NCBI RefSeq assembly: GCF_002020355.1
Contig: NZ_MPZV01000004.1
Span: 372,001 to 436,000, forward strand
DNA length: 64,000 nt
Origin: Thioclava sediminum
GTDB taxonomy: Bacteria > Pseudomonadota > Alphaproteobacteria > Rhodobacterales > Rhodobacteraceae
Direction of reading: 5' to 3'
The notes under the pieces are model-generated. The model ran no database searches and was not told the DNA's origin. It saw nothing but the letters and a program-made list of their open reading frames with translations. This document shows, in pieces, positions 1 to 64,000 of the stretch. The position numbers were made by a program, and so were the translations under genes. The number at the start of each line of letters is the position of its first letter. Positions within the stretch are counted from its first letter, which is position 1.

Positions 1-309
1 AAGTCGCTCAGCTTTTCGGACTTCCTTAACCATCCGCACACGCAGGCATCGCTCGCGGCGGCCCCCTATGGCAGCTACATGCGGCTGCCGGACGGGGAGG
101 AGATTTGCGGCCTTTATATTCGCCTCGAAGATGTAGAGGCCGATGCCGCCCCCCTCGCGTCACATCTCGGTTTTTCCGTGACACCCCTCGCGAGATGCAA
201 CATCTCCGAGCGGAAGCGCAACTGGCGCGGGTATTTTTCAGATTTCGATGCTGAAGTGGTTTCGAAACTCTGTGCCGAGGACATCGCGCGGTTCGGTTAC
301 CGATTCTAA
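1..309 (+). CDS. Sulfotransferase family protein, C-terminal part (5' end outside window)
   Basis: The frame is open from base 1 to the TAA at 307-309, giving about 102 residues with no start in the window. The ending (acidic helix, then AEDIARFGYRF) and the preceding tract with a basic ERKRNWRGYF segment resemble the C-terminal end of Rhodobacterales sulfotransferases that use PAPS, where the chain ends after a D-x-x-x-FGY motif. The PAPS-binding P-loop would be upstream and cannot be seen, so the assignment rests on the tail alone. An internal ATG at 79 is not needed. The product is probably a cytoplasmic transferase acting on a carbohydrate or lipid acceptor. The base composition here is somewhat lower in GC than in the following genes. 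Confidence 0.55.
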   Translation, partial: KSLSFSDFLNHPHTQASLAAAPYGSYMRLPDGEEICGLYIRLEDVEADAAPLASHLGFSVTPLARCNISERKRNWRGYFSDFDAEVVSKLCAEDIARFGYRF

Positions 310-350
310 ATTTTCGCGCAATTGCAATTTGCGACGCAATTTGGGCGATT

Positions 351-470
351 CTCACGGGTCTGTGAGCGCCCCCCTATCCAAAAAGATAGGTCAAACGCGC
401 GAACCCCTATCCAAAAAGATAGGTCAATCACGGGTCCGTGAGCAACTTACTGTCCGAAAGTATAGGTTTG
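351..470. repeat. Palindromic repeat array A-B-B-A-B' upstream of the Hint-domain gene
   Basis: Two palindromic units are repeated. Unit A is CACGGGTCYGTGAGC at 353-367 and 429-443. Unit B is CTATCCAAAAAGATAGG at 374-390 and 407-423, followed both times by TCAA and preceded by CCC. A diverged third B (CTGTCCGAAAGTATAGG) is at 450-466. The B copies are spaced 33 and 43 bp apart, roughly whole helical turns. On the minus strand B reads ACCTATC-N6-GATAGG, similar to a LuxR-family lux box. The array probably holds operators for the gene starting at 539. The binding protein is not known from the sequence. Confidence 0.6.
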
Positions 471-538
471 CCACATTTCGGTCACCTTTCGGCCCCGGAA
501 ACTCCCCAGGAATCAATTGATCTAGGTAGGACGAAGAA

Positions 539-1240
539 ATGGCCTCGCCGACTTTCAGAAGGAAGACCGACATGACCCGCAGTGCAACGACGACTTGGAA
601 CGACGATTGCGCCTTTGATTCCGCTCTGGCGGGCGCAACCTCCGGGCGAGTGCTCGATAACGGGGCTGCTTCGGGGATCGTTGCCGGAACGCGAATCGCG
701 ACCGCTATGGGCTGGCGCCCGGTGGAAGCAATTGCGGTTGGCGACATGGTCATGACCTTCGACAGTGGCCTGCGTCCCGTCGTGGACGTCAAGCGAACTC
801 AACTCTGGCTCGGTCACGGGCGTTGCCCGGACCATCGCAAGCCGCTCGCCGTGCCGGTCGGCGCGTTGGGCAACAAAACCCCGATGCTGCTTTTGCCTGA
901 ACAGAACATGATGGTGGAAAGCGACATGGCTGAGGCAATTTACGGTGACCCCTTCGCCGTAATCCCTGCCTCTGCTCTTGAAGGCTATCGTGGGATCGAT
1001 CGGATTACACCCCACCGTCCGATCGACGTGATCGTGCTGGAGTTTGAGGAGGAGGAGATCGTCTACGCAAATGGTTCTGGCATGGTCCATTGCGGTTCGG
1101 TCAACAGCCACCGGCTCGAAGCACTCTTCGACGATGATGCAGGCCCGAACTACGAGACGCTGTCGCTTGAAATGGCACGCTCGATCGTTGCAGGGCTCAT
1201 CGACGAAGATCTGACCGCGCACGCTTACGCGGCAGAGTGA
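539..1240 (+). CDS. Hint (hedgehog/intein) domain-containing protein, probably not catalytic
   Basis: 233 residues. The block AGTRIATAMGWRPVEAIAVG followed by DMVMTFDSG matches the start of the Hint_2 domain common in Rhodobacterales, and GDPFAVIPASAL matches the second conserved block. In active Hint domains a Cys or Ser precedes the GTR block and an SPxHR motif precedes the second. Here these places read GIVAGTR and PEQNM, so self-cleavage residues appear to be missing. ATG 539 has AGGTAGGA at 524-531. An in-frame ATG at 572 (MTRSATTT) has AAGGAAG at 559-565 and is an equally good start. The gene stands alone, with repeats upstream and a strong terminator downstream. The function is unknown. 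Confidence 0.7.
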   Translation: MASPTFRRKTDMTRSATTTWNDDCAFDSALAGATSGRVLDNGAASGIVAGTRIATAMGWRPVEAIAVGDMVMTFDSGLRPVVDVKRTQLWLGHGRCPDHRKPLAVPVGALGNKTPMLLLPEQNMMVESDMAEAIYGDPFAVIPASALEGYRGIDRITPHRPIDVIVLEFEEEEIVYANGSGMVHCGSVNSHRLEALFDDDAGPNYETLSLEMARSIVAGLIDEDLTAHAYAAE

Positions 1241-1280
1241 TAGCCCGGCCTGATTCCCTCCTGATCAACTGACAGGCCGA

Positions 1281-1313
1281 ACGCCGCACCCGTGACCAGG
1301 GTGCGGCGTTTTC
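1281..1313 (+). terminator. Rho-independent terminator after the Hint-domain gene
   Basis: An 11-bp perfect stem (1281-1291 pairing with 1299-1309, ACGCCGCACCC/GGGTGCGGCGT) with a 7-nt loop is followed by TTTTCCTTTG. It lies 40 bp after the stop of the Hint-domain gene. Confidence 0.85.
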
Positions 1314-1366
1314 CTTTGTCCTGGAGGTAGATGAGCGTCTCGGTGTTGAAGTGCGTTTTGGGCACA

Positions 1367-1400
1367 GAAAAACGCCGGGGCCTTTCGGTCCCGGCGTTCT
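1367..1400 (-). terminator. Rho-independent terminator of the fad operon
   Basis: Read on the minus strand, AACGCCGGGACC-GAAA-GGCCCCGGCGTT is followed by a T run. It lies just after the fadJ stop codon at 1422-1424 and ends the GST-thiolase-orf-fadJ transcript. Confidence 0.85.
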
Positions 1401-1421
1401 GGTTTCTCTGGCGCTGTCGGA

Positions 1422-3611
1422 TCAGGCGGCTTTCGCGGCCTGACCGTCGCCGTAGCGACCGTAGAAGGTCTCGCCCTTGGCCGCGATGTCGCGCAGCAGG
1501 GCCGGGGCCTCGAAGCGCGGGCCGTATTGCGCGGTGAGCGCCTCGCAGATCGTGACGGCCTTGCCGGCACCGAGGATGTCGAGCCAGCTGAACGGGCCAC
1601 CCGACCACGGGGCGAAGCCCCAGCCGAGGATCGCGCCCACGTCACCCTCGCGGATGTCTTCCAGCACGCCCTGCTCGAAGGCACGGACCGCTTCCAGCAC
1701 CTGCGCCATCAGCAGGCGATGCTGCACGTGATGCACGTCGGGCTGCTCGTCGGCGCGCGGGAACTTGGCGTCGAGGCCTTCCCAGAGGCCCTGACGCTTG
1801 CCCTTCTCGTCATAGTCGTAGAAGCCCGCGTTCGACTTGCGGCCCATCCGGCCTTCGTCGGCCATCCAGAACAGCACGTCATCGACCGCCTCATCGGGAT
1901 AGGCATCGCCCATCGCCGCCTTGGTGGCCTTGGCGATCTTCACGCCGAGGTCGATCGAGGTCTCGTCCACCAGCTGCAGCGGACCAAGCGGCATACCGAC
2001 CATTGTGGCCGCATGTTCCACAAGCGTCGGGTTAACGCCTTCGGCCACCATGCGAATCCCCTCGTTGATGTAAGGGATGATGCAGCGGTTGGCGTAGAAG
2101 AAGCGCGCGTCGTTGACCACGATAGGCGTCTTGCGGATCTGGCGCACGAAATCGAGCGCTTTCGCCACGGCCACCGGGCCGGTCCCGGCACCCTTGATGA
2201 TCTCCACCAGCATCATCTTGTCGACGGGCGAGAAGAAGTGGATGCCGATGAACTGCTCGGGGCGCGCGCTGGCCTTGGCCAGTTCGGTGATCGGCAGGGT
2301 CGAGGTGTTGGTCGCGAAGATCGCGTCCTGCGGGATCACGGCTTCGGCCTTCTTGGTGACCTCGGCTTTGACGCCCGGATCTTCGAACACCGCTTCCACG
2401 ATCAGGTCGCAGCCTTCCAGCGCGGCGTAATCCGTGGTCGCATTGATCAGGCCGAGCGTCTTCGCCTTGCCCTCTTCGGTGACCTTCTTGCGCGAGATGC
2501 CCTTGTCGAGGATGCCCTCGGAATAGGATTTCCCGCGATCGGCGGCCTCCTGGCTGTTGTCGATCAGCACGACCTCGATACCGGCCTTGGCCGAGACATA
2601 GGCGATACCTGCGCCCATCATGCCCGCGCCGAGGATGCCGACCTTCTTCACCTTCTGGTCCGACACGTCGGGACGGTTCGCGCCCTTCTCCAGCGCGCCC
2701 TTGTTGATGAAGAGCGAGCGGATCATCGAGGTCGACGACGGGTTCAGCAGCACATTGGTGAACCAGCGCGCCTCGATCTTGATCGCCTGATCGAAGGGCA
2801 CGAGCGCGCCTTCATAGACCGCCGACAGAAGCGCCTTGGCCGCCGGATAGACGCCTGCGGTCTTGCCATGCACCATCGCGGAGGCACCCACGAAGGTCAT
2901 GAAGCCCGCCGGGTGATAGGGCGCGCCGCCGGGCATCTTGAAGCCCTTCGCGTCCCACGGTTTCACCAGATCGGCGTCTTTGGCGTTCAGCACCCATTCC
3001 TTCGCGGCGGCCAGCGGATCCTCGACGACCTCGTCGATCAGGCCTGCGGCTTTCGCCTTCTTGGGGTCCGAGAGCTTGCCTTCCAGCAGGAAGGGCGCCG
3101 CCGCCATCGCACCGAGCTTGCGCGAGACACGGGTGGTGCCGCCGCCGCCGGGGAAGATGCCGACCATGATCTCGGGCAGGCCGATCTTGGCCTTCGGATT
3201 GTCCGCGACAAAGGTGCGGTGCGTCGACAGCGGAAGTTCCAGACCGATGCCGAGCGCGGTGCCGGGGATCGCGGTTGCGATCGGCTTGCCGCCCTTGTTG
3301 GTCTTCGGGTCCATGCCCGCGCGCTCGATCTTGCGCAGGACATGGTGCATCTGCATCACGCCGTCGAAGATCGCCTGAGCGCCGCCTTCGCGCATCTGCG
3401 CGATGACGTTGAGGTCCATGCCGCCCGCGAAATCGGGCTTGCCGGAGGTGATCACGACACCCTTCACGGCGTCATCCGCCAGCGCCTTGTCGATGAAGCT
3501 GTCGAGGAGCGCGAAGCCCTCCATGCTCATCACGTTCATCGACTTCTCGGGCACGTCCCAAGTGATGACGGCAACGCCGTCGCTGCCAAGTTCGTATTTG
3601 AAATCAGCCAT
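1422..3611 (-). CDS. fadJ: Bifunctional enoyl-CoA hydratase / 3-hydroxyacyl-CoA dehydrogenase
   Basis: 729 residues, the usual length of the FadJ/FadB alpha subunit. It hydrates trans-2-enoyl-CoA and oxidises the 3-hydroxyacyl-CoA with NAD+ in fatty-acid beta-oxidation. Residues 1-190 are the crotonase domain, with the paired catalytic glutamates at E125 (GIGLELP) and E147 (GLPEIM) and the GGGGTTR loop. A Rossmann domain starts at about 323 with GILGAGMMGAG. The dehydrogenase His-Glu dyad is H458 (GIHFFSP) and E470. The C-terminal dehydrogenase domains follow. The start ATG overlaps the end of the preceding 90-residue ORF by 8 bases and has AAGGAG upstream. It is the last gene of the operon with the thiolase at 3878-5089. 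Confidence 0.95.
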   Translation of the reverse strand: MADFKYELGSDGVAVITWDVPEKSMNVMSMEGFALLDSFIDKALADDAVKGVVITSGKPDFAGGMDLNVIAQMREGGAQAIFDGVMQMHHVLRKIERAGMDPKTNKGGKPIATAIPGTALGIGLELPLSTHRTFVADNPKAKIGLPEIMVGIFPGGGGTTRVSRKLGAMAAAPFLLEGKLSDPKKAKAAGLIDEVVEDPLAAAKEWVLNAKDADLVKPWDAKGFKMPGGAPYHPAGFMTFVGASAMVHGKTAGVYPAAKALLSAVYEGALVPFDQAIKIEARWFTNVLLNPSSTSMIRSLFINKGALEKGANRPDVSDQKVKKVGILGAGMMGAGIAYVSAKAGIEVVLIDNSQEAADRGKSYSEGILDKGISRKKVTEEGKAKTLGLINATTDYAALEGCDLIVEAVFEDPGVKAEVTKKAEAVIPQDAIFATNTSTLPITELAKASARPEQFIGIHFFSPVDKMMLVEIIKGAGTGPVAVAKALDFVRQIRKTPIVVNDARFFYANRCIIPYINEGIRMVAEGVNPTLVEHAATMVGMPLGPLQLVDETSIDLGVKIAKATKAAMGDAYPDEAVDDVLFWMADEGRMGRKSNAGFYDYDEKGKRQGLWEGLDAKFPRADEQPDVHHVQHRLLMAQVLEAVRAFEQGVLEDIREGDVGAILGWGFAPWSGGPFSWLDILGAGKAVTICEALTAQYGPRFEAPALLRDIAAKGETFYGRYGDGQAAKAA

Positions 3612-3876
3612 TTGGGAACTCCTTGATGATTAGACGGTCGGGTGAAACGATATCCGGAGCGCCTTTTGTTTCGATATTCATCATTCGGGGATGATACCCT
3701 TCGTCGATCAGCTTTATCGCTTCGTCGAGGGTTGCGACCTGAACCGAGTTCTTCTTAAGTTTACGCTCTGTAGCCGGGACATCGCCGCGGTGGAGCTGAT
3801 ACTTGCCGGTGGACTTCATCGGATACAATCTGTGAAGCGCCTTTGAGCGCCTCGGCACGCCAATAACGATCTTCAT
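3604..3876 (-). CDS. Unrecognised 90-residue protein inside the fad operon
   Basis: It lies between thiolase and FadJ. Its ATG is 1 base after the thiolase stop, with AAAGGGTG as ribosome-binding site, and its end overlaps the fadJ start by 8 bases, so it is translated as part of the operon. The protein is basic at the N-terminus (MKIVIGVPRRSKALHRLYP) and has no signal peptide or membrane segment. A middle segment VATLDEAIKLIDEGYH suggests a helix, and the end is strand-like. The gene is visibly less GC-rich than its neighbours and uses codons such as AAT, ATA and TTA more freely, which hints at later insertion. I do not recognise the family and assign no function. Confidence 0.65.
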   Translation of the reverse strand: MKIVIGVPRRSKALHRLYPMKSTGKYQLHRGDVPATERKLKKNSVQVATLDEAIKLIDEGYHPRMMNIETKGAPDIVSPDRLIIKEFPNG

Positions 3877-3877
3877 T

Positions 3878-5089
3878 TTACACCCTTTCGATGATAGTCG
3901 CGGCGCCCATGCCGGACGCGACGCAAAGCGTGGCCAGACCGGTGTTCAGGTCGCGGCGTTCCAGCTCGTCCAGCAGCGTGCCGATGATGATCGCGCCGGT
4001 GGCGCCGAGCGGGTGGCCAAGCGCGATCGCGCCGCCATTGACGTTGACCTTGTCGGCATCGACCTGGAAGGCCTGCATGAAGCGCAGCACGACCGCGGCG
4101 AATGCCTCGTTCACTTCGAACAGGTCAATGTCGGAGATCGACATGCCCGAATCCGCGAGGATCTTCTCGGTCACCGGAACCGGGCCGGTCAGCATGATCG
4201 TCGGATCGGTGCCGATCTTCGCGGTGGCACGGATGCGCGCGCGGGGCTTGAGGCCATGCGCCTCACCGAATTCCTTGTTGCCGATCAGCACGGCGGCGGC
4301 ACCGTCCACGATACCCGAGGAGTTGCCCGCGTGGTGCACGTGGTTGATGTGATCGAGATGCGGGTATTTCAGCATCGCGACCTTGTCGAAGCCCGGCATC
4401 ACCTCGCCCATCTCCTTGAAGGAGGGCTTGAGGCCGCCGAGGCTTTCCATCGTGGTGCCCGCCCGCGGGAATTCGTCGTGGTCGAGGATGGTCAGACCGT
4501 TCTGGTCCTTCACCGGCACGATGGATTTCGCGAAACGGTTTTCCTTGATCGCCTCGGCTGCACGGCGCTGCGATTCCACGCCGAGCGCGTCGACGTCTTC
4601 GCGGCTAAAGCCGTATTCGGTGGCGATGATATCGGCCGAGATGCCCTGCGGGACGAAGTAGGTCTTCATCGCGAGCGACGGGTCCACGGCGATTGCCGCG
4701 CCGTCCGAGCCCATCGCGACGCGGCCCATCATTTCGACGCCGCCAGCGATATAGCCCATGCCCGCGCCGCCGCGTACCTGGTTCGCGGCGAGGTTCACCG
4801 CTTCCATGCCGGATGCGCAGAAGCGGTTGATCGACAGGCCGGGGATGCGCTCGTCGAGATCCGACAGAAGCACTGCCGAGCGTGCAAGGCAGCCGCCCTG
4901 CTCCATCACCTGGGTCGCGTTGCCCCAGATCACGTCCTCGACCGCGTGGCCTTCGAGGTTGTTGCGCTCGGCCACCGCGTTCAGCAGCCGCGCCGACAGC
5001 GCGACCGAGCTGACCTCGTGCAACGAGCCGTCCTTGCGGCCCTTGCCCCGCGGGGTGCGGGCTGCGTCATAGATATAGGCTTCCGTCAT
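3878..5089 (-). CDS. fadA: Acetyl-CoA C-acyltransferase (3-ketoacyl-CoA thiolase)
   Basis: 403 residues, full length for a degradative thiolase. It cleaves 3-ketoacyl-CoA with CoA to release acetyl-CoA, the last step of beta-oxidation. The acyl-accepting cysteine is C91 in NRFCASGMEA. The catalytic His is H359 in the GGAIALGHPLGATG motif, and the second Cys is C389 in LCVASGMGA near the C-terminus. The gene begins 9 bases after the GST stop with GAGGAACC in front of the ATG. It presumably forms the multienzyme complex with the FadJ encoded downstream. It could equally be named fadI, since the two subfamilies are not separable by eye. Confidence 0.93.
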   Translation of the reverse strand: MTEAYIYDAARTPRGKGRKDGSLHEVSSVALSARLLNAVAERNNLEGHAVEDVIWGNATQVMEQGGCLARSAVLLSDLDERIPGLSINRFCASGMEAVNLAANQVRGGAGMGYIAGGVEMMGRVAMGSDGAAIAVDPSLAMKTYFVPQGISADIIATEYGFSREDVDALGVESQRRAAEAIKENRFAKSIVPVKDQNGLTILDHDEFPRAGTTMESLGGLKPSFKEMGEVMPGFDKVAMLKYPHLDHINHVHHAGNSSGIVDGAAAVLIGNKEFGEAHGLKPRARIRATAKIGTDPTIMLTGPVPVTEKILADSGMSISDIDLFEVNEAFAAVVLRFMQAFQVDADKVNVNGGAIALGHPLGATGAIIIGTLLDELERRDLNTGLATLCVASGMGAATIIERV

Positions 5090-5098
5090 GGTTCCTCC

Positions 5099-5725
5099 TC
5101 ACGCCCGGTCGGAAGGATTGCCGGGCATCAAATCATAGGGGTGTTTCCAACCGGGCAGGGCGGCGATGCCGTCCAGCCAGCGGTCGATATTGGGGAATTC
5201 CTTGCGGTCGAACCCGAAGGGCTCGGGGTAGTAGAGGTAGCCGCAGCAGGCGAAATCGGCCAAGCTGGGCTGGTCGCCGACGACCCAGTCGCGGCCGTCC
5301 ATATGCTTCTCCAGCGTCTTGATCGCGGTGAGCACGCGGCCCTTGAGCCAGCCGATCGCCTCTTGCGGGCGCTTCTCTTCGGGCAGGAAGTTCATCAGGA
5401 AGCGCAGGCCGCCTTGCTGGCCCGAGCCCTTTTGCGCGTCCCAGAACATCCAGCGCAGCATCTCGTTGCGATCCTCGGCGAGGAATTTGCCGGTCTGCTC
5501 CGCGATGTGAAGCTGGATGACGCAGGATTGCGACAGGGTCAGATCGCCCTCTTTGAAGACGGGTGCTTCGGCCATTTCGTTCAGCGCGTGATATTCGGCG
5601 CTGCGCGCCTCGCCGTTGAAGAAATCGACATAGACAGGCTCCCAGTCGTAGCCCGCCAGTTCCATCGTCAGCGCCGCCTTGTAGGCGTTGCCAGACTCTC
5701 CGAAGCAATAAAGTTGTGCCGCCAT
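5099..5725 (-). CDS. Glutathione S-transferase family protein, first gene of the fad operon
   Basis: 208 residues. An N-terminal thioredoxin-like half (LYCFGESGNAYKAALTMEL, then APVFKEGDLTLSQSCVI with the glutathione-binding QS pair) is followed by an all-helical half ending in a typical ADFACCGYLYY segment. A Ser in the N-terminal GESGN turn is the likely thiol-activating residue. The role in fatty-acid degradation is unclear; conjugation or isomerisation of a reactive acyl or lipid-peroxide product is possible but inferred. It is the promoter-proximal gene, 9 bases ahead of the thiolase, and the operator-like sequence at 5769-5784 lies 44 bases upstream of its ATG. Confidence 0.85.
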   Translation of the reverse strand: MAAQLYCFGESGNAYKAALTMELAGYDWEPVYVDFFNGEARSAEYHALNEMAEAPVFKEGDLTLSQSCVIQLHIAEQTGKFLAEDRNEMLRWMFWDAQKGSGQQGGLRFLMNFLPEEKRPQEAIGWLKGRVLTAIKTLEKHMDGRDWVVGDQPSLADFACCGYLYYPEPFGFDRKEFPNIDRWLDGIAALPGWKHPYDLMPGNPSDRA

Positions 5726-5768
5726 TCGCTGCGGTCCTCCCTGATCACGGGGCCAATCTGACCCCTAA

Positions 5769-5784
5769 GTGACGCGAACGTAAG
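5769..5784 (-). promoter_or_regulatory. Operator-like site in front of the GST-fadA-orf-fadJ operon
   Basis: The minus strand reads CTTACGTTCGCGTCAC. Fifteen of these bases recur identically at 9604-9618 in front of the MerR-acyl-CoA dehydrogenase operon. It has half-sites TTACG and CGTCA around a 4-base centre, as expected for a MerR/LiuR-type dimer. The position relative to a promoter is not established. Confidence 0.5.
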
Positions 5785-5919
5785 CCCCTCATGGGCGTTT
5801 CGCCGCAACGTCATTCCAGCACGACGTCGCGTCCAACGCGAGGGAGAGGGCGACGTTCCGTCGCGAGAGGTGAACGGACGTGAACGGAAAGCGCGGACAA
5901 AGCGAGCGGCGCGGCGCGG

Positions 5920-6456
5920 TTAGCGCACCGCTTCCATCGTGCCTTTGGGAAACTCGATCCCTTCGAAATCGGGATAGACCTTGCGCAGAACCGCGATCTG
6001 CGCCGGGCTGTCGATCCGCACCAGATACCACTCCTCGCCGTCTTGCAGCGCCAGCGTGGTGTTGGTCGAGCGCACCTTGCCCATATCGGGCACCTCCATC
6101 ACCGTCGAGGTCGGGATCTGCGCATAGGCCCGGCCCGAAGACGTTTCTCCGGCCTTCATCGCGGCGATGTTCATCTCGAAATCGTCGATCGTCACCGAGG
6201 CCATCGCGTCGTTGATCTGCTTTCGCATGATGTCTTCGAGCTGCTCTTTCGGGACGCCCGTCTGATCCGCAATCGCCTGCATCATCTTCGGCGGCACCGT
6301 GTCGAAGAAGACCGAGTAATCCTTCTCGTCCACCGCCTTGGTGAAACCCGCGACTTCCTGCGTCACCGCGTTGCGGTCGGCGGCGTCGAACGCGAGCGCA
6401 GGCAGGGCCGAGAGGGCAAGGGACGCGACAGCGAAAGCGAGAGACAGGCGGGTCAT
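5920..6456 (-). CDS. Exported protein of unknown function
   Basis: 178 residues from the ATG at 6456, chosen over the longer frame because AAAGGA precedes it and it begins a clean signal peptide (MTRLSLAFAVASLALSALPA, cleavage probably after ALA or AFA). The mature part is soluble, mostly helical in the first half (VTQEVAGFTKAVDEKDYSVF) with a strand-rich second half ending in FPKGTMEAVR. It resembles periplasmic proteins with an NTF2- or cystatin-like fold that Rhodobacterales carry in single copies, but no motif allows a functional call. The 70-residue ORF upstream ends inside its leader region. Confidence 0.7.
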   Translation of the reverse strand: MTRLSLAFAVASLALSALPALAFDAADRNAVTQEVAGFTKAVDEKDYSVFFDTVPPKMMQAIADQTGVPKEQLEDIMRKQINDAMASVTIDDFEMNIAAMKAGETSSGRAYAQIPTSTVMEVPDMGKVRSTNTTLALQDGEEWYLVRIDSPAQIAVLRKVYPDFEGIEFPKGTMEAVR

Positions 6457-6472
6457 GGATGTCCTTTCGAAA

Positions 6473-6685
6473 TCAGGCTTTGCGCTCGCCAAGCTCGGCC
6501 TTGAACAGCCGCAGGCGGTGGTTGAGATTTTCCTCGTGGGTGACGGAGTTGAAATGCTCGAACAGGAAGGTCAGCGCCTCGTCGGGCGTGATTTCCGCCT
6601 CCTGCGCAAAGCGGTTGAGTCTGCGATAGGCGTCATTGGTCATGGCGACGGGAAAGCGACGGGTCAGGCGCAGGCGTTTGGGCAT
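6473..6685 (-). CDS. Small conserved hypothetical protein, possibly ribbon-helix-helix-like
   Basis: 70 residues. The beginning RLRLTRRFPVAMTNDAYRRL followed by an amphipathic helix and a second helix (ITPDEALTFLFEHF) has the order strand-helix-helix seen in CopG/Arc-type DNA-binding proteins, although the tail (EENLNHRLRLFKAELGERKA) is longer and charged. There is no toxin-like partner next to it. The downstream neighbour is the exported protein whose ATG lies 16 bases past this stop, so the two may be co-transcribed. The DNA-binding suggestion is weak. Confidence 0.55.
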   Translation of the reverse strand: MPKRLRLTRRFPVAMTNDAYRRLNRFAQEAEITPDEALTFLFEHFNSVTHEENLNHRLRLFKAELGERKA

Positions 6686-6800
6686 TCAGGCTCCGGGGCA
6701 ATGTGGCGCAGGAAGGCGCGTCAGGTTGCGCGCAGCTTAGGAAGAAACCTGCGCGCTGGCCAGACCGCCGGTGCTTCGGCTCCGAGCCTCAAGGCCGCCC

Positions 6801-7160
6801 CTAGAGGTCGTCCCAATCGCTCAGCCCGAGCTTGTTCTTCCGGTGGATCTGCCACAGCGCCATCAGTGCGCCGAACGCGAGCGCCGAGATCACCAGCGTC
6901 ACCAGATGCGGCGCGAAGGACATGCCCTCGGTCGCGCTCAGCAGGTGGTCCACCAGAAGCTGCGCGACCGCGAATCCGGCTGCGAAGATCAGCAGGTTCT
7001 GCTTCCAGTCGAGATAGGGAATCGGGCGCGGCTCGAAGCCCAGCCAATGCAGCACCCGCGCGCCCATTGGCGGCCGGGTCGAGCGGAACACGCCCCGCGC
7101 CCGCAGCTCTGCGAGAGCGGCGTCGTAACGGCGGTTGGTTTCTGCATTATCGAGATACAT
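6801..7160 (-). CDS. DUF6404-like membrane protein
   Basis: 119 residues from the ATG at 7160, which begins MYLDNAETNRRYDAALAEL. The longer frame up to 7226 adds a poor leader and is not preferred. The N-terminal soluble helix ends in a GVFRST..PPMGARVLHWLG segment, followed by two hydrophobic segments (LLIFAAGFAVAQLLVDHLL and LVTLVISALAFGALMAL), and a short charged tail ending SDWDDL. This layout matches the DUF6404 family of inner-membrane proteins of unknown role. No clear Shine-Dalgarno sequence precedes the start. Confidence 0.6.
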   Translation of the reverse strand: MYLDNAETNRRYDAALAELRARGVFRSTRPPMGARVLHWLGFEPRPIPYLDWKQNLLIFAAGFAVAQLLVDHLLSATEGMSFAPHLVTLVISALAFGALMALWQIHRKNKLGLSDWDDL

Positions 7161-7278
7161 GACGGCGGGACTCGGTGGGAATCGTCTCTGGTTGGAGATT
7201 CCGAGGGTAGACCCGCGCGGCCGCAAAACAATCGTCCGGCGCTACACTTCGCCTGACATGGCGGTGATTGAAAATTGA

Positions 7279-7309
7279 AACGGCGGGCCGAGGCCCGCCG
7301 TTCATTTTT
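7279..7309 (+). terminator. Hairpin terminator between convergent signals upstream of the acyl-CoA dehydrogenase stop
   Basis: AACGGCGGGCC-GA-GGCCCGCCGTT followed by CATTTTTT on the plus strand. On the minus strand, the reading direction of the acyl-CoA dehydrogenase ending at 7328, the hairpin is followed by TTTCAATTTTC, so it can serve that gene as well. Confidence 0.7.
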
Positions 7310-7327
7310 TCGTTGGATCCGGTCGCC

Positions 7328-9103
7328 TTAGAACTGGTCGTCGGCGAGCGCCATGACTGGGTCCGCGCCGGTCTCGATCCGCGCGAGGTGCATCGCGCAG
7401 GCCGGAAGCTGACGCGCCATGTAGTAGCGACCCGTGGCGATCTTGCCTTCGTAGAAGGCGGTGTCCGACGCCCCGTTGTCGAGCGCGGTGAAGGCGGCTT
7501 TCGCCATCCGCGTCCACATCAGGCCAAGGCAGACGTGACCCATCAGATGCATGAAGTCATAGCTGCCCGAGAGCGCCGCATTCGGGTTCTTCATGCCGTT
7601 TTGCATGAAGAACATGCCCGCCGTCTGAAGCTGCTTGGAGGCGTTCTTCAGCGCGTCGGTGAAGGGCTTCATCCGCTCGTCATCGTCATGCGATTTGCAC
7701 TCGGCTTTGACCATCTCGAAGAAGGCCATGACGTGCTTGCCGCCGTCCTGAGCGAGCTTGCGGCCCACCAGGTCGAGCGCCTGAATGCCGTTCGCGCCCT
7801 CGTAGATCATCGCGATGCGCGCGTCGCGCACATGCTGCGACATCGGCCAGTCCTCGGTATAGCCGTGGCCACCGAAGACCTGCTGCGCGGAGACGGCGGT
7901 CTCGAAGCCTTTGTCGGTCAGGAAGCCCTTGATGACCGGGGTCATCAGCGAGATCAGACCTTCGGCCTCGGCGTCGTTGAGCGCATGGGAGCGGTCGATC
8001 AGATGCGCACCCCAGAAGGTGAAGGCGCGCGCGCCCTCGACGAAGCTCTTCTGATCCATCAGCATCCGGCGCACGTCCGGGTGCACGATGATCGGATCGG
8101 CGGCTTTCTCGGGCGCTTTCACGCCGGTCACGTCGCGACCCTGCGTGCGGTCCTTCGCGTAAGCCACGGCTTCCTGATAGGCAGCCTCGGCCACGGCATA
8201 GCCTTGCAGGCCCACGCCGAGACGCGCTTCGTTCATCATCGTGAACATCGCGCGCATCCCTTTGTGGAGATCGCCCAGCAGCCAGCCCTTCGCGCCGTCA
8301 TAGTTCATGACGCAGGTCGCGTTGCCGTGGATGCCCATCTTCTCTTCGAGCTTGCCGACCGAGAGCGAGTTGCGCTCGCCCAGCGAACCATCCTCGTTGA
8401 CGAGGAATTTCGGCACGATGAAGAGCGACACGCCCTTGGTGCCTTCGCCACCGCCCGGCGCTTTCGCCAGCACGAGGTGAATCACGTTATCCGACAGGTC
8501 GTGATCGCCCGCCGAAATGAAGATTTTCGTGCCGGTGATCGCGTAGGAGCCATCGTCCTGCGGCTCGGCCTTGGTGCGCATCAGACCCAGATCGGTGCCG
8601 CAATGGGGCTCCGTCAGGTTCATCGTGCCGGTCCAGTCGCAGGTGACCATCTTCGGCAGATAGGTCTGCTTCTGCTCATCCGTGCCATGCGTGTGGATCG
8701 CCGAATAGGCGCCGTGGGTCAGGCCCTGATACATGTTGAAGGCCATGTTGGCCGAGACGAACATCTCGCCCACCGCGCAGTTGAGCAGATAGGGCATGCC
8801 CTGACCGCCGAACTCGGGATCGCAATCGAGTGCGGTCCAGCCGCCCTCTTTCATCGCTTCGAACGCCTTGTCGAACCCTTTGGGCGTGCGGACCACGCCG
8901 TTTTCGAGCACGCAGCCTTCCTTGTCGCCCACCTCGTTCAGCGGGGCCAGCACCTCGGACGAGACCTTCCCGGCCGCATCCAGAACGGCCTCGGTGAAGT
9001 CGCGGTCCATTTCCTCGTAACCCGGCACATCCGAATTCGAGACTTTGAGCAGCTCATGCAGCACAAACTGCATGTCCTTGGTGTTGGCGATAAAGCTCGA
9101 CAT
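7328..9103 (-). CDS. Acyl-CoA dehydrogenase, long (C-terminal-domain) type, DmdC-like
   Basis: 591 residues, longer than ordinary acyl-CoA dehydrogenases because of an extra C-terminal domain. It is an FAD flavoenzyme that introduces the 2,3 double bond in an acyl-CoA, passing electrons to ETF. The catalytic Glu is E435 in [18 protein letters not shown]. The substrate and FAD loops [15 protein letters not shown] and [15 protein letters not shown] are intact. This subfamily includes 3-methylmercaptopropionyl-CoA dehydrogenase (DmdC) of the DMSP demethylation pathway as well as general fatty-acyl enzymes; the substrate cannot be fixed here because no dmdA, dmdB or dmdD is present. It lies 29 bases downstream of the MerR gene at 9133-9528 and is probably co-transcribed. 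Confidence 0.9.
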
Positions 9104-9132
9104 GGTTCGCTCCCTTTAGTCGTCTTCGCGGA

Positions 9133-9528
9133 TCAGGCCGCGTCGTCGTGGCGCGCCTTCTCCAGTTCCTTCTCCGCCCACTCGATCTGACCGGCCAGTT
9201 CGTCGATCGCCTGACCCAGTTCCTCGCGTTGGCGCGTCATTTCCTCCAGACGTTGCTGTGCGAGCTTGATCGTCTCGTTCAGCTGCGTCTTCTGCTTGTC
9301 GCCCATCTCGTAGAGGTCCAGCAGCTGGCGGATATCCTCCAGCGAAAACCCGAAACGTTTGCCGCGCAGGATCAGTTTCAGCCGGGCGCGATCGCGTCGC
9401 GTAAACAGCCGCTTCTGTCCCTCGCGAATGGGAAACAGCAACTCCTTGCTTTCGTAGAACCGCAGGGTGCGCGGGGTCACCTCGAAGGCGTCGCACATCT
9501 CGCGGATCGTCATTACTGTGTCGGTCAT
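9133..9528 (-). CDS. MerR family transcriptional regulator (LiuR/fatty-acid regulator type)
   Basis: 131 residues from the ATG at 9528 (MTDTVMTIREM), preceded by GAG; the longer frame to 9591 lacks a ribosome-binding site. It has an N-terminal MerR winged helix (MCDAFEVTPRTLRFYESKEL, then RLFTRRDRARLKLILRGKRF and GFSLEDIRQLLDLY) and a long C-terminal coiled coil (about 75-125) for dimerisation. There is no cysteine pattern for a metal or redox sensor, in line with a ligand such as an acyl-CoA. It sits directly upstream of the acyl-CoA dehydrogenase, and its own promoter shares an operator-like sequence with the fad operon at 5769-5784. A role as regulator of beta-oxidation is therefore inferred. 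Confidence 0.88.
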   Translation of the reverse strand: MTDTVMTIREMCDAFEVTPRTLRFYESKELLFPIREGQKRLFTRRDRARLKLILRGKRFGFSLEDIRQLLDLYEMGDKQKTQLNETIKLAQQRLEEMTRQREELGQAIDELAGQIEWAEKELEKARHDDAA

Positions 9529-9603
9529 ACTCTCTGCCTCGCGTTTCCTTTGCGTAATGCGACGCGGCAAATCGTCTGCCTGCGGCCACATTACAAGACT
9601 TCT

Positions 9604-9655
9604 TTACGTTCGCGTCACCGTAACGTGGCGTCACGAATCCAATGACGTAATGTCA
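9604..9655. promoter_or_regulatory. Cluster of CGTCA half-sites in front of the MerR-acyl-CoA dehydrogenase operon
   Basis: TTACGTTCGCGTCAC at 9604-9618 is identical to the site in front of the fad operon. A second GCGTCAC follows 16 bases later (9628-9634), and TGACGTAATGTCA at 9642-9654 adds another imperfect dyad. This places several regulator half-sites within the presumed promoter of the MerR gene. Confidence 0.5.
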
Positions 9656-9662
9656 GGGAATT

Positions 9663-9678
9663 TTTACCGTACGGTAAA
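9663..9678. promoter_or_regulatory. Perfect 16-bp palindrome, candidate operator
   Basis: TTTACCGTACGGTAAA is a perfect inverted repeat. It is located between the stop of the second MerR gene (9768) and the start of the first (9528), next to the CGTCA cluster. It could be an autoregulatory site for either regulator. Confidence 0.45.
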
Positions 9679-9767
9679 GCAAGTTTCTTTCCTCGAAACT
9701 CGCCATAATCGTCAAGCTCACAAGGCGCTCTCACGACCTCGCTGACGTTAAGGAATGCATTTCAGGG

Positions 9768-10136
9768 TCAAGAATCAAGTGTGTCCCGAACCTGATCACG
9801 CAATTGTCGGAGGTCGTCGATAGCCGCGTCCAATTCTTCACGCTGCTGCGTCAATACGTCAAGCTGCCGATCGGCAAGTTCGACCCAGACGCGGTTCTGC
9901 TCTTCCGTGCCTTGCTGATCGTAGATCATCAGCCACTGGCGCAGTTCCTCGAGCGAGAAGCCAAATCGGCGACCGCGCAGGATCAACGTCATCCGCGCGA
10001 CCTCGCGCGGGCCGTAATAGCGTGAGCGGCCTTCCTTCTGGGGATTGAGAAGCTCGATATACTCGTAATAGCGCAGCGTGCGCGGGGTCACGTCGAACCG
10101 CTCGCACATCTCCTTGAAGGACAATAAGTCTGACAT
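9768..10136 (-). CDS. MerR family transcriptional regulator, paralogue of the 9133-9528 gene
   Basis: 122 residues. The winged-helix half (MCERFDVTPRTLRYYEYIEL, RYYGPREVARMTLILRGRRF, GFSLEELRQWLMIYDQQG) is closely similar to the neighbouring MerR protein, followed by a coiled-coil dimerisation helix. No sensor cysteines are present. It ends 240 bases upstream of the first MerR gene in the same direction. The recognition helices (VTPRTLRYYE versus VTPRTLRFYE) are nearly the same, so both may bind related operators. The ligand and targets are unknown. Confidence 0.85.
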   Translation of the reverse strand: MSDLLSFKEMCERFDVTPRTLRYYEYIELLNPQKEGRSRYYGPREVARMTLILRGRRFGFSLEELRQWLMIYDQQGTEEQNRVWVELADRQLDVLTQQREELDAAIDDLRQLRDQVRDTLDS

Positions 10137-10223
10137 CTATTCGGCCTCCCGATCCGGGCGAGAAGCTAGCGCGCCGGGCTGCAAGCTGCAAGCAATGCCG
10201 CCCGCGACCCGGCGCGCTTCAGC

Positions 10224-10916
10224 TTAGAGCTCGATCGCTTTGAGTATCTCGGGTTCGATGACATCCACCCCCGGCAAGCCGTCGATGAGCGGCTGGGCCG
10301 ATTGCTCCAGCGCATCGAAAGTCTTGTAGTGGCAGGGGATGACGGTCTTGAAGTTGAAATACTTCTTCGACGCCCAGGCCGCGCGCTTCATGTCCATCGT
10401 GAAATGGCCGCCCGCTGCGAGGATGCCGATATCGGGATTGTGCAGCTCGCCCATCCATTCCATGTCGGCCATGATGTCGGTGTCGCCGGTGACGTAGATC
10501 GTGTGGCCTTCGGCTTCGATCATGAAGCCCGCGGGCTGGCCTGCATAGACCGGGTCGCCGCCCTTGTAGTCGATCGAAGCCGAATGAGTCGCATTGACCA
10601 TCGTGACCTTCGCGCCGCCGACATCGACCGTGCCGCCTTTGCCGAAGCCGACGGTTTCGGCCCCCTCGGCGCCAAGGATGATCGACAATTCGTGAATGCA
10701 ATAGATCGGAATGCCCAGTTCCTTCGCGATCGGCACCGCATCGGAGGCGTGATCGCCGTGGCCATGGGTCAGCAGCAAATGCGTCGCGCCTTCGATCGCT
10801 TCGCTGCGCTTGTCGTCCGGAAAGACCGGCGAGCCGGTCAGGAACGGGTCGAGCAGGATCACCGCATCGCCGGTTTCGATGCGGAAGCCGGAATGGCCGA
10901 GCCAAATGACTTTCAT
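10224..10916 (-). CDS. Metal-dependent hydrolase, UPF0173 / metallo-beta-lactamase fold
   Basis: 230 residues, the standard length of the UPF0173 family. The metal-binding motif is HGHGDH at residues 51-56, with further ligands expected in VNATHSAS, TGDTDI and the PCHYKTF segment near 196. The fold begins with MKVIWLGHSGFRIE. These proteins hydrolyse an unidentified phosphodiester or thioester substrate in the cytoplasm. A ribosome-binding AGGA precedes the ATG. It is divergent from gatC across a 180-base intergenic region. Confidence 0.9.
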   Translation of the reverse strand: MKVIWLGHSGFRIETGDAVILLDPFLTGSPVFPDDKRSEAIEGATHLLLTHGHGDHASDAVPIAKELGIPIYCIHELSIILGAEGAETVGFGKGGTVDVGGAKVTMVNATHSASIDYKGGDPVYAGQPAGFMIEAEGHTIYVTGDTDIMADMEWMGELHNPDIGILAAGGHFTMDMKRAAWASKKYFNFKTVIPCHYKTFDALEQSAQPLIDGLPGVDVIEPEILKAIEL

Positions 10917-11096
10917 ATGGGTTTCCTCCGTTAGGCACTTCGATTGTGACAGGGTGACGTATCAGCACTGTGCAGGTTCCAAGATTAGCGCGCAAATTCG
11001 CGTGTGACAGGGCAGGGGCCCGCTGATGCGGGGCGCGGCGCTTGAAAGCCCCAGTGGCTCGGGCTAAACCGCCTTCCAAGACAAGCGGAGAAGCAC

Positions 11097-11384
11097 ATGT
11101 CCATTGATATCGACACCGCCCGCAAAGTGGCGCATCTGGCCCGGATCCGGGTGCCCGAAGACCATCTGCCCGAGCTCGCGCAGGAGCTGTCCAGCATCCT
11201 GACCTTCATGGAGCAGCTCAACGAGGTCGACGTCGAGGGCGTCGAGCCGATGACCTCCGTGACGCCGATGCGCCTCAAGCGCCGCGTCGACGAGGTGACC
11301 GATGGCGGTTATCCCGAGAAAATCCTCAAGAACGCCCCCGATGCCCGTGAGGGCTTCTTTGCCGTGCCGAAGGTGGTCGAATGA
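11097..11384 (+). CDS. gatC: Asp-tRNA(Asn)/Glu-tRNA(Gln) amidotransferase subunit C
   Basis: 95 residues, normal for GatC. The N-terminal [10 protein letters not shown] and the loop VEPMTSV..MRLKRR are diagnostic. It wraps around the GatA-GatB interface of the GatCAB complex, which amidates mischarged Glu-tRNA(Gln) and Asp-tRNA(Asn). Its stop overlaps the start of gatA (ATGA, 11381-11384). gatB is not in the window. AGCGGAG precedes the start. Confidence 0.95.
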
Positions 11385-12859
11385 GCCTGAACAAACTGAC
11401 GATTGCCGACGCGCGCGACGCGTTGAAAAAGGGCGATGTGACCGCGGTCGAACTGACCGAGTCCTGCCTGAGCGAGATCGAGGGCGCAGGCGCGCTGAAC
11501 GCTTACGTGCACAAGACCCCCGAGATTGCGCTGGAGCAGGCCAAGGCCGCTGATGCCCGCATCAAGTCGGGCGACGCGCCCGCGATGTGCGGTATCCCGC
11601 TGGGCATCAAGGATCTTTTCGCGACCAAGGGCGTGGCGACGCAGGCCGCGTCGAACATCCTCGACGGGTTCAAGCCGGAATACGAATCCACCGTCACGCA
11701 GAACCTGTGGGATGCGGGCGCGGTGATGCTCGGCAAACTGTCGATGGACGAATTCGCGATGGGCTCGTCGAACGAGACCGCGTGCTACGGCCCTGCGGTT
11801 AACCCGTGGAAGATCGACGACCGGAAACTGACGCCGGGCGGCTCCTCGGGCGGTTCGGCTGCCGCTGTCGCCGCCGACCTGTGCCTTGCCGCGACCGGCA
11901 CCGATACCGGCGGCTCGATCCGCCAGCCCGCCGCCTTCACCGGCATCGTCGGCATCAAGCCGACCTATGGCCGGGTCTCGCGCTGGGGCGTGGTGGCCTT
12001 TGCCTCCTCGCTCGATCAGGCGGGCCCGATGACCAAATCGGTGCGCGACGCGGCGATCATGCTGGGCACGATGTGCTCGCACGACCCGAAGGATTCGACC
12101 TCCGCCGATATTCCGGTGCCGGATTTCGAGGCGGCGCTGACCGGCGACATTCGCGGCAAGAAGATCGGTATCCCGAAGGAATACCGCATCGAGGGCATGC
12201 CCGCCGAGATCCAGAAGCTCTGGGACGACGGCATCGCGATGATGAAAGATGCGGGCGCCGAGATCGTCGATATCTCGCTTCCGCATACGAAATACGCACT
12301 GCCCGCCTATTACGTCGTGGCCCCGGCGGAAGCCTCGTCGAACCTCGCGCGCTATGATGGCGTGCGCTACGGTCACCGCGCCAAGCTCGCGGCGGGCGAA
12401 GGCATCGTCGACATGTACGAGAAGACCCGCGCCGAAGGCTTCGGCCCCGAGGTGCAGCGTCGCGTGATGATCGGCACCTATGTGCTGTCGGCAGGCTTCT
12501 ACGACGCCTATTACAACCGCGCCCGCAAGGTCCGCGCGTTGATCAAGCGCGACTTCGAGCAGGTCTTCGCACAGGGCATCGACTCGATCCTGACGCCCGC
12601 CACCCCGTCGGCCGCTTTCGGGCTGGGCGAGATGGACGGCGCCGATCCGGTCGAGATGTATATGCAGGACGTGTTCACCGTGACGGTGAACCTTGCGGGT
12701 CTTCCCGGCGTTTCGGTGCCGTGCGGGCTGGACAGCAAGGGTCTTCCGCTGGGGCTGCAACTCATCGGGCGGCCCTGGGAAGAGGGCGATCTGCTGAACC
12801 ACGCCCATGTCCTCGAACAGGCGGCGGGCTTCGCGGCCAAACCGGAGAAATGGTGGTAA
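11381..12859 (+). CDS. gatA: Asp-tRNA(Asn)/Glu-tRNA(Gln) amidotransferase subunit A
   Basis: 492 residues, full length. It is a member of the amidase signature family that hydrolyses glutamine and delivers ammonia to GatB. The Ser-cisSer-Lys triad is visible as K77 (GIKDLF), S155 in the GGSSGGSAA motif and S179 in [10 protein letters not shown]. It is translationally coupled to gatC and stops 1 base before the ATG of the lipoprotein gene at 12861. Nothing is unusual in the sequence. Confidence 0.96.
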
Positions 12860-12860
12860 C

Positions 12861-13595
12861 ATGAAACAGGCACTCGCGATCCTCGGCAGCGTTCTGGCCC
12901 TCTCGGGCTGTATCTCTTCGACCCCCGACAGTGGCCCCGAGGCCCGTCGCGAGGCCGAACTGCGCGGCCAGCCCATCGTGCCGCCTTCGGCGCAGAGCGT
13001 TCTGCCGACCGACAATGGCACGACGAACCCCGACGCGCCCGGCGCTCCGCTGAACGCGACCGGCACCGCGATGCCCGGCACGACCAATGCGCTCTCTGCG
13101 CCGACGATCGACGCTGGCGGCACCATTGGCGACGACCCGTCGACCTCGGCCTCCAGCTCGAATGGCGGCGACAATAGCGGCGCTGCGATCGGGGCCGATG
13201 CGATGGCCGCGCTGCAGCAGACCGACGCGTCGAACAGCACCGCCGGGTCGAGCGCCACGGCCAGCTCGCCGGGTTTCGACACCACCGCGTCGAGCAGCCT
13301 CGCCACCGCGCCCGTCGCGCAGAACACGATCAGCAATCAGGACAGCTCGGGCCCGAACCTCGCCGCCTATGCGCTGTCGGTGTCGAACCGGCCGGGTGAT
13401 TCCGTCTACAAGCGGTCGGGCATCAAGCTGACCTCCGCGAGCAAGGCTTGCGCAAAATACACGTCCGCCGATCAGGCGCAGCGCGCCTTCCTTTCGGCAG
13501 GTGGCCCGCAGAAAGACCGGCTGAATCTCGATCCCGATGGCGACGGGTTCGCCTGCGGTTGGGATCCGACGCCGTTCCAGCAAGCGCGTCAGTGA
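12861..13595 (+). CDS. Lipoprotein with C-terminal Excalibur calcium-binding domain
   Basis: 244 residues from the ATG at 12861, one base after the gatA stop. The lipobox is LSGC with the lipidated cysteine at residue 17. A long Ala/Ser/Thr-rich linker (about 40-165) resembles a cell-wall spacer. The C-terminal 60 residues form an Excalibur domain: two cysteines (SKACAKY and FACGWDP) around the calcium-loop DPDGDG. It is expected to be anchored in the outer membrane or facing the peptidoglycan. Its stop overlaps the GTG of the amidase gene, which supports a cell-envelope role. The substrate or partner is unknown. Confidence 0.82.
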   Translation: MKQALAILGSVLALSGCISSTPDSGPEARREAELRGQPIVPPSAQSVLPTDNGTTNPDAPGAPLNATGTAMPGTTNALSAPTIDAGGTIGDDPSTSASSSNGGDNSGAAIGADAMAALQQTDASNSTAGSSATASSPGFDTTASSSLATAPVAQNTISNQDSSGPNLAAYALSVSNRPGDSVYKRSGIKLTSASKACAKYTSADQAQRAFLSAGGPQKDRLNLDPDGDGFACGWDPTPFQQARQ

Positions 13596-14281
13596 GCGCC
13601 GACTGGCCCTCGCCCAATTACGGCCCGCGCCGCGATGGGGCGGTGCCGGAGCTTATCATCATCCATTACACCGCGATGCGGTCCTGCGACTCCGCACGCA
13701 CGCGCCTATGCCTCCCCGAGGCGGAGGTCTCCGCGCATTGGCTGATCGGTCGCGATGGCTCGGTCGAGCAGCTCGTTCCGGAGGAGATGCGCGCCTGGCA
13801 TGCGGGTTTGGGAAGCTGGCAGGGGCTGGGCGATGTGAATTCGCGCTCCATCGGGATCGAGTTGGACAATGAAGGCGACCGTCCGTTTCCCGAGCCGCTG
13901 ATGGCCGCGCTGGAAGAGCTGCTGCCGCAGATCATGCGCCGCTGGGCAATCGCGCCGGAAAACGTCATCGGCCATTCGGATTTCGCACCCGAGCGCAAGA
14001 TCGACCCGGGGCCGCGTTTCGATTGGCAGCGCCTCGCGCGGCAGGGCCTGGCGATCTGGCCTGAGCGTGGCACTGCTGCACCCGTGGTGGACGCCGAGAG
14101 CTTCCTCGCGCTGGCCTCGAGCCTTGGCTACCCGGAAGCGCCGCTCGCGACGATCCTGCCCGCTTTCCGCCTTCGCTTCCGCCCGCGCCATGAGGGACCG
14201 CTGGATGCGGTCGACATGGCGCTGGTCGCCGATCTGGCGATGCGCTTTGGCGCAGATGGCGGGGCGTGGCGTTCCAGCTGA
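13592..14281 (+). CDS. N-acetylmuramoyl-L-alanine amidase (AmpD-like)
   Basis: 229 residues starting at GTG 13592, which overlaps the stop of the lipoprotein gene (GTGA). A longer upstream frame is rejected because it only shadows the Excalibur domain. It is an amidase_2 zinc enzyme that cleaves the lactyl-amide bond between muramic acid and peptide: zinc ligands H25 (IIIHYTA), H128 (IGHSDFAP) and D138, with K136 nearby. There is no signal peptide, so it probably acts on cytoplasmic anhydro-muropeptides in recycling, like AmpD. The C-terminal 70 residues form a helical peptidoglycan-binding-like region. A GC-rich repeat follows the stop. Confidence 0.85.
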   Translation: MSADWPSPNYGPRRDGAVPELIIIHYTAMRSCDSARTRLCLPEAEVSAHWLIGRDGSVEQLVPEEMRAWHAGLGSWQGLGDVNSRSIGIELDNEGDRPFPEPLMAALEELLPQIMRRWAIAPENVIGHSDFAPERKIDPGPRFDWQRLARQGLAIWPERGTAAPVVDAESFLALASSLGYPEAPLATILPAFRLRFRPRHEGPLDAVDMALVADLAMRFGADGGAWRSS

Positions 14282-14287
14282 AGGCGA

Positions 14288-14349
14288 GGAGGGGGCGCTG
14301 CCCCCGCTCCCTGCGGGAGCCCCCCGGGATATTTCTTCCAAGCCGAAGA
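14288..14349 (+). repeat. Intergenic 3'-end repeat, copy 1 (after the amidase gene)
   Basis: Begins 7 bases after the amidase stop. It contains GGGGGCGCTGCCCCC, then GCTCCCTGCGGGAGC (a perfect hairpin), then CCCCCGGGATATTTC and a tail TTCCAAGCCGAAGA. The same block order is found at 20886, 27946 and 57499. It lies in the gap to the convergent fadH gene. Confidence 0.75.
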
Positions 14350-14354
14350 GGTGA

Positions 14355-16424
<2,070 letters not shown>

Positions 16425-16595
16425 TCAAACGCGGCGTCAGAGCGAGAGCGCCACCGTTTCGCAGGGATCACCAACCTGCGGGATTCTCTCCGATTGTTAC
16501 CCTCGTATTGTCGCCGCGAAGTCTAAATTGCGCCCGATTTCGTGCCGATAAGCGGGAAATAAGAAACAGAAATTACAAGCCGAAGGGTGTTTGGG

Positions 16596-17501
16596 ATGGA
16601 TCGCCTGACTGAAATGGAAGCCTTTGCCACCGTTGTGGACCAAGGGGGCTTCACCGATGCGGCCAAGAAGATGGGCATCTCCAAATCGGCTGTGTCGAAA
16701 CACGTCTCGGCGTTGGAGGCGCGCCTCGGCGCACGCCTTCTGAATCGCACCACCCGTCGCGTTTCGCCGACGGAAATCGGGCTGGCCTATTACGACCGCG
16801 CGCGTCGTGTTCTCAACGATGCGGGCGAGGCCGATGCGCTGGTCACGTCGATGCAGACGGCGCCCTCGGGGCTGCTGCGCATCTCGGTCGCCACCGATTT
16901 CGGTGTGAATCTTCTCTCGCCCGTTCTGGGCGAATTTCTGCAGGAATTTCCCGAAATCACCGTAAATATGGTGCTGAACAACCGCTACGTCGAACTCATC
17001 TCCGAAGGGTTCGACATGGCGATCCGCGTCGGCGAGCTGGAGGATTCGAGCCTGCGCGCGCGCAAGCTGACCGAGACCTCGCGCCGGATGATCGCCTCGC
17101 CGGATTACTTCAAGAAATTCGGCCGTCCTGAGCGGATCGACGATCTCAACGACCACAAGCTGCTGCATTATTCCAACCAGTCGGCGGGCAATGTCTGGAA
17201 GCTGACCGCGCCTTCGGGCGAGCGGCGTCAGGTCCGCTCGGCGGGCTGGCTGACGGTCAATGACGGCCAGTCGCTGCTGCATGCCGCAACGGCCGGTCTG
17301 GGGATCGCTTACCTGCCCTCGTTCCTTTACGCCGATGCGATGCGCGAAGGCCTCGTGGAAGAGGCGATGCCCGATCTGCCGATGGAGACGCTGGGCATCT
17401 ATGCGATCTATCCGCCGGGCCGTTTCACCCAGCCGAAAGTGCGCGCCTTCATAGATTTCCTCGCCAAGACCTTCGCCGAGAAGGGCCCCGACAACTGGTG
17501 A
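16596..17501 (+). CDS. LysR family transcriptional regulator
   Basis: 301 residues from ATG 16596 with GAAGGG 8 bases upstream; a GTG three codons earlier is less likely. The N-terminal winged helix (MEAFATVVDQGGFTDAAKKM, SKSAVSKHVSALEARLGARL, LNRTTRRVSPTEIG) is followed by a substrate-binding domain of the CrgA/AaeR type. The effector is unknown. It is transcribed divergently from fadH, and the 16371-16595 intergenic region presumably contains its T-N11-A sites, though none stands out. LysR control of fadH is an inference from the arrangement. Confidence 0.88.
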   Translation: MDRLTEMEAFATVVDQGGFTDAAKKMGISKSAVSKHVSALEARLGARLLNRTTRRVSPTEIGLAYYDRARRVLNDAGEADALVTSMQTAPSGLLRISVATDFGVNLLSPVLGEFLQEFPEITVNMVLNNRYVELISEGFDMAIRVGELEDSSLRARKLTETSRRMIASPDYFKKFGRPERIDDLNDHKLLHYSNQSAGNVWKLTAPSGERRQVRSAGWLTVNDGQSLLHAATAGLGIAYLPSFLYADAMREGLVEEAMPDLPMETLGIYAIYPPGRFTQPKVRAFIDFLAKTFAEKGPDNW

Positions 17502-17543
17502 GACCGAACTCCCTCCCGCGACGGGCCATTCCGCCGGCTGGCG

Positions 17544-18512
17544 CTAACTCCGGGTCGAGGTGAGAACCGCTTCGACCCGTCTGTTTTTCTCGCGGCCCTC
17601 TTTGGTCAGATTGCTTGCGCGCGGGGCAAGGAAACCCGCCCCCTCGGCGCTGACCTGCGACGCCGCCACCCCGTAATCGCCGATCAGCTTCTGCCGAGCC
17701 GATTGCGCGCGTTTCTTCGACAGCGCGATATTGGCGGCGAGCGAGCCCACCGCATCGGTATGGCCCACCAGCATCACCTGAAAATCGGGATTGGCCTTGA
17801 GGAACTCGGCTAGTGCCTGCAGCGAGGCGAAATCGCCCGAGCCAAGCGCAGAGGCGCCGGAGGGGAAGTCGAGATCGTCGAGCGCGACCGAGCCCTGCGC
17901 CTCAAGCGTTTGCGCAAGCGCGGAGGGGGCGACGGCGGGCGCATCGGCGCGCGGCAGAATCGGTGCGGTTTGCGGCGGGGCGAGCGGATCGTCGGGCTGG
18001 GCGGGGGTGACGTCCTGCACCCGCATCTCGGTCACCTGAATGAAGCCCGACTCGGACGAGCGCGACACGGTAATTCCGAAGTAATCCGACCCTTTGCGCG
18101 CCGCGATATAGCGGAAGTCGCCCAGATCGACATGCATCGCGGGCTCTGACAGCAGGTCGAGCGCGTAGCGAAAATCAAAGCCGCCGCAGGCCTGCGTGTC
18201 GCATTCATAGAGGATGTCGTAGCCCGCCTGTTCGAGCTGATCGCGCAGGGGCGCGAGGATTTGCAGCGTCGTGTTCTGATTGGCGCGCAGCTGATAGGCG
18301 GTGTCGGAGCGCGCGCCCTCAAGATCGCGGGTCTCGAGCTGACCGTCCTGCCATGGCCCGACCGCCAACTGGTAGCTGGTGGCGGGGCTCGTTTCCTGCG
18401 CGGATTGCGTGGCGCCTGCGGGCAGTGTCAGGTCCGCTGATGCGGCCAGCGCCGCGTGGGACAGGGGGGCGGCCAGCAGACCGGCGAGAAGAAGGATCGC
18501 CCGGCGGGTCAT
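17544..18512 (-). CDS. OmpA family protein with DUF4892-like N-terminal domain
   Basis: 322 residues. A signal peptide (MTRRAILLLAGLLAAPLSHA) is followed by a domain containing YDILYECDTQACGGFDF and the DFRYIAARKGSDY strand, which is the DUF4892 pattern with its two cysteines. A proline-rich linker (about 165-200) leads to a C-terminal OmpA peptidoglycan-binding domain with FQVMLVGHTDAVGSLAANIALSKKRAQSAR split over its usual helix and strand. It is periplasmic or outer-membrane attached. The start overlaps the stop of the GNAT gene (ATGA), so it is the third gene of a minus-strand operon beginning at 19947. Confidence 0.82.
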   Translation of the reverse strand: MTRRAILLLAGLLAAPLSHAALAASADLTLPAGATQSAQETSPATSYQLAVGPWQDGQLETRDLEGARSDTAYQLRANQNTTLQILAPLRDQLEQAGYDILYECDTQACGGFDFRYALDLLSEPAMHVDLGDFRYIAARKGSDYFGITVSRSSESGFIQVTEMRVQDVTPAQPDDPLAPPQTAPILPRADAPAVAPSALAQTLEAQGSVALDDLDFPSGASALGSGDFASLQALAEFLKANPDFQVMLVGHTDAVGSLAANIALSKKRAQSARQKLIGDYGVAASQVSAEGAGFLAPRASNLTKEGREKNRRVEAVLTSTRS

Positions 18513-19222
18513 GCCACCTCCGGCGCGCGGCGATAGTGATATTGCGCGCGCACTTCCATACCGAAGCTTTCCGCGAGCGTGTTCGAGGCGTCATTGGCGA
18601 GCGTCGTGATCATCTCGAACCGCTCCGCCCCGGCCTCGGCGGCCCAGCGAGCGCCCTCATGGATCATCTCGCGCGCGAGGCTCATCCGGCGGTATTTTGG
18701 GGCGACGGCGAGCGCATGGAGCATCGCCGCCCCTTCGTAGAGGCCGATATAGGCAACGCCTGCGGCCCGGTCTTCCTTGCGGCCGAGAACGCAGGTTTTC
18801 GGCACCTCGGCGCGATCCATGATCGCTTGGCGCTCGGGGCCGACATCGAGCTCGGTCCACAGGTCGCGGGCGATCTGAAGCGGCGGCCAATGGGCGAAAG
18901 CGGTCACGGGCGGCACCTCGCCCTGCATCGCGGCGATCGGAGCCGACCAGATCCGCACCGGGTCATAGGATTCGTAACCGCGCGCCTCCAGGACCGCATC
19001 CAGGGCCTCGTCGCCCGCGCGTATCATGAAGCGCGGGCGCTGGCCCAAGGCGCGATGCGCGGCTTCGGCGGCCGGAATGTCGGCCTGCTCGAGCGGCACT
19101 TCCAGCGTCGCGCAGCTGACGCGCGAGCCGCCGCCTTGTCCGTCACGGATCAGAAATCCGCCCGCACGGCGATATTCGGCTGCGGGCCAGGTCGCGTCGA
19201 TGATCGCATAGGCGTCGATCAT
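18509..19222 (-). CDS. GNAT family N-acetyltransferase
   Basis: 237 residues. The acetyl-CoA-binding motif lies in VAPKYRRMSLAREMIHEGARWAAEAG, with a following strand and ANDASNTLAESFGM, as in standard GNAT domains. The N-terminal half is variable and presumably binds the acceptor. It overlaps the upstream molybdopterin-binding-like gene by ATGA (19219-19222) and the downstream OmpA gene in the same way. The acceptor substrate is unknown. Confidence 0.8.
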   Translation of the reverse strand: MIDAYAIIDATWPAAEYRRAGGFLIRDGQGGGSRVSCATLEVPLEQADIPAAEAAHRALGQRPRFMIRAGDEALDAVLEARGYESYDPVRIWSAPIAAMQGEVPPVTAFAHWPPLQIARDLWTELDVGPERQAIMDRAEVPKTCVLGRKEDRAAGVAYIGLYEGAAMLHALAVAPKYRRMSLAREMIHEGARWAAEAGAERFEMITTLANDASNTLAESFGMEVRAQYHYRRAPEVA

Positions 19223-19947
19223 GTGCCCTCCGGGAAGGCGGTCTTCAGCTCGGCGAAGCCCGCGTCGACCTGAACGGGATCGGTGCCGCGCAGCACGAGA
19301 TTGGTGCCGTAACGGCCCTCCTGCACGAAGGGGTAGGACCCGATCGAGAGGTCGGGATAGCGGCCCGCCAGCGCGCGCAGATCGTCGGCCACCGAGGATT
19401 CCGCGCGCAGCACCTGCAGGCTGCGCGAGAGCATCGGCGCGCCGCCGGTGAGTTTCGGCAGAAGCCCCTCGACCATCGCCTGAAAGATGTTCGGCACCCC
19501 CGCCATCACGTGGACATTGCCCAGCGAGAAGCCCGGCGCGGCAGAGACCGGGTTCTCGATCAACACCGCCCCGTCGGGGATCCGCGCCATGCGCAGCCGC
19601 GCGGCGGTGAACTCGGTGTCGCGGGCTGCGTAATGCGCGGCGAGGATCGCCTTGGCATCCTCGCGCACGTCGAGCTTGGCCCCCATCGCCTCGGCCACCG
19701 CATCGGCGGTGATGTCGTCATGGGTCGGGCCGATTCCGCCGCTCGTAAAAAGGTGATCATGGGCTGCCGAGAGCTCCCGCACCGCGGCTACGATCACCTC
19801 GTTATCGTCCGGCACCACGCGGATTTCGCGGCAGGTGATTCCGCGTTCGACCAGCTGTCCGGCCAGATAATGCGCGTTTCCCTCGCGGGTGCGCCCCGAG
19901 AGGATTTCATCGCCGATGATCAGGATCGCTGCGGTGGGATTTGGCAT
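19219..19947 (-). CDS. CinA/MoaB-like molybdopterin-binding domain protein
   Basis: 242 residues from ATG 19947, preceded by AAGGAG; the longer frame is rejected. It begins AAILIIGDEILSGRTREGNA and has the FTSGGIGPTHDDITADAVAE motif of the MoCF-binding fold, as in the N-terminal domain of CinA and in MoaB/MogA. It lacks the C-terminal NMN-deamidase domain of full CinA. Proteins of this length are often called competence/damage-inducible protein A, and the real activity may be a nucleotide pyrophosphatase. It is the first gene of the operon with the GNAT and OmpA-like genes, and is divergent from map. Confidence 0.85.
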   Translation of the reverse strand: MPNPTAAILIIGDEILSGRTREGNAHYLAGQLVERGITCREIRVVPDDNEVIVAAVRELSAAHDHLFTSGGIGPTHDDITADAVAEAMGAKLDVREDAKAILAAHYAARDTEFTAARLRMARIPDGAVLIENPVSAAPGFSLGNVHVMAGVPNIFQAMVEGLLPKLTGGAPMLSRSLQVLRAESSVADDLRALAGRYPDLSIGSYPFVQEGRYGTNLVLRGTDPVQVDAGFAELKTAFPEGT

Positions 19948-20064
19948 CTGTGAGGCTCCTTTCGACTTGGTATAGGGCGCGGAACGGGGCGCGAAAAGCC
20001 CGGGCACTGGCCAAGCCCCGCTTTTGTGACTATCTAAAGGCCGAAACCCTTAAGGAGCAGACCG

Positions 20065-20874
20065 TTGGACGATACTCAGGGCCGCACCACGAAGGACGGA
20101 ATCCGGATCTACGATCAGAGCGATTTTGCGGGAATGCGCGCCTCCTCGCAGGTGACGGCGCAAATTCTCGACGAGGTCGCCGATCTGGTGGAGCCGGGGG
20201 TCACGACCGCAGCACTTGACGCCTTCATCGAACGCCGCGTGGGCGAGCTGGGCGCTACCTCGGCGACCATCGGGTATCGCGGCTATCAGCATGCGAGCTG
20301 CATCTCGGTGAACCATGTCGTCTGCCACGGCATCCCGGGCGACAAGAAGCTGAAGGACGGCGATATCATCAATATCGACGTGACCGTGATCCTCGACGGC
20401 TGGTTCGGGGACAGCTCGCGCATGTATGTCGCGGGCAATCTGAGCCGCAAGGCCGAGCGTTTGATTCAGGTCACCCATGACTCGCTCATGGTCGGCATCG
20501 AGCAGGTGAAGCCCGGCAACACCTTTGGCGATATCGGCCACGCGATCCAGAAATTCGTCGAAAGCAACCGCATGTCGGTCGTGCGCGATTTCTGCGGTCA
20601 CGGCGTGGGCAAGGTCTTCCACGCGCCGCCGAACGTGCTGCATTACGGGCGCGCAGGATCCGGCGCGATGCTGGAAGAGGGCATGATCTTCACGATCGAG
20701 CCGATGGTGAATCTGGGCCGCCCCGAGACCAAGGTTCTGGCCGATGATTGGACCGCCGTGACGCGGGACAAATCGCTGTCGGCGCAGTTCGAGCATTCGG
20801 TAGGTGTGACCGCCGATGGCTGCGAGATCTTCACCACCTCGCCGGCGGGACGCTTCCACCCGACTTGGCGCTAA
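20065..20874 (+). CDS. map: Methionine aminopeptidase, type I
   Basis: 269 residues. It removes the initiator methionine from nascent proteins. All five metal ligands are present at D105, D116, H179, E212 and E243, at the spacing of the E. coli enzyme. The start is TTG at 20065 with AAGGAG 7 bases upstream; no ATG or GTG in frame fits better. The gene is divergent from the CinA-like gene. The 3'-end repeat (20886) follows its stop. Confidence 0.95.
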   Translation: MDDTQGRTTKDGIRIYDQSDFAGMRASSQVTAQILDEVADLVEPGVTTAALDAFIERRVGELGATSATIGYRGYQHASCISVNHVVCHGIPGDKKLKDGDIINIDVTVILDGWFGDSSRMYVAGNLSRKAERLIQVTHDSLMVGIEQVKPGNTFGDIGHAIQKFVESNRMSVVRDFCGHGVGKVFHAPPNVLHYGRAGSGAMLEEGMIFTIEPMVNLGRPETKVLADDWTAVTRDKSLSAQFEHSVGVTADGCEIFTTSPAGRFHPTWR

Positions 20875-20885
20875 GGTTCAGGCGT

Positions 20886-21016
20886 TAGTGGGGGCGCTGC
20901 CCCCCGCTGGCTGCGCCGGCCCTGCGCTTGCGCTTCGGGCGTTCGCCGGGGCGTCCTTCCACTGGAAGGCCGCTGGCCCCGGCTCACCCCGGGATATTTC
21001 CGCCAAGCCGAAGATC
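20886..21016 (+). repeat. Intergenic 3'-end repeat, copy 2 (after map), expanded
   Basis: Starts 12 bases after the map stop with GGGGGCGCTGCCCCCC. An extra GC-rich insert with its own short inverted repeat (CCTTCCACTGGAAGG) follows, then ACCCCGGGATATTTC and CGCCAAGCCGAAGA at 20983-21014. It is the longest of the four copies. The TCA of the convergent HAD gene lies at its end. Confidence 0.75.
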
Positions 21017-21683
21017 AGGGATCGAGGCCGATGAGCCGCGGCACCTGGGCCATGTCGGTGAACAATTCCGCCCCTTCCGCGGCGAGCTTCGGATTGTCGC
21101 CTTTCGGCGAATAGCCGAGGCAGCGCATGCCTGCGTTTTTCGCCGCGCGCGCGCCGGTGGCGCTATCCTCGATCACCACGCAAGCCTTCGGGTCAGCGCC
21201 CAGATGGCGCGCGGCATGGATGTAGAGATCGGGCTTCGGCTTGGGCATGTTCATGTCCTGCCCCGAGAACAGAAGTCCTTCCAGTCGCGTGCGGATATCC
21301 GGGTGCTGCCCGAGCGTCGCCTCCATCTTCGCCTGCCGTCCGTTCGAGCCGACTGCGAAGGGAATTCCCTCCGCATCGAGCCGCGCGAGAAGGCGCGGGA
21401 TGCCCGGCATCAGTTCGGTCCCCTCGCGCAGCCGGGCGTAGAGCGCCTTGTAATAGCTGTCGACCCAGCCCTCGGGCAGATCGGCCCCGTGCTCGCGGCC
21501 CCATTGATAGACATTCTCGATGGTGGAGCCGATGAAGGCGTCTTCCAGTTCGGAGATCGTCTTGTGCAAGTCGTAGCGGGCGAATTCTTCCTGAATCAGG
21601 TCGAAGGTCGCGGGCTCGCTGTCGACGAGCACCCCGTCGCAATCGAACAGGACGGCATGGGGGATCTTCGGGTGGTTTGTCAT
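21015..21683 (-). CDS. HAD family hydrolase (phosphoglucomutase/phosphatase-like)
   Basis: 222 residues. The nucleophile motif is FDCDGVLVDSEP with D14 and D16. Motif II lies in FAVGSNGRQAKM and motif IV in VVIEDSATGARAAKNAGM. The cap domain between motifs I and II is helical (class I, beta-phosphoglucomutase/Gph type). It probably hydrolyses a small phosphorylated metabolite. The start overlaps the rsmD stop (ATGA), placing it at the end of a minus-strand operon: reductase, rsmD, HAD. Confidence 0.88.
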   Translation of the reverse strand: MTNHPKIPHAVLFDCDGVLVDSEPATFDLIQEEFARYDLHKTISELEDAFIGSTIENVYQWGREHGADLPEGWVDSYYKALYARLREGTELMPGIPRLLARLDAEGIPFAVGSNGRQAKMEATLGQHPDIRTRLEGLLFSGQDMNMPKPKPDLYIHAARHLGADPKACVVIEDSATGARAAKNAGMRCLGYSPKGDNPKLAAEGAELFTDMAQVPRLIGLDP

Positions 21684-22243
21684 TCAGGCATCCGGGCAAG
21701 GGTTACGAGCGTGTCGCCATAGCGGCGTTGGTCGAGCTGTTCGAGGGCGGCGGGCAGGATCGGCGGGGTGTTCTCTTCCCAAACGATCATCGCGCCCGGA
21801 GCGATCCATCCATTCTCGAGACAGGAGGCGAGGGCACGTTCGCCCAGCCCCATTCCGTAGGGCGGATCGAGGAAGATCAGATCGTAGCCTGGGCCGCGAT
21901 TGGGGCCCATATTGGTTGCATCGCGCCGCCAGACATCGGTGACGCCCATCGCGCGCATCGCCTCGATATTGCGGCGCAGAAGCGCGCGGGCGGCGGTGCC
22001 GTCATCGACGAAGGCCACGCGGGCCGCGCCACGCGACAGCGCCTCCAGCCCCAGCGCGCCGGTGCCTGCGAAGAGATCGAGCACCCGCGCCTCGGGCACC
22101 GGATTGCCATGCCCGCCATTCCTCAGCAGGTTGAAGATCGACTCGCGCACGCGGTCGGTCGTGGGGCGCAGATGCGCATCCATGTCGCCCGCACCCACAT
22201 CCGCCAGTTTCAGCCCACGCTTCGCGCCTCCGATAATTCTCAT
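21680..22243 (-). CDS. rsmD: 16S rRNA (guanine(966)-N(2))-methyltransferase
   Basis: 187 residues. It begins MRIIGGAKRGLKL and has the DRVRESIFNLL motif, the SAM-binding loop VLDLFAGTGALGLEALSRGA and the catalytic DPPYG motif (FLDPPYG). These are diagnostic for RsmD. It overlaps the flanking genes by ATGA on both sides. Confidence 0.95.
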   Translation of the reverse strand: MRIIGGAKRGLKLADVGAGDMDAHLRPTTDRVRESIFNLLRNGGHGNPVPEARVLDLFAGTGALGLEALSRGAARVAFVDDGTAARALLRRNIEAMRAMGVTDVWRRDATNMGPNRGPGYDLIFLDPPYGMGLGERALASCLENGWIAPGAMIVWEENTPPILPAALEQLDQRRYGDTLVTLARMPE

Positions 22244-23439
22244 TTCATCAGGGCTTTCAGCTCTGCCGTGGTCTCGACTGCTTCGGGCGTCACGGGTTTG
22301 CCCGCTTCGATCAGGCGCTTGCCGACCATATAGGCGCGCGCATCGTTGATCGCGTCCACCGCGATCAGGCGGCCTGCGCGGAAATACCAGAAGCTGCTGC
22401 CTTCGTCGTGGCGGCTGACGACCTGATCATAGCCCGCATTGAGCCCGGCGATCTGCAATTTCGCGTCGAACTGATCCGACCAGAACCACGGTTTGGGCGT
22501 ATAGGCGCGGTCGGCGCCCAGCATGTTCGCGGCGACCAGCTCGCCCATGTCGATTGCGTTGCCGACGGATTCGAGGCGGATACGCCCCTCGGTCCCGGGG
22601 AAGGAAGCGCAATCGCCCGCCGCCCAGATATGGGGCGCGGAGGTGCGGCCCTGTGCGTCGGCGGCGATGCCGTTTTCGCAATGGATACCGGCTTCGCGGG
22701 CGATCTCCTCGTCGGGGGTGATGCCGATGCCGACGATCACGAAATCGGCCGGCAATTCGCGCCCGTCCTCGAGGATCGCGCCGGTGACGGTCTCCTCGCC
22801 GGTCAGTCGCGTCAGACCGACCCCTTCGAGGATTTCGACGCCACGCTCGCGATGCAATGCGCGGATCGCGTCTGCGGTTTCCTTGCAGGCAACGCGACCG
22901 AGGATGCGCGGGGCGGCCTCGACCAGCGTGACCTCGAGGCCGAGCTTGCGCGCGACCGCCGCGGCCTCCAGCCCGATATAGCCGCCGCCGACCACCAAGA
23001 GCCGTTTGCCTTCGGTGAAATGAGGCTGCATCCGGTCGACATCCGCGAGGTTGCGCACGGTGAAGACATTGCCCAGATCGCCGCCGATCGCCGCGGGCAG
23101 GCGACGTGGCGTGGCCCCGGTGCAGAGCGCGAGTTCGGCATAATCCAGCGTCTCGCCATCCGACAGGGTGACCGTCTGCACCTCGGTGTCGATCGCGGTG
23201 ACGGAGGTGCCGAGCCGCAGCGTGATGTCGTTCTCCTGCCACCAGTCCGGCGCGCGCAGCGTGAGCCGCTCCAGCTCCATATCGCCCAGCAGATAGGCTT
23301 TCGACAGGGGTGGGCGCTGGTAGGGCTGAATGGGCTCCGAGCCGATCACGGTGATCGCACCGTCATATTTCAGCGCCCGCAGTTTCGCGGCCATAGAGGC
23401 TGCGGCCTGTCCCGCGCCGACGATCACTATTCCGCTCAT
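22240..23439 (-). CDS. FAD-dependent NAD(P)H oxidoreductase, ferredoxin/rubredoxin reductase type
   Basis: 399 residues from ATG 23439, preceded by GGAG. It has two Rossmann motifs: GIVIVGAGQAAASMAAKLR for FAD and VVGGGYIGLEAAAVARKLG for NAD(P)H, then the TSAPHIWAAGDCA motif of the putidaredoxin/ferredoxin reductase family. It passes electrons to a small iron-sulfur protein, usually for a P450 or dioxygenase, but no such partner is next to it. It is the first gene of an operon with rsmD and the HAD gene, and divergent from the peroxiredoxin gene. Confidence 0.9.
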   Translation of the reverse strand: MSGIVIVGAGQAAASMAAKLRALKYDGAITVIGSEPIQPYQRPPLSKAYLLGDMELERLTLRAPDWWQENDITLRLGTSVTAIDTEVQTVTLSDGETLDYAELALCTGATPRRLPAAIGGDLGNVFTVRNLADVDRMQPHFTEGKRLLVVGGGYIGLEAAAVARKLGLEVTLVEAAPRILGRVACKETADAIRALHRERGVEILEGVGLTRLTGEETVTGAILEDGRELPADFVIVGIGITPDEEIAREAGIHCENGIAADAQGRTSAPHIWAAGDCASFPGTEGRIRLESVGNAIDMGELVAANMLGADRAYTPKPWFWSDQFDAKLQIAGLNAGYDQVVSRHDEGSSFWYFRAGRLIAVDAINDARAYMVGKRLIEAGKPVTPEAVETTAELKALMK

Positions 23440-23521
23440 AACTTTCTCCACTGGCCCGGCTCGCGCCTGACCCTATATCGACGGGCGGAACAAGTGCAAC
23501 GCGAACAAATCGGAGCTTTCT

Positions 23522-24010
23522 ATGACCTTAACGACCGGCGACGTTCTTCCCGGCGCGACTTTCCTCGCCGTGGGCGATGAAGGGCCGCAACCCGTGAGCC
23601 TTGGCGACAAGATGAAGGGCCGCAAGATCGTGATCTTCGCCGTGCCGGGCGCCTATACCGGCGTCTGCACCACCGCGCATGTGCCCAGCTTCATCCGCAC
23701 CAAGGACCAATTCGCCGAAAAGGGCGTGGACGAGATCATCTGCGTCTCGGTCAACGACCCCTTCGTCATGCAGGCCTGGGGCGAGGCAACGGGCGCGACC
23801 GAGGCGGGGCTGACCATGCTGGCCGACCCGGAAGCCGCCTTCACGCAGGCGATCGAGATGGACTTCACCGCGCCGCCCGCGGGTCTCATCAACCGCTCGA
23901 AGCGCTACGCGATGCTCGTCGAGGATGGTGTGGTCAAGCACCTGAATGTCGAGGAAAGCCCCGGCACCTGCGAAGCCTCGGCAGGCGAGGGCCTTCTCGC
24001 GGAACTCTGA
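23522..24010 (+). CDS. Peroxiredoxin, Prx5/Ahp1 type
   Basis: 162 residues, thioredoxin fold. The peroxidatic cysteine is C49 in the PGAYTGVCTTAH motif and the probable resolving cysteine is C150 in SPGTCEASAG. It reduces hydrogen peroxide and organic peroxides with glutaredoxin or thioredoxin. It is a monocistronic gene with its own terminator at 24032-24061. It is divergent from the FAD reductase. Confidence 0.93.
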   Translation: MTLTTGDVLPGATFLAVGDEGPQPVSLGDKMKGRKIVIFAVPGAYTGVCTTAHVPSFIRTKDQFAEKGVDEIICVSVNDPFVMQAWGEATGATEAGLTMLADPEAAFTQAIEMDFTAPPAGLINRSKRYAMLVEDGVVKHLNVEESPGTCEASAGEGLLAEL

Positions 24011-24031
24011 TCCGCCGCCCTGACAAAATGA

Positions 24032-24061
24032 AAACGCCCGGCCAAGGAGCCGGGCGTTTTT
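24032..24061 (+). terminator. Bidirectional rho-independent terminator (peroxiredoxin / PCD)
   Basis: AACGCCCGGC-CAAGGA-GCCGGGCGTT with A run before and TTTTT after, 21 bases after the peroxiredoxin stop. It can also act for the convergent gene ending at 24065. Confidence 0.85.
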
Positions 24062-24064
24062 CGT

Positions 24065-24436
24065 TCAGTCGTCGTCTTTTTCGACCGGTTCGGTCAGTCG
24101 CATCACCGGGCGTCCGATATCGCGGTCGACCTCGGCCACGCCCTCGGCCAGCGAATCCAGCGCGCCGGCCAGTTCGATGTCGAGGACACTGACGCCACCG
24201 CAGTCATGGGTCGTCAGCGTGATTTCGAGCTTGTTGTAGACGTTGCGCCAGTCGGGATGGTGATCCATCTTCTCGGCGCAGAGCGCGGCTTGGCTCATGA
24301 AGCCCCACGCGGCGGAGAAATCCTTGAACAGAAGCCGCTTGATCAGGGCATCCTGCCCATCGGCCGCGCGCCATCCGGTATCTTCAAGCGCGTTCAGCAG
24401 CGCCTTGCGTTCCTCGGGTTCGAGCTTCGATGTCAT
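24065..24436 (-). CDS. phhB: Pterin-4a-carbinolamine dehydratase
   Basis: 123 residues. The signature HHPDWRNVYNKLEITLTTHD is present in full, with the catalytic histidines. It dehydrates 4a-hydroxytetrahydropterin, regenerating the cofactor of phenylalanine hydroxylase, and in many bacteria it has a moonlighting or folate-related role. No phhA is nearby. It ends in a run of charged residues. Confidence 0.93.
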   Translation of the reverse strand: MTSKLEPEERKALLNALEDTGWRAADGQDALIKRLLFKDFSAAWGFMSQAALCAEKMDHHPDWRNVYNKLEITLTTHDCGGVSVLDIELAGALDSLAEGVAEVDRDIGRPVMRLTEPVEKDDD

Positions 24437-24493
24437 CGCTTACTCCCTGATGCGTTAAGCTGGCCCGCAGCCTTGCAGCCCCGGGCCGCCAGT

Positions 24494-25375
24494 TCAAGCG
24501 GCACCGCTTTCGCGGGTCACGCTGCGGGTCTCGATTTTCGGTACCTGCACCACTTCGAGCGTCCGCGTGGGGAAGGGGATGCCGATATCGTTCGCGTCGA
24601 ACTCCACCTTGATCTTGCGGGTATATTCCGCCTGAAGTCCCCAGAAATCTTCCGTCTTGGCCCAGACGCGGAAGGTGAAATCGACCGAGCTGTCGCCCAG
24701 TTGCTTTACCCGGATTACCGGCGCGGGCTCCGGCAGGGCACGCGGATCGGAGAGCGAGATATTCTCCAGAACTTCCTGCGTCTTCTTCAGGTCCGCGTCA
24801 TAGGCGACGCCGATGGTCAGATCCATCATCCGCGTCGGGTTGGCGGAGAAATTGGTGATCGCGCTCGACCAGATGTCGCTGTTGGGCACGATGATCTGGA
24901 TGCCGTCATAGGTCGTCAGAACCGTGTAGAAGAGCTGGATTTCAGTCACCGTGCCGCTTTCCGAGCCCGCCGCGATGAAATCGCCTTGGCGGAACGGGCG
25001 GAACAGGATGATCATCACGCCCGCCGCGAGGTTCGACAGTGTGCCTTGCAGCGCGAGACCGATAGCCAGACCGGCGGCACCGACAAGGGCGGCCAGCGAG
25101 GTCGTCTGAATGCCGAAGCGGTTGAGGATGAAGATCACCCCGATCGCGAGGATCAGGTATTTCACCATATTGCCGAGGAAGCCGAAGAGCGTGTCGTCCA
25201 GCCGTTTGTAACGCTGCGACAGCGCCACGATACGCCGTTTGGCCCAGGCCGAGATCGCCATCGCGACCAGCAGGATCACCAGCGCAGCCACCACATTCAC
25301 CGCAACCATGATGGCCGCATCGATCCGATCCTGCGTCAGCCACGCGCTGACATCGGTCAGGTCATTCAAATTCAT
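24494..25375 (-). CDS. Small-conductance mechanosensitive channel (MscS family)
   Basis: 293 residues. There are three transmembrane helices (about 20-42, 62-85 and 92-118). The third, pore-lining helix carries the Gly/Ala pattern of MscS (GLAIGLALQGTLSNLAAG). The cytoplasmic vestibule follows, with the FRPFRQGDFIAAG and VPNSDIWSSAITNFS motifs. It releases solutes from the cytoplasm on osmotic downshock. It is a monocistronic gene between phhB and the acyltransferase. Confidence 0.94.
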   Translation of the reverse strand: MNLNDLTDVSAWLTQDRIDAAIMVAVNVVAALVILLVAMAISAWAKRRIVALSQRYKRLDDTLFGFLGNMVKYLILAIGVIFILNRFGIQTTSLAALVGAAGLAIGLALQGTLSNLAAGVMIILFRPFRQGDFIAAGSESGTVTEIQLFYTVLTTYDGIQIIVPNSDIWSSAITNFSANPTRMMDLTIGVAYDADLKKTQEVLENISLSDPRALPEPAPVIRVKQLGDSSVDFTFRVWAKTEDFWGLQAEYTRKIKVEFDANDIGIPFPTRTLEVVQVPKIETRSVTRESGAA

Positions 25376-25414
25376 TCATCGCTCCCGTCATACGTCCTTT
25401 AACACTGCTACTTA

Positions 25415-26602
25415 TCACGCCTGCTCATCGCTTCCACCCGAGGGGGCTCGGAACGGGCCCATTTCGGTGAGAACCTCGATATCTTCGTCCACGGCGGCGC
25501 GTTCGGCTTCCAAGTACTCCGCGACCGCCCCGCGCAGACCTTCATTGCCGATCCAATGCGCCGAATGGGTCGCGACGGGCAGGTAGCCGCGCGCCAGCTT
25601 ATGTTCGCCCTGCGCCCCGGCCTCAACCCGGCTCAGCTTGTGCGCGATCGCGTAATCGACCGCCTGATGGTAGCAGAGCTCGAAATGCAGGAAGGGGTGA
25701 TCCTCAATACAGCCCCAATAGCGCCCGAACAGCGCATCGCGTCCGATCAGGTTCAGCGCGCCCGCAATCGGGTGGTCTCCGTTCATCGCGAGCACCAGAA
25801 GCACGTCCTCGCGCATCTCGTGCAGCAGGTCGAAGAAGGCGCGGCTCAGGTAAGGGCGGCCCCATTTCCGCGCGCCGGTGTCCTGATAGAACTGCCAGAA
25901 CGCATCCCAATGCTCGGGCCGGATATCGTCGCCGGTCAGCTGTACGATTTCTCCGCCGAAAGCTTGCGCCCGCTGGCGCTCCTTGCGCAGCGCTTTGCGC
26001 TTGCGCGAGCTGAGTTCGCCAAGGAACTGGTCGAAGCTCTCGTAGCCCTCGTTGAACCAGTGGAATTGTTGCCCGAGCCGCGGCAGCCAGCCCGCCTCGG
26101 CGGCAAGCTCCGCCTCGTCCTCGGTGCAAAACGTCATATGGACCGAAGAGACCCCGGCCCCTTCCGCGATCTGCGCCATCCCGGCCAGAAGCGCGCGGCC
26201 GCCGGCCTCTTCCAGCCCCGGCAGAACCAGCAGACGCCGGCCGGCCACGGGCGTGAAGGGCACTGCGCATTGCAGCTTGGGGTAATAGCGCCCGCCCGCG
26301 CGCTCATACGCATCGGCCCAGCCGTGATCGAAGACATATTCGCCCTGACTGTGCGATTTCACGTAGAGCGGCGCGACGCCGATGATCCGGTCGCCCATCC
26401 GCGCCACAAGATGCCGTGCGTCCCAGCCCGTGCCCGGCCCGACCGAGCCGGAGGCCTCGAGGGCTGCCAGAAACCGATGCGTGGTGAACGGGTCGAACGC
26501 CCGCTCCCCATCCCCGATTTCGGGGCAGGCGCAGGCGTTCCAGTCTTCTTCACTTATTTCGGAAATATCCGAATAAAGCGTGATTTCAACGCTTTGATCC
26601 AT
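25415..26602 (-). CDS. Peptidogalycan biosynthesis-type acyltransferase (GNAT fold, COG3146)
   Basis: 395 residues, the length of the COG3146/DUF482 family. The N-terminal NACACPEIGDGERAFDPF..HRFL, the middle VHMTFCTEDE and QFHWFNEGYESFDQFL, and the C-terminal GRYWGCIEDHPFLHFELCYH followed by EAGAQGEHKLARGY are the family blocks. The fold resembles FemAB and GNAT enzymes that transfer aminoacyl or acyl groups. The substrate is not known, and the family name is historical. The ATG lies in an AT-rich stretch with GGATGAAATGG upstream. It stands alone between MscS and GDPD. Confidence 0.85.
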   Translation of the reverse strand: MDQSVEITLYSDISEISEEDWNACACPEIGDGERAFDPFTTHRFLAALEASGSVGPGTGWDARHLVARMGDRIIGVAPLYVKSHSQGEYVFDHGWADAYERAGGRYYPKLQCAVPFTPVAGRRLLVLPGLEEAGGRALLAGMAQIAEGAGVSSVHMTFCTEDEAELAAEAGWLPRLGQQFHWFNEGYESFDQFLGELSSRKRKALRKERQRAQAFGGEIVQLTGDDIRPEHWDAFWQFYQDTGARKWGRPYLSRAFFDLLHEMREDVLLVLAMNGDHPIAGALNLIGRDALFGRYWGCIEDHPFLHFELCYHQAVDYAIAHKLSRVEAGAQGEHKLARGYLPVATHSAHWIGNEGLRGAVAEYLEAERAAVDEDIEVLTEMGPFRAPSGGSDEQA

Positions 26603-26659
26603 TTCATCCCGGGTGGTTAGGCCATCCTTTGCCTGAATCTGTACCCTGAGCGCGCGGCG

Positions 26660-27424
26660 TCAAGCCGGAAGCGCCGAGAGGTAGCCCTCGAAGGTCACGT
26701 TATCGGCCACCCGACGCGCCAGTGTCTCCTCGTCGACCGAGCGGATCGTCCAGCACAGAACCGGCACGCCGAGCGATTTCAGCTCGGTCACCCGAAGTGC
26801 GTTCAGGTCCTTCGCCTCATGCGAGATGAAGGCCGCGCCGACGCGCTCGAAATCGGGAATATGGCGCAGCTCGTCGCCGCGCGCTGCGGGCAGCAGCGCC
26901 CAGTCATTGGGCTGATAGGCCGAGGTGGTCAGCCCGACCGGAACGCCCGGGGCCAAGTCGCCGAATGCCGCCACCGCATGCGGATTGAAGGACATCACCG
27001 CGACCGGGCCTTCGTAGTCGCGCAGCAACAGCGCCGTCGCCTCTTCCAGCGGGCCGATCTGCTGGCCGAGCGCGCCGTCCTGATCCTTGATCTCGACCAG
27101 AAGCGGAACCTGCCCGTCCACGATCTTCAGCACTTCGGCGAGGGTCGGAATGCCCTCCTGCGTGCCGCTTAGATGGATCGCGCCAAGCTCTGCCGAGGTG
27201 CGCTGGCGCACCGGGCCGCGCTCTGCGGTCAGCCGGTCCAGCGCGTAGTCGTGAAACACCATCGGCACGCCATCGGCCGAGAGTTGCACGTCGATCTCGA
27301 TCCCGTAGCCCGCCGCGATAGCCGCGCGGATTGCGCCACGGCTGTTTTCGGGACGGCCGAGCGTGTAGTCGTGCAGCGCCCGATGCGCGATCGGAAGCCG
27401 GAGAAAATCAGGATGCAATGCCAT
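26660..27424 (-). CDS. Glycerophosphodiester phosphodiesterase
   Basis: 254 residues from ATG 27424, which overlaps the RidA stop (TGATG); an adjoining GTG at 27427 is also possible. GDPD motifs are complete: IAHRALHD with the catalytic His, PENSRGA, EIDVQLS for the calcium or magnesium ligands, and VFHDYALDRLT with the second His. It hydrolyses deacylated phospholipids to glycerol 3-phosphate and an alcohol. No signal peptide is seen, so it is cytoplasmic. It is coupled to the upstream RidA gene. Confidence 0.9.
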   Translation of the reverse strand: MALHPDFLRLPIAHRALHDYTLGRPENSRGAIRAAIAAGYGIEIDVQLSADGVPMVFHDYALDRLTAERGPVRQRTSAELGAIHLSGTQEGIPTLAEVLKIVDGQVPLLVEIKDQDGALGQQIGPLEEATALLLRDYEGPVAVMSFNPHAVAAFGDLAPGVPVGLTTSAYQPNDWALLPAARGDELRHIPDFERVGAAFISHEAKDLNALRVTELKSLGVPVLCWTIRSVDEETLARRVADNVTFEGYLSALPA

Positions 27425-27879
27425 CACGCGACCTCGAAAATCGCCTCGATTTCGACCGCGACGCCCATCGGCAGCGAGGCCGCCGAGACCGCCGAACGCG
27501 CGTGACGCCCCGCATCGCCGAAGACCTCGACCATCAGGTCCGAACAGCCGTTCACGACCTTGGGCTGATCGGTGAAATCAGCGGTGGAATTCACGAAACC
27601 CACCAGCTTCACCACACGAAGCTTGTCGAGATCTCCAATCGCCGCCTTAGCCTGCGCAATCAGCGCCAGCCCGCAGAACCGCGCCGCCATCGCGCCCTCT
27701 TCGACATCCATCCCGTCGCCGAGCTTGCCGCGGATCAGCCCCTCGGGCCCGTTCGAGATCTGTCCCGAGACGAACAGTTGATTGCCGGTGCGCACAAAGG
27801 GCACGTAATTTGCCGCCGGTGCCGGCGCATCGGGAAGGTGAATTCCCAGCTCTTCGAGACGTGCTTCGATCTTGGCCAT
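27424..27879 (-). CDS. RidA family protein
   Basis: 151 residues from ATG 27879, chosen because GGAGGG lies 6 bases upstream. It is of the longer bacterial RidA subfamily, with LFVSGQISNGPEG and the VNSTADFTDQPKVVNG block, and the Arg of SDLMVEVFGDAGRHARSAV expected to bind enamine/imine intermediates. It probably deaminates reactive 2-aminoacrylate-like compounds or an unknown analogue. It is coupled to GDPD by a one-base overlap. Confidence 0.9.
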   Translation of the reverse strand: MAKIEARLEELGIHLPDAPAPAANYVPFVRTGNQLFVSGQISNGPEGLIRGKLGDGMDVEEGAMAARFCGLALIAQAKAAIGDLDKLRVVKLVGFVNSTADFTDQPKVVNGCSDLMVEVFGDAGRHARSAVSAASLPMGVAVEIEAIFEVA

Positions 27880-27945
27880 TGCGCCCTCCATGAAATTTCG
27901 CGGCGAGGCTAGGCGCGCGCCTTTTCTCCCGCAAGCGGAATCGCT

Positions 27946-28006
27946 TCTCTTCTTCTTGATCGAAATATCCCGGGGGCGCGATAGCGCGGGGCCGAGCCCC
28001 TCGCCG
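27946..28006 (-). repeat. Intergenic 3'-end repeat, copy 3 (after smc)
   Basis: On the minus strand it starts directly at the smc stop with GGGGCTCGGCCCC, then GCGCTATCGCGC, then CCCCCGGGATATTTC and the tail GATCAAGAAGAAGAG. Orientation follows smc. It lies in the gap before the RidA gene. Confidence 0.75.
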
Positions 28007-31000
28007 TTATGCCACCAGCGCTTCGGCCTTCTTCAGGTCGACCGAGACCAGCTGGCTCACGCCTTGTTCTTGCATCGTCACCCCGAACAGCCGGTCCATC
28101 CGCGCCATTGTCACCGCGTGGTGGGTGATGATCAGGAAGCGCGTGTCGGTGCGCCGCGTCATCTCGTCGAGCAGGTCGCAGAAGCGCGTCACGTTCGCAT
28201 CATCGAGCGGCGCGTCGACCTCGTCGAGCACGCAGATCGGGGCGGGGTTGGCCATGAAGACCGCGAAGATCAGCGCCATCGCGGTCAGCGTCTGCTCACC
28301 GCCCGACAGCAGCGACAGCGTCGACAGCTTCTTGCCCGGCGGCTGGCACATGATCTCGAGCCCTGCCTCCAGCGGGTCGTCGCTTTCGACCAGCTGCAGG
28401 TTCGCCGAGCCGCCACCGAAGAGATGGGTGAACAGCGTCCGGAAGTTCTCGTTCACCTGCTCGAACGCGGTCAGAAGACGCTCGCGCCCTTCGCGGTTCA
28501 GACCCGAAATCCCGGCGCGCAGCTTGCGGATCGCCTCTTCGAGATCGGATTTCTCCTGCACCAGCGTGTCATGCTCTTCCTGCACCTCGCGGGCGTCTTC
28601 TTCGGCGCGCAGGTTCACCGCACCAAGGCTCTCGCGCAGCCGCTTGAGCCGGTTCACTTCCGCGTCGAGCTTCTCCGCGTCGGGCATTTTCTCGGGATCG
28701 GCGTCGAGGCTTTCCAGCAAATCCTGCGGCGACTTCTCGGTCTCCTCGAGGATACGTTCGGCGGCATAGGCGACGGTTTCACGGGCCGCATCGACGCGGG
28801 CCTCGGCACGGGCGCGGGCTTCGCGCGCCTCACCGGCGAGACGTTCGGCCTCGCGTTCGGCCAGCTGCGCCTCGCGCAGGGCGCTTTCCGCGCTGGAAAG
28901 CTTGTCCGACGCCTCGGCCTGACGCGCTTCGGCGGTGGCGATGGCCTCCGACAGCTCGGCGCGTTTCGCGGCCAGTTCCTCGGGCGCGGCGGAGGCGTCC
29001 TTCAGCTCCGCTTCGCTCTCGATCTTGCGGGTTTCCAGCTCTGCCGAGCGTTTCTCGGCGGTCTCCAACCGGTGCCGCCAGCCGGAGATTTCCTTGGTGA
29101 TCTCCTGCCGACGCTTCAGCCGCGCCTCGCCCTCCCGACGGATTTCGTCATGGGCGGAGCGCTTGGTCATCATCGTCATCCGCGCCGCTTCGACCGTCAT
29201 CTTCACCGCCTCGACATCGCCGCGCGCGGCGTCCAGATCGGGCAGGGAGGATTGCGCATTCTCCGCCTCGCGCAGCGCCATCCGCGCGCTGCCAGCCTCT
29301 TCCTCATGGCGGGCGACGGCGAGCTGGGCGCTTTCCAGCTTGGAACTGGCGATCGAGCGATCGGCCTCGGCCCGGCTGAGCGCGCGGCCCGCTTCGGCCA
29401 GGCGGCGATCGGCATCGCGGCGCGCCTCGCGCGCGGCGGCATCGGCGCGGGTGGCCTCGGCCAGCGCGGCGGTCAGTGCCTCATGGGCGGATTTCGCGCC
29501 CGAAGCGCGCGCCTCGGCCTCTTCCAGATCGCGCTTCAACTCCACCAGACGGTTGAGCTGTTGTAAGCGCAATGCGGCGGCGGTCGGGGCATCCTCGGCA
29601 CCGGCGCGATAGCCGTCCCAGCGCCACAGGTCGCCCTCGGTCGAGACGAGGCGCTGGCCGGGGGCCAGTTGATCCTGCAGCCGCACGCCCTCGTCGTAAT
29701 CCTCGACCAGACCGATCTGCGAGATCCGGCGCACCAGCACATCGGGCACATCCACATGAGCGGAGAGCGGCTCGACGCCGACGGGCAGGGGCTGCGGCGC
29801 GGGATAATCGGGCAGGGCTTGCCAGCCGGTCGCGTCATCCTCGCCCACTTCCGGCGCGCGCAGGTCATCGGCGAGCGCGGCACCCAGCGCCGCCTCGTAG
29901 CCGCGATCCACCCGGACGCGATCAAGAATCTGCTGGCCGTTGGAGGCTTCGCGCTCGACCAGACGCGCGAGCGCCGACACCTCGGCCCGCAAGGCTCCGG
30001 CCTCGCCCTCGGCTTCCGAGCGTGCCGCCCGGGCCGCGCTTTCGCGGCCCTGAGCCTCGGCGCGCGCGTCATCGGCCTGACCAAGCGCTTCCTCGGCGGC
30101 TTCGGCGGCGGCCTGCGCCTGTGTCTGTGCGCCTTCTGCCGCCTCGAATTCGGTATTCGCCTTCGCAAGCGCGGCGGCAGCGGCCTCGGCGGCTTGCTTA
30201 GCCTGCGCCGCGGCGGCTTCGGATTTCTCCGCCGTCGCGCGGTTGTCGGTCACGAGGCGCTGGGACGATTGGTGACGGGCCGCAAGCCGCGCGACATCCT
30301 CGGTCAGTTCCGACAGTTGCGCCTCGCGCTCCTGCAAAATCTGCGCGGCCTCATGGGCGGCATCGACTGCCGCCGCAAGTTTGTCTTCGTGCCCCTCGGA
30401 GGCTTTCGTGATCTGCGCCTGCTCCCATTCGAGCCGCCCGATCGTCTCGCCCGCATCGCGGTTGAGCCCCGCTTCGCGCTCCATGTCGCGCACGAGCTGT
30501 TCGATCCGCGCCTTCAGCGTCTCGATCCGCGCAATCGCCTGATCTTCCTGATCCGAGAGCGCGTCGCGCTGCACGGTGAGGCGCTGCAGGATCGCGCCCG
30601 CGATGGCCTCTTCCTCGCGCAGCGGTGGCAGCGCGTCTTCCTTGCCCTGCCGGGCCTTGGCCGCCTCGCGGGAGGCTTTCTCGGCCTGCGCGGCCCCGGC
30701 GACCTTCTCGCGATGCGCCTCTTCGGCGGTGGTGCGGGCCAGATCGGCTTCGCGCCAGCGGCGATATAGTAGCATCCCCTCGGCGCGGCGCAGCTCTTCG
30801 CCGATGGTGCGGTAACGTGCGGCCTGGCGGGCCTGCCGGGCGAGGGTGGCCAGCTGCGAGGCGAGTTGCTCGATCACGTCGTCGACGCGGGTCAGGTTCT
30901 GTTCGGCGCCGTTCAGCTTCAACTCCGCTTCGTGGCGGCGCTGATAGAGGCCCGAGATCCCGGCCGCTTCCTCGAGGATGCGGCGGCGGTTCTTCGGCTT

Positions 31001-31465
31001 GGCGTTGATAAGCTCGGAAATCTGACCCTGCCGCACGAGCGCGGGCGAATGCGCACCGGTCGAGGCGTCGGCGAACAGCATCTGCACATCGCGGGCGCGC
31101 ACGTCCTTGGAGTTCACCTTATAGGCCGAGCCCGCGTCGCGGGTGATCCGGCGCACGATCTCCAGCCCGTCGCTGTCGTTGAACCCGGAGGGCGCCAGCC
31201 GCTCGGTATTGTCGATCTGCAGCGCGACTTCCGCGAAATTGCGCGCGCCGCGCGACGAGGCGCCGGCGAAGATCACGTCTTCCATGCCGCCGCCGCGCAT
31301 CGCCGAGGGGCGGTTCTCGCCCATCACCCAGCGCAGCGCTTCCAGGAGGTTCGACTTGCCGCAGCCATTGGGTCCGACGACGCCGGTCAGCCCGTCATGG
31401 ATCACGAGATCCGTGGGGTCCACGAAGCTCTTGAAACCGTTGAGACGTAGCCGAGAGAAGCGCAA
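28007..31465 (-). CDS. smc: Chromosome segregation protein SMC
   Basis: 1152 residues, full length. Residues 1-165 form the N-terminal ATPase half with the Walker A motif GPNGCGKSN. Two coiled coils (about 170-500 and 660-980) flank a globular hinge rich in Gly near 510-650. The C-terminal half carries the signature LSLLSGGEQTL and Walker B ICVLDEVDAPLDD. It compacts and segregates the chromosome with ScpA and ScpB, which are not in the window. It appears monocistronic. Confidence 0.96.
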   Translation of the reverse strand: MRFSRLRLNGFKSFVDPTDLVIHDGLTGVVGPNGCGKSNLLEALRWVMGENRPSAMRGGGMEDVIFAGASSRGARNFAEVALQIDNTERLAPSGFNDSDGLEIVRRITRDAGSAYKVNSKDVRARDVQMLFADASTGAHSPALVRQGQISELINAKPKNRRRILEEAAGISGLYQRRHEAELKLNGAEQNLTRVDDVIEQLASQLATLARQARQAARYRTIGEELRRAEGMLLYRRWREADLARTTAEEAHREKVAGAAQAEKASREAAKARQGKEDALPPLREEEAIAGAILQRLTVQRDALSDQEDQAIARIETLKARIEQLVRDMEREAGLNRDAGETIGRLEWEQAQITKASEGHEDKLAAAVDAAHEAAQILQEREAQLSELTEDVARLAARHQSSQRLVTDNRATAEKSEAAAAQAKQAAEAAAAALAKANTEFEAAEGAQTQAQAAAEAAEEALGQADDARAEAQGRESAARAARSEAEGEAGALRAEVSALARLVEREASNGQQILDRVRVDRGYEAALGAALADDLRAPEVGEDDATGWQALPDYPAPQPLPVGVEPLSAHVDVPDVLVRRISQIGLVEDYDEGVRLQDQLAPGQRLVSTEGDLWRWDGYRAGAEDAPTAAALRLQQLNRLVELKRDLEEAEARASGAKSAHEALTAALAEATRADAAAREARRDADRRLAEAGRALSRAEADRSIASSKLESAQLAVARHEEEAGSARMALREAENAQSSLPDLDAARGDVEAVKMTVEAARMTMMTKRSAHDEIRREGEARLKRRQEITKEISGWRHRLETAEKRSAELETRKIESEAELKDASAAPEELAAKRAELSEAIATAEARQAEASDKLSSAESALREAQLAEREAERLAGEAREARARAEARVDAARETVAYAAERILEETEKSPQDLLESLDADPEKMPDAEKLDAEVNRLKRLRESLGAVNLRAEEDAREVQEEHDTLVQEKSDLEEAIRKLRAGISGLNREGRERLLTAFEQVNENFRTLFTHLFGGGSANLQLVESDDPLEAGLEIMCQPPGKKLSTLSLLSGGEQTLTAMALIFAVFMANPAPICVLDEVDAPLDDANVTRFCDLLDEMTRRTDTRFLIITHHAVTMARMDRLFGVTMQEQGVSQLVSVDLKKAEALVA

Positions 31466-31563
31466 TTGCCAAACTTTCCGAATCTGACCGAGTTCTGAGA
31501 AGTGTCCGTAGAGCAGGCCTGCGAGTCAATGGAAAGACACCGCATCTGGCGATGATGGGACTG

Positions 31564-31572
31564 TTATCCACA
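31564..31572 (+). promoter_or_regulatory. Single perfect DnaA-box sequence
   Basis: TTATCCACA, the strongest DnaA-binding sequence, lies in the 240-base gap between the divergent smc and lrgA genes. There is only one copy, so it may be a regulatory box or chance. No origin features accompany it. Confidence 0.3.
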
Positions 31573-31705
31573 ATATATTGGCGCATTCTTGCGCAGGTAT
31601 CGGGGGGTGCGAGATGCCTGTCGACGCAGTCGGGTATGCACCTCCGCTGTCTTTTCCTTTTGATCGCGGAGGCTTAGCATCAGGTGCGTCCCAAGGAGCC
31701 GACCG

Positions 31706-32062
31706 ATGATCCCAGCCCTGTCCCTGATCCTCGCCTGCCAACTCGCTGGCGAGATCCTGTCCCGCGCGTTGCAACTGCCGCTTCCCGGCCCGGTTCTGGG
31801 GATGATCTTCCTGCTGATCGCAATGAGCGTCTCGGGCAAGGTGCAGCAGATCGTGCGCCCCACGGGCCAATTCGTGTTGCAACACCTGTCGCTTCTCTTC
31901 GTGCCGGCGGGCGTGGGGATCGTCGCGCATCTTGGTGCGCTTCGCGAGCATGGGATGGGGCTGGCGGTGGCGCTGGTGATCTCGACCATGCTGGCGATCG
32001 TGGTCGGGGCGGCGGCCTTCGTCGCGGTGGCGAAGCTGACCCGGAGCGATGCCGATGACTGA
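31706..32062 (+). CDS. lrgA: CidA/LrgA family holin-like protein
   Basis: 118 residues, four predicted transmembrane helices. It begins MIPALSLILACQLAGEILSR and includes the motif LPLPGPVLGMIFLL typical of the family. It has been linked to murein hydrolase control and pyruvate or metabolite transport in other bacteria. It is followed by lrgB, whose start overlaps its end. Confidence 0.9.
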   Translation: MIPALSLILACQLAGEILSRALQLPLPGPVLGMIFLLIAMSVSGKVQQIVRPTGQFVLQHLSLLFVPAGVGIVAHLGALREHGMGLAVALVISTMLAIVVGAAAFVAVAKLTRSDADD

Positions 32063-32771
32063 TCCGTTCAAGCTCTGGTCCTACCTGTCCTCCGAACCGC
32101 TCTTGTGGCTGTGGGCGACGCTGATCGCCTATTGGATCGGGGATACGATCTTCAGGCGCGTGAACCGCAGCCCCTTCGCCAATCCGGTGATGATCGCGGT
32201 GGTGATCCTCGGCGCGGTGCTCCTGATGACGGGCACGCCCTATCAGCGCTATTTCGACGGGGCGCAATTCGTGCACTTCATGCTGGGCCCGGCGACGGTC
32301 TGTCTCGCGGTGCCGCTGCATGCGAACCTGCCGAAAGTGAAACGCGCGCTTCTGCCGATCGCGGCAGGGCTGATCGCGGGGTCGGTCACGGCCATCGTCT
32401 CGGTTCTGGCGATTGCAAAGGCGATGGGCGCGGGGCCTGAACTGCTCGCCTCGCTCGCGCCGAAATCGGTGACGGCCCCGGTGGCCATCGGGATTTCGCA
32501 ATCGCTTGGTGGCGAGCCTTCGCTGACAGCCGCGCTGGTGATCCTGACGGGTATGATCGGGGCGATCACGGTGACGCCGATGCTCAACCTGCTGGGTTTT
32601 CGCGACTGGCGGGCGCGGGGCTTCGCGGTGGGCGTCGCGGCGCATGGGATCGGAACGGCGCGCGCTTTTCAGGTGCATGAGACCGCGGGCGCCTTTGCGT
32701 CCATCGGCATGGGGCTGAACGCGGTGCTGACCGCTTTCCTCGCGCCGGTGGTGCTGAGCTACTTCGGTTAA
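32055..32771 (+). CDS. lrgB: CidB/LrgB family membrane protein
   Basis: 238 residues from ATG 32055, with GGAG 8 bases upstream; an ATG two codons earlier is too close to it. The many hydrophobic segments and the motifs NPVMIAVVIL and KSVTAPVAIGISQSLGG followed by GIGTARAFQ are typical of LrgB. It functions with LrgA. It converges with the TRIC-like gene, leaving only 10 bases between the stops. Confidence 0.92.
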   Translation: MTDPFKLWSYLSSEPLLWLWATLIAYWIGDTIFRRVNRSPFANPVMIAVVILGAVLLMTGTPYQRYFDGAQFVHFMLGPATVCLAVPLHANLPKVKRALLPIAAGLIAGSVTAIVSVLAIAKAMGAGPELLASLAPKSVTAPVAIGISQSLGGEPSLTAALVILTGMIGAITVTPMLNLLGFRDWRARGFAVGVAAHGIGTARAFQVHETAGAFASIGMGLNAVLTAFLAPVVLSYFG

Positions 32772-32781
32772 TCGACTTCCG

Positions 32782-33438
32782 TCAGTATTGGCGCGGCGGG
32801 CGCGCCTTGTAGACCGGAAGCTTCCAGCCGAAACGCAGCGATCCGGCCCGCAGCGCAAAGGTCACGCCGCCGCAGATCAACAGCGCGATCAGCGTATCCG
32901 CCCCGAGCGCCGTCGCGATTACCGCGCTCATGGCCCCGGCAAACGCGCAGGACAGATACAGCTCGCCCTGTTTGAGAACCAGCGGCACCTCGTTGCAGAC
33001 CACGTCGCGCATCAGGCCGCCGAACGTGCCGGTGGCGATGCCCATGATCAGCACGATCACCGGCCCATGCTCCAGCCGCATCGTGATCGCGACGCCTGCA
33101 GGCACTGCCACCGCCAAGGCGCAGGCATCGAGCCACAGCAGCGCGCGGTAGCGGCTTTCCAGAAGATGCGCGGTGAAGAAGACGACCACCGCCGCCCCCG
33201 CTGCGATCAGCACATAGGTGGGATCGCCAACCCAGAAGACCGGGTCGCGGCCCAGAAGCAGATCGCGCAGCGTGCCGCCGCCGATAGCGGTGAGCGCGGC
33301 AATGAAGATGAAGCCCACGAGGTCGAGCTGCTGGCGTGAGGCGACCAGCGCCCCGGTCAGTGCGAAGACCAGCACCGAGGCATAATCCAGCGCAGCGCCC
33401 AAGGGAAATTCCCCCAGCCAGTCGGGCAGGGCGGTCAT
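32782..33438 (-). CDS. Trimeric intracellular cation (TRIC) channel family protein
   Basis: 218 residues from ATG 33438, which overlaps the rnhA stop by ATGA. Seven hydrophobic helices. The TRIC/UPF0126 repeat motifs [11 protein letters not shown] and [11 protein letters not shown] occur at about residues 55-65 and 145-155. These are the pore-helix Gly-Gly-G elements. It is a prokaryotic homologue of the cation channel family. It is the terminal gene of the operon ispH-DUF3429-GST-rnhA-TRIC. Confidence 0.9.
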
Positions 33439-33899
33439 TTTTGCTTGGCCGGTTTGAAGGGCTCCATCCCGGCGCGGGCCAGCTCGTCGGCGCGCTCGTT
33501 CTCGGGGTGGCCCGCATGGCCCTTGATCCATTCCCACGTCACGTTGTGGCGGCGCTGCGCCTCGTCGAGCCGCTGCCAGAGATCGACATTCTTCACCGGC
33601 TTCTTCGCCGCGGTCTTCCAGCCGTTGCGTTTCCAGCCGTGGATCCAGCCGGTCACGCCGTTCTTCACGTAAGCGGAGTCGGTGGTAATCGTGATCGCGG
33701 TGTCGCGGGTCAGGGTCTCCAGCGCGTTGATCGCGGCCAGAAGCTCCATCCGGTTATTGGTGGTTTCGGCCTCGCCGCCCTTCAGCTCGCGCTCCTTGAC
33801 GACGCTTTCGCCATCCATCGCGCGCATCAAGACGCCCCAGCCGCCGGGGCCGGGATTGCCGCTGCAGGCGCCATCGGTCCATGCGTAAAGCTCAGGCAT
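33435..33899 (-). CDS. rnhA: Ribonuclease HI
   Basis: 154 residues from ATG 33899, which overlaps the GST stop; a longer frame is rejected. Catalytic residues D9 ([10 protein letters not shown]), E52 (NRMELLAAI), D74 (TTDSAYV) and D138 (NERADELA) plus H128 are all present. It degrades the RNA strand of RNA-DNA hybrids. It has overlapping starts and stops with both neighbours. Confidence 0.96.
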
Positions 33900-34497
33900 C
33901 GAGACCCACATAGCCGTCGAGCGCTGCGATCCGGTCGAGCCAGCGGCGCAGCGCCGGGAAGGGCTCGAGATCATAGCCGCCGCGGGTCTCGGCGGTATGG
34001 GTGTAGGCGTAAAGGCAGATATCGGCGAGGCTCATCTTGTCGCCCGCGAGCCAATCGGCCTGCTCCAGTCGCTGCTCCATGATGCCCAAGAGGACGTGGC
34101 CGCGCACTTCCAGCGCGTCGAGCGTCTCCTGCGTGCGCTCATGCGCGCGATGCGGATAGCACAGGATTGCGGCGCGCACGGCGATGACGCCCTCGTGCTG
34201 GTTCTGCTCCCAGAACATCCACGACAGCATCTGCGCGCGGGCGAAACGGTCCTCGGGGATAAAGCGCGAGCCCTCGCCGAGATAGGTAAGGATCGCGTTG
34301 GACTCCGCGAGCACCCGCCCGTCGTCGAGATGCAGCGCCGGCGCCCGGCCGAAGGGCAGCGCGCCGCTTTCATGAGCTTCGGCCAAGGCGTCGGTGTCAT
34401 ACTCGACATCGATCTTGTCGTAGCTCTGGCCCAGCAGCGCCATCAGCAGACGCACCTTGTAGCTGTTGCCCGAGGAGGGCATCGAATAAAGCTTCAT
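33892..34497 (-). CDS. Glutathione S-transferase family protein
   Basis: 201 residues. N-terminal thioredoxin-like half with [18 protein letters not shown] and the glutathione-contacting VLAESNAIL; helical half with [18 protein letters not shown]. The Ser in SSGNS is the probable catalytic position. The gene is coupled to rnhA and follows DUF3429. The substrate is unknown. Confidence 0.88.
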
Positions 34498-34501
34498 CTC
34501 G

Positions 34502-34930
34502 TTACGTCCTTACAAGCGCGATCAGGCAGGCGACGACGACGACCGTCAGGCCGATGCGCAGTTTGAGCCACCAGCGCGGCGTATGGCCGAATTTCTGGAA
34601 CAACCAGTCGAGCGGCAAGAGCGCGAGGAAGCCCAGAATCAGCACGAAATTCACCGGCATCCCGAGCGCCACGAAGGCGATGAAGAAGATTACCGGAGCG
34701 ACGGCGAGGAAATAGCCGGTCTCCCATTCCGCGCTTGCGGCGAAGCCCCAGAGGCTGCCCGCCATGAAGCAGAAGATCATCAGGCCATAGGCGAGCACCG
34801 CCACACGCGGGTCCGCTATGAAGGCGAATTGGCCGGTCTGCACGACCAGCACGCCCCAGAGAAACGGGATCAGCCCGGTAAGGCCAAGGAGCAAAGCGCC
34901 GCCGGGGATTTTCGGGCCGATTTCGCGCAT
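34502..34930 (-). CDS. DUF3429 membrane protein
   Basis: 142 residues from ATG 34930, overlapping the ispH stop (TGATG); a GTG just before is possible. Five hydrophobic segments, with VLAYGLMIFCFMAGSLWGFA and AVAPVIFFIAFVALG as family blocks. Inner-membrane protein of unknown role. It lies between ispH and GST in one operon. Confidence 0.85.
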   Translation of the reverse strand: MREIGPKIPGGALLLGLTGLIPFLWGVLVVQTGQFAFIADPRVAVLAYGLMIFCFMAGSLWGFAASAEWETGYFLAVAPVIFFIAFVALGMPVNFVLILGFLALLPLDWLFQKFGHTPRWWLKLRIGLTVVVVACLIALVRT

Positions 34931-35877
34931 CACGACGCCTCTCTCAGAACGCGGGGCACCTTGAATTCGATGTCCTCGCGGGCGGTTTCGATCTGGTCGA
35001 CGGTCAGGTCATAGCGCTGGCGGAAGGCGTCGATCACCTCGTCGATCAGCACTTCCGGCGCGCTCGCGCCCGCGGTCACGCCGACCGTCTGCACCCCCTC
35101 CAGCGCGCGCCAGTCGATATCCGCGGCGCGCTGCACCAGCTGCGAATAGGCGCAGCCCGAGGCTTTGCCGACCTCGACCAGACGGCGCGAGTTGGACGAG
35201 TTCGGCGCGCCGATCACGAGCAGCGCGTCGATCTGATCGGCCATCGCCTTCACCGATGCCTGACGGTTGGTGGTGGCGTAGCAGATGTCTTCCTTGGCGG
35301 GGCCGACGATCTTCGGGAACCGGTCCTGCAGCGCGGCCACGATCGCCGCCGTGTCATCGACCGACAGCGTGGTTTGGGTGATGAAGGCCAGCCTATCGGG
35401 ATCGCGCGGCGTGATCTTGGCCACATCCTCGACCGTCTCGACCAGCAGCACCTCGCCATCGGGCAGCTGCCCCATCGTGCCCAGCACTTCCGGGTGGCCC
35501 GCATGGCCGATCATGACCATCTGCAGCCCCTCGTTCGAGTGCCGCTCGGCTTCCTTGTGGACCTTGCTCACCAGCGGGCAGGTCGCGTCGACATAGATCA
35601 TCTCGCGCCGCGAGGCCTCGGCGGGCACCGATTTCGGCACGCCATGGGCCGAGAAGATCACCGGCCGGTCATCAGGGCATTCGTCGAGTTCTTCCACGAA
35701 GACCGCGCCTTGATCGCGCAGGCTGTCGACGACGTATTTGTTATGGACGATCTCGTGGCGCACATAGACCGGTGCGCCCCATTTCTCGATCGCCATCTCG
35801 ACGATCTTGATCGCCCGGTCGACGCCCGCGCAAAAGCCGCGCGGGGCCGCCAGATAAAGGGTCAGGGAGGGTTTCAT
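34930..35877 (-). CDS. ispH: 4-hydroxy-3-methylbut-2-enyl diphosphate reductase
   Basis: 315 residues. It carries out the last step of the non-mevalonate isoprenoid pathway, making IPP and DMAPP. Iron-sulfur cluster ligands are C16 (PRGFCAGV), C100 ([12 protein letters not shown]) and C199 ([11 protein letters not shown]). The H and E positions that bind diphosphate are present (HEIVHN, HAGHPE). AAAGGAGCGCG precedes the ATG. It is the first gene of a five-gene operon with DUF3429, GST, rnhA and TRIC. Confidence 0.96.
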
Positions 35878-35937
35878 CGCGCGCTCCTTTGTTCGGGTTC
35901 AGACCTAAAGCCCCGTCCGCCTCGCGTCCAGAGGCGA

Positions 35938-36384
35938 TCAGCTTGCGAGTTTGATCGCTTCCGCCGTCAGCCAGGCCAGTACCGCGTAACGTCCGGCTTT
36001 GGCCACGAAGACCAGCGGAATGAAGAGCCAGAGCGACATGCGCAGGATGCCGGAGATCAGGCAGATCAGATCGCCGCCGGGCGCCCAACTCAGCAACAGC
36101 AGGCCGATCCCCCAGCGCTCGAACCAGCGATGGCCGCGCGCGAGCTGCGCTTCGGTCGCGGGAAACCATTTGCGGTCTTTCCAGTGGGTGACGCCCAGTC
36201 CGATCACGTAGGTGACGAGCGAGCCGATCGTGTTTCCCACGGCGGCGATGAGGATCATCAGCCAGATATTTTGGGTGCCAAGCGTCTGCAGCGCGACGAA
36301 TACGAGCTCCGACTGGAACGGGATCGGCGTCGCCGCCAGAAGCGCCGAGACGAAGAGGCCAAAGAGGGAAACGTTTTCGAGCAT
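35938..36384 (-). CDS. YqaA family inner-membrane protein (SNARE-associated/DedA-like)
   Basis: 148 residues from ATG 36384; the longer frame passes through a terminator hairpin and is rejected. It begins MLENVSLFGLFVSALLAATP with the family motif TPIPFQSELVF, followed by VGNTIGSLVTYVIGLG and helices to the end. YqaA-like proteins belong to the DedA/VTT superfamily, which includes lipid scramblases or carriers. It is probably a monocistronic gene between ispH and the NYN gene. Confidence 0.88.
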   Translation of the reverse strand: MLENVSLFGLFVSALLAATPIPFQSELVFVALQTLGTQNIWLMILIAAVGNTIGSLVTYVIGLGVTHWKDRKWFPATEAQLARGHRWFERWGIGLLLLSWAPGGDLICLISGILRMSLWLFIPLVFVAKAGRYAVLAWLTAEAIKLAS

Positions 36385-36401
36385 CAGGCCTTCCGCAATG
36401 A

Positions 36402-36434
36402 CAAAGGGCGCGCAGGTGATCTGCACGCCCCTTC
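36402..36434 (-). terminator. Terminator of the NYN-domain gene
   Basis: On the minus strand GGGCGTGCAG-ATCAC-CTGCGCGCCC is followed by TTTGTCATT. It is 34 bases after the NYN stop and in front of the YqaA ATG. Confidence 0.65.
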
Positions 36435-36467
36435 AAGCACGAATTACGGGTCGCGTCAGGCCCCGGA

Positions 36468-37031
36468 TCAGCTGTCGTCGCCGTTCTCGTCCTCGCGCGG
36501 CTCACGCGGCGGGCGACCGATCACTTCGCGCAGCGCGTCGAGTTCGATGAAATTGTCGGCCTGACGGCGCAGCTCGTCGGCGATCATCGGCGGCTGCGAG
36601 CGGATCGTCGAGACGACCGAGACGCGGCAGCCCTGACGCTGAAGGCTTTCGATCAGCGGGCGGAAATCACCATCGCCGGAGAACAGCACGATATGATCGA
36701 GGCGCGGTGCGAGTTCCATCGCATCGACGGCCAGCTCGATATCCATGTTGCCCTTCACCTTCCGGCGACCCATGGAATCCGTGTATTCCTTGGCCGGTTT
36801 GGTGACCATCGCGAATCCATTGTAATTCAGCCAATCCACGAGCGGTCGGATCGGCGAATATTCTTCACTCTCCAGAAGAGCGGTGTAATAGAACGCGCGG
36901 ACGAGTTTGCCGCGACGTTCAAATTCTTGTCTCAACAGCTTGTAATCAATATCAAAGCCAAGCGCCTTGGCGGCCGCATAGAGATTAGATCCGTCAATGA
37001 ACAGGGCGAGCCGTTCGTCCTTGTAGAACAT
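36468..37031 (-). CDS. NYN domain protein (LabA/DUF88 family), putative ribonuclease
   Basis: 187 residues from ATG 37031, preceded by GAGGACTGT. The PIN-like NYN fold has the acidic residues D in LFIDGSNL, the DIELAVDAM segment, and LFSGDGDFRPLIE for a metal site. The family comprises predicted RNases. The C-terminal tail (PREPREDENGDDS) is acidic. It is divergent from folK. The target RNA is unknown. Confidence 0.9.
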   Translation of the reverse strand: MFYKDERLALFIDGSNLYAAAKALGFDIDYKLLRQEFERRGKLVRAFYYTALLESEEYSPIRPLVDWLNYNGFAMVTKPAKEYTDSMGRRKVKGNMDIELAVDAMELAPRLDHIVLFSGDGDFRPLIESLQRQGCRVSVVSTIRSQPPMIADELRRQADNFIELDALREVIGRPPREPREDENGDDS

Positions 37032-37181
37032 ACAGTCCTCTTGCACAGGTAGGGTGGACCAGTTCGCGCAGGTGCCGATACGGAAAGTATAGCCGCATCA
37101 ATTGTGTTGCACAGGCGGGGAGGGCCGACCAGATTTATCTAGGACATATCGCATTTCGCGAGGGAAACGGAATCTGTCTTT

Positions 37182-37742
37182 ATGGACACTAACTATTTGG
37201 TCGCTTTCGGGGCGAATCTACCAAGCCAATTCGGGTCTCCTCGCACTACGCTCTGCGCCGCGATCGAGCGGCTCGAGCAATTGGGGTTTTCCTTGGTTGC
37301 CGCCAGTCGGTTCTGGTCGACGCCTGCCGTTCCCGAAGGGTCCGGTCCCGATTTCGTGAACGCTTGTTGCAAAATGCGAAGCAGTTTGCAACCGCGCGAT
37401 GCGCTCGCGCAACTTCATGGAGTCGAAGAAGAATTTGGCCGTGTGCGGGAAGGTCGTTGGAGCGCGCGTGTTGTCGATATCGACCTGATCGCCTCGGAGG
37501 ATCGGGTTCTGCCGGATCGCGAGAGCTTTCTGCGCTGGAAGAACCTTCCGCCGGAGGCGCAGCAGCGCGAGGCTCCGACCGACCTGATCCTGCCGCATCC
37601 GCGCTTGCAGGACAGGGCCTTCGTGCTGATTCCCTTGGCCGAAATCGCGCCGCTCTGGCGCCACCCGATCACGGGCGACAGCGTGATGGAAATGCTCGCC
37701 GCCCTTCCCGAGGCGGAAAAATCCCCGATTTCCCCTCTGTAA
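37182..37742 (+). CDS. folK: 2-amino-4-hydroxy-6-hydroxymethyldihydropteridine pyrophosphokinase
   Basis: 186 residues. HPPK motifs are ANLPSQFGSPRTTL, the RVREGRWSARVVDIDL region with the magnesium-binding aspartates, and LPHPRLQDRAFVLIPLAEIA. It makes the activated pterin for folate synthesis. It is slightly divergent at the N-terminus but retains catalytic residues. rpoZ starts 98 bases downstream. Confidence 0.93.
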   Translation: MDTNYLVAFGANLPSQFGSPRTTLCAAIERLEQLGFSLVAASRFWSTPAVPEGSGPDFVNACCKMRSSLQPRDALAQLHGVEEEFGRVREGRWSARVVDIDLIASEDRVLPDRESFLRWKNLPPEAQQREAPTDLILPHPRLQDRAFVLIPLAEIAPLWRHPITGDSVMEMLAALPEAEKSPISPL

Positions 37743-37840
37743 CGTGGTCAAAACCCTGCGGACGGGCCGGATGGGCGCTTGTGTTTCTGCACTGCAAAGC
37801 CTAAGTAGGGCCCTCAATCCGAGTTCTTCTGGAGAGATTC

Positions 37841-38197
37841 ATGGCCCGCGTGACGGTTGAAGATTGCGTTGACAAGGTTCCGAACCGCTTCGAGCTGGTA
37901 ATGCTCGCTTCGCATCGTGCCCGCGAAATCGCTGCTGGCGCTCCCCTCACGGTCGAGCGTGACAACGATAAAAACCCCGTCGTCGCTCTGCGCGAAATCG
38001 CCGAGGAGACCCAATCGGCCGAGGATCTGCGTGAGCGTCTCATCGAGAGCAACCAGACCCAGATCGAGGTCGACGAGCCCGAAGAGGACTCGATGGCGAT
38101 GCTCATGGGTGGCGAGAGCCCCGATCGTGCCGTCGAAGACGACATGAGCGAAGAGCGTATGCTGCGCGCGCTGATGGACGCGCAGGGGCGCGAGTAA
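37841..38197 (+). CDS. rpoZ: DNA-directed RNA polymerase omega subunit
   Basis: 118 residues. It begins [20 protein letters not shown] and has the [11 protein letters not shown] motif, both diagnostic. The tail is acidic, as in other alphaproteobacteria. It assists RNA polymerase assembly and forms part of the ppGpp site. It is followed after 27 bases by the ppGpp synthase gene, a conserved linkage. TTCTGGAGAG precedes the start. Confidence 0.96.
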
Positions 38198-38224
38198 TCC
38201 ACTGATTGGCTGGAACGAGCGCGA

Positions 38225-40357
38225 ATGATCGACGTCGAAGACCTGATCGCGCTCGTCCGCAATTATAATCCCAAGACCGATGCGGATCTGATCCGGAAGG
38301 CCTATGCCTACGGAAAAGACATGCATGAAGGGCAGTTCCGGCATTCGGGCGAGCCCTATTTTTCGCATCCTGTCGCGGTGGCGGCGATCCTGACCGAGCA
38401 GCGTCTGGATGATGCGACAATCATCACCGCCCTTCTGCACGACACGATCGAAGACACACGCTCGACCTATGGCGAAGTGTCCGAGATGTTTGGCGAGCAG
38501 ATCGCCGAGCTGGTCGATGGCGTCACCAAGCTGACCAACCTGCAACTCTCGAACGCGGCCTCGAAGCAGGCGGAGAACTTCCGCAAGCTGTTCATGGCGA
38601 TGTCGAAAGACCTGCGGGTGATCCTCGTGAAGCTCGCCGACCGTCTGCACAACATGCGCACGATCCGCTCGATGCGGGCCGAGAAGCAGGCGCAGAAAGC
38701 GCGCGAGACGATGGAGATCTACGCGCCGCTCGCAGGTCGGATGGGTATGCAATGGATGCGCGAGGAGCTCGAAGACCTCGCCTTCAAGGTGCTCAACCCC
38801 GAGGCACGCACCTCGATCATCCGCCGCTTCGTCAGCCTGCAGAAGGAAACCGGCGATGTGATCCCGAAGATCACCGCCGACATCCGCGCGCTGCTCGAAG
38901 ACGAGGACATCGACGCCGACGTCTTCGGTCGCGCGAAGCGGCCCTATTCGATCTGGCGCAAGATGGAGGAGAAACAGCTCACCTTCTCGCGCCTGTCGGA
39001 TATCTACGGTTTCCGCGTCATTACCCGCACCGAGATGGATTGCTACCGGGTGCTGGGTCTGATCCACCACCGCTGGCGCGCGGTGCCGACCCGGTTCAAG
39101 GATTACATCAGCCAGCCGAAGACCAACGGCTACCGCTCGATTCACACCACCGTTTCGGGGCGTGACGGCAAGCGCGTCGAGGTGCAGATCCGCACCCGGC
39201 AGATGCACGAAGTGGCCGAGGCCGGCGTCGCGGCGCACTGGTCATATCGCGACGGCGAGCGGGCGCAGAACCCCTTCGCGGTCGATCCAGCGAAATGGCT
39301 CGCCTCGCTCAGCGAGCGGTTCTCGGACCCCGATGGCGACGGCGATCACGACGAGTTTCTCGAGAACGTCAAACTCGAGATGTATTCCGATCAGGTCTTC
39401 TGCTTCACCCCGAAAGGCGATGTGGTGAAGCTGCCGAAAGGCGCGACCCCGATCGATTTCGCCTATGCGATCCACACGCGGATCGGAAATAGCTGCGTCG
39501 GCGCCAAGGTCGACGGCATCCGCGTGCCGCTCTGGACCCGGCTGAAGAATGGCCAGTCGGTCGAGGTGATCACCGCCTCGGGCCAGCGTCCGCAGCTGAC
39601 CTGGCTCGATATAGTGGCGACCGGGCGCGCCAAGGCCGCGATCCGCAAATCGCTGCGCGAGGAAGATCGCGACCGCTTCATCAAGCTGGGGCAGGAACTG
39701 GCGCGTGTGGCCTTCGAACATGTCGGCCGCCGCGTGACCGACAAGGCGCTGCGCACGGCCGGCAAGGCGCTGGGGATCGGCGATCAGGACGAGGTTCTCG
39801 CCCGGCTCGGCTCTGCGGAACTGGCGGCCTCGGATGTGCTCGACGCGCTGTATCCCGAGCTCGCCCAACGCCGCGAAGGCACCGAGATCGAGCCGACCCG
39901 CGCCGTTCTGGGACTCGGCGCCGATCAGAGCTTCCGCCGCGCCGATTGTTGCCAGCCGCTGCCGGGCGAGCGCATCGTCGGCATCACCTATCGCGGCAAG
40001 GGCGTCGTGATCCACGCGATCGATTGCCCCGCGCTCGAAGAGTTCGAGGATCAGCCCGAACGCTGGGTCGATCTGCATTGGAAGACCGGGCAACACCCGC
40101 CCGCCTACACCGCGACCCTGAAGGTCACGATCTCGAACGATGCGGGCGTGCTGGGACATATCTGCACATTGATCGGCCAGCAGAAGGCAAATATTTCGGA
40201 CCTCGACTTTGTGGAGCGCAAGCCGGACTTCTATTCGGTTCTCGTCGAGGTCGAACTGTGCGATGCAGAACATATGCATCGCCTGCTTACCGCCTTGGAG
40301 GCGGAGAGCGACGTGGCACAGGTGGAGCGGATCAGAAACCTGTCGCGCAAACCCTGA
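38225..40357 (+). CDS. rsh: Bifunctional (p)ppGpp synthetase/hydrolase (Rel/Spo homologue)
   Basis: 710 residues. Residues about 45-145 hold the hydrolase HD domain (FRHSGEPYFSHPVAV and LLHDTIEDT intact). The synthetase domain lies near 230-345 (YRSIHTTV and KPYSIWRKM-type basic loop). A TGS domain (VFCFTPKGDVVKLPKGATPIDF, split in the protein) is near 390-450, and an ACT domain is at the C-terminus (about 635-710). Both activities appear intact, so it is the single alarmone enzyme usual in alphaproteobacteria. It is co-transcribed with rpoZ. Confidence 0.95.
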   Translation: MIDVEDLIALVRNYNPKTDADLIRKAYAYGKDMHEGQFRHSGEPYFSHPVAVAAILTEQRLDDATIITALLHDTIEDTRSTYGEVSEMFGEQIAELVDGVTKLTNLQLSNAASKQAENFRKLFMAMSKDLRVILVKLADRLHNMRTIRSMRAEKQAQKARETMEIYAPLAGRMGMQWMREELEDLAFKVLNPEARTSIIRRFVSLQKETGDVIPKITADIRALLEDEDIDADVFGRAKRPYSIWRKMEEKQLTFSRLSDIYGFRVITRTEMDCYRVLGLIHHRWRAVPTRFKDYISQPKTNGYRSIHTTVSGRDGKRVEVQIRTRQMHEVAEAGVAAHWSYRDGERAQNPFAVDPAKWLASLSERFSDPDGDGDHDEFLENVKLEMYSDQVFCFTPKGDVVKLPKGATPIDFAYAIHTRIGNSCVGAKVDGIRVPLWTRLKNGQSVEVITASGQRPQLTWLDIVATGRAKAAIRKSLREEDRDRFIKLGQELARVAFEHVGRRVTDKALRTAGKALGIGDQDEVLARLGSAELAASDVLDALYPELAQRREGTEIEPTRAVLGLGADQSFRRADCCQPLPGERIVGITYRGKGVVIHAIDCPALEEFEDQPERWVDLHWKTGQHPPAYTATLKVTISNDAGVLGHICTLIGQQKANISDLDFVERKPDFYSVLVEVELCDAEHMHRLLTALEAESDVAQVERIRNLSRKP

Positions 40358-40391
40358 CGCACACGGCGCAGGGGGGAGAAAGGACGGCGGC

Positions 40392-41066
40392 GTGGTCTTC
40401 AGACGACGCGAAAAACGGGGGGTTTGGGCCAACCTGCGCGAGGCGATCTGGCCGCGTTCGGGCTGGTCCCGCGCTTTCCAATACGTCAAGCACAGGGTCA
40501 ACCGGCTTCCCGACCGACCGCACCGGATCGCGCGTGGCGTCTGGGCGGGAGTCTTGGTTTCGTTCACGCCGCTGTTCGGATTTCACTTCGTTAGCGCTGC
40601 GGCCGTGGCCTGGATCATGCGCGGCAATATCCTCGCGGCGATCCTAGCGACGTTTTTCGGCAATCCGGTCACCTTCCCGATCATCGCGGTCTTCTCGACG
40701 AAGCTGGGGCACAAGATCCTTGGGGATCGCCTCGACCATGGAGGAGAGCCCGAAAGCCTGCTGCAGACCTTTCAGGCTGCGAGCCACGATCTGCTGCATA
40801 ACTTCTGGGCGATGTTCACTCCCGAGCACGCGGAATGGAGCGGGCTGGAGCGGTTTTTCACCGATGTCTGGTTGCCCTATCTGATCGGCGGGATAGGTCC
40901 CGGCGTGATCGCGGCGACGATCTGCTACTACGTGTCGCTGCCGATCATCACCGCCTATCAGAACCGGCGCCGCAGTAAGCTGAAGTCGCGGCTGGAGAAG
41001 ATACGGGCGAAGATCAAGCGCGAGGAACGCGCGGCGGCGGGGAAGTCCGAGAACCCCGAAGACTGA
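40392..41066 (+). CDS. DUF2062 domain membrane protein
   Basis: 224 residues from GTG 40392 with AAGGA 8 bases upstream; the first residues become MVFRRREKRG, as in relatives. The longer ORF upstream shadows the rsh ACT domain. DUF2062 motifs are HRIARGVWAGVLVSFTPLFG, GNPVTFPIIAVFS, and two or three transmembrane helices. The C-terminal tail is charged. It lies 34 bases after rsh and is probably in the same transcript. The function is unknown. Confidence 0.85.
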   Translation: MVFRRREKRGVWANLREAIWPRSGWSRAFQYVKHRVNRLPDRPHRIARGVWAGVLVSFTPLFGFHFVSAAAVAWIMRGNILAAILATFFGNPVTFPIIAVFSTKLGHKILGDRLDHGGEPESLLQTFQAASHDLLHNFWAMFTPEHAEWSGLERFFTDVWLPYLIGGIGPGVIAATICYYVSLPIITAYQNRRRSKLKSRLEKIRAKIKREERAAAGKSENPED

Positions 41067-41073
41067 GTAGGGC

Positions 41074-41319
41074 TCAGGCCTGCGCTTCGCCTGCGCCCGC
41101 TTCGCTCAGCGCATAGCCGCGGCGCTGCGCTCGGCGACGAAACCGCTCCGCCGCATGGACCGCGTCGCGCAGGTTGGAAAACCACCGCAGACAGGACGCG
41201 CCGGTCTGGCCCTGCAGGCCCCATTCGCGCAGCACGGTATATTCCCCGAACAGGTTGTCGGAGACTTCCACGCGATAGAACCGTCGCGATGTCGGCGTGT
41301 GAAGAAGGAGATTGAGCAT
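41074..41319 (-). CDS. WGR domain protein
   Basis: 81 residues. It is a stand-alone WGR domain: FYRVEVSDNLFGEYTVLREWG, then the Q-x-GA and a basic helix (RRRAQRRGY). WGR domains are found in PARPs and MolR-like proteins, where they bind DNA or RNA ends. Alone, the role is unknown. It converges with the DUF2062 gene, leaving 7 bases between the stops. Confidence 0.88.
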   Translation of the reverse strand: MLNLLLHTPTSRRFYRVEVSDNLFGEYTVLREWGLQGQTGASCLRWFSNLRDAVHAAERFRRRAQRRGYALSEAGAGEAQA

Positions 41320-41423
41320 GGCAGTGCCCCTGCATCCCGATTTCGTGAAGTGAATCAGAGCGGGGCGGTTTTGGCCAGCGAAAAGAGGTTAACGCCTTGA
41401 TGTCCGCGATAGAGGCGGTGTCG

Positions 41424-42134
41424 TCAGCTCCAGCGGACCTCGCCCAGGAAGATATAGCCTGCGCCGTAGATCGTCTTGATAAGGCGCGGGTTTTTCGGAT
41501 CTTCGCCCAGCTTCGTACGCAGCCGCGAGATCCGCACATCCATCGCCCGGTCGAAGCTTTCGCCTGCCGCGCCGCCCAAGGATTCCTGCATCTGCGCGCG
41601 GGTGATCAGCCGGTTCGGGCTTTCCAGAAACAGCCGCAGCACTTCGCCTTCGGCATGAGAGAACGACGTCTCGGCCCCGTCCTCCGCCACCAGCAGGTAG
41701 CGGTCGAAATGTGCGGTCCAGCCTGCGAAATGGGCGGTCTGCGCCTGCGCCGGCCCCTCGCTACGCCCCTTGCGCAGGCGCGCACGGATGCGGGCCACGA
41801 CCTCGGCCGGATCGAAGGGCTTGATGATGTAATCATCCGCGCCAAGCTCCAGCCCCGTCACCCGGTCCTGCACCTGCGCGCGGCCCGAGATGATGATGAT
41901 CGCAGCGCCCGATTCCAGCGCCAGCCGATGCACCAGCGCGAGCCCGTCGCGATCGGGCAGGCCCAGATCGACAAGGCAGACATCGGGGGAGGAGCGCTTC
42001 AGCCCGGCTTCGAATTCGGTCGCGCGGCCGTAGCAGGTCGTGCGGAACCCGGCCTCTTCGAGCGCGTCGGAAAGCATCCGGCGGATTTCGGGCTCGTCGT
42101 CGAGGATCGCGACAAGGGGATGGTCGGCACTCAT
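41424..42134 (-). CDS. Response regulator, OmpR/PhoB family
   Basis: 236 residues. The receiver domain (1-125) has D12-D13 in ILDDEPEIR, phospho-acceptor D56 (CLVDLGLPD), and K in IIKPFDP. The C-terminal winged helix begins near 140, with the transactivation loop SRLRTKLGEDP and GAGYIFL. It is coupled by ATGA to the sensor kinase upstream, which is its cognate partner. Target genes are unknown. Confidence 0.93.
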   Translation of the reverse strand: MSADHPLVAILDDEPEIRRMLSDALEEAGFRTTCYGRATEFEAGLKRSSPDVCLVDLGLPDRDGLALVHRLALESGAAIIIISGRAQVQDRVTGLELGADDYIIKPFDPAEVVARIRARLRKGRSEGPAQAQTAHFAGWTAHFDRYLLVAEDGAETSFSHAEGEVLRLFLESPNRLITRAQMQESLGGAAGESFDRAMDVRISRLRTKLGEDPKNPRLIKTIYGAGYIFLGEVRWS

Positions 42135-44035
42135 CGAGGCACTCCCGCAAGCAGCGCCGCAAGCTGCGCGGCGGTAAAGGGTTTCTGAAGGACCGGGCAG
42201 GGGGCCTGCGCGCGCAGCGCATCGCCCGGCGGCAGCGAGGTCATCAGGATCATCGGAACCTGATTGCGGATTTTGCGGGCGAGATCCACCCCGCTGCGCG
42301 GTCCGGGCAGCTGGATATCCGACAGGACCAGCGCGATGTCGGGCAGGTTCAGCAGGGCTTCGGCCTCGGCGATCGTGCCCGCCTCGACGACCGTGTGATC
42401 CATCGCCCGCAGCATGTCGCGGGTGCTAGCGCGAATGTCTTCGTCATCCTCGACCAGCAGCACCATCATCGGCTCGGCTTGGCGGGCGGCGGGTTTCAGC
42501 GGCAGGCGCATCGTGACGCGCGCGCCGTCCTCGGTATTGGCCAGCCGCAGCGTGCCGCCCGCGAGCTTGGTCTGGTCATAGACCATCGACAGGCCGAGCC
42601 CGGAGCCCTCATTGCCCTTGGTCGTGAAGAACGGATCGAGCGCATGTTCGAGCGCCTCATCCGAGAACCCGCCGCCCTGATCGGTCACTGCGATTTCGAC
42701 CCATGTATCGCGCACCGCGCGGGCCTCGATCCGGATCGTGCCGCCCTCGGCGCGCATCGCGTGATTTGCGTTCAGGATCAGGTTCAGCAGGCTGTCCTGC
42801 AACGGGCCGGGATCGAGCAGGATCGGGTCTTTCAGATCGCTATTGTCGAAATCGAGCGTCACCGGATCATGGAGCGTAGGCCCCGCCATCGCGGCGAGAT
42901 CGTCGAAGAGATCGTCGAGCACCACCGCCTGCGGGCGCAGCTCGCGCGGGCCCGAGATCGCGGCGATCCGGTCGAGAAGCGTGCCGCCGCGCCGGGCCGC
43001 GCCAAGGGTCGCCCGGATCGCGTCCTGCGCGTCGGCGGGCAGCCCCTCCATCCGTTCGAGCCGCCCCTGCAGTCCGAGGATGATCGTCAGCAGATTGGCG
43101 AAGTCATGCGCGAGCCCCGAGGAAAGCTGTGCTGCCAATTCGCGCTTCGCGGATTGCGCGAGTGCTGCGCGGGCTTGCGCCTCATGCGTGACGTCGGTGG
43201 AGAGGATGTAGACCCCGCTCACCTCGTTCTTGCTGGCAAGATCGGGGGTCAGTGCGACGCGGATGCGCCGGCCCGACGGGTCATGCGTGATCTCGACGAC
43301 GCTCGCCTCGCCCGCCAGCGCGCGCCGAAACCCGGGGGTGATCTTGCGATAGGTCTCGGGGCCGAGCGCCTCGCTCGCATGGTGGCCGACCGCATTGGCG
43401 AGCGATCCGGGCATCACGGTCGACAGGCGCCGGTTGGAAAAGGTGTAGATCAGGTTGCGATCGACGCGCGCGATATGGGCGGGCATCATCTCGGTCACCT
43501 GTCGGGTGCGGGCCTCGGTGATCGCCAACTGGCGCGAGGTTTCCTCCAGCGCCATGTTGGTTGCGGCCAGTTCCCGGTTCGCCGCCGCCAGAGCCTCGGC
43601 ATGGTCGAGCAGCTGGTCCGACAATTCCTCGGACCGCGCGCGCAACAGCGCCTCTTGCCGCTTCACCGGCGTGATGTCGGTATAGACCGTGACCCAGCCG
43701 CCTTCGGGCAGCGGCGCGCCTTCGACCGAGATCGTGCGCCCGTTCGCCCGCTGGCGCTCCATGTAATGGGCCTCGAAGGCGCGCGCGGTTTCGACCCGCT
43801 CGCGGACGGCGGCCTCGATATCGTCGACCTCGCCATATTCGCCCCGCGTCACGAGGAAGCGAATCGTATCCTCGAAGGTGGTGCCGGGCTGGGTCAGCGT
43901 GTCGGGCAGGTCGAACATCAGCTGATATTGGCGGTTCGACACGGCCAGCCGCAGATCGCTGTCGAAGATCGACAGCGCCTGTCCGATCAGGTTCAGTCCC
44001 GCCTGTGTCAGCCGCTCGCGGCTCGTTTCGCTCAC
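42131..44035 (-). CDS. Hybrid sensor histidine kinase with two PAS domains and C-terminal receiver
   Basis: 634 residues, soluble: no transmembrane segments. PAS-like domains lie at about 10-125 (LSIFDSDLRLAVSNRQYQLM) and 175-285 (DRNLIYTFSNRRL), joined by a coiled coil (135-180). The phospho-accepting H310 is in the H-box GLAHDFANLL. The ATPase domain follows with DQGGGFSD and GLGLSMVYDQ. The receiver domain has D573 (LSDIQLP). It probably senses a cytoplasmic signal and passes phosphate to the response regulator whose gene overlaps its end. Confidence 0.92.
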   Translation of the reverse strand: MSETSRERLTQAGLNLIGQALSIFDSDLRLAVSNRQYQLMFDLPDTLTQPGTTFEDTIRFLVTRGEYGEVDDIEAAVRERVETARAFEAHYMERQRANGRTISVEGAPLPEGGWVTVYTDITPVKRQEALLRARSEELSDQLLDHAEALAAANRELAATNMALEETSRQLAITEARTRQVTEMMPAHIARVDRNLIYTFSNRRLSTVMPGSLANAVGHHASEALGPETYRKITPGFRRALAGEASVVEITHDPSGRRIRVALTPDLASKNEVSGVYILSTDVTHEAQARAALAQSAKRELAAQLSSGLAHDFANLLTIILGLQGRLERMEGLPADAQDAIRATLGAARRGGTLLDRIAAISGPRELRPQAVVLDDLFDDLAAMAGPTLHDPVTLDFDNSDLKDPILLDPGPLQDSLLNLILNANHAMRAEGGTIRIEARAVRDTWVEIAVTDQGGGFSDEALEHALDPFFTTKGNEGSGLGLSMVYDQTKLAGGTLRLANTEDGARVTMRLPLKPAARQAEPMMVLLVEDDEDIRASTRDMLRAMDHTVVEAGTIAEAEALLNLPDIALVLSDIQLPGPRSGVDLARKIRNQVPMILMTSLPPGDALRAQAPCPVLQKPFTAAQLAALLAGVPR

Positions 44036-44129
44036 CTCGCCCCTCCCGCTCCTTGGCTTTTGCTACCACCGGCGGGCGGCGTGGCAAAGCGTGTTTCGCT
44101 GCGCAGCGAAGCGGTAAGAATTCGTTACA

Positions 44130-44150
44130 ATCACGAAAAGATCACGAAAA
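44130..44150. repeat. Two tandem ATCACGAAAA copies before the transporter cluster
   Basis: ATCACGAAAA occurs at 44130-44139 and 44141-44150, an 11-base period, followed by TTGACA at 44153-44158, a -35-like hexamer. It is in the 211-base gap between the divergent kinase gene and the ligase gene. A possible activator site; not proven. Confidence 0.35.
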
Positions 44151-44246
44151 CTTTGACATGGACTGTCGAGCCATGCCGAACTGTGCGCGGAGGAGCGCCC
44201 GGGGCGGTCGAGGGACGCCGGAGATACCGGCGCGAGGGAGGAAAAT

Positions 44247-46223
44247 TTGGCTGACGCAGTCGCGAAGGGGCAGGAGTCTGCCCAATCGATTCCTGCGCTT
44301 TTGGCGCGGAACGTGGCCCGATATGGTGGCTACCCCGCCTATCGCGAAAAGGAATTCGGGATCTGGCAGAGCTGGAGCTGGGCCGAAGCGGCCGAGGAAA
44401 TCCGCGCGATGGCGCTGGGCTTCCTGAGCCTCGGCGTGGAACGGGGCGATTATATCGCCATCATCGGGCGCAACCGCCCCATGCATTACTGGTCGATGGT
44501 CGCGGCGCAGATGTGCGGCGCGATTCCGGTGCCGCTCTATCAGGACGCGGCGGCCGACGAGATGGCCTATGTGATGGAGCATTGCGGGGCGCGTTTCGTC
44601 GTCTGCGGCGATCAGGAACAGGTCGACAAGATCGTCGAGATCGAAGACCGCATCCACGCGATCACCCATGTCACCTACACCGACAAGCGCGGCATGCGGA
44701 AATACGACCATTCGCGCATGAACGCGCTGGAGGACGTGCAGGCCGAGGGTTGCGCGGGCCATTCGCGCTACGAGGCCGAGCTGGACAAGCGCATCGCAGA
44801 GCTGACCTATGACAGCACCTGCGTGATGCTCTACACCTCGGGCACGACGGGCAAGCCGAAGGGCGTGGTCCTGTCGAACCGCAACATCATCGAGACCGCC
44901 AAGGCGTCCTCGGAATTCGATCACCTGAACCATAATGACGAGGTTCTCGCCTACCTGCCGATGGCATGGGTGGGCGATTTCATCTTCTCGATCGGGCAGG
45001 CTTATTGGTCGGGCTTCACCGTGAACTGCCCGGAAAGCCCCGAGACGATGATGATCGACCTGCGCGAGATCGGGCCGACCTATTTCTTCGCGCCGCCGCG
45101 GGTCTTCGAGAACCAGCTGACCTCGGTGATGATCCGCATGGAAGATGCGGGCAAGCTGAAGAAGAAGCTGTTCGACCACTATATGAAGGTCGCGCGCGAC
45201 GTCGGTCCCGATATTCTCGACGGCAAGCCCGTCAGTTTCGGCAAGCGGATGTCCTATGCGCTGGGCAATTTCTTCGTCTACGGCCCGCTCAAGAACACGC
45301 TTGGCTTCTCGCGCATTCGCGTGGGCTACACGGCGGGCGAGGCGATCGGGCCGGAGATCTTCTCCTTCTACCGCTCGCTCGGGATCAACCTGAAGCAGCT
45401 CTACGGTCAGACCGAGGCTTCGGTTTTCATCACCCAGCAGCCCGATGGCGAAGTGCGCGCCGATACGGTGGGCGTGCCGTCCCCGGGCGTCGAGGTGAAG
45501 ATCGCCGACAATGGCGAGGTTTTCTATCGCAGCCCCGGCACCTTCGTGGAGTATTACAAGAACGCTGAGAGCACGGCGTCCACCAAGGACCCGGAAGGCT
45601 GGGTCGCGACGGGCGATGCGGGCTTCTTCGAGGAAGACACCGGGCATCTGCGGATCATCGACCGCGCGAAGGACGTGGGCAAGATGGCCGACGGTCGCCT
45701 GTTCGCGCCGAAATATGTCGAGAACAAGCTGAAGTTCTACCCCTCGATCCTCGAGGCGGTGGTGTTCGGCGCAGGCAAGGACCGTTGCACGGCCTTCATC
45801 AATATCGACCTCACCGCAGTCGGCAACTGGGCCGAGCGCAACAACATCTCCTACGCCTCCTATCAGGAGCTTGCGGGCCATCCGCGCGTCTACGAGATGA
45901 TCCGCGAGCATGTCGAAGAGGTGAATGAAAGCATCGCCGAAGACCCGATGCTCTCGGGCTGTCAGGTCCATCGCTTCCTGATCCTGCACAAGGAACTCGA
46001 CGCCGATGACGGCGAGATGACCCGCACCCGCAAGGTCCGCCGCAACGTGATCGGCGAGAAATTCGCCGACCTCATCGCGGCGCTCTACGACGGGCGCGAC
46101 GAGATCTACACCGAAACGGAAGTGACCTACGAGGACGGGCGCAAAGGCTCGATCAAGGCGACGCTGAAGATCGCCGACGCGAAGGTCGTGGCCCCGAAAC
46201 AGATGGCGGAGGCGGCGGAATGA
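44247..46223 (+). CDS. AMP-dependent acyl-CoA synthetase/ligase (long-chain type)
   Basis: 658 residues. It forms an acyl-CoA from a carboxylate, ATP and CoA via an acyl-AMP. The P-loop TSGTTGKPKG is at 197-206, YGQTEAS at about 392-398, and the hinge region TGDAGFFEEDTGHL near 455. It is of the FadD15/long-chain type by length and insertions. The start is TTG 44247 with GGGAGGAA 5 bases upstream. It overlaps livG by ATGA, so it is the first gene of the transporter operon. The substrate is not necessarily a fatty acid; an aromatic or branched acid is possible. Confidence 0.9.
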   Translation: MADAVAKGQESAQSIPALLARNVARYGGYPAYREKEFGIWQSWSWAEAAEEIRAMALGFLSLGVERGDYIAIIGRNRPMHYWSMVAAQMCGAIPVPLYQDAAADEMAYVMEHCGARFVVCGDQEQVDKIVEIEDRIHAITHVTYTDKRGMRKYDHSRMNALEDVQAEGCAGHSRYEAELDKRIAELTYDSTCVMLYTSGTTGKPKGVVLSNRNIIETAKASSEFDHLNHNDEVLAYLPMAWVGDFIFSIGQAYWSGFTVNCPESPETMMIDLREIGPTYFFAPPRVFENQLTSVMIRMEDAGKLKKKLFDHYMKVARDVGPDILDGKPVSFGKRMSYALGNFFVYGPLKNTLGFSRIRVGYTAGEAIGPEIFSFYRSLGINLKQLYGQTEASVFITQQPDGEVRADTVGVPSPGVEVKIADNGEVFYRSPGTFVEYYKNAESTASTKDPEGWVATGDAGFFEEDTGHLRIIDRAKDVGKMADGRLFAPKYVENKLKFYPSILEAVVFGAGKDRCTAFINIDLTAVGNWAERNNISYASYQELAGHPRVYEMIREHVEEVNESIAEDPMLSGCQVHRFLILHKELDADDGEMTRTRKVRRNVIGEKFADLIAALYDGRDEIYTETEVTYEDGRKGSIKATLKIADAKVVAPKQMAEAAE

Positions 46224-47041
46224 AAGACATGAACGAAGGTTACGTCACCGCCGACGGCCGCCAGATCGGCGGGGTCATCATGGAGATGAAGAACATCACG
46301 CTGCGCTTTGGCGGTGTGGTGGCGATCAAGGATATCTCCTTCGACATCCGCGAGGGCGAGATCCGCGCGATCATCGGGCCGAACGGCGCGGGGAAATCCT
46401 CGATGCTGAACGTCATCTCGGGCTTCTACATCCCGACCGAGGGCGAGGTGTTCTACAAGGGCATCAAGCGCGGGCCGATGAAGCCCTATCAGGTCGCGCG
46501 CCTCGGTATCGCGCGCACCTTCCAGAACATCGCGCTGTTCGACGGCATGTCGGTGCTCGACAACATCATGACCGGGCGGCTGACCCATATGAAGAAGGGT
46601 CTCATGTCGCAGGCGGGCTGGTGGTGGACGGGTGCCGCCGCCGAGGAGCACGAGAACCGCGAGAAGGTCGAAAAGATCATCGACTTTCTCGAGATCCAGA
46701 ATATCCGGAAAACGCCGGTGGGGCGTCTGCCCTACGGCCTGAAGAAGCGGGTGGAGCTGGCGCGAGCGCTGGCCGCCGAGCCGAAGATCCTTCTGCTCGA
46801 CGAGCCGATGGCCGGGATGAACGTCGAAGAGAAAGAGGACATGAGCCGCTTCATCCTCGACGTGAACGACGAATTCGGCACCACCATCGTCCTGATCGAA
46901 CACGATATGGGCGTCGTGATGGACCTCTCCGACCGGGTCGTCGTGATGGATTACGGCAAGAAGATCGGTGACGGCACGCCCGACGAGGTGCGCAGCAATC
47001 AAGACGTGATCGACGCCTATCTGGGGGTGGCCCATGACTGA
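46220..47041 (+). CDS. livG: Branched-chain amino acid-type ABC transporter ATP-binding protein
   Basis: 273 residues. Walker A GPNGAGKSS near 52, Walker B ILLLDEPMAG near 192, H-loop ending VLIEHDMGVVMDLSDRVVVM. The ABC signature is changed to PYGLKKRVELAR, as usual in LivG. It has the extended region between 90 and 150 typical of the subfamily. It is coupled to the ligase and precedes the two permeases. It powers uptake of the unknown substrate. Confidence 0.93.
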   Translation: MKDMNEGYVTADGRQIGGVIMEMKNITLRFGGVVAIKDISFDIREGEIRAIIGPNGAGKSSMLNVISGFYIPTEGEVFYKGIKRGPMKPYQVARLGIARTFQNIALFDGMSVLDNIMTGRLTHMKKGLMSQAGWWWTGAAAEEHENREKVEKIIDFLEIQNIRKTPVGRLPYGLKKRVELARALAAEPKILLLDEPMAGMNVEEKEDMSRFILDVNDEFGTTIVLIEHDMGVVMDLSDRVVVMDYGKKIGDGTPDEVRSNQDVIDAYLGVAHD

Positions 47042-47079
47042 GACCATCCGCATCGCAATTCAGACATCGGAGGCGCGTC

Positions 47080-48069
47080 ATGCCTGATATCGTTCTCTAT
47101 GCCGCCGAGGTGACGCTGAACGGCCTGATGGCAGGGGTGCTCTATGCGCTCGTGGCGCTGGGCTTCGTGTTGATCTTCAAAGCCTCTGGCATCTTCAATT
47201 ATGCGCAGGGCGTGCTCGCGCTCTTTGCCGCGCTGACGCTGGTCGGCATCCAGAAGGGGCAAGTGCCCTTCGCCCATCTCATCAACGCGATGACGGGCAA
47301 TCACTACACGAATTTCCCATGGGAGGTTCCGGCAATCGTCGCGATCCTGCTGGCGGCGGCCGTGATGGTCGTGCTCGCGATCATCATCGAGAAAGTGGTG
47401 CTCAAGCATCTGGTGAACCAGGCGCCGATCATCCTCTTCATGGCGACGATCGGGATGGCTTACTTCCTCGAAGGCTTCGGGGACGTGATGTGGGGCTCTG
47501 ACATCAAGACGCTCGATGTGGGGCTGCCGCAGGGCATCAACGATACCATCGACACCGTCACCTTCAACATGTTCGGCTACGGCTTCTTCATCGACAATCT
47601 CGATATCGTGGCGGCGATCGTCGCGGTGCTGCTGGTGTCGGCGCTGACCGTGTTCTCGCAATACTCCAAGCAGGGCCGGGCGCTGCGTGCGGTGGCCGAC
47701 GATCACCAGGCCGCGCTGTCGGTCGGGATCTCGCTGCGCTTCATCTGGATCCTTGTCTGGTCGATCGCGGGCTTCGTGGCGCTGGTTGCAGGCATCATGT
47801 GGGGCTCGAAATCGGGTGTGCAGTTCTCGCTGTCGCTGATCGCGCTCAAGGCGCTGCCGGTGCTGATGCTGGGCGGCTTCACCTCGATCCCGGGCGCCAT
47901 CGTCGGCGGTCTGATCATCGGTGTCGGCGAGAAACTGTTCGAACTGCTGATCGGGGCCCCCTTCCTGGGTGGCGCGACCGAGAACTGGTTCGCCTATGTC
48001 CTCGCGCTCGTCTTCCTCGTGTTCCGGCCGCAGGGCCTGTTCGGCGAGAAGATCATCGAGAGGGTCTGA
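47080..48069 (+). CDS. livH: Branched-chain amino acid-type ABC transporter permease (LivH)
   Basis: 329 residues, eight or more hydrophobic helices. The typical start GLMAGVLYALVALGFVLIFK and the motif ASGIFNYAQG are present, with the coupling helix near SKQGRALRAVADDHQAAL. It is part of the heterodimeric membrane channel with the LivM-like protein. GGAGG precedes the ATG. Confidence 0.93.
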   Translation: MPDIVLYAAEVTLNGLMAGVLYALVALGFVLIFKASGIFNYAQGVLALFAALTLVGIQKGQVPFAHLINAMTGNHYTNFPWEVPAIVAILLAAAVMVVLAIIIEKVVLKHLVNQAPIILFMATIGMAYFLEGFGDVMWGSDIKTLDVGLPQGINDTIDTVTFNMFGYGFFIDNLDIVAAIVAVLLVSALTVFSQYSKQGRALRAVADDHQAALSVGISLRFIWILVWSIAGFVALVAGIMWGSKSGVQFSLSLIALKALPVLMLGGFTSIPGAIVGGLIIGVGEKLFELLIGAPFLGGATENWFAYVLALVFLVFRPQGLFGEKIIERV

Positions 48070-48217
48070 CCGATGATCACGACGCTTTCACGCCACGGTG
48101 AAAAATTCCTTGATCGAGCCGCAGGGGTGCGACAAGCTGCCACATGTCGTGGCGTCAAGGGGAGGGGAGCCCAGTGTCGTCGCGCTGATGTGACGATCAT
48201 TGGGAGGACCGTTACCG

Positions 48218-48400
48218 ATGAAGACCTGTGCAACCGTGTTCACGATTGGCTGGGGAGCCGCGCTCGCATTCGGATGGATCGCGCTGGCCGCGCCGCCGGA
48301 AGAACCGACCACCTTGCAAACACTGAATATCGTGCTGGCCGCCTTGGGGGCGGGAGCCGGGCTCTGGGCCTGGGTGAGGATCCGGCGCGGCAACTGCTGA
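48218..48400 (+). CDS. Small two-helix membrane protein between livH and livM
   Basis: 60 residues from ATG 48218 with GGGAGGACC in front. There are two hydrophobic segments (about 5-27 and 37-53), divided by APPEEPTT, and a basic tail RIRRGNC. A larger frame on the same strand (48073-48441) is out of phase and rejected. It is probably co-translated with livM, which begins 40 bases later. It could be an accessory subunit of the transporter, an inference from position only. Confidence 0.6.
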   Translation: MKTCATVFTIGWGAALAFGWIALAAPPEEPTTLQTLNIVLAALGAGAGLWAWVRIRRGNC

Positions 48401-48440
48401 CGGGAGACGACGCGCTCTCCCTGACGAAAGGGAGAGGCTG

Positions 48441-49517
48441 ATGTTTTACCGCGAAGCAGGTGATTTCAAGACATCCTACCGGGAGGACAGTCAGACCTTT
48501 CCGATCAAGTTCGACCGGCTGCGCTATTACGCGGTGCTGGCGGTCGCCTTCGGGATCGTGCCGCTGTTCATCAACGACTACTGGGCGAACGCGGTCGCGG
48601 TGCCCTTCCTGATCTACGCCATCGCGGCGATCGGGCTGAACATCCTCGTGGGCTACGCGGGGCAGGTCAGCCTTGGCACCGGGGGCTTCATGGCGGTGGG
48701 CGCTTATGCCGTCTACAAGCTGATGACGGCCTTCCCCGACATCAACATCTTCTTCCACGTCATCATCGCGGGGTTCATCACCGCCGCCGTGGGCGTGATC
48801 TTCGGCCTGCCGAGCCTGCGCATCAAGGGCTTCTACCTCGCGGTGGCGACACTGGCGGCGCAGTTTTTCCTCGTCTGGCTCTTCAACAAGGTGCCGTGGT
48901 TCTACAACTACTCGGCCTCGGGTCAGATCAACGCGCCCGAGCGCACCGTCTTCGGCGTCTTCGTGACCGGCGCGCAGACCTCGGCGATGGCGAAATACAT
49001 GTTCTGCCTCGTGGTGCTGACGCTTGTGGCGTTGGTCGCACGTAACCTGACGCGCGGCACGGTGGGGCGTAAATGGATGGCGATCCGCGACATGGACATC
49101 GCCGCCGAGATCATCGGGGTGAATCCGCTGACGACGAAACTGTCGGCCTTTGCGGTCAGCTCCTTCTTCATCGGCATCGCCGGCGCGCTGTTCTTCGCGG
49201 TCTACCTTGGCGCGGCGGAAGTGGGCGAAGCCTTCGGCATCCAGAAGTCCTTCCTGATCCTCTTCATGGTGATCATCGGCGGTCTGGGCTCGATCTTCGG
49301 CTCGTTTGCGGGCGCTGCTTTCCTCGTGCTGCTGCCGGTCTTCCTGAAGAACGTGCTCGTCGGCACGCTCGGTTGGCCCACGGACCTCGCCGCGCATATC
49401 GAACTGATGATCGTGGGCGGGCTGATCGTGGCCTTCCTGATCGCGGAACCGCATGGCCTCGCGCAGCTCTGGCGCGTCGCGAAAGAAAAACTCCGGCTTT
49501 GGCCCTTCCCGCACTGA
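48441..49517 (+). CDS. livM: Branched-chain amino acid-type ABC transporter permease (LivM)
   Basis: 358 residues, with a soluble N-terminal 40 residues and about ten helices. The LivM motifs are LNILVGYAGQVSLGTGGFMA and the coupling segment GRKWMAIRDMDIAAEIIGVN. It is the second membrane subunit. GAAAGGGAGAGGCTG precedes the ATG. Confidence 0.93.
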   Translation: MFYREAGDFKTSYREDSQTFPIKFDRLRYYAVLAVAFGIVPLFINDYWANAVAVPFLIYAIAAIGLNILVGYAGQVSLGTGGFMAVGAYAVYKLMTAFPDINIFFHVIIAGFITAAVGVIFGLPSLRIKGFYLAVATLAAQFFLVWLFNKVPWFYNYSASGQINAPERTVFGVFVTGAQTSAMAKYMFCLVVLTLVALVARNLTRGTVGRKWMAIRDMDIAAEIIGVNPLTTKLSAFAVSSFFIGIAGALFFAVYLGAAEVGEAFGIQKSFLILFMVIIGGLGSIFGSFAGAAFLVLLPVFLKNVLVGTLGWPTDLAAHIELMIVGGLIVAFLIAEPHGLAQLWRVAKEKLRLWPFPH

Positions 49518-49590
49518 CGGCCGGGCCGCCCAACACAAAGAACCGGGACACGCCCGGCGCAACACTCGAACATTCTGGGAGGAGAACCGA

Positions 49591-50877
49591 ATGAAGAAGA
49601 CCCTAACCGCACTGGTCGCGGCGGCGATGACGCTGACCACGGCCCCGGCTTTCGCCGAACTGGTGGTGCCGAACCTCAGCTATCGCACCGGGCCCTATGC
49701 CGCAAACGGCATCCCCTATGCCGATGGCTTCAACGACTATTTCACCCTGCTCAACGAGCGTGACGGCGGCATCGGCGGCGAGATGGTTGCCACTCCCGAA
49801 TGCGAAACCGCCTACAACACCGAGAAGGGCGTGGAATGCTACGAGTCGACCAAGGGCGAAGGCGCGCTGGCCTATAACCCGCTCTCGACCGGCATCACCT
49901 ATCAGCTGATCCCGAAGGTCACCGCTGACGGCATCACGCTCTACACCCCGGGCTACGGCCGCACCTCGGCTGCGAACGGCAAGGTGTTCAAGTGGGTCTT
50001 CAACTTCCCGGCCAACTACTGGGATGGCGCCTCGGTCGCGATCAAACATATCATTGATCAGGAAGGTGGCGACATCAGCGGTAAGAAAATCGCGCTGGTC
50101 TATCACAACTCCGCCTATGGCAAGGAGCCGATCCGCACGCTCGAAGAGCTGGCCAAGAAGCACGGTTTCGAGCTTTCGACCCTGCCCGTCGACCACCCCG
50201 GTCAGGAGCAGAAGTCGCAATGGCTGCAGATCCGTCGTGACAAGCCCGACTATGTCCTGATGTGGGGCTGGGGCGTCATGAACCAGGTCGCCATCCAGGA
50301 AGCCGTGAACATCCGCTTCCCGATGGATCACTTCATCGGTGTCTGGTGGTCGGGTTCGGAGAACGACGTGGCTCCGGCAGGCGACAAGGCCTCGGGTTAC
50401 AAGGCGCTGTCGTTCCACGGCACCGGCATGGACTACCCGGTCTATGCGGACCTCAAGCAATATGTCGTCGATGCCGGCAAGGCGTCGGGCGCAGGCGATC
50501 AGGTCGGCACGATGCTCTATTCGCGCGGCATGTACGCGGCGATGATCATCTCCGAAGCGATCCGCAAGGCGCAGGAGATGGCCGGCAAGTCGAACGTCAA
50601 CGCCGCTGAAGTGCGCGACGGTTTCGAGAACCTCGATCTCACCGAAGCCCGTCTGGAAGAACTCGGCCTGCCGAACTTCGCCCAGCCGATCAAGGCGAGC
50701 TGCGAGAACCACGGGGGCCCCGGCTCCGCGAAGGTCTTCCAGTGGGATGCCGGTGCGAAGAAGTGGAACGAAGCCTCTGACTGGATCGAATCCGACAAGG
50801 ACGTGCTGAACCCGCTGATCGAAGAAGATTCCGCAGCCTTCGCTTCGGAAAACAACATCACCGACCAGTGTAACTGA
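49591..50877 (+). CDS. ABC transporter substrate-binding protein, Liv type
   Basis: 428 residues from ATG 49591 with GGAGGAGAACCGA upstream. A signal peptide (MKKTLTALVAAAMTLTTAPA) ends at AFA. The periplasmic type I binding fold has YADGFNDYFTLLNERDGGIG and a hinge around residue 130. It belongs to the subgroup found next to acyl-CoA ligases rather than to LIV-BP proper, since the leucine-binding residues are not conserved. It captures the substrate of the importer. A hairpin (50886-50912) after its stop may stabilise the message. Confidence 0.9.
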   Translation: MKKTLTALVAAAMTLTTAPAFAELVVPNLSYRTGPYAANGIPYADGFNDYFTLLNERDGGIGGEMVATPECETAYNTEKGVECYESTKGEGALAYNPLSTGITYQLIPKVTADGITLYTPGYGRTSAANGKVFKWVFNFPANYWDGASVAIKHIIDQEGGDISGKKIALVYHNSAYGKEPIRTLEELAKKHGFELSTLPVDHPGQEQKSQWLQIRRDKPDYVLMWGWGVMNQVAIQEAVNIRFPMDHFIGVWWSGSENDVAPAGDKASGYKALSFHGTGMDYPVYADLKQYVVDAGKASGAGDQVGTMLYSRGMYAAMIISEAIRKAQEMAGKSNVNAAEVRDGFENLDLTEARLEELGLPNFAQPIKASCENHGGPGSAKVFQWDAGAKKWNEASDWIESDKDVLNPLIEEDSAAFASENNITDQCN

Positions 50878-50885
50878 TCGAAAAC

Positions 50886-50912
50886 GGCCTCCGGCGCGCG
50901 CCGCCGGGGGCC
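50886..50912 (+). promoter_or_regulatory. Stable hairpin after the binding-protein gene
   Basis: GGCCTCCGGCG (50886-50896) pairs with CGCCGGGGGCC (50902-50912), one G-T pair. There is no T run, so it is not a full terminator. It probably limits 3' decay of the binding-protein mRNA and lowers expression of livF. Confidence 0.5.
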
Positions 50913-50935
50913 ACCCCAACGTCCCGGAGAGAACC

Positions 50936-51760
50936 ATGCTCGACGCTTCGAAAACCGATAACACCCTTCTCGAGGTCAACAATATCGAGGTGATCTACAA
51001 TCACGTCATCCTCGTGCTGAAAGGGGTGAGCCTGAGCGTGCCCAAGGGCGGGATCACCGCGCTTCTGGGCGGCAACGGCGCGGGCAAGACGACGACGCTC
51101 AAGGCGATCTCCAACCTGCTCAAATCCGAGCGCGGCGAGGTGACGAAAGGCTCGATCACCTATCGCGGCGAACGGGTGCAGGACGGCTCCCCCGCCGATC
51201 TGGTCCGTAAGGGCGTGATCCAGGTGATGGAGGGGCGCCATTGCTTCGAACACCTGACCGTCGAAGAAAACCTGCTGACCGGCGCCTATACCCGCAAGGA
51301 CGGGCGTGCCGCGATCCAGGCCGATCTGGAGATGGTCTACGACTACTTCCCGCGCCTCAAGGAGCGCCGCAAATCGCAGGCGGGCTATACCTCGGGCGGG
51401 GAGCAGCAGATGGTTGCGATGGGTCGCGCGCTGATGAGCCGCCCCGAGACGATCCTGCTGGACGAGCCCTCGATGGGTCTCGCGCCGCAGCTGGTGGAAC
51501 AGATCTTCGAGATCGTGAAATCGGTCAACGAGAACGAGGGCGTGACCTTCCTTCTGGCCGAGCAGAACACCAATGTCGCGCTGCGCTACGCCCATTACGG
51601 CTACATCCTCGAGAGCGGCCGCATCGTGATGGACGGTCCCGCAGCCGAGCTGCGCGAGAACCCGGACGTGAAGGAATTCTACCTCGGCATGTCCGACGAA
51701 GGCCGCAAGAGCTTCCGCGACGTGCGCAGCTATCGCCGCCGCAAGCGCTGGCTGGCGTAA
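50936..51760 (+). CDS. livF: Branched-chain amino acid-type ABC transporter ATP-binding protein (LivF)
   Basis: 274 residues. Walker A GGNGAGKTT near 45, signature TSGGEQQMVAMGRAL near 160, Walker B TILLDEPSMGLAP. The C-terminal YRRRKRWLA tail is basic. It pairs with LivG. The GTCCCGGAGAGAACC preceding the ATG contains the ribosome-binding site. Confidence 0.93.
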   Translation: MLDASKTDNTLLEVNNIEVIYNHVILVLKGVSLSVPKGGITALLGGNGAGKTTTLKAISNLLKSERGEVTKGSITYRGERVQDGSPADLVRKGVIQVMEGRHCFEHLTVEENLLTGAYTRKDGRAAIQADLEMVYDYFPRLKERRKSQAGYTSGGEQQMVAMGRALMSRPETILLDEPSMGLAPQLVEQIFEIVKSVNENEGVTFLLAEQNTNVALRYAHYGYILESGRIVMDGPAAELRENPDVKEFYLGMSDEGRKSFRDVRSYRRRKRWLA

Positions 51761-51849
51761 CGGTAACTTACTGATTCAATTGAATTGCTGCGCAGCATTT
51801 TGGGCGCGGAATAGGAGCGGTTTGTCCGCTGAATGGAAAGGGTCGAGAG

Positions 51850-53070
51850 ATGCGCGAACATTTCGACGAATTGGAAACCCGCAGCGCCGACGCGCGTGAG
51901 GCCTCTCTGGCGGAGTGCCTGCCGGCGCTGATTGACGCGGCGATGAAGGCTCCCGGGATCGCGGCGCATCTGCAAGGCGTAGACCCGAGCGCGATCACCT
52001 CGCGGGAGGCGCTCGCGAAGCTGCCGGTGCTGCGCAAGTCCGACCTCGGGGCCGCGCAGAAAGGCGCGCCGCCCTTCGGGGGGCTGGTCACGAAACCCGC
52101 CCATGCCTTCGCGCATATCTTCCAGTCGCCCGGTCCGATCTACGAGCCCGGCGATACCAGCCACAACTGGTGGCGGTTGGGGCGTTTCGTCCATGCCGCA
52201 GGCGTCGGTCCCGGCGATATCGTGCAGAACTGCTTCGGCTATCACCTCACCCCCGCGGGCATGATGTTCGAGAATGCCGCGCGCACGGTCGGTGCCGCCG
52301 TTCTGCCTGCGGGCACCGGCCAGACCGAATTGCAGGTCCGCGCCGCCGTCGATATCGGCACCACGACTTACGCGGGCACGCCCGATTACCTGCGCATCAT
52401 TCTCGAGAAGGCCGAGGAGATGGGCGAGGCGCTGAAAATCACGAAGGCCACCGTGTCGGGCGGTGCGCTCTTCCCGAGCCTGCGTCAGGATTATGCGGAT
52501 CGCGGCATCGCATGCCTGCAATGCTACGCCACCGCCGATCTGGGCAATATCGCCTATGAGAGTGCCGCGATGGAGGGGATGATCGTCGACGAGGGCGTGA
52601 TCGTCGAGATCGTCCGCCCCGGCACCGGCGATCCGGTTGCCCCCGGCGAGGTTGGAGAAGTCGTCGTGACCACGCTCAATCCCGACTACCCGCTGATCCG
52701 TTTCGCCACCGGCGATCTGTCGGCGGTGATGGAAGGCGTCAGCCCCTGCGGGCGCACCAATATGCGCATCAAGGGCTGGATGGGCCGCGCCGATCAAACC
52801 ACCAAGATCAAGGGCATGTTCGTCCGTCCTGAGCAGGTCGCCAGCTTCGTCTCGGCCCATGCAGAGGTGCAAAAGGCCCGTGTCATCGCCACCCGTGACG
52901 GCGAGATGGACGTGATGACCGTGCAGATCGAAACCGAGGCCGACGATCCCGCCCGCTTCGACGGTGGTATCCGCGAGGCGCTGAAGATGAAGGGCGTGAT
53001 CGAACTGGTGTCGCCCGGCTCTTTGCCCAATGATGGGAAGGTCATCGACGACCAGCGCAAATACGACTGA
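51850..53070 (+). CDS. Phenylacetate-CoA ligase family protein (PaaK-like)
   Basis: 406 residues. It is an AMP-forming ligase of the PaaK family: LPVLRKSDL, VSGGALFPSLR, YATADLGNIAYES and the C-terminal KIKGMFVRPEQV. The usual SSGTTGxP P-loop of the family is reduced here (FQSPGPIYEPG occupies that place), so the protein may be an altered ligase. It is the last transporter gene. Together with the acyl-CoA synthetase at 44247 it suggests CoA-activation of two acids or two steps. Confidence 0.85.
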   Translation: MREHFDELETRSADAREASLAECLPALIDAAMKAPGIAAHLQGVDPSAITSREALAKLPVLRKSDLGAAQKGAPPFGGLVTKPAHAFAHIFQSPGPIYEPGDTSHNWWRLGRFVHAAGVGPGDIVQNCFGYHLTPAGMMFENAARTVGAAVLPAGTGQTELQVRAAVDIGTTTYAGTPDYLRIILEKAEEMGEALKITKATVSGGALFPSLRQDYADRGIACLQCYATADLGNIAYESAAMEGMIVDEGVIVEIVRPGTGDPVAPGEVGEVVVTTLNPDYPLIRFATGDLSAVMEGVSPCGRTNMRIKGWMGRADQTTKIKGMFVRPEQVASFVSAHAEVQKARVIATRDGEMDVMTVQIETEADDPARFDGGIREALKMKGVIELVSPGSLPNDGKVIDDQRKYD

Positions 53071-53122
53071 GGAACCGCGCGCGCACTCAAGGGGTTTCTC
53101 CGGAAAGAGAGTGGAGGACCCC

Positions 53123-54772
53123 ATGCGTAAACTTCTTCTGACAGGTGCCGCGATCGCGGCGCTTGGCCTTCCCGCCCATGCCGCCGATCTGGCGCTGGTG
53201 CTGGGCAATTCCGATTATCAGCGGATCGACGATCTTCGCTCGGGCACCGCGCTGACCGATAGCGAAGCAAAGCTGCAGACGGCGGGCTTCTCGGTGCTGA
53301 TCGAGGATGATGCCGACGCCGCCGAAATCCGTTCCCGCTTCCGCGACTTCGTGACCCGTGCGCCCGAGGCCGAGCGGCTGGTTGTGGCGCTCTCGGGTCG
53401 TTTTGTCCATTCCGACGGCGAGACGTGGTATCTGCCGGTCGACGCCCGCGACACCTCGCTGCCCGAAGCGGTGAGCGAGGCGCTGCCGTTGTCGGCCGTG
53501 ATGACCGTGCTCGCAGCCCATCCGGGGCGTGCCGTGCTGCTGCTTGGGTCGGCGGACGATGAGGGCAACGGCCAGGGCCTGACCCAGCCTGGGATCGGGA
53601 CGCTCGACATTCCGCAGGGCGTGACCGTGCTGCGCGGCAGCCCTAAGGATGTGGCCAGCCTCATGTCGGGCAACCTGACCGAGCCCGGCGCTTCGCTGAT
53701 GCAGTCGGCGCAGTCCGAAGACCTGCGCGCGAGTGGCTACATGCCGCGGGATTTCGTACTTGTCACCGAGCCGACGGGCAAGAAGCCCACCCCGGTGAAA
53801 ACCCCCGAGGCTGACCCGTCGGCCCCGTATTGGGACATGGCGCGATCCGAGGACACGATCACCGCCTATCAGCTCTATCTCGACCGCTATCCGAATGGCA
53901 CCAATGCCGCTCAGGCGAAGCAGCGTATCCAGCAACTGCGTGACGAGCCTCAGCGGCAAGCGAAGGCTGCGGAAGAGGCGCTGAACCTCAGCCGCGATCA
54001 GCGTCGCGAGGTGCAGCAGAACCTGACGATCCTGAAATTCGACCCGAAAGGCGTCGATGGTATCTTCGGGCCCGGCTCGCGCGGGGCGATCGCGCGCTGG
54101 CAGAAGGCCAACGGCTTCGACGACACCAGCTATCTGACCCGCGCCCAGCTCACCGCGCTCTCGGCGCAGGGTGAGAAACGCGCCGCCGAACTTAAGGCCG
54201 AGGCCGAGGCCCGTCAGGCCAAGATCGATCAGCAGGACCGCGCCTATTGGGAGCAGACCGGCAAGGCGGGCGATGAGGCCGGGCTGCGCGCCTACCTCAA
54301 GAAATATCCCGATGGTCTGTTCGCGGAACTCGCGCAGGAGCGGCTCGACAAGATCGAAGCGGATCGCCGCGATGAAGCGCAGTCGGCCGATCGCGCCGAT
54401 TGGGACGTCGCACGCAAGGCCGACACCATCGCCAGCTACCGCGACTATCTGGCAAGTCGCTCCGACCCGGCCTTCAAAGCCGAGGCCGAGGCGCGCATCG
54501 CCGAGCTGCAGCAACAGAATCAGCAAAGCGACGCGATGGACGCGGCCGCCGCGAAAGAGGCCGCCCTCAACCTGCCCGGCGTTGCGAAATCGCTGGTGGA
54601 GCAACGCCTTGCCCAGATGGGCCTGAAGCCCGGCAAGGTCGACGGTGTGTTCGACAAGGATACCCGCCGCGCGATTCGCCGCTATCAGACCGCAGGCGGG
54701 CTGGAAGCCACCGGCTACCTCGATCAGGCCACCGTGGCGCAGCTTCTGGCCGGGGCGATCGGCGCGCGTTAA
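53123..54772 (+). CDS. Secreted caspase-like (degenerate) protein with two peptidoglycan-binding domains
   Basis: 549 residues from ATG 53123 with GGAGGA upstream; signal peptide 1-20. The caspase fold starts at LALVLGNSDY (23-32) and contains the LVVAL-SG (87-92) and TWYLPVDA (101-108) strands, but the usual catalytic His in SGHG is SGRF (91-94) and the Cys position reads VLLLGSADD (138-146). Three copies of a helical repeat with the pattern W-x-x-A...YLxxYP occur near 236-275, 385-425 and 435-480. PG_binding_1 domains are at about 290-345 and 495-548. It follows the PaaK-like gene by 52 bases. It may be a cell-wall-bound scaffold. Confidence 0.78.
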   Translation: MRKLLLTGAAIAALGLPAHAADLALVLGNSDYQRIDDLRSGTALTDSEAKLQTAGFSVLIEDDADAAEIRSRFRDFVTRAPEAERLVVALSGRFVHSDGETWYLPVDARDTSLPEAVSEALPLSAVMTVLAAHPGRAVLLLGSADDEGNGQGLTQPGIGTLDIPQGVTVLRGSPKDVASLMSGNLTEPGASLMQSAQSEDLRASGYMPRDFVLVTEPTGKKPTPVKTPEADPSAPYWDMARSEDTITAYQLYLDRYPNGTNAAQAKQRIQQLRDEPQRQAKAAEEALNLSRDQRREVQQNLTILKFDPKGVDGIFGPGSRGAIARWQKANGFDDTSYLTRAQLTALSAQGEKRAAELKAEAEARQAKIDQQDRAYWEQTGKAGDEAGLRAYLKKYPDGLFAELAQERLDKIEADRRDEAQSADRADWDVARKADTIASYRDYLASRSDPAFKAEAEARIAELQQQNQQSDAMDAAAAKEAALNLPGVAKSLVEQRLAQMGLKPGKVDGVFDKDTRRAIRRYQTAGGLEATGYLDQATVAQLLAGAIGAR

Positions 54773-54811
54773 GCGCCGATCCCTATCAGCCTCAGATCGC
54801 TGAACAAAGGA

Positions 54812-54848
54812 AAAGGCCGCGCCGGGAAATCCCTGGCGCGGCCTTTAT
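54812..54848 (+). terminator. Bidirectional terminator between the caspase-like gene and rpmJ
   Basis: AAAGGCCGCGCC (54812-54823) pairs with GGCGCGGCCTTT (54834-54845), followed by ATTCG. It is 40 bases after the stop of the plus-strand gene and 20 bases beyond the rpmJ stop. Confidence 0.8.
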
Positions 54849-54867
54849 TCGTTTCGGCTCGGCTGCC

Positions 54868-54993
54868 TCAGCCCTGGCGGGCTTTGAAGCGCTTCTGCGT
54901 CTTGTTGATCACGTAGACGCGGCCTTTGCGGCGCACGACCTGGCAATCGCGATGACGCTGCTTGAGCGAGCGGAGCGAGTTGCGGACCTTCAT
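54868..54993 (-). CDS. rpmJ: 50S ribosomal protein L36
   Basis: 41 residues, [20 protein letters not shown] followed by a basic tail ending [11 protein letters not shown]. It is the single-cysteine, zinc-free form of L36, with one Cys at 17, typical of alphaproteobacteria. AGGAG is 9 bases upstream of the ATG. It lies close to tRNA-Val on the same strand. Confidence 0.95.
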
Positions 54994-55030
54994 CGGCCTT
55001 CTCCTGTATCGCGGCGCGCGGTGCGCCTTG

Positions 55031-55062
55031 AAAAACGAATGCCCCGGGCTTGCAAGCCGGGG
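55031..55062 (-). terminator. Terminator of tRNA-Val
   Basis: On the minus strand a GC-rich hairpin (CCCCGGCTTGCAAGCC then CGGGG, with one bulged C) is followed by CATTCGTTTTT. It lies directly after the tRNA 3' end and before rpmJ. Confidence 0.6.
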
Positions 55063-55074
55063 GCGGTGAATAGA

Positions 55075-55149
55075 TGGTGGGCGGTACTGGGATCGAACCA
55101 GTGGCCACTACGATGTCAACGTAGTGCTCTACCGCTGAGCTAACCGCCC
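55075..55149 (-). tRNA. tRNA-Val (anticodon GAC)
   Basis: The minus strand gives a complete cloverleaf of 75 nt: acceptor GGGCGGT/ACCGCCC, D-arm with GCTC...GAGC, anticodon stem CTACG-TTGACAT-CGTAG with GAC anticodon, a T-arm CTGG-TTCGATC-CCAG, discriminator A and an encoded CCA. No intron. Confidence 0.95.
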
Positions 55150-55278
55150 ACACCCGTGCGATCCCGTTTGATGCCTTTGATTCGCGCTTGCGGCTAGGCC
55201 GCGAAGGGAACCGAAAGGCGCGGTGTCGCGTCGGTCTGGGGGTCTATATAAAGAGTCGAAACGGCTTTCAAGAGGGTT

Positions 55279-55306
55279 TTGGCGTGAAAGCGTTCCAGTG
55301 TAAGAT
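55279..55306 (+). promoter_or_regulatory. Possible sigma-70 promoter of the N-formylglutamate amidohydrolase gene
   Basis: TTGGCG (55279-55284), a 16-base spacer, TAAGAT (55301-55306), about 24 bases ahead of the ATG at 55330. It would give a very short leader. Both hexamers are only partly matched. Confidence 0.3.
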
Positions 55307-55329
55307 ATTAGGCGATCATAAGAGGTTTC

Positions 55330-56196
55330 ATGTCCGACAGCCCAGCCCTTTTGCCGCCGTTCCGGCTGGTTCGCCCCAAGGCGTTGCGGACGGCTGCGGT
55401 CTTCGCCTCGCCCCATTCCGGTGCGCAATACCCGCATAGCCTGCAGGAACGGGCCGTTCTGGACATGCTGCGCCTGCGGTCTTCCGAAGATGCTTTCGTC
55501 GATGAGCTGCTGGCGGATGCGCCGCGATTCGGCGCCCCACTTCTCTGCGCGCAGTATCCCAGAGCCTGGGTCGATCTCAACCGGGCGGAGGACGAACTTG
55601 ATTCGGCGCTGATCGCCGGGCTGGACCGGGCGCATCCGGGGCCGCGCGTCGCTGCCGGTCTCGGGGTGATTCCCCGCGTGGTGTCCGGTGCGCGGGCGAT
55701 CTATCGCGGCAAGATCCCGATGATCGAGGCCGAGGCGCGGATCAACCATGTCTGGCGGCCCTATCACGCGCAGCTCGAGGCGCTGATGGCCGAGGCGCAT
55801 GGGGCTTTCGGGCAGGCGATTCTGCTCGATATGCATTCGATGCCCTCCGAGGCTCTGGCCGCGAGCGGGCCGCGCCGCGCGGAGATCGTACTTGGCGATC
55901 GCTACGGCACCAGCGCCGACCGGGAGATCGTGCGCGAGATCGAACTGATCTTCGAAGGCGAGGGGCTGAACGTGGCGCGCAACAGCCCCTTTGCCGGTGC
56001 CTATATCACGCAGCGCTACGGGCATCCGCGCGAGGGGTATCACGCGATCCAGATCGAGATCGACCGTGCCCTCTACATGGATCAGCACCGCATCGCGCCG
56101 AACGAGAATTTCAACGCGTTCGCGGCGCTGATGAGCCGGGCGGCGCGTCAGATCGCCGATCTCGGAGCACATCCGCTGCGTCACGCGGCGGAGTGA
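55330..56196 (+). CDS. N-formylglutamate amidohydrolase family protein
   Basis: 288 residues. The family blocks ASPHSGAQYP, DLNRAEDEL, GLDRAHPGPRVAAGLGVIPR and ILLDMHSMP are present; the HSG and the DMHSM histidine form the metal site. It hydrolyses N-formylglutamate or a similar acylated amino acid, as HutG does in histidine catabolism, but no hut genes are near. It converges with dinB, with one base between the stop codons. ATAAGAGG precedes the ATG. Confidence 0.88.
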   Translation: MSDSPALLPPFRLVRPKALRTAAVFASPHSGAQYPHSLQERAVLDMLRLRSSEDAFVDELLADAPRFGAPLLCAQYPRAWVDLNRAEDELDSALIAGLDRAHPGPRVAAGLGVIPRVVSGARAIYRGKIPMIEAEARINHVWRPYHAQLEALMAEAHGAFGQAILLDMHSMPSEALAASGPRRAEIVLGDRYGTSADREIVREIELIFEGEGLNVARNSPFAGAYITQRYGHPREGYHAIQIEIDRALYMDQHRIAPNENFNAFAALMSRAARQIADLGAHPLRHAAE

Positions 56197-56197
56197 C

Positions 56198-57460
56198 TCA
56201 CTCCCCGTCCCAGCCGCGCCCGTTGCGGATCGCATCCGCCCCGAATCGCGCCCGGATCGCATCTTTCGCCCGCTCCGCGCTTGCGCGCTTGCCCGCATCG
56301 GGGTCGAGCAGGTCACCCGCCGGATCGCGCCCATCGGCGGCCGTGAGGTCGGAAAATCCGATGCCGATGAGTCGGTAGGCCTGCCCCTTCGGCAGTTTGT
56401 CGAACAGCGTCTCGCCCGCGCGATAGAGCGTGTCGGCCAATTGGCTCGGCTCCTCCAGCCGGGTCTGCCGGGTCACGGTCGCGAAATCAGCCTTCTTGAG
56501 CTTCAGCGTCACCGTCCGCCCCGCCAGATCGCGCGCCTTCATCCGGGCCGAGACCTTCTCGGCCAGATGCCACAGCTTGCCCATCAGCGCCTCGCGATCG
56601 GCGATGTCAGTGTTGAAGGTGGTCTCGTTCGACACCGATTTCATCGGCGAGTCGGGAGAGACGCGCCGCGCATCGAGCCCGCTGGCCAACTCAAACAGCC
56701 GCCGCCCCGACGCGCCGAAGCGGTCCTCCATCCGCGACAGCCCCGCGCGGCGGATATCGGCAAGCGTGCGGATGCCCGCGCGCCCCAAGGCCGAGCGCGT
56801 CGCCGCCCCCACGCCCCAAAGGATCGACACCGGCTTGTCGCGGAGAAACTCTTCCGTATCGCCGCGCCCGATCACCGAAAACCCGCGCGGCTTGTCGAGA
56901 TCCGAGGCGATCTTGGCGAGGAACTTGTTATGCGAGAGGCCAACCGAGGCCGTGACCCCGATCTCCGTCTCGATCTCGCGCGCAAGCCGCGCCATCAGGA
57001 GCGCGGGCGGCGCATGATGCAGCCGCTCCGTCCCGCCCAAATCGAGGAACGCCTCGTCGAGCGAGAGCGGCTCGATCAGCGGCGTCAGCTCGACCATCTT
57101 CGCCCGGATCTCGCGCGAGACGCTGGCGTAATGCTCCATCCGCGGTTTGATGATCACCGCATCGGGGCAAAGCTTGCGCGCCTGATACATCGGCATGGCC
57201 GAGCGCACGCCGGAGATTCGCGCGATGTAGCAGCAGGTCGTCACCACCCCGCGCGTGCCGCCCCCCACGATCACCGCCTGCGAAGACAGCTCGGGATTGT
57301 CGCGCTTCTCGACCGAGGCGTAGAAACTGTCGCAATCGATATGCGCGATGGGCAGGTCGAACAGCTCCGGATGCGAAAGGATGCGCGACTTGCCGCAGGC
57401 GGGGCAACGCTTCGGCGCCTCGTCAAAACTCTTCAGGCAATGGCGGCAAAGGGCGGGCAT
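56198..57460 (-). CDS. dinB: DNA polymerase IV (Y family) with N-terminal zinc ribbon
   Basis: 420 residues, longer than E. coli DinB. The N-terminal 35 residues contain two CxxC pairs (C5/C8 and C19/C22), a zinc ribbon. The palm motif HIDCDSFYASVE follows with the catalytic Asp, and SLDEAFLD has the second acidic pair. Helix-hairpin-helix, and little-finger domains with TLKLKKADF, complete it. It performs error-prone bypass of lesions. No LexA box is evident in its short upstream region. A 3'-end repeat lies upstream. Confidence 0.93.
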   Translation of the reverse strand: MPALCRHCLKSFDEAPKRCPACGKSRILSHPELFDLPIAHIDCDSFYASVEKRDNPELSSQAVIVGGGTRGVVTTCCYIARISGVRSAMPMYQARKLCPDAVIIKPRMEHYASVSREIRAKMVELTPLIEPLSLDEAFLDLGGTERLHHAPPALLMARLAREIETEIGVTASVGLSHNKFLAKIASDLDKPRGFSVIGRGDTEEFLRDKPVSILWGVGAATRSALGRAGIRTLADIRRAGLSRMEDRFGASGRRLFELASGLDARRVSPDSPMKSVSNETTFNTDIADREALMGKLWHLAEKVSARMKARDLAGRTVTLKLKKADFATVTRQTRLEEPSQLADTLYRAGETLFDKLPKGQAYRLIGIGFSDLTAADGRDPAGDLLDPDAGKRASAERAKDAIRARFGADAIRNGRGWDGE

Positions 57461-57498
57461 GGGGACTCGATCCGGGGGTGTGCCCCTTAGATACTCTC

Positions 57499-57563
57499 TC
57501 TTCCTCTTGGCGGAAATATCCCGGGGTGAATTGGCGTAGCCAAGAGGGGCAGCGCCCCCGACG
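57499..57563 (-). repeat. Intergenic 3'-end repeat, copy 4 (after clpB)
   Basis: Minus strand: GGGGGCGCTGCCCC, then TTGGCTACGCCAA hairpin, then ACCCCGGGATATTTC and CGCCAAGAGGAAGAG. It follows the clpB terminator in the same direction as clpB. Confidence 0.75.
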
Positions 57564-57569
57564 CTGACG

Positions 57570-57594
57570 AAAAAGGGGCGGATCGCTCCGCCCC
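57570..57594 (-). terminator. Rho-independent terminator of clpB
   Basis: On the minus strand GGGGCGGA-GCGA-TCCGCCCC is followed by TTTTT. It is 24 bases after the clpB stop. Confidence 0.85.
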
Positions 57595-57617
57595 TCTCAA
57601 TCGATTTTCAGGTGGGT

Positions 57618-60239
<2,622 letters not shown>

Positions 60240-60320
60240 CGGCATTCTCCTTTTTTAAAGCCCCCGGGATGTGTCTGGCCCTATATTAGGCGCCGTCCTG
60301 ACCGGGTCTCGATATGAAAA

Positions 60321-60347
60321 ATGGGATGTGGCGCATCCCGCTTCAAG
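60321..60347 (-). promoter_or_regulatory. Sigma-32 (RpoH)-type promoter of clpB
   Basis: Minus strand: CTTGAA (60347-60342), 16 bases, CCCAT (60325-60321). This matches the heat-shock consensus CTTGAA-N(13-16)-CCCAT closely. The message would have a leader of about 75 bases ahead of the ATG at 60239. Confidence 0.6.
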
Positions 60348-60436
60348 AGCTTTATGGCGACCATTTCGCCGCAGGTGGAAACCAAAACGCAAGGTTTAGC
60401 GTTTACGCAGGGACACCCACACAGGAGGCTCCGAGG

Positions 60437-60646
60437 ATGCATCATGCCAGCGCCACGCGCATCGCGCGCCTGATTTACAACGCCGCGCAGCGCCGTTTCG
60501 AGGCGGTCGTCGAATTCTTCACCCCCGGGATCGCGCAGCCGCTGCGGGTGCCCGTTCGGGTCGAAGCCAGCCCCAACATTTCGCATCGCCAGCTCGCCCG
60601 CGCGCTGACCCGCGAAGCGCAACGTCGTGGCATCGGCGGGCTGTGA
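60437..60646 (+). CDS. Conserved hypothetical protein next to pyrF
   Basis: 69 residues from ATG 60437 with GAGGCTCCGAGG in front; a longer frame up to 60314 lies in the clpB promoter and is rejected. It is basic (MHHASATRIARLIYNAAQRR) with strands RFEAVVEFFT and RVPVRVEASP. No motif or membrane segment. pyrF begins 72 bases downstream on the same strand. I cannot name the family. Confidence 0.65.
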   Translation: MHHASATRIARLIYNAAQRRFEAVVEFFTPGIAQPLRVPVRVEASPNISHRQLARALTREAQRRGIGGL

Positions 60647-60718
60647 TCCCGCGAACGGCTTGACGTAGCGGTGATTGATCCGCATCAGGGGGCGATCTTG
60701 AAAAGGAGCGCCCCAGCG

Positions 60719-61429
60719 ATGACCGACATGACCCTGCCCGCCGACGACCGTCTCATCGTCGCCCTCGACGTGCCGAGCGCCTATGAAGGCCTCGTGCTGG
60801 CGAACCAGCTGGGCGACTCGGTGTCCTTCTACAAAATCGGTCTTGGAATGCTCACGGGCGGCGGCCTCGCGCTGGCCAGCGAGCTGAAGCAGGATCAGGG
60901 CAAGCGCATCTTCCTCGACATGAAGCTGTTCGATATCGGCGCGACGGTCGAGAACGCCGTACGCGGGTTGGCGCAGTTCGACCTCGATTTCCTGACCGTG
61001 CATGGCGACCCCTATGTGGTGAAGGCCGCCAAGGAAGGCGCGGCGGGTACCGATCTGAAAATCCTCGCCGTGACGATCCTGACCTCGCTCGACCGCGAGG
61101 ACCTGAACGGGGCGCTGATCAAGGACGGCGCGATCAGCGACCTGGTGGCGGAGCGTGCAGGGCGAGCCTTCGAGGCCGGTGCGGATGGCGTGATCGCCTC
61201 GCCGCAGGAGGCCGCGATGATCCGCGCGCTGCCCGAGGCGGAGGGCCGTCTGATCGTGACGCCGGGCGTGCGTCCCACCGGGGCCGATCTCGGCGATCAG
61301 AAGCGGATTGCGACCCCGGCAGCGGCCGTGGGTGCAGGGGCCGACCATATCGTCGTCGGTCGCCCGATCCACCGCGCGCCCGATCCGCGCGCTGCGGCGG
61401 AAGCGATCCTCAAAGAATTGCAGGGCTGA
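60719..61429 (+). CDS. pyrF: Orotidine 5'-phosphate decarboxylase
   Basis: 236 residues from ATG 60719; the AGGAG is 10 bases upstream. The catalytic D-x-K-x-x-D motif is FLDMKLFDIG. The C-terminal phosphate-binding GADHIVVGRPIH is present. It makes UMP, the last step of pyrimidine synthesis. It converges with a single-helix membrane protein gene. Confidence 0.95.
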   Translation: MTDMTLPADDRLIVALDVPSAYEGLVLANQLGDSVSFYKIGLGMLTGGGLALASELKQDQGKRIFLDMKLFDIGATVENAVRGLAQFDLDFLTVHGDPYVVKAAKEGAAGTDLKILAVTILTSLDREDLNGALIKDGAISDLVAERAGRAFEAGADGVIASPQEAAMIRALPEAEGRLIVTPGVRPTGADLGDQKRIATPAAAVGAGADHIVVGRPIHRAPDPRAAAEAILKELQG

Positions 61430-61439
61430 TTAGCATTTC

Positions 61440-61679
61440 TTACTGACCGTCGCCGCCTGTCGCCGGGCCGCTCGTCTTCGATTCGGGCGCCACGTCGACC
61501 TTCGCGGCATTCGGGTCGGACATCTGCTGCTCGCTCGGCGGATCGGTGGCGGCGTCGTCACCCCCGTCGATTGGCGTATCGGCAACGAGCCAGACCACGA
61601 CACCCAGTGCCGCGACCAGCGCAACCAGGGTGAGTATCAGGCCGCCGATACTGCTCTGTCGGTTCGAATCCTTGGCCAT
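61440..61679 (-). CDS. Single-helix membrane protein with acidic tail (twin 2)
   Basis: 79 residues from ATG 61679; a longer frame is rejected. A short basic/polar head (MAKDSNRQSSIGG) is followed by a transmembrane helix (LILTLVALVAALGVVVWLVA) and a disordered Asp/Pro-rich tail of about 40 residues. It resembles the next gene (61836-62144) in layout and in sequence of the head and helix. Likely periplasmic tail. Function unknown. Confidence 0.75.
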   Translation of the reverse strand: MAKDSNRQSSIGGLILTLVALVAALGVVVWLVADTPIDGGDDAATDPPSEQQMSDPNAAKVDVAPESKTSGPATGGDGQ

Positions 61680-61775
61680 TCTTGCTCGCCTCTTCGCTTT
61701 GATCCCTCGGTAAAGGAAACGCGAGGCTCTGACCTGCGTTCCTCCTCCCGTCATCAGATAGGCGGAGCATGGCGC

Positions 61776-61807
61776 AAAATGAAACGGCGCCCCGCAGGAC
61801 GCCGCTT
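61776..61807 (-). terminator. Terminator after the larger single-helix membrane protein gene
   Basis: Minus strand AGCGGCGTCC-TGC-GGGGCGCCGTT with two wobble pairs, followed by TCATTTTGC. It is 29 bases after the stop at 61836. Confidence 0.6.
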
Positions 61808-61835
61808 CACTTGCACGTGATCTGCAAACGCGGGA

Positions 61836-62144
61836 TCAGTTCGAGCCGCCGCTTTGCGTGGTGGCCTCAGCCGACGCGCCGCTCGTGTCGGTGCTGCCGC
61901 TGTCGCTGGCCGCCGCATCGCCCGAGGCGTCGGCGCTGGACGAATCCGCCGGGGCTGCGTTGTCGTTGTTCTCGATCGTGACCGAGGTGGCGCTCGCGTC
62001 GCTTTCGGTGGGCGCAGTGCTGGCGCTCTCGTCCCCGGGCGACATCATGAGCCAAAGGACGATGCCTAGGGCGACGACGACCGCGCCCAGAACGAAGTAG
62101 ATGCCGCCCAGACCCGAGCGTTCGTGATTATGCGTGTCAGACAT
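61836..62144 (-). CDS. Single-helix membrane protein with long Ser/Ala/Asp tail (twin 1)
   Basis: 102 residues. The head MSDTHNHERSGLGG leads to a helix (IYFVLGAVVVALGIVLWLMM), and a low-complexity tail of Ser, Ala, Asp and Thr follows to the C-terminus. GGAGATCATC precedes the ATG. It has the layout of the neighbouring smaller protein at 61440-61679, so the two may be paralogues. Likely anchored with the tail in the periplasm. Function unknown. Confidence 0.75.
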   Translation of the reverse strand: MSDTHNHERSGLGGIYFVLGAVVVALGIVLWLMMSPGDESASTAPTESDASATSVTIENNDNAAPADSSSADASGDAAASDSGSTDTSGASAEATTQSGGSN

Positions 62145-62256
62145 GATGATCTCCTGTCGATTTTCATCTCTCTGTATTGGCGAGAGAACATCGATAGGCC
62201 GCTTCCAGTTCCCGCGATGCGCGGGAAGTCGCCGGCAGCGGTTTCGTCACAGGTCC

Positions 62257-62532
62257 TCAGTTCTCGTTGATATCGTCATGCCATTGCTTCACCTGACCGC
62301 GCCGCACGCCCATCAGTTTGCGCAGCGCGAGCCATGCGATGATCGACAGAACCGCGAAGGTGATCAGCGTGATCGGCACCGACTTTCCGACGATGCCGAT
62401 CCAGATCAGCCCGCCGGTGATCACCGCCCCGATCGAGAAGCCGAGGAAGATGAAGCCGGGGATGATCATCTCGGCCCCGCCCAGCACCAGACCGGCCAGA
62501 ACCCAGACCCACGGAAGTTGCCAGAGGTCCAT
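62257..62532 (-). CDS. NfeD family membrane protein
   Basis: 91 residues from ATG 62532, overlapping the SPFH stop (TGATG). The two or three hydrophobic segments and the motif GLVLGGAEMIIPGFIFLGFS mark the NfeD1b-type. It is the short form without the OB-fold periplasmic domain, so it may be the membrane part only. It is an accessory of the SPFH protein encoded upstream. Confidence 0.88.
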   Translation of the reverse strand: MDLWQLPWVWVLAGLVLGGAEMIIPGFIFLGFSIGAVITGGLIWIGIVGKSVPITLITFAVLSIIAWLALRKLMGVRRGQVKQWHDDINEN

Positions 62533-63413
62533 CACGCTTTCCTCAGAAGCTGGAAGGCGTCGGTGAAGGCCTCGAGGGCTGCTGCAGGTAGGATCACGGT
62601 CTGCTTGCCTTCGCCCTTGGCCACCTGAGCCAGCGCATCGACCTGTTTCAGCGCGACCTGATATTGCGCGGCTTCCAAGCCGTTCTTCGCAATCGCCAGC
62701 GCGACGACTTCCGTAGCATAGGCTTCGGCATCGGCCGAGATGCGGCGCGCCTCGGCCTCTTTCTGCGCCTGGAACAGCTGGGCTTCGGCGGCGAGTTCGA
62801 CCGCGCGCTTCTTGCCTTCGGCCTCGGTCACCTGCGCCCGGCGCGCGCGCTCGGCGTTGAGCTGTTGCAGCATCGCGGCGCGGGTCGCCTCGTCGAGATT
62901 GACGTCGAGAATCTCAGCGCGCGTTACCTCGATCCCCCAATCATCGACCATCACGGCGACCTGTTCGCGGACCTTCTCGATCAGGCGGGCACGGTTCGAT
63001 TGCACCTCGTCGAGTTCGATCACCCCGATCTCGGAGCGCACGATCCCCGCCACCGTCGTCGCGATCGCGGCGTCGACATCGCGGATACGGTAGACGGTCT
63101 TTTCCGGCTCGGTGATCCGGTAGAAGACCGAGGTTTCGACCTTCACCAGCACGTTGTCGGCGGTGATCGCGTCCTGCATCGCGTTGGGCAACTGACGCTC
63201 GAGGATCGAGATCTTGTGCGGCACTCGGTCGAGGAACGGCACGATGAAGTTGATGCCGGGGCCGAGCACCGCGCGCAGCCGCCCGAAGCGCTCAACGACG
63301 TGCTTCTCGGATTGCGGCACGATACGCACGCCGAGGAAGACCGACAGGATCAACAGAACCGCGACGGCGATCATCACGATATCGCTGCCGGTTAGGGAAT
63401 TAAGGAAATACAT
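62532..63413 (-). CDS. SPFH/Band 7 (stomatin/QmcA-like) protein
   Basis: 293 residues. A single N-terminal transmembrane helix (about 10-28) is followed by the Band 7 domain starting at RIVPQSEKHVVERFGR, with the NVLVKVETSVFYRI core and a coiled coil (about 195-245). It scaffolds membrane microdomains and often controls a protease. It lies upstream of NfeD and downstream of the small membrane protein (63435-63593), so three genes may form one operon. Confidence 0.93.
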   Translation of the reverse strand: MYFLNSLTGSDIVMIAVAVLLILSVFLGVRIVPQSEKHVVERFGRLRAVLGPGINFIVPFLDRVPHKISILERQLPNAMQDAITADNVLVKVETSVFYRITEPEKTVYRIRDVDAAIATTVAGIVRSEIGVIELDEVQSNRARLIEKVREQVAVMVDDWGIEVTRAEILDVNLDEATRAAMLQQLNAERARRAQVTEAEGKKRAVELAAEAQLFQAQKEAEARRISADAEAYATEVVALAIAKNGLEAAQYQVALKQVDALAQVAKGEGKQTVILPAAALEAFTDAFQLLRKA

Positions 63414-63434
63414 CTGGGCCTCGACCTTCTGAAC

Positions 63435-63593
63435 TCACACTTGATTACCGGGAAAGACGCGCAAGGCGAGCAGCGTCAGCACCACGAGCACGGCCCAGCC
63501 CCCGGGCCGTGAGATGAGCCAGACCGCGAGCGCGAAGCCTATCCCGACGATACGACTGCTCGCCGTCGCGAGAAAGCCGAACAGCACGCCCAT
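63435..63593 (-). CDS. Small two-helix membrane protein upstream of the SPFH/NfeD pair
   Basis: 52 residues from ATG 63593. Two hydrophobic segments: MGVLFGFLATASSRIVGIG and LISRPGGWAVLVVLTLLALR. The ATG has no own ribosome-binding site; instead AAGGAG precedes a nine-codon ORF (63593-63622) whose stop overlaps this ATG, suggesting translational coupling. A GTG at 63647 in the same frame would give 70 residues. It lies 21 bases before the SPFH gene. Confidence 0.55.
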   Translation of the reverse strand: MGVLFGFLATASSRIVGIGFALAVWLISRPGGWAVLVVLTLLALRVFPGNQV

Positions 63594-63688
63594 CAGGCGA
63601 ATTCCATCAAATTGGGGGTCATCGACTGCTCCTTGTGGTTTTTCCACAAGTTTGCCGCAACTTCCGCGATTTGGGAAGGCTGTTGCGC

Positions 63689-64000
63689 TCAGCCTAGGCG
63701 TGCAGGCAGGCGCAGGCCGCGCAATACGTCGGCGCCGGACATCGGACGCTTGCCCGGGCGTTGGGCTTCGAGGATTTCCAGCGCGCCCGTGCCGCAGGCG
63801 ATGGTAAACCCGTCGAGGATCTCGCCCGGTGCGCCGCTTCCCTCTGCCGGGGCGGCGCGCAGCAGCTTGATCCGTTCACCCGCGATTTCGGTCCAGGCAC
63901 CCGGGAAGGGCGAGAGCCCGTTGATATGCCGGATCACCTCATCCGCCGGGCGCGTCCAATCGACCTGCGCCTCCGCCTTGTCGATCTTCGCGGCATAGGT
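63689..64000 (-). CDS. fmt: Methionyl-tRNA formyltransferase, C-terminal part (5' end outside window)
   Basis: The frame is open from base 64000 to the TGA at 63689-63691, about 103 residues. It reads TYAAKIDKAEAQVDWTRPAD and SPFPGAWTEIAG, the start of the C-terminal OB-fold domain of Fmt, and ends in the GADVLRGLRLPARLG tail. Fmt formylates initiator tRNA. The catalytic N-terminal half is not in the window. Confidence 0.9.
   Translation of the reverse strand, partial: TYAAKIDKAEAQVDWTRPADEVIRHINGLSPFPGAWTEIAGERIKLLRAAPAEGSGAPGEILDGFTIACGTGALEILEAQRPGKRPMSGADVLRGLRLPARLG

Follow-up and report, generated by a model that had tools for sequence, protein, structure and literature searches.

A lineage of caspase-like proteins without a catalytic dyad and with peptidoglycan-binding domains in the Rhodobacteraceae

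The window, a stretch of 64,000 nucleotides from the genome of Thioclava sediminum, contains a gene for a caspase-like protein of 549 amino acids in which both residues of the catalytic dyad are replaced and which has no cysteine at all. The alignments of its relatives indicate that this loss is lineage-wide and no one-off decay. We regard the protein, with a probability of roughly one half, as an exported pseudo-orthocaspase that serves as a wall-bound scaffold or adaptor and plausibly derives from an active orthocaspase with a similar tail. The protein would be exported by the Sec route to the periplasm, where its two peptidoglycan-binding domains, judging by their domain family, may hold it on the peptidoglycan, and the pseudo-caspase domain would together with the helical repeats offer an interaction surface to an envelope partner. 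Proteolysis by an ancestral exported, active orthocaspase would have been lost and its docking kept. The features of the gene and its closest surroundings are given in Table 1.

Table 1. Features of the pseudo-caspase gene and its flanks, in positions of the window.
Feature	Position	Strand	Basis or remark
PaaK-like acyl-CoA ligase, last gene of liv-type ABC transporter cluster	51850..53070	+	upstream neighbour
GGAGG ribosome-binding-like site	53113..53117	+	sequence reading
Gene of the wall-binding pseudo-caspase (putative)	53123..54772	+	549 aa, stop included in coordinates
Sec-type signal peptide, residues 1-20	53123..53182	+	LPAHA then AD; cleavage site by eye
Pseudo-caspase domain, residues 21-227	53183..53803	+	Peptidase_C14 21.1 bits; model match to caspases
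Catalytic His position, Arg93 (SGRF)	53399..53401	+	alignments
Catalytic Cys position, Ala144 (LGSADD)	53552..53554	+	alignments
Turn P164-Q165-G166-V167, before next strand	53612..53623	+	each residue kept in ≥90% of the 81 sequences aligned
Helical (TPR-like) repeat 1, residues 235-275	53825..53947	+	structure models
PG_binding_1 domain 1, residues 286-347	53978..54163	+	Pfam; fold match
Helical (TPR-like) repeat 2, residues 370-412	54230..54358	+	structure model
Helical (TPR-like) repeat 3, residues 421-468	54383..54526	+	structure model
PG_binding_1 domain 2, residues 479-545	54557..54757	+	Pfam; fold match
Terminator-like hairpin behind the gene	54812..54846	+	scan: 1 found against 3.0 in shuffles, weak

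An earlier note on this DNA had proposed the open reading frame and a secreted-type product. The frame is supported by its ATG start, by the ribosome-binding-like site, which reads GGAGGA before the ATG in all eight Thioclava loci inspected (own copy included), and by full-length orthologues in 12 of 16 genomes of the genus, own genome included. The export signal and the two peptidoglycan-binding domains of that note were likewise recovered, by the signal-peptide reading and by Pfam respectively. The signal peptide of the window protein has no lipobox cysteine. Comparisons across orthologues were made with the best 80 of 406 confirmed ones, a choice that leans to close, full-length members; these share a hydrophobic N-terminus except for two N-terminally short sequences (L065 and L111). 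In one orthologue (L114) profile matches, those of the repeats included, followed the same order as the layout in Table 1. The closest named record among the matches listed was Thioclava sp. JE_KL1, with a protein 99% identical.

Where active caspases have SGHG the window protein has SGRF, with R93 in place of the catalytic His; the strand whose end is DAC in true caspases has LGSA here, with A144 at the Cys position. The earlier note had seen both changes and the missing dyad, which the alignments uphold, and to which the total lack of cysteine is now added. With neither dyad residue and zero cysteines, the protein cannot be a cysteine peptidase. Among 81 sequences (the window protein and the best 80 of 406 orthologues) the Cys position was never occupied by a cysteine (E in 26, D in 25, G in 11, A in 8, T in 4, others in the rest), and the His position held R in 43, H in 24, A in 6, Q in 5, S in 2 and L in 1. 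The flanking G92 was invariant, F94 was kept in 78 of the 81, and none of these 80 orthologues has a cysteine after residue 25. The same picture emerged from 23 distant members, where the Cys position held another residue in 21 and a gap in 2, the His position held R (n = 10), H (n = 6), Q (n = 4), W, S or T (n = 1 each), and a single sequence (L149) displayed one cysteine elsewhere in its caspase domain. Of 27 true caspase domains of these bacteria, picked by motif so that the catalytic Cys is present by construction, 25 have no other cysteine, and a cysteine-free pseudo-caspase is therefore less odd than it appears.

The true caspases used for comparison come from the same bacterial family and were selected with a narrow motif that 27 of 35 loci pass and 8 fail, some solely for GHA in place of GHG. 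Aligned with them, the window protein lacks ND after strand 1, DAC and DGxGxNSPFT. These segments we take to form the pocket and the active site. Part of this is also stated in the accessible text of PMC6426788. That the protein is nevertheless a peptidase, by way of a His/Cys or His/Ser pair in a shifted place such as H96 with a nearby Ser, is scarcely credible. H96 does lie three residues past the His position, and a shift of it into the active site had been suggested earlier. It is His in just 33 of the 81 sequences (Thr in 28), which makes shifted catalysis through it very unlikely, neither Ser, Thr nor Cys dominates at positions 143-147, and the absence of cysteine and of the three active-site segments speaks against any such pair.

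By sequence the caspase domain is marginal, with a Pfam Peptidase_C14 score just below the cut-off (21.1 against 21.4 bits), a score of 23.5 bits, just above it, in a six-frame search of the genome, and a match at E ≤0.01 in 51 of 79 aligned lineage members (the short L065 and L111 were left out of this alignment, A3, and of the 79-row close tree). A phmmer search of PDB sequences found 12 sequences up to E 10, all in the C-terminal part and none in the caspase domain. By predicted fold the domain is clear. The AlphaFold model made with the 79-row alignment reached a mean pLDDT of 89.9, mostly above 90 in the caspase-like domain, with a pTM of 0.45, so the relative placement of the domains is not fixed by the model. 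Foldseek and VIA both ranked caspases first, and caspase structures aligned to the model over residues 17-227. The best VIA match for predicted residues 19-227 was MALT1 (7ak1; Z 18.6, rmsd 3.0, 181 residues, 16% identity), followed by caspases 6, 7, 8 and 1 and a plant metacaspase (Z 14-16). The fold that the earlier note had recognised from the sequence was thus found again by the structure prediction and comparison it had called for, at a score far above chance.

The C-terminal 320 residues consist of the TPR-like repeats and two domains of PG_binding_1 fold. The two PG_binding_1 stretches of this C-terminal part (Pfam, E 9e-26) have counterparts in all 79 aligned lineage members, where PG_binding_1 was found without exception. 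Modelled alone, this part reached a pLDDT of 93.0 and a pTM of 0.54. Its first PG_binding_1 domain matched the fold of the peptidoglycan-binding parts of CtpB, SleC and SleB (Z 9-10, 9.9 for CtpB) and the second that of SltB3 (Z 10.3, 64 residues, rmsd 1.4). The three helical repeats read earlier from the sequence were reproduced by the models and by repeat profiles on the orthologue L114. Repeat 3 aligned with BamD (3qky; Z 7.1, 48 residues, rmsd 1.2), a Z that alone proves little, the BamD matches being weak ones to single hairpins with Z of about 7; the YfiO profile was present in 26 of the 79 lineage members and absent from the window protein at E 0.01. Searched in its entirety with Foldseek, the C-terminal part had no match at E ≤0.001. 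Eight PHROGs families were matched through it, six of them named endolysin and two without a function.

A search with alignment A3 found matches at E 1e-40 in 87 of 198 family genomes. Nearly the whole profile was spanned by 68 of these matches and 19 were partial. One partial match, in the genome G201, is without the caspase domain: the frame concerned (L156, G201:C19, ORF 1776-2810, + strand) has a signal-peptide-like start followed by the repeat and peptidoglycan-binding tail. In a class-wide draw of 289 genomes three matches appeared at E 1e-30, namely the own genome, one more of the same family and G397, the last being the tail of a true caspase (L169). Fourteen plasmid records matched, all of Paracoccus and none over more than 80% of the query; the 10 plasmid matches listed, P. 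denitrificans PD1222 included, are annotated only as peptidoglycan-binding. The PD1222 relative has 542 aa, zero Cys, one PG_binding_1 match and a Peptidase_C14 score of 19.4 bits. Convergent beside it lie genes for two exported-looking proteins without an assigned function, one annotated Sel1 (L177, 4790-7587, - strand); at the corresponding place P. methylovorus has a pair of hypothetical genes that are similarly long. PADLOC gave no match to a defence system, and among viral contigs the 37 pattern matches of a scan included no relative.

According to the accessible part of PMC6426788, pseudo-orthocaspases occur in orders that contain phototrophs, and a role in anoxygenic photosynthesis has been proposed for the alphaproteobacterial ones. 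Such a role is highly improbable for the lineage described here. Photo_RC is absent from the own genome, and among the 198 family genomes it was found in 37 of 87 with the lineage and in 46 of 111 without it (p 0.89), which speaks against a general link to photosynthesis.

The pseudo-caspase might also act on an active caspase of its own cell, as a decoy, an inhibitor or an allosteric partner. Both kinds were found together in 19 of 149 family genomes; in G138 a pseudo-caspase gene lies about 2 kb from a caspase gene that retains both His (AGHS) and Cys (DAC) (L176, G138:C22:35180-43531), and G151 carries, besides a pseudo gene (L160), a true caspase whose tail is similar (L131). Against this, the six-frame search of the own genome gave no other credible Peptidase_C14 match, and just 1 of 16 genomes of the genus has a true caspase. 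A second Peptidase_C14 match in the own genome (11.2 bits, in an 823-aa frame at G000:C2) was treated as chance, and CHAT (PF12770) scored 15.2 and 14.3 bits there, below its cut-off of 24. Over the 149 genomes, where Peptidase_C14 at E <1e-10 was counted as a true caspase by score alone and not by the dyad, there was no co-occurrence (19 with both, 39 with the pseudo form only, 40 with strong Peptidase_C14 only and 51 with neither; p 0.23). This partnership is improbable, with some room for pairing in the 19 genomes that have both kinds. Of the roles offered in the earlier note for an inactive caspase relative, sensor, decoy or scaffold, the decoy found no support in the search for an active paralogue, the results weigh neither for nor against a sensor, and the scaffold stands as the best remaining idea.

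In the tree, 46 pseudo domains were separated from 27 true caspase domains by a branch with 100/100 support, present in 200/200 bootstrap trees, on a long stem of 1.85. The pseudo rows comprised 24 of the 81 close sequences (the window protein and 23 of the 80) and 22 distant ones, with L170 left out; the true rows were chosen by profile and differ in part from the motif-picked set, the long rows L139, L137 and L031 were dropped, and all 27 retain His and Cys. In the tree of the 79 close rows, which have His in 23 and Arg in 42, four changes were counted for each of the two residues.

Five true orthocaspases were found to have a signal-peptide-like start and, behind the caspase domain, a TPR-like repeat and a peptidoglycan-binding domain. 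Four of them (L118, L128, L129 and L131) are from the same bacterial family, and L169, with 158.7 bits for Peptidase_C14 and 42.6 bits for PG_binding_1, is from another family of the class. Since active orthocaspases with a similar tail exist, descent of the pseudo-caspase from such an exported protein is plausible; the tree does not itself show such descent, the five sitting inside the true group and away from the pseudo group.

The lineage is under purifying selection. Among nine Thioclava copies, whose dS is near saturation (medians 1.0-1.5) so that the ratios are rough, the median dN/dS was 0.20 for the caspase domain (34 of 36 pairs usable), 0.16 for repeats 1 and 3 and 0.10-0.12 for the peptidoglycan-binding domains, with the lowest value, 0.055, at residues 348-415 around repeat 2 and 0.32 in the linker. 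Constraint is found everywhere and, the linker apart, is weakest in the caspase domain. The mean frequency of the majority residue was likewise lower there (0.46-0.48) than in the repeats and peptidoglycan-binding domains of the tail (0.54-0.70). These two gradients, and the existence of a tail without a caspase domain (L156), fit an alternative in which the repeat and peptidoglycan-binding module does the work and the pseudo-caspase domain is carried along while it slowly erodes. We hold this to be unlikely, though not to be dismissed: dN/dS in the domain is well below 1, the fold is confidently predicted, F94 and the turn P164-V167 are conserved, and the domain is present in the best 80 of 406 orthologues (chosen for close match, two of them N-terminally short) as well as in the 23 distant members.

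Caspase-domain columns conserved at the 90% level or above consist mainly of glycines, F94 and the turn P164-V167, and the strand end at 143-147 varies. From general knowledge of the caspase fold, the P-Q-G-V turn presumably sits at the far end of the sheet from the active site, and the constrained surface may therefore differ from the old pocket. A more specific form of the scaffold reading, possible though on balance doubtful, would be one ancient conversion of a wall-bound protease into a peptidoglycan-anchored, non-catalytic adaptor, whose conserved face would be the P-Q-G-V turn and not the old catalytic site. If true, this would give the caspase fold a function in the cell wall that is unrelated to proteolysis or cell death.

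The gene follows the transporter cluster by 52 bases, as the earlier note had it, the stop of the upstream gene falling at 53070, and the scan found no terminator-like site between the ligase and the pseudo-caspase gene. At least 36 of the 80 loci of orthologues (the best 80 of 406) have a PaaK-like ligase upstream in the same orientation, with a median gap of 47.5 bases, and in 34 it is the nearest called gene; neighbour gene calling was crude, L055 and L093, in which the transporter gene lies farther upstream, have space for a ligase that was not called, and two of the 80 loci hold less than 2 kb upstream. The link is found on either side of the close tree's midpoint root and is thus probably old, with many loci lacking it. 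An accessory periplasmic part of the preceding liv-type transporter and acyl-CoA ligase operon would account for the short gap, the missing terminator and the recurrence. It is nonetheless quite improbable, given that up to 44 of the 80 loci, under the same crude gene calling, are without the link and have several other neighbours and that the fold hints at no transport role. The link is read as synteny or co-transcription rather than function.

Downstream, the terminator-like hairpin is seen by eye in three of eight loci inspected, L007 and L010 besides the own copy (L003). A tRNA-Val (gac) gene at 55075-55149 (- strand) lies between the pseudo-caspase gene and a gene for N-formylglutamate amidohydrolase, which shows synteny in 44 of the 68 loci that reach 4 kb downstream; there is no functional reason for this link. 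In 18 of the 80 loci (best 80 of 406) a secreted gene of about 420 aa is convergent downstream (- strand; for example L047, L060, L064, L066 and L078), at 31-73 bases from the pseudo-caspase gene in 14 of the 18; the P. denitrificans locus has other genes in its place. The gene neighbourhood yielded no envelope partner. Elsewhere in the window two adjoining small open reading frames of 104 and 102 aa (61440-61754 and 61836-62144, - strand) have a similar layout, a hydrophobic helix and then an acidic low-complexity tail rich in Ala, Ser, Asp and Thr, and are by eye possibly paralogues.

Bacterial caspases have mostly been discussed as proteases tied to stress and cell death, and those pseudo-forms already in print mainly as cyanobacterial or rhizobial ones with a proposed link to photosynthesis. 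The accessible part of PMC6426788 counts 858 pseudo-orthocaspases among 9,994 bacterial orthocaspases; 582 alphaproteobacterial sequences are given there, 561 of Rhizobiales and 14 of Rhodobacterales, with YS, YA, FS, QC and HA listed as dyad substitutions in Rhizobiales. That survey used a p20 HMM against UniProt at E <1e-4, and with Peptidase_C14 at 21 bits the window protein is expected to have fallen below this threshold and to have been missed. The portion of PMC7889975 available reports greater tolerance of oxidative stress in a SyOC knock-out, and that of PMC3501461 a putative peptidoglycan-binding domain in 11 prokaryotic metacaspases (1.6%). A literature search, with most subscription journals outside its reach, found no work on this protein among the hits listed. 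The novelty lies in the lineage and its architecture, which have apparently been overlooked, pseudo-orthocaspases as a kind being already published. A large dead lineage with wall-binding domains, linked neither to photosynthesis genes nor to true caspases, forms with its active relatives of similar tail a clean pair for asking what role a non-cutting caspase fold has in the envelope.

Compared with known systems, the protein shares its fold with the MALT1 paracaspase and the animal caspases, from which it differs by an identity of 8-16% (in the rows listed), the lack of the dyad and a different tail. Both C-terminal domains have the fold of the peptidoglycan-binding domains of SltB3, CtpB, SleC and SleB, without the hydrolase or protease domains of these proteins (Pfam). 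The five tail-bearing orthocaspases have the order of parts in common with it, and whereas they keep GHG and DAC and have one repeat and one peptidoglycan-binding domain, the window protein has lost both motifs and has three repeats and two such domains. In kind it resembles the pseudo-orthocaspases, including SyOC, which in the accessible parts of PMC6426788 and PMC7889975 are likewise bacterial caspase-fold domains with one or both dyad residues replaced. From the forms described in the accessible part of PMC6426788 the present lineage is set apart by R, H, Q or A at the His position, a variable Cys position, the fusion to peptidoglycan-binding domains and its occurrence in the Rhodobacteraceae.
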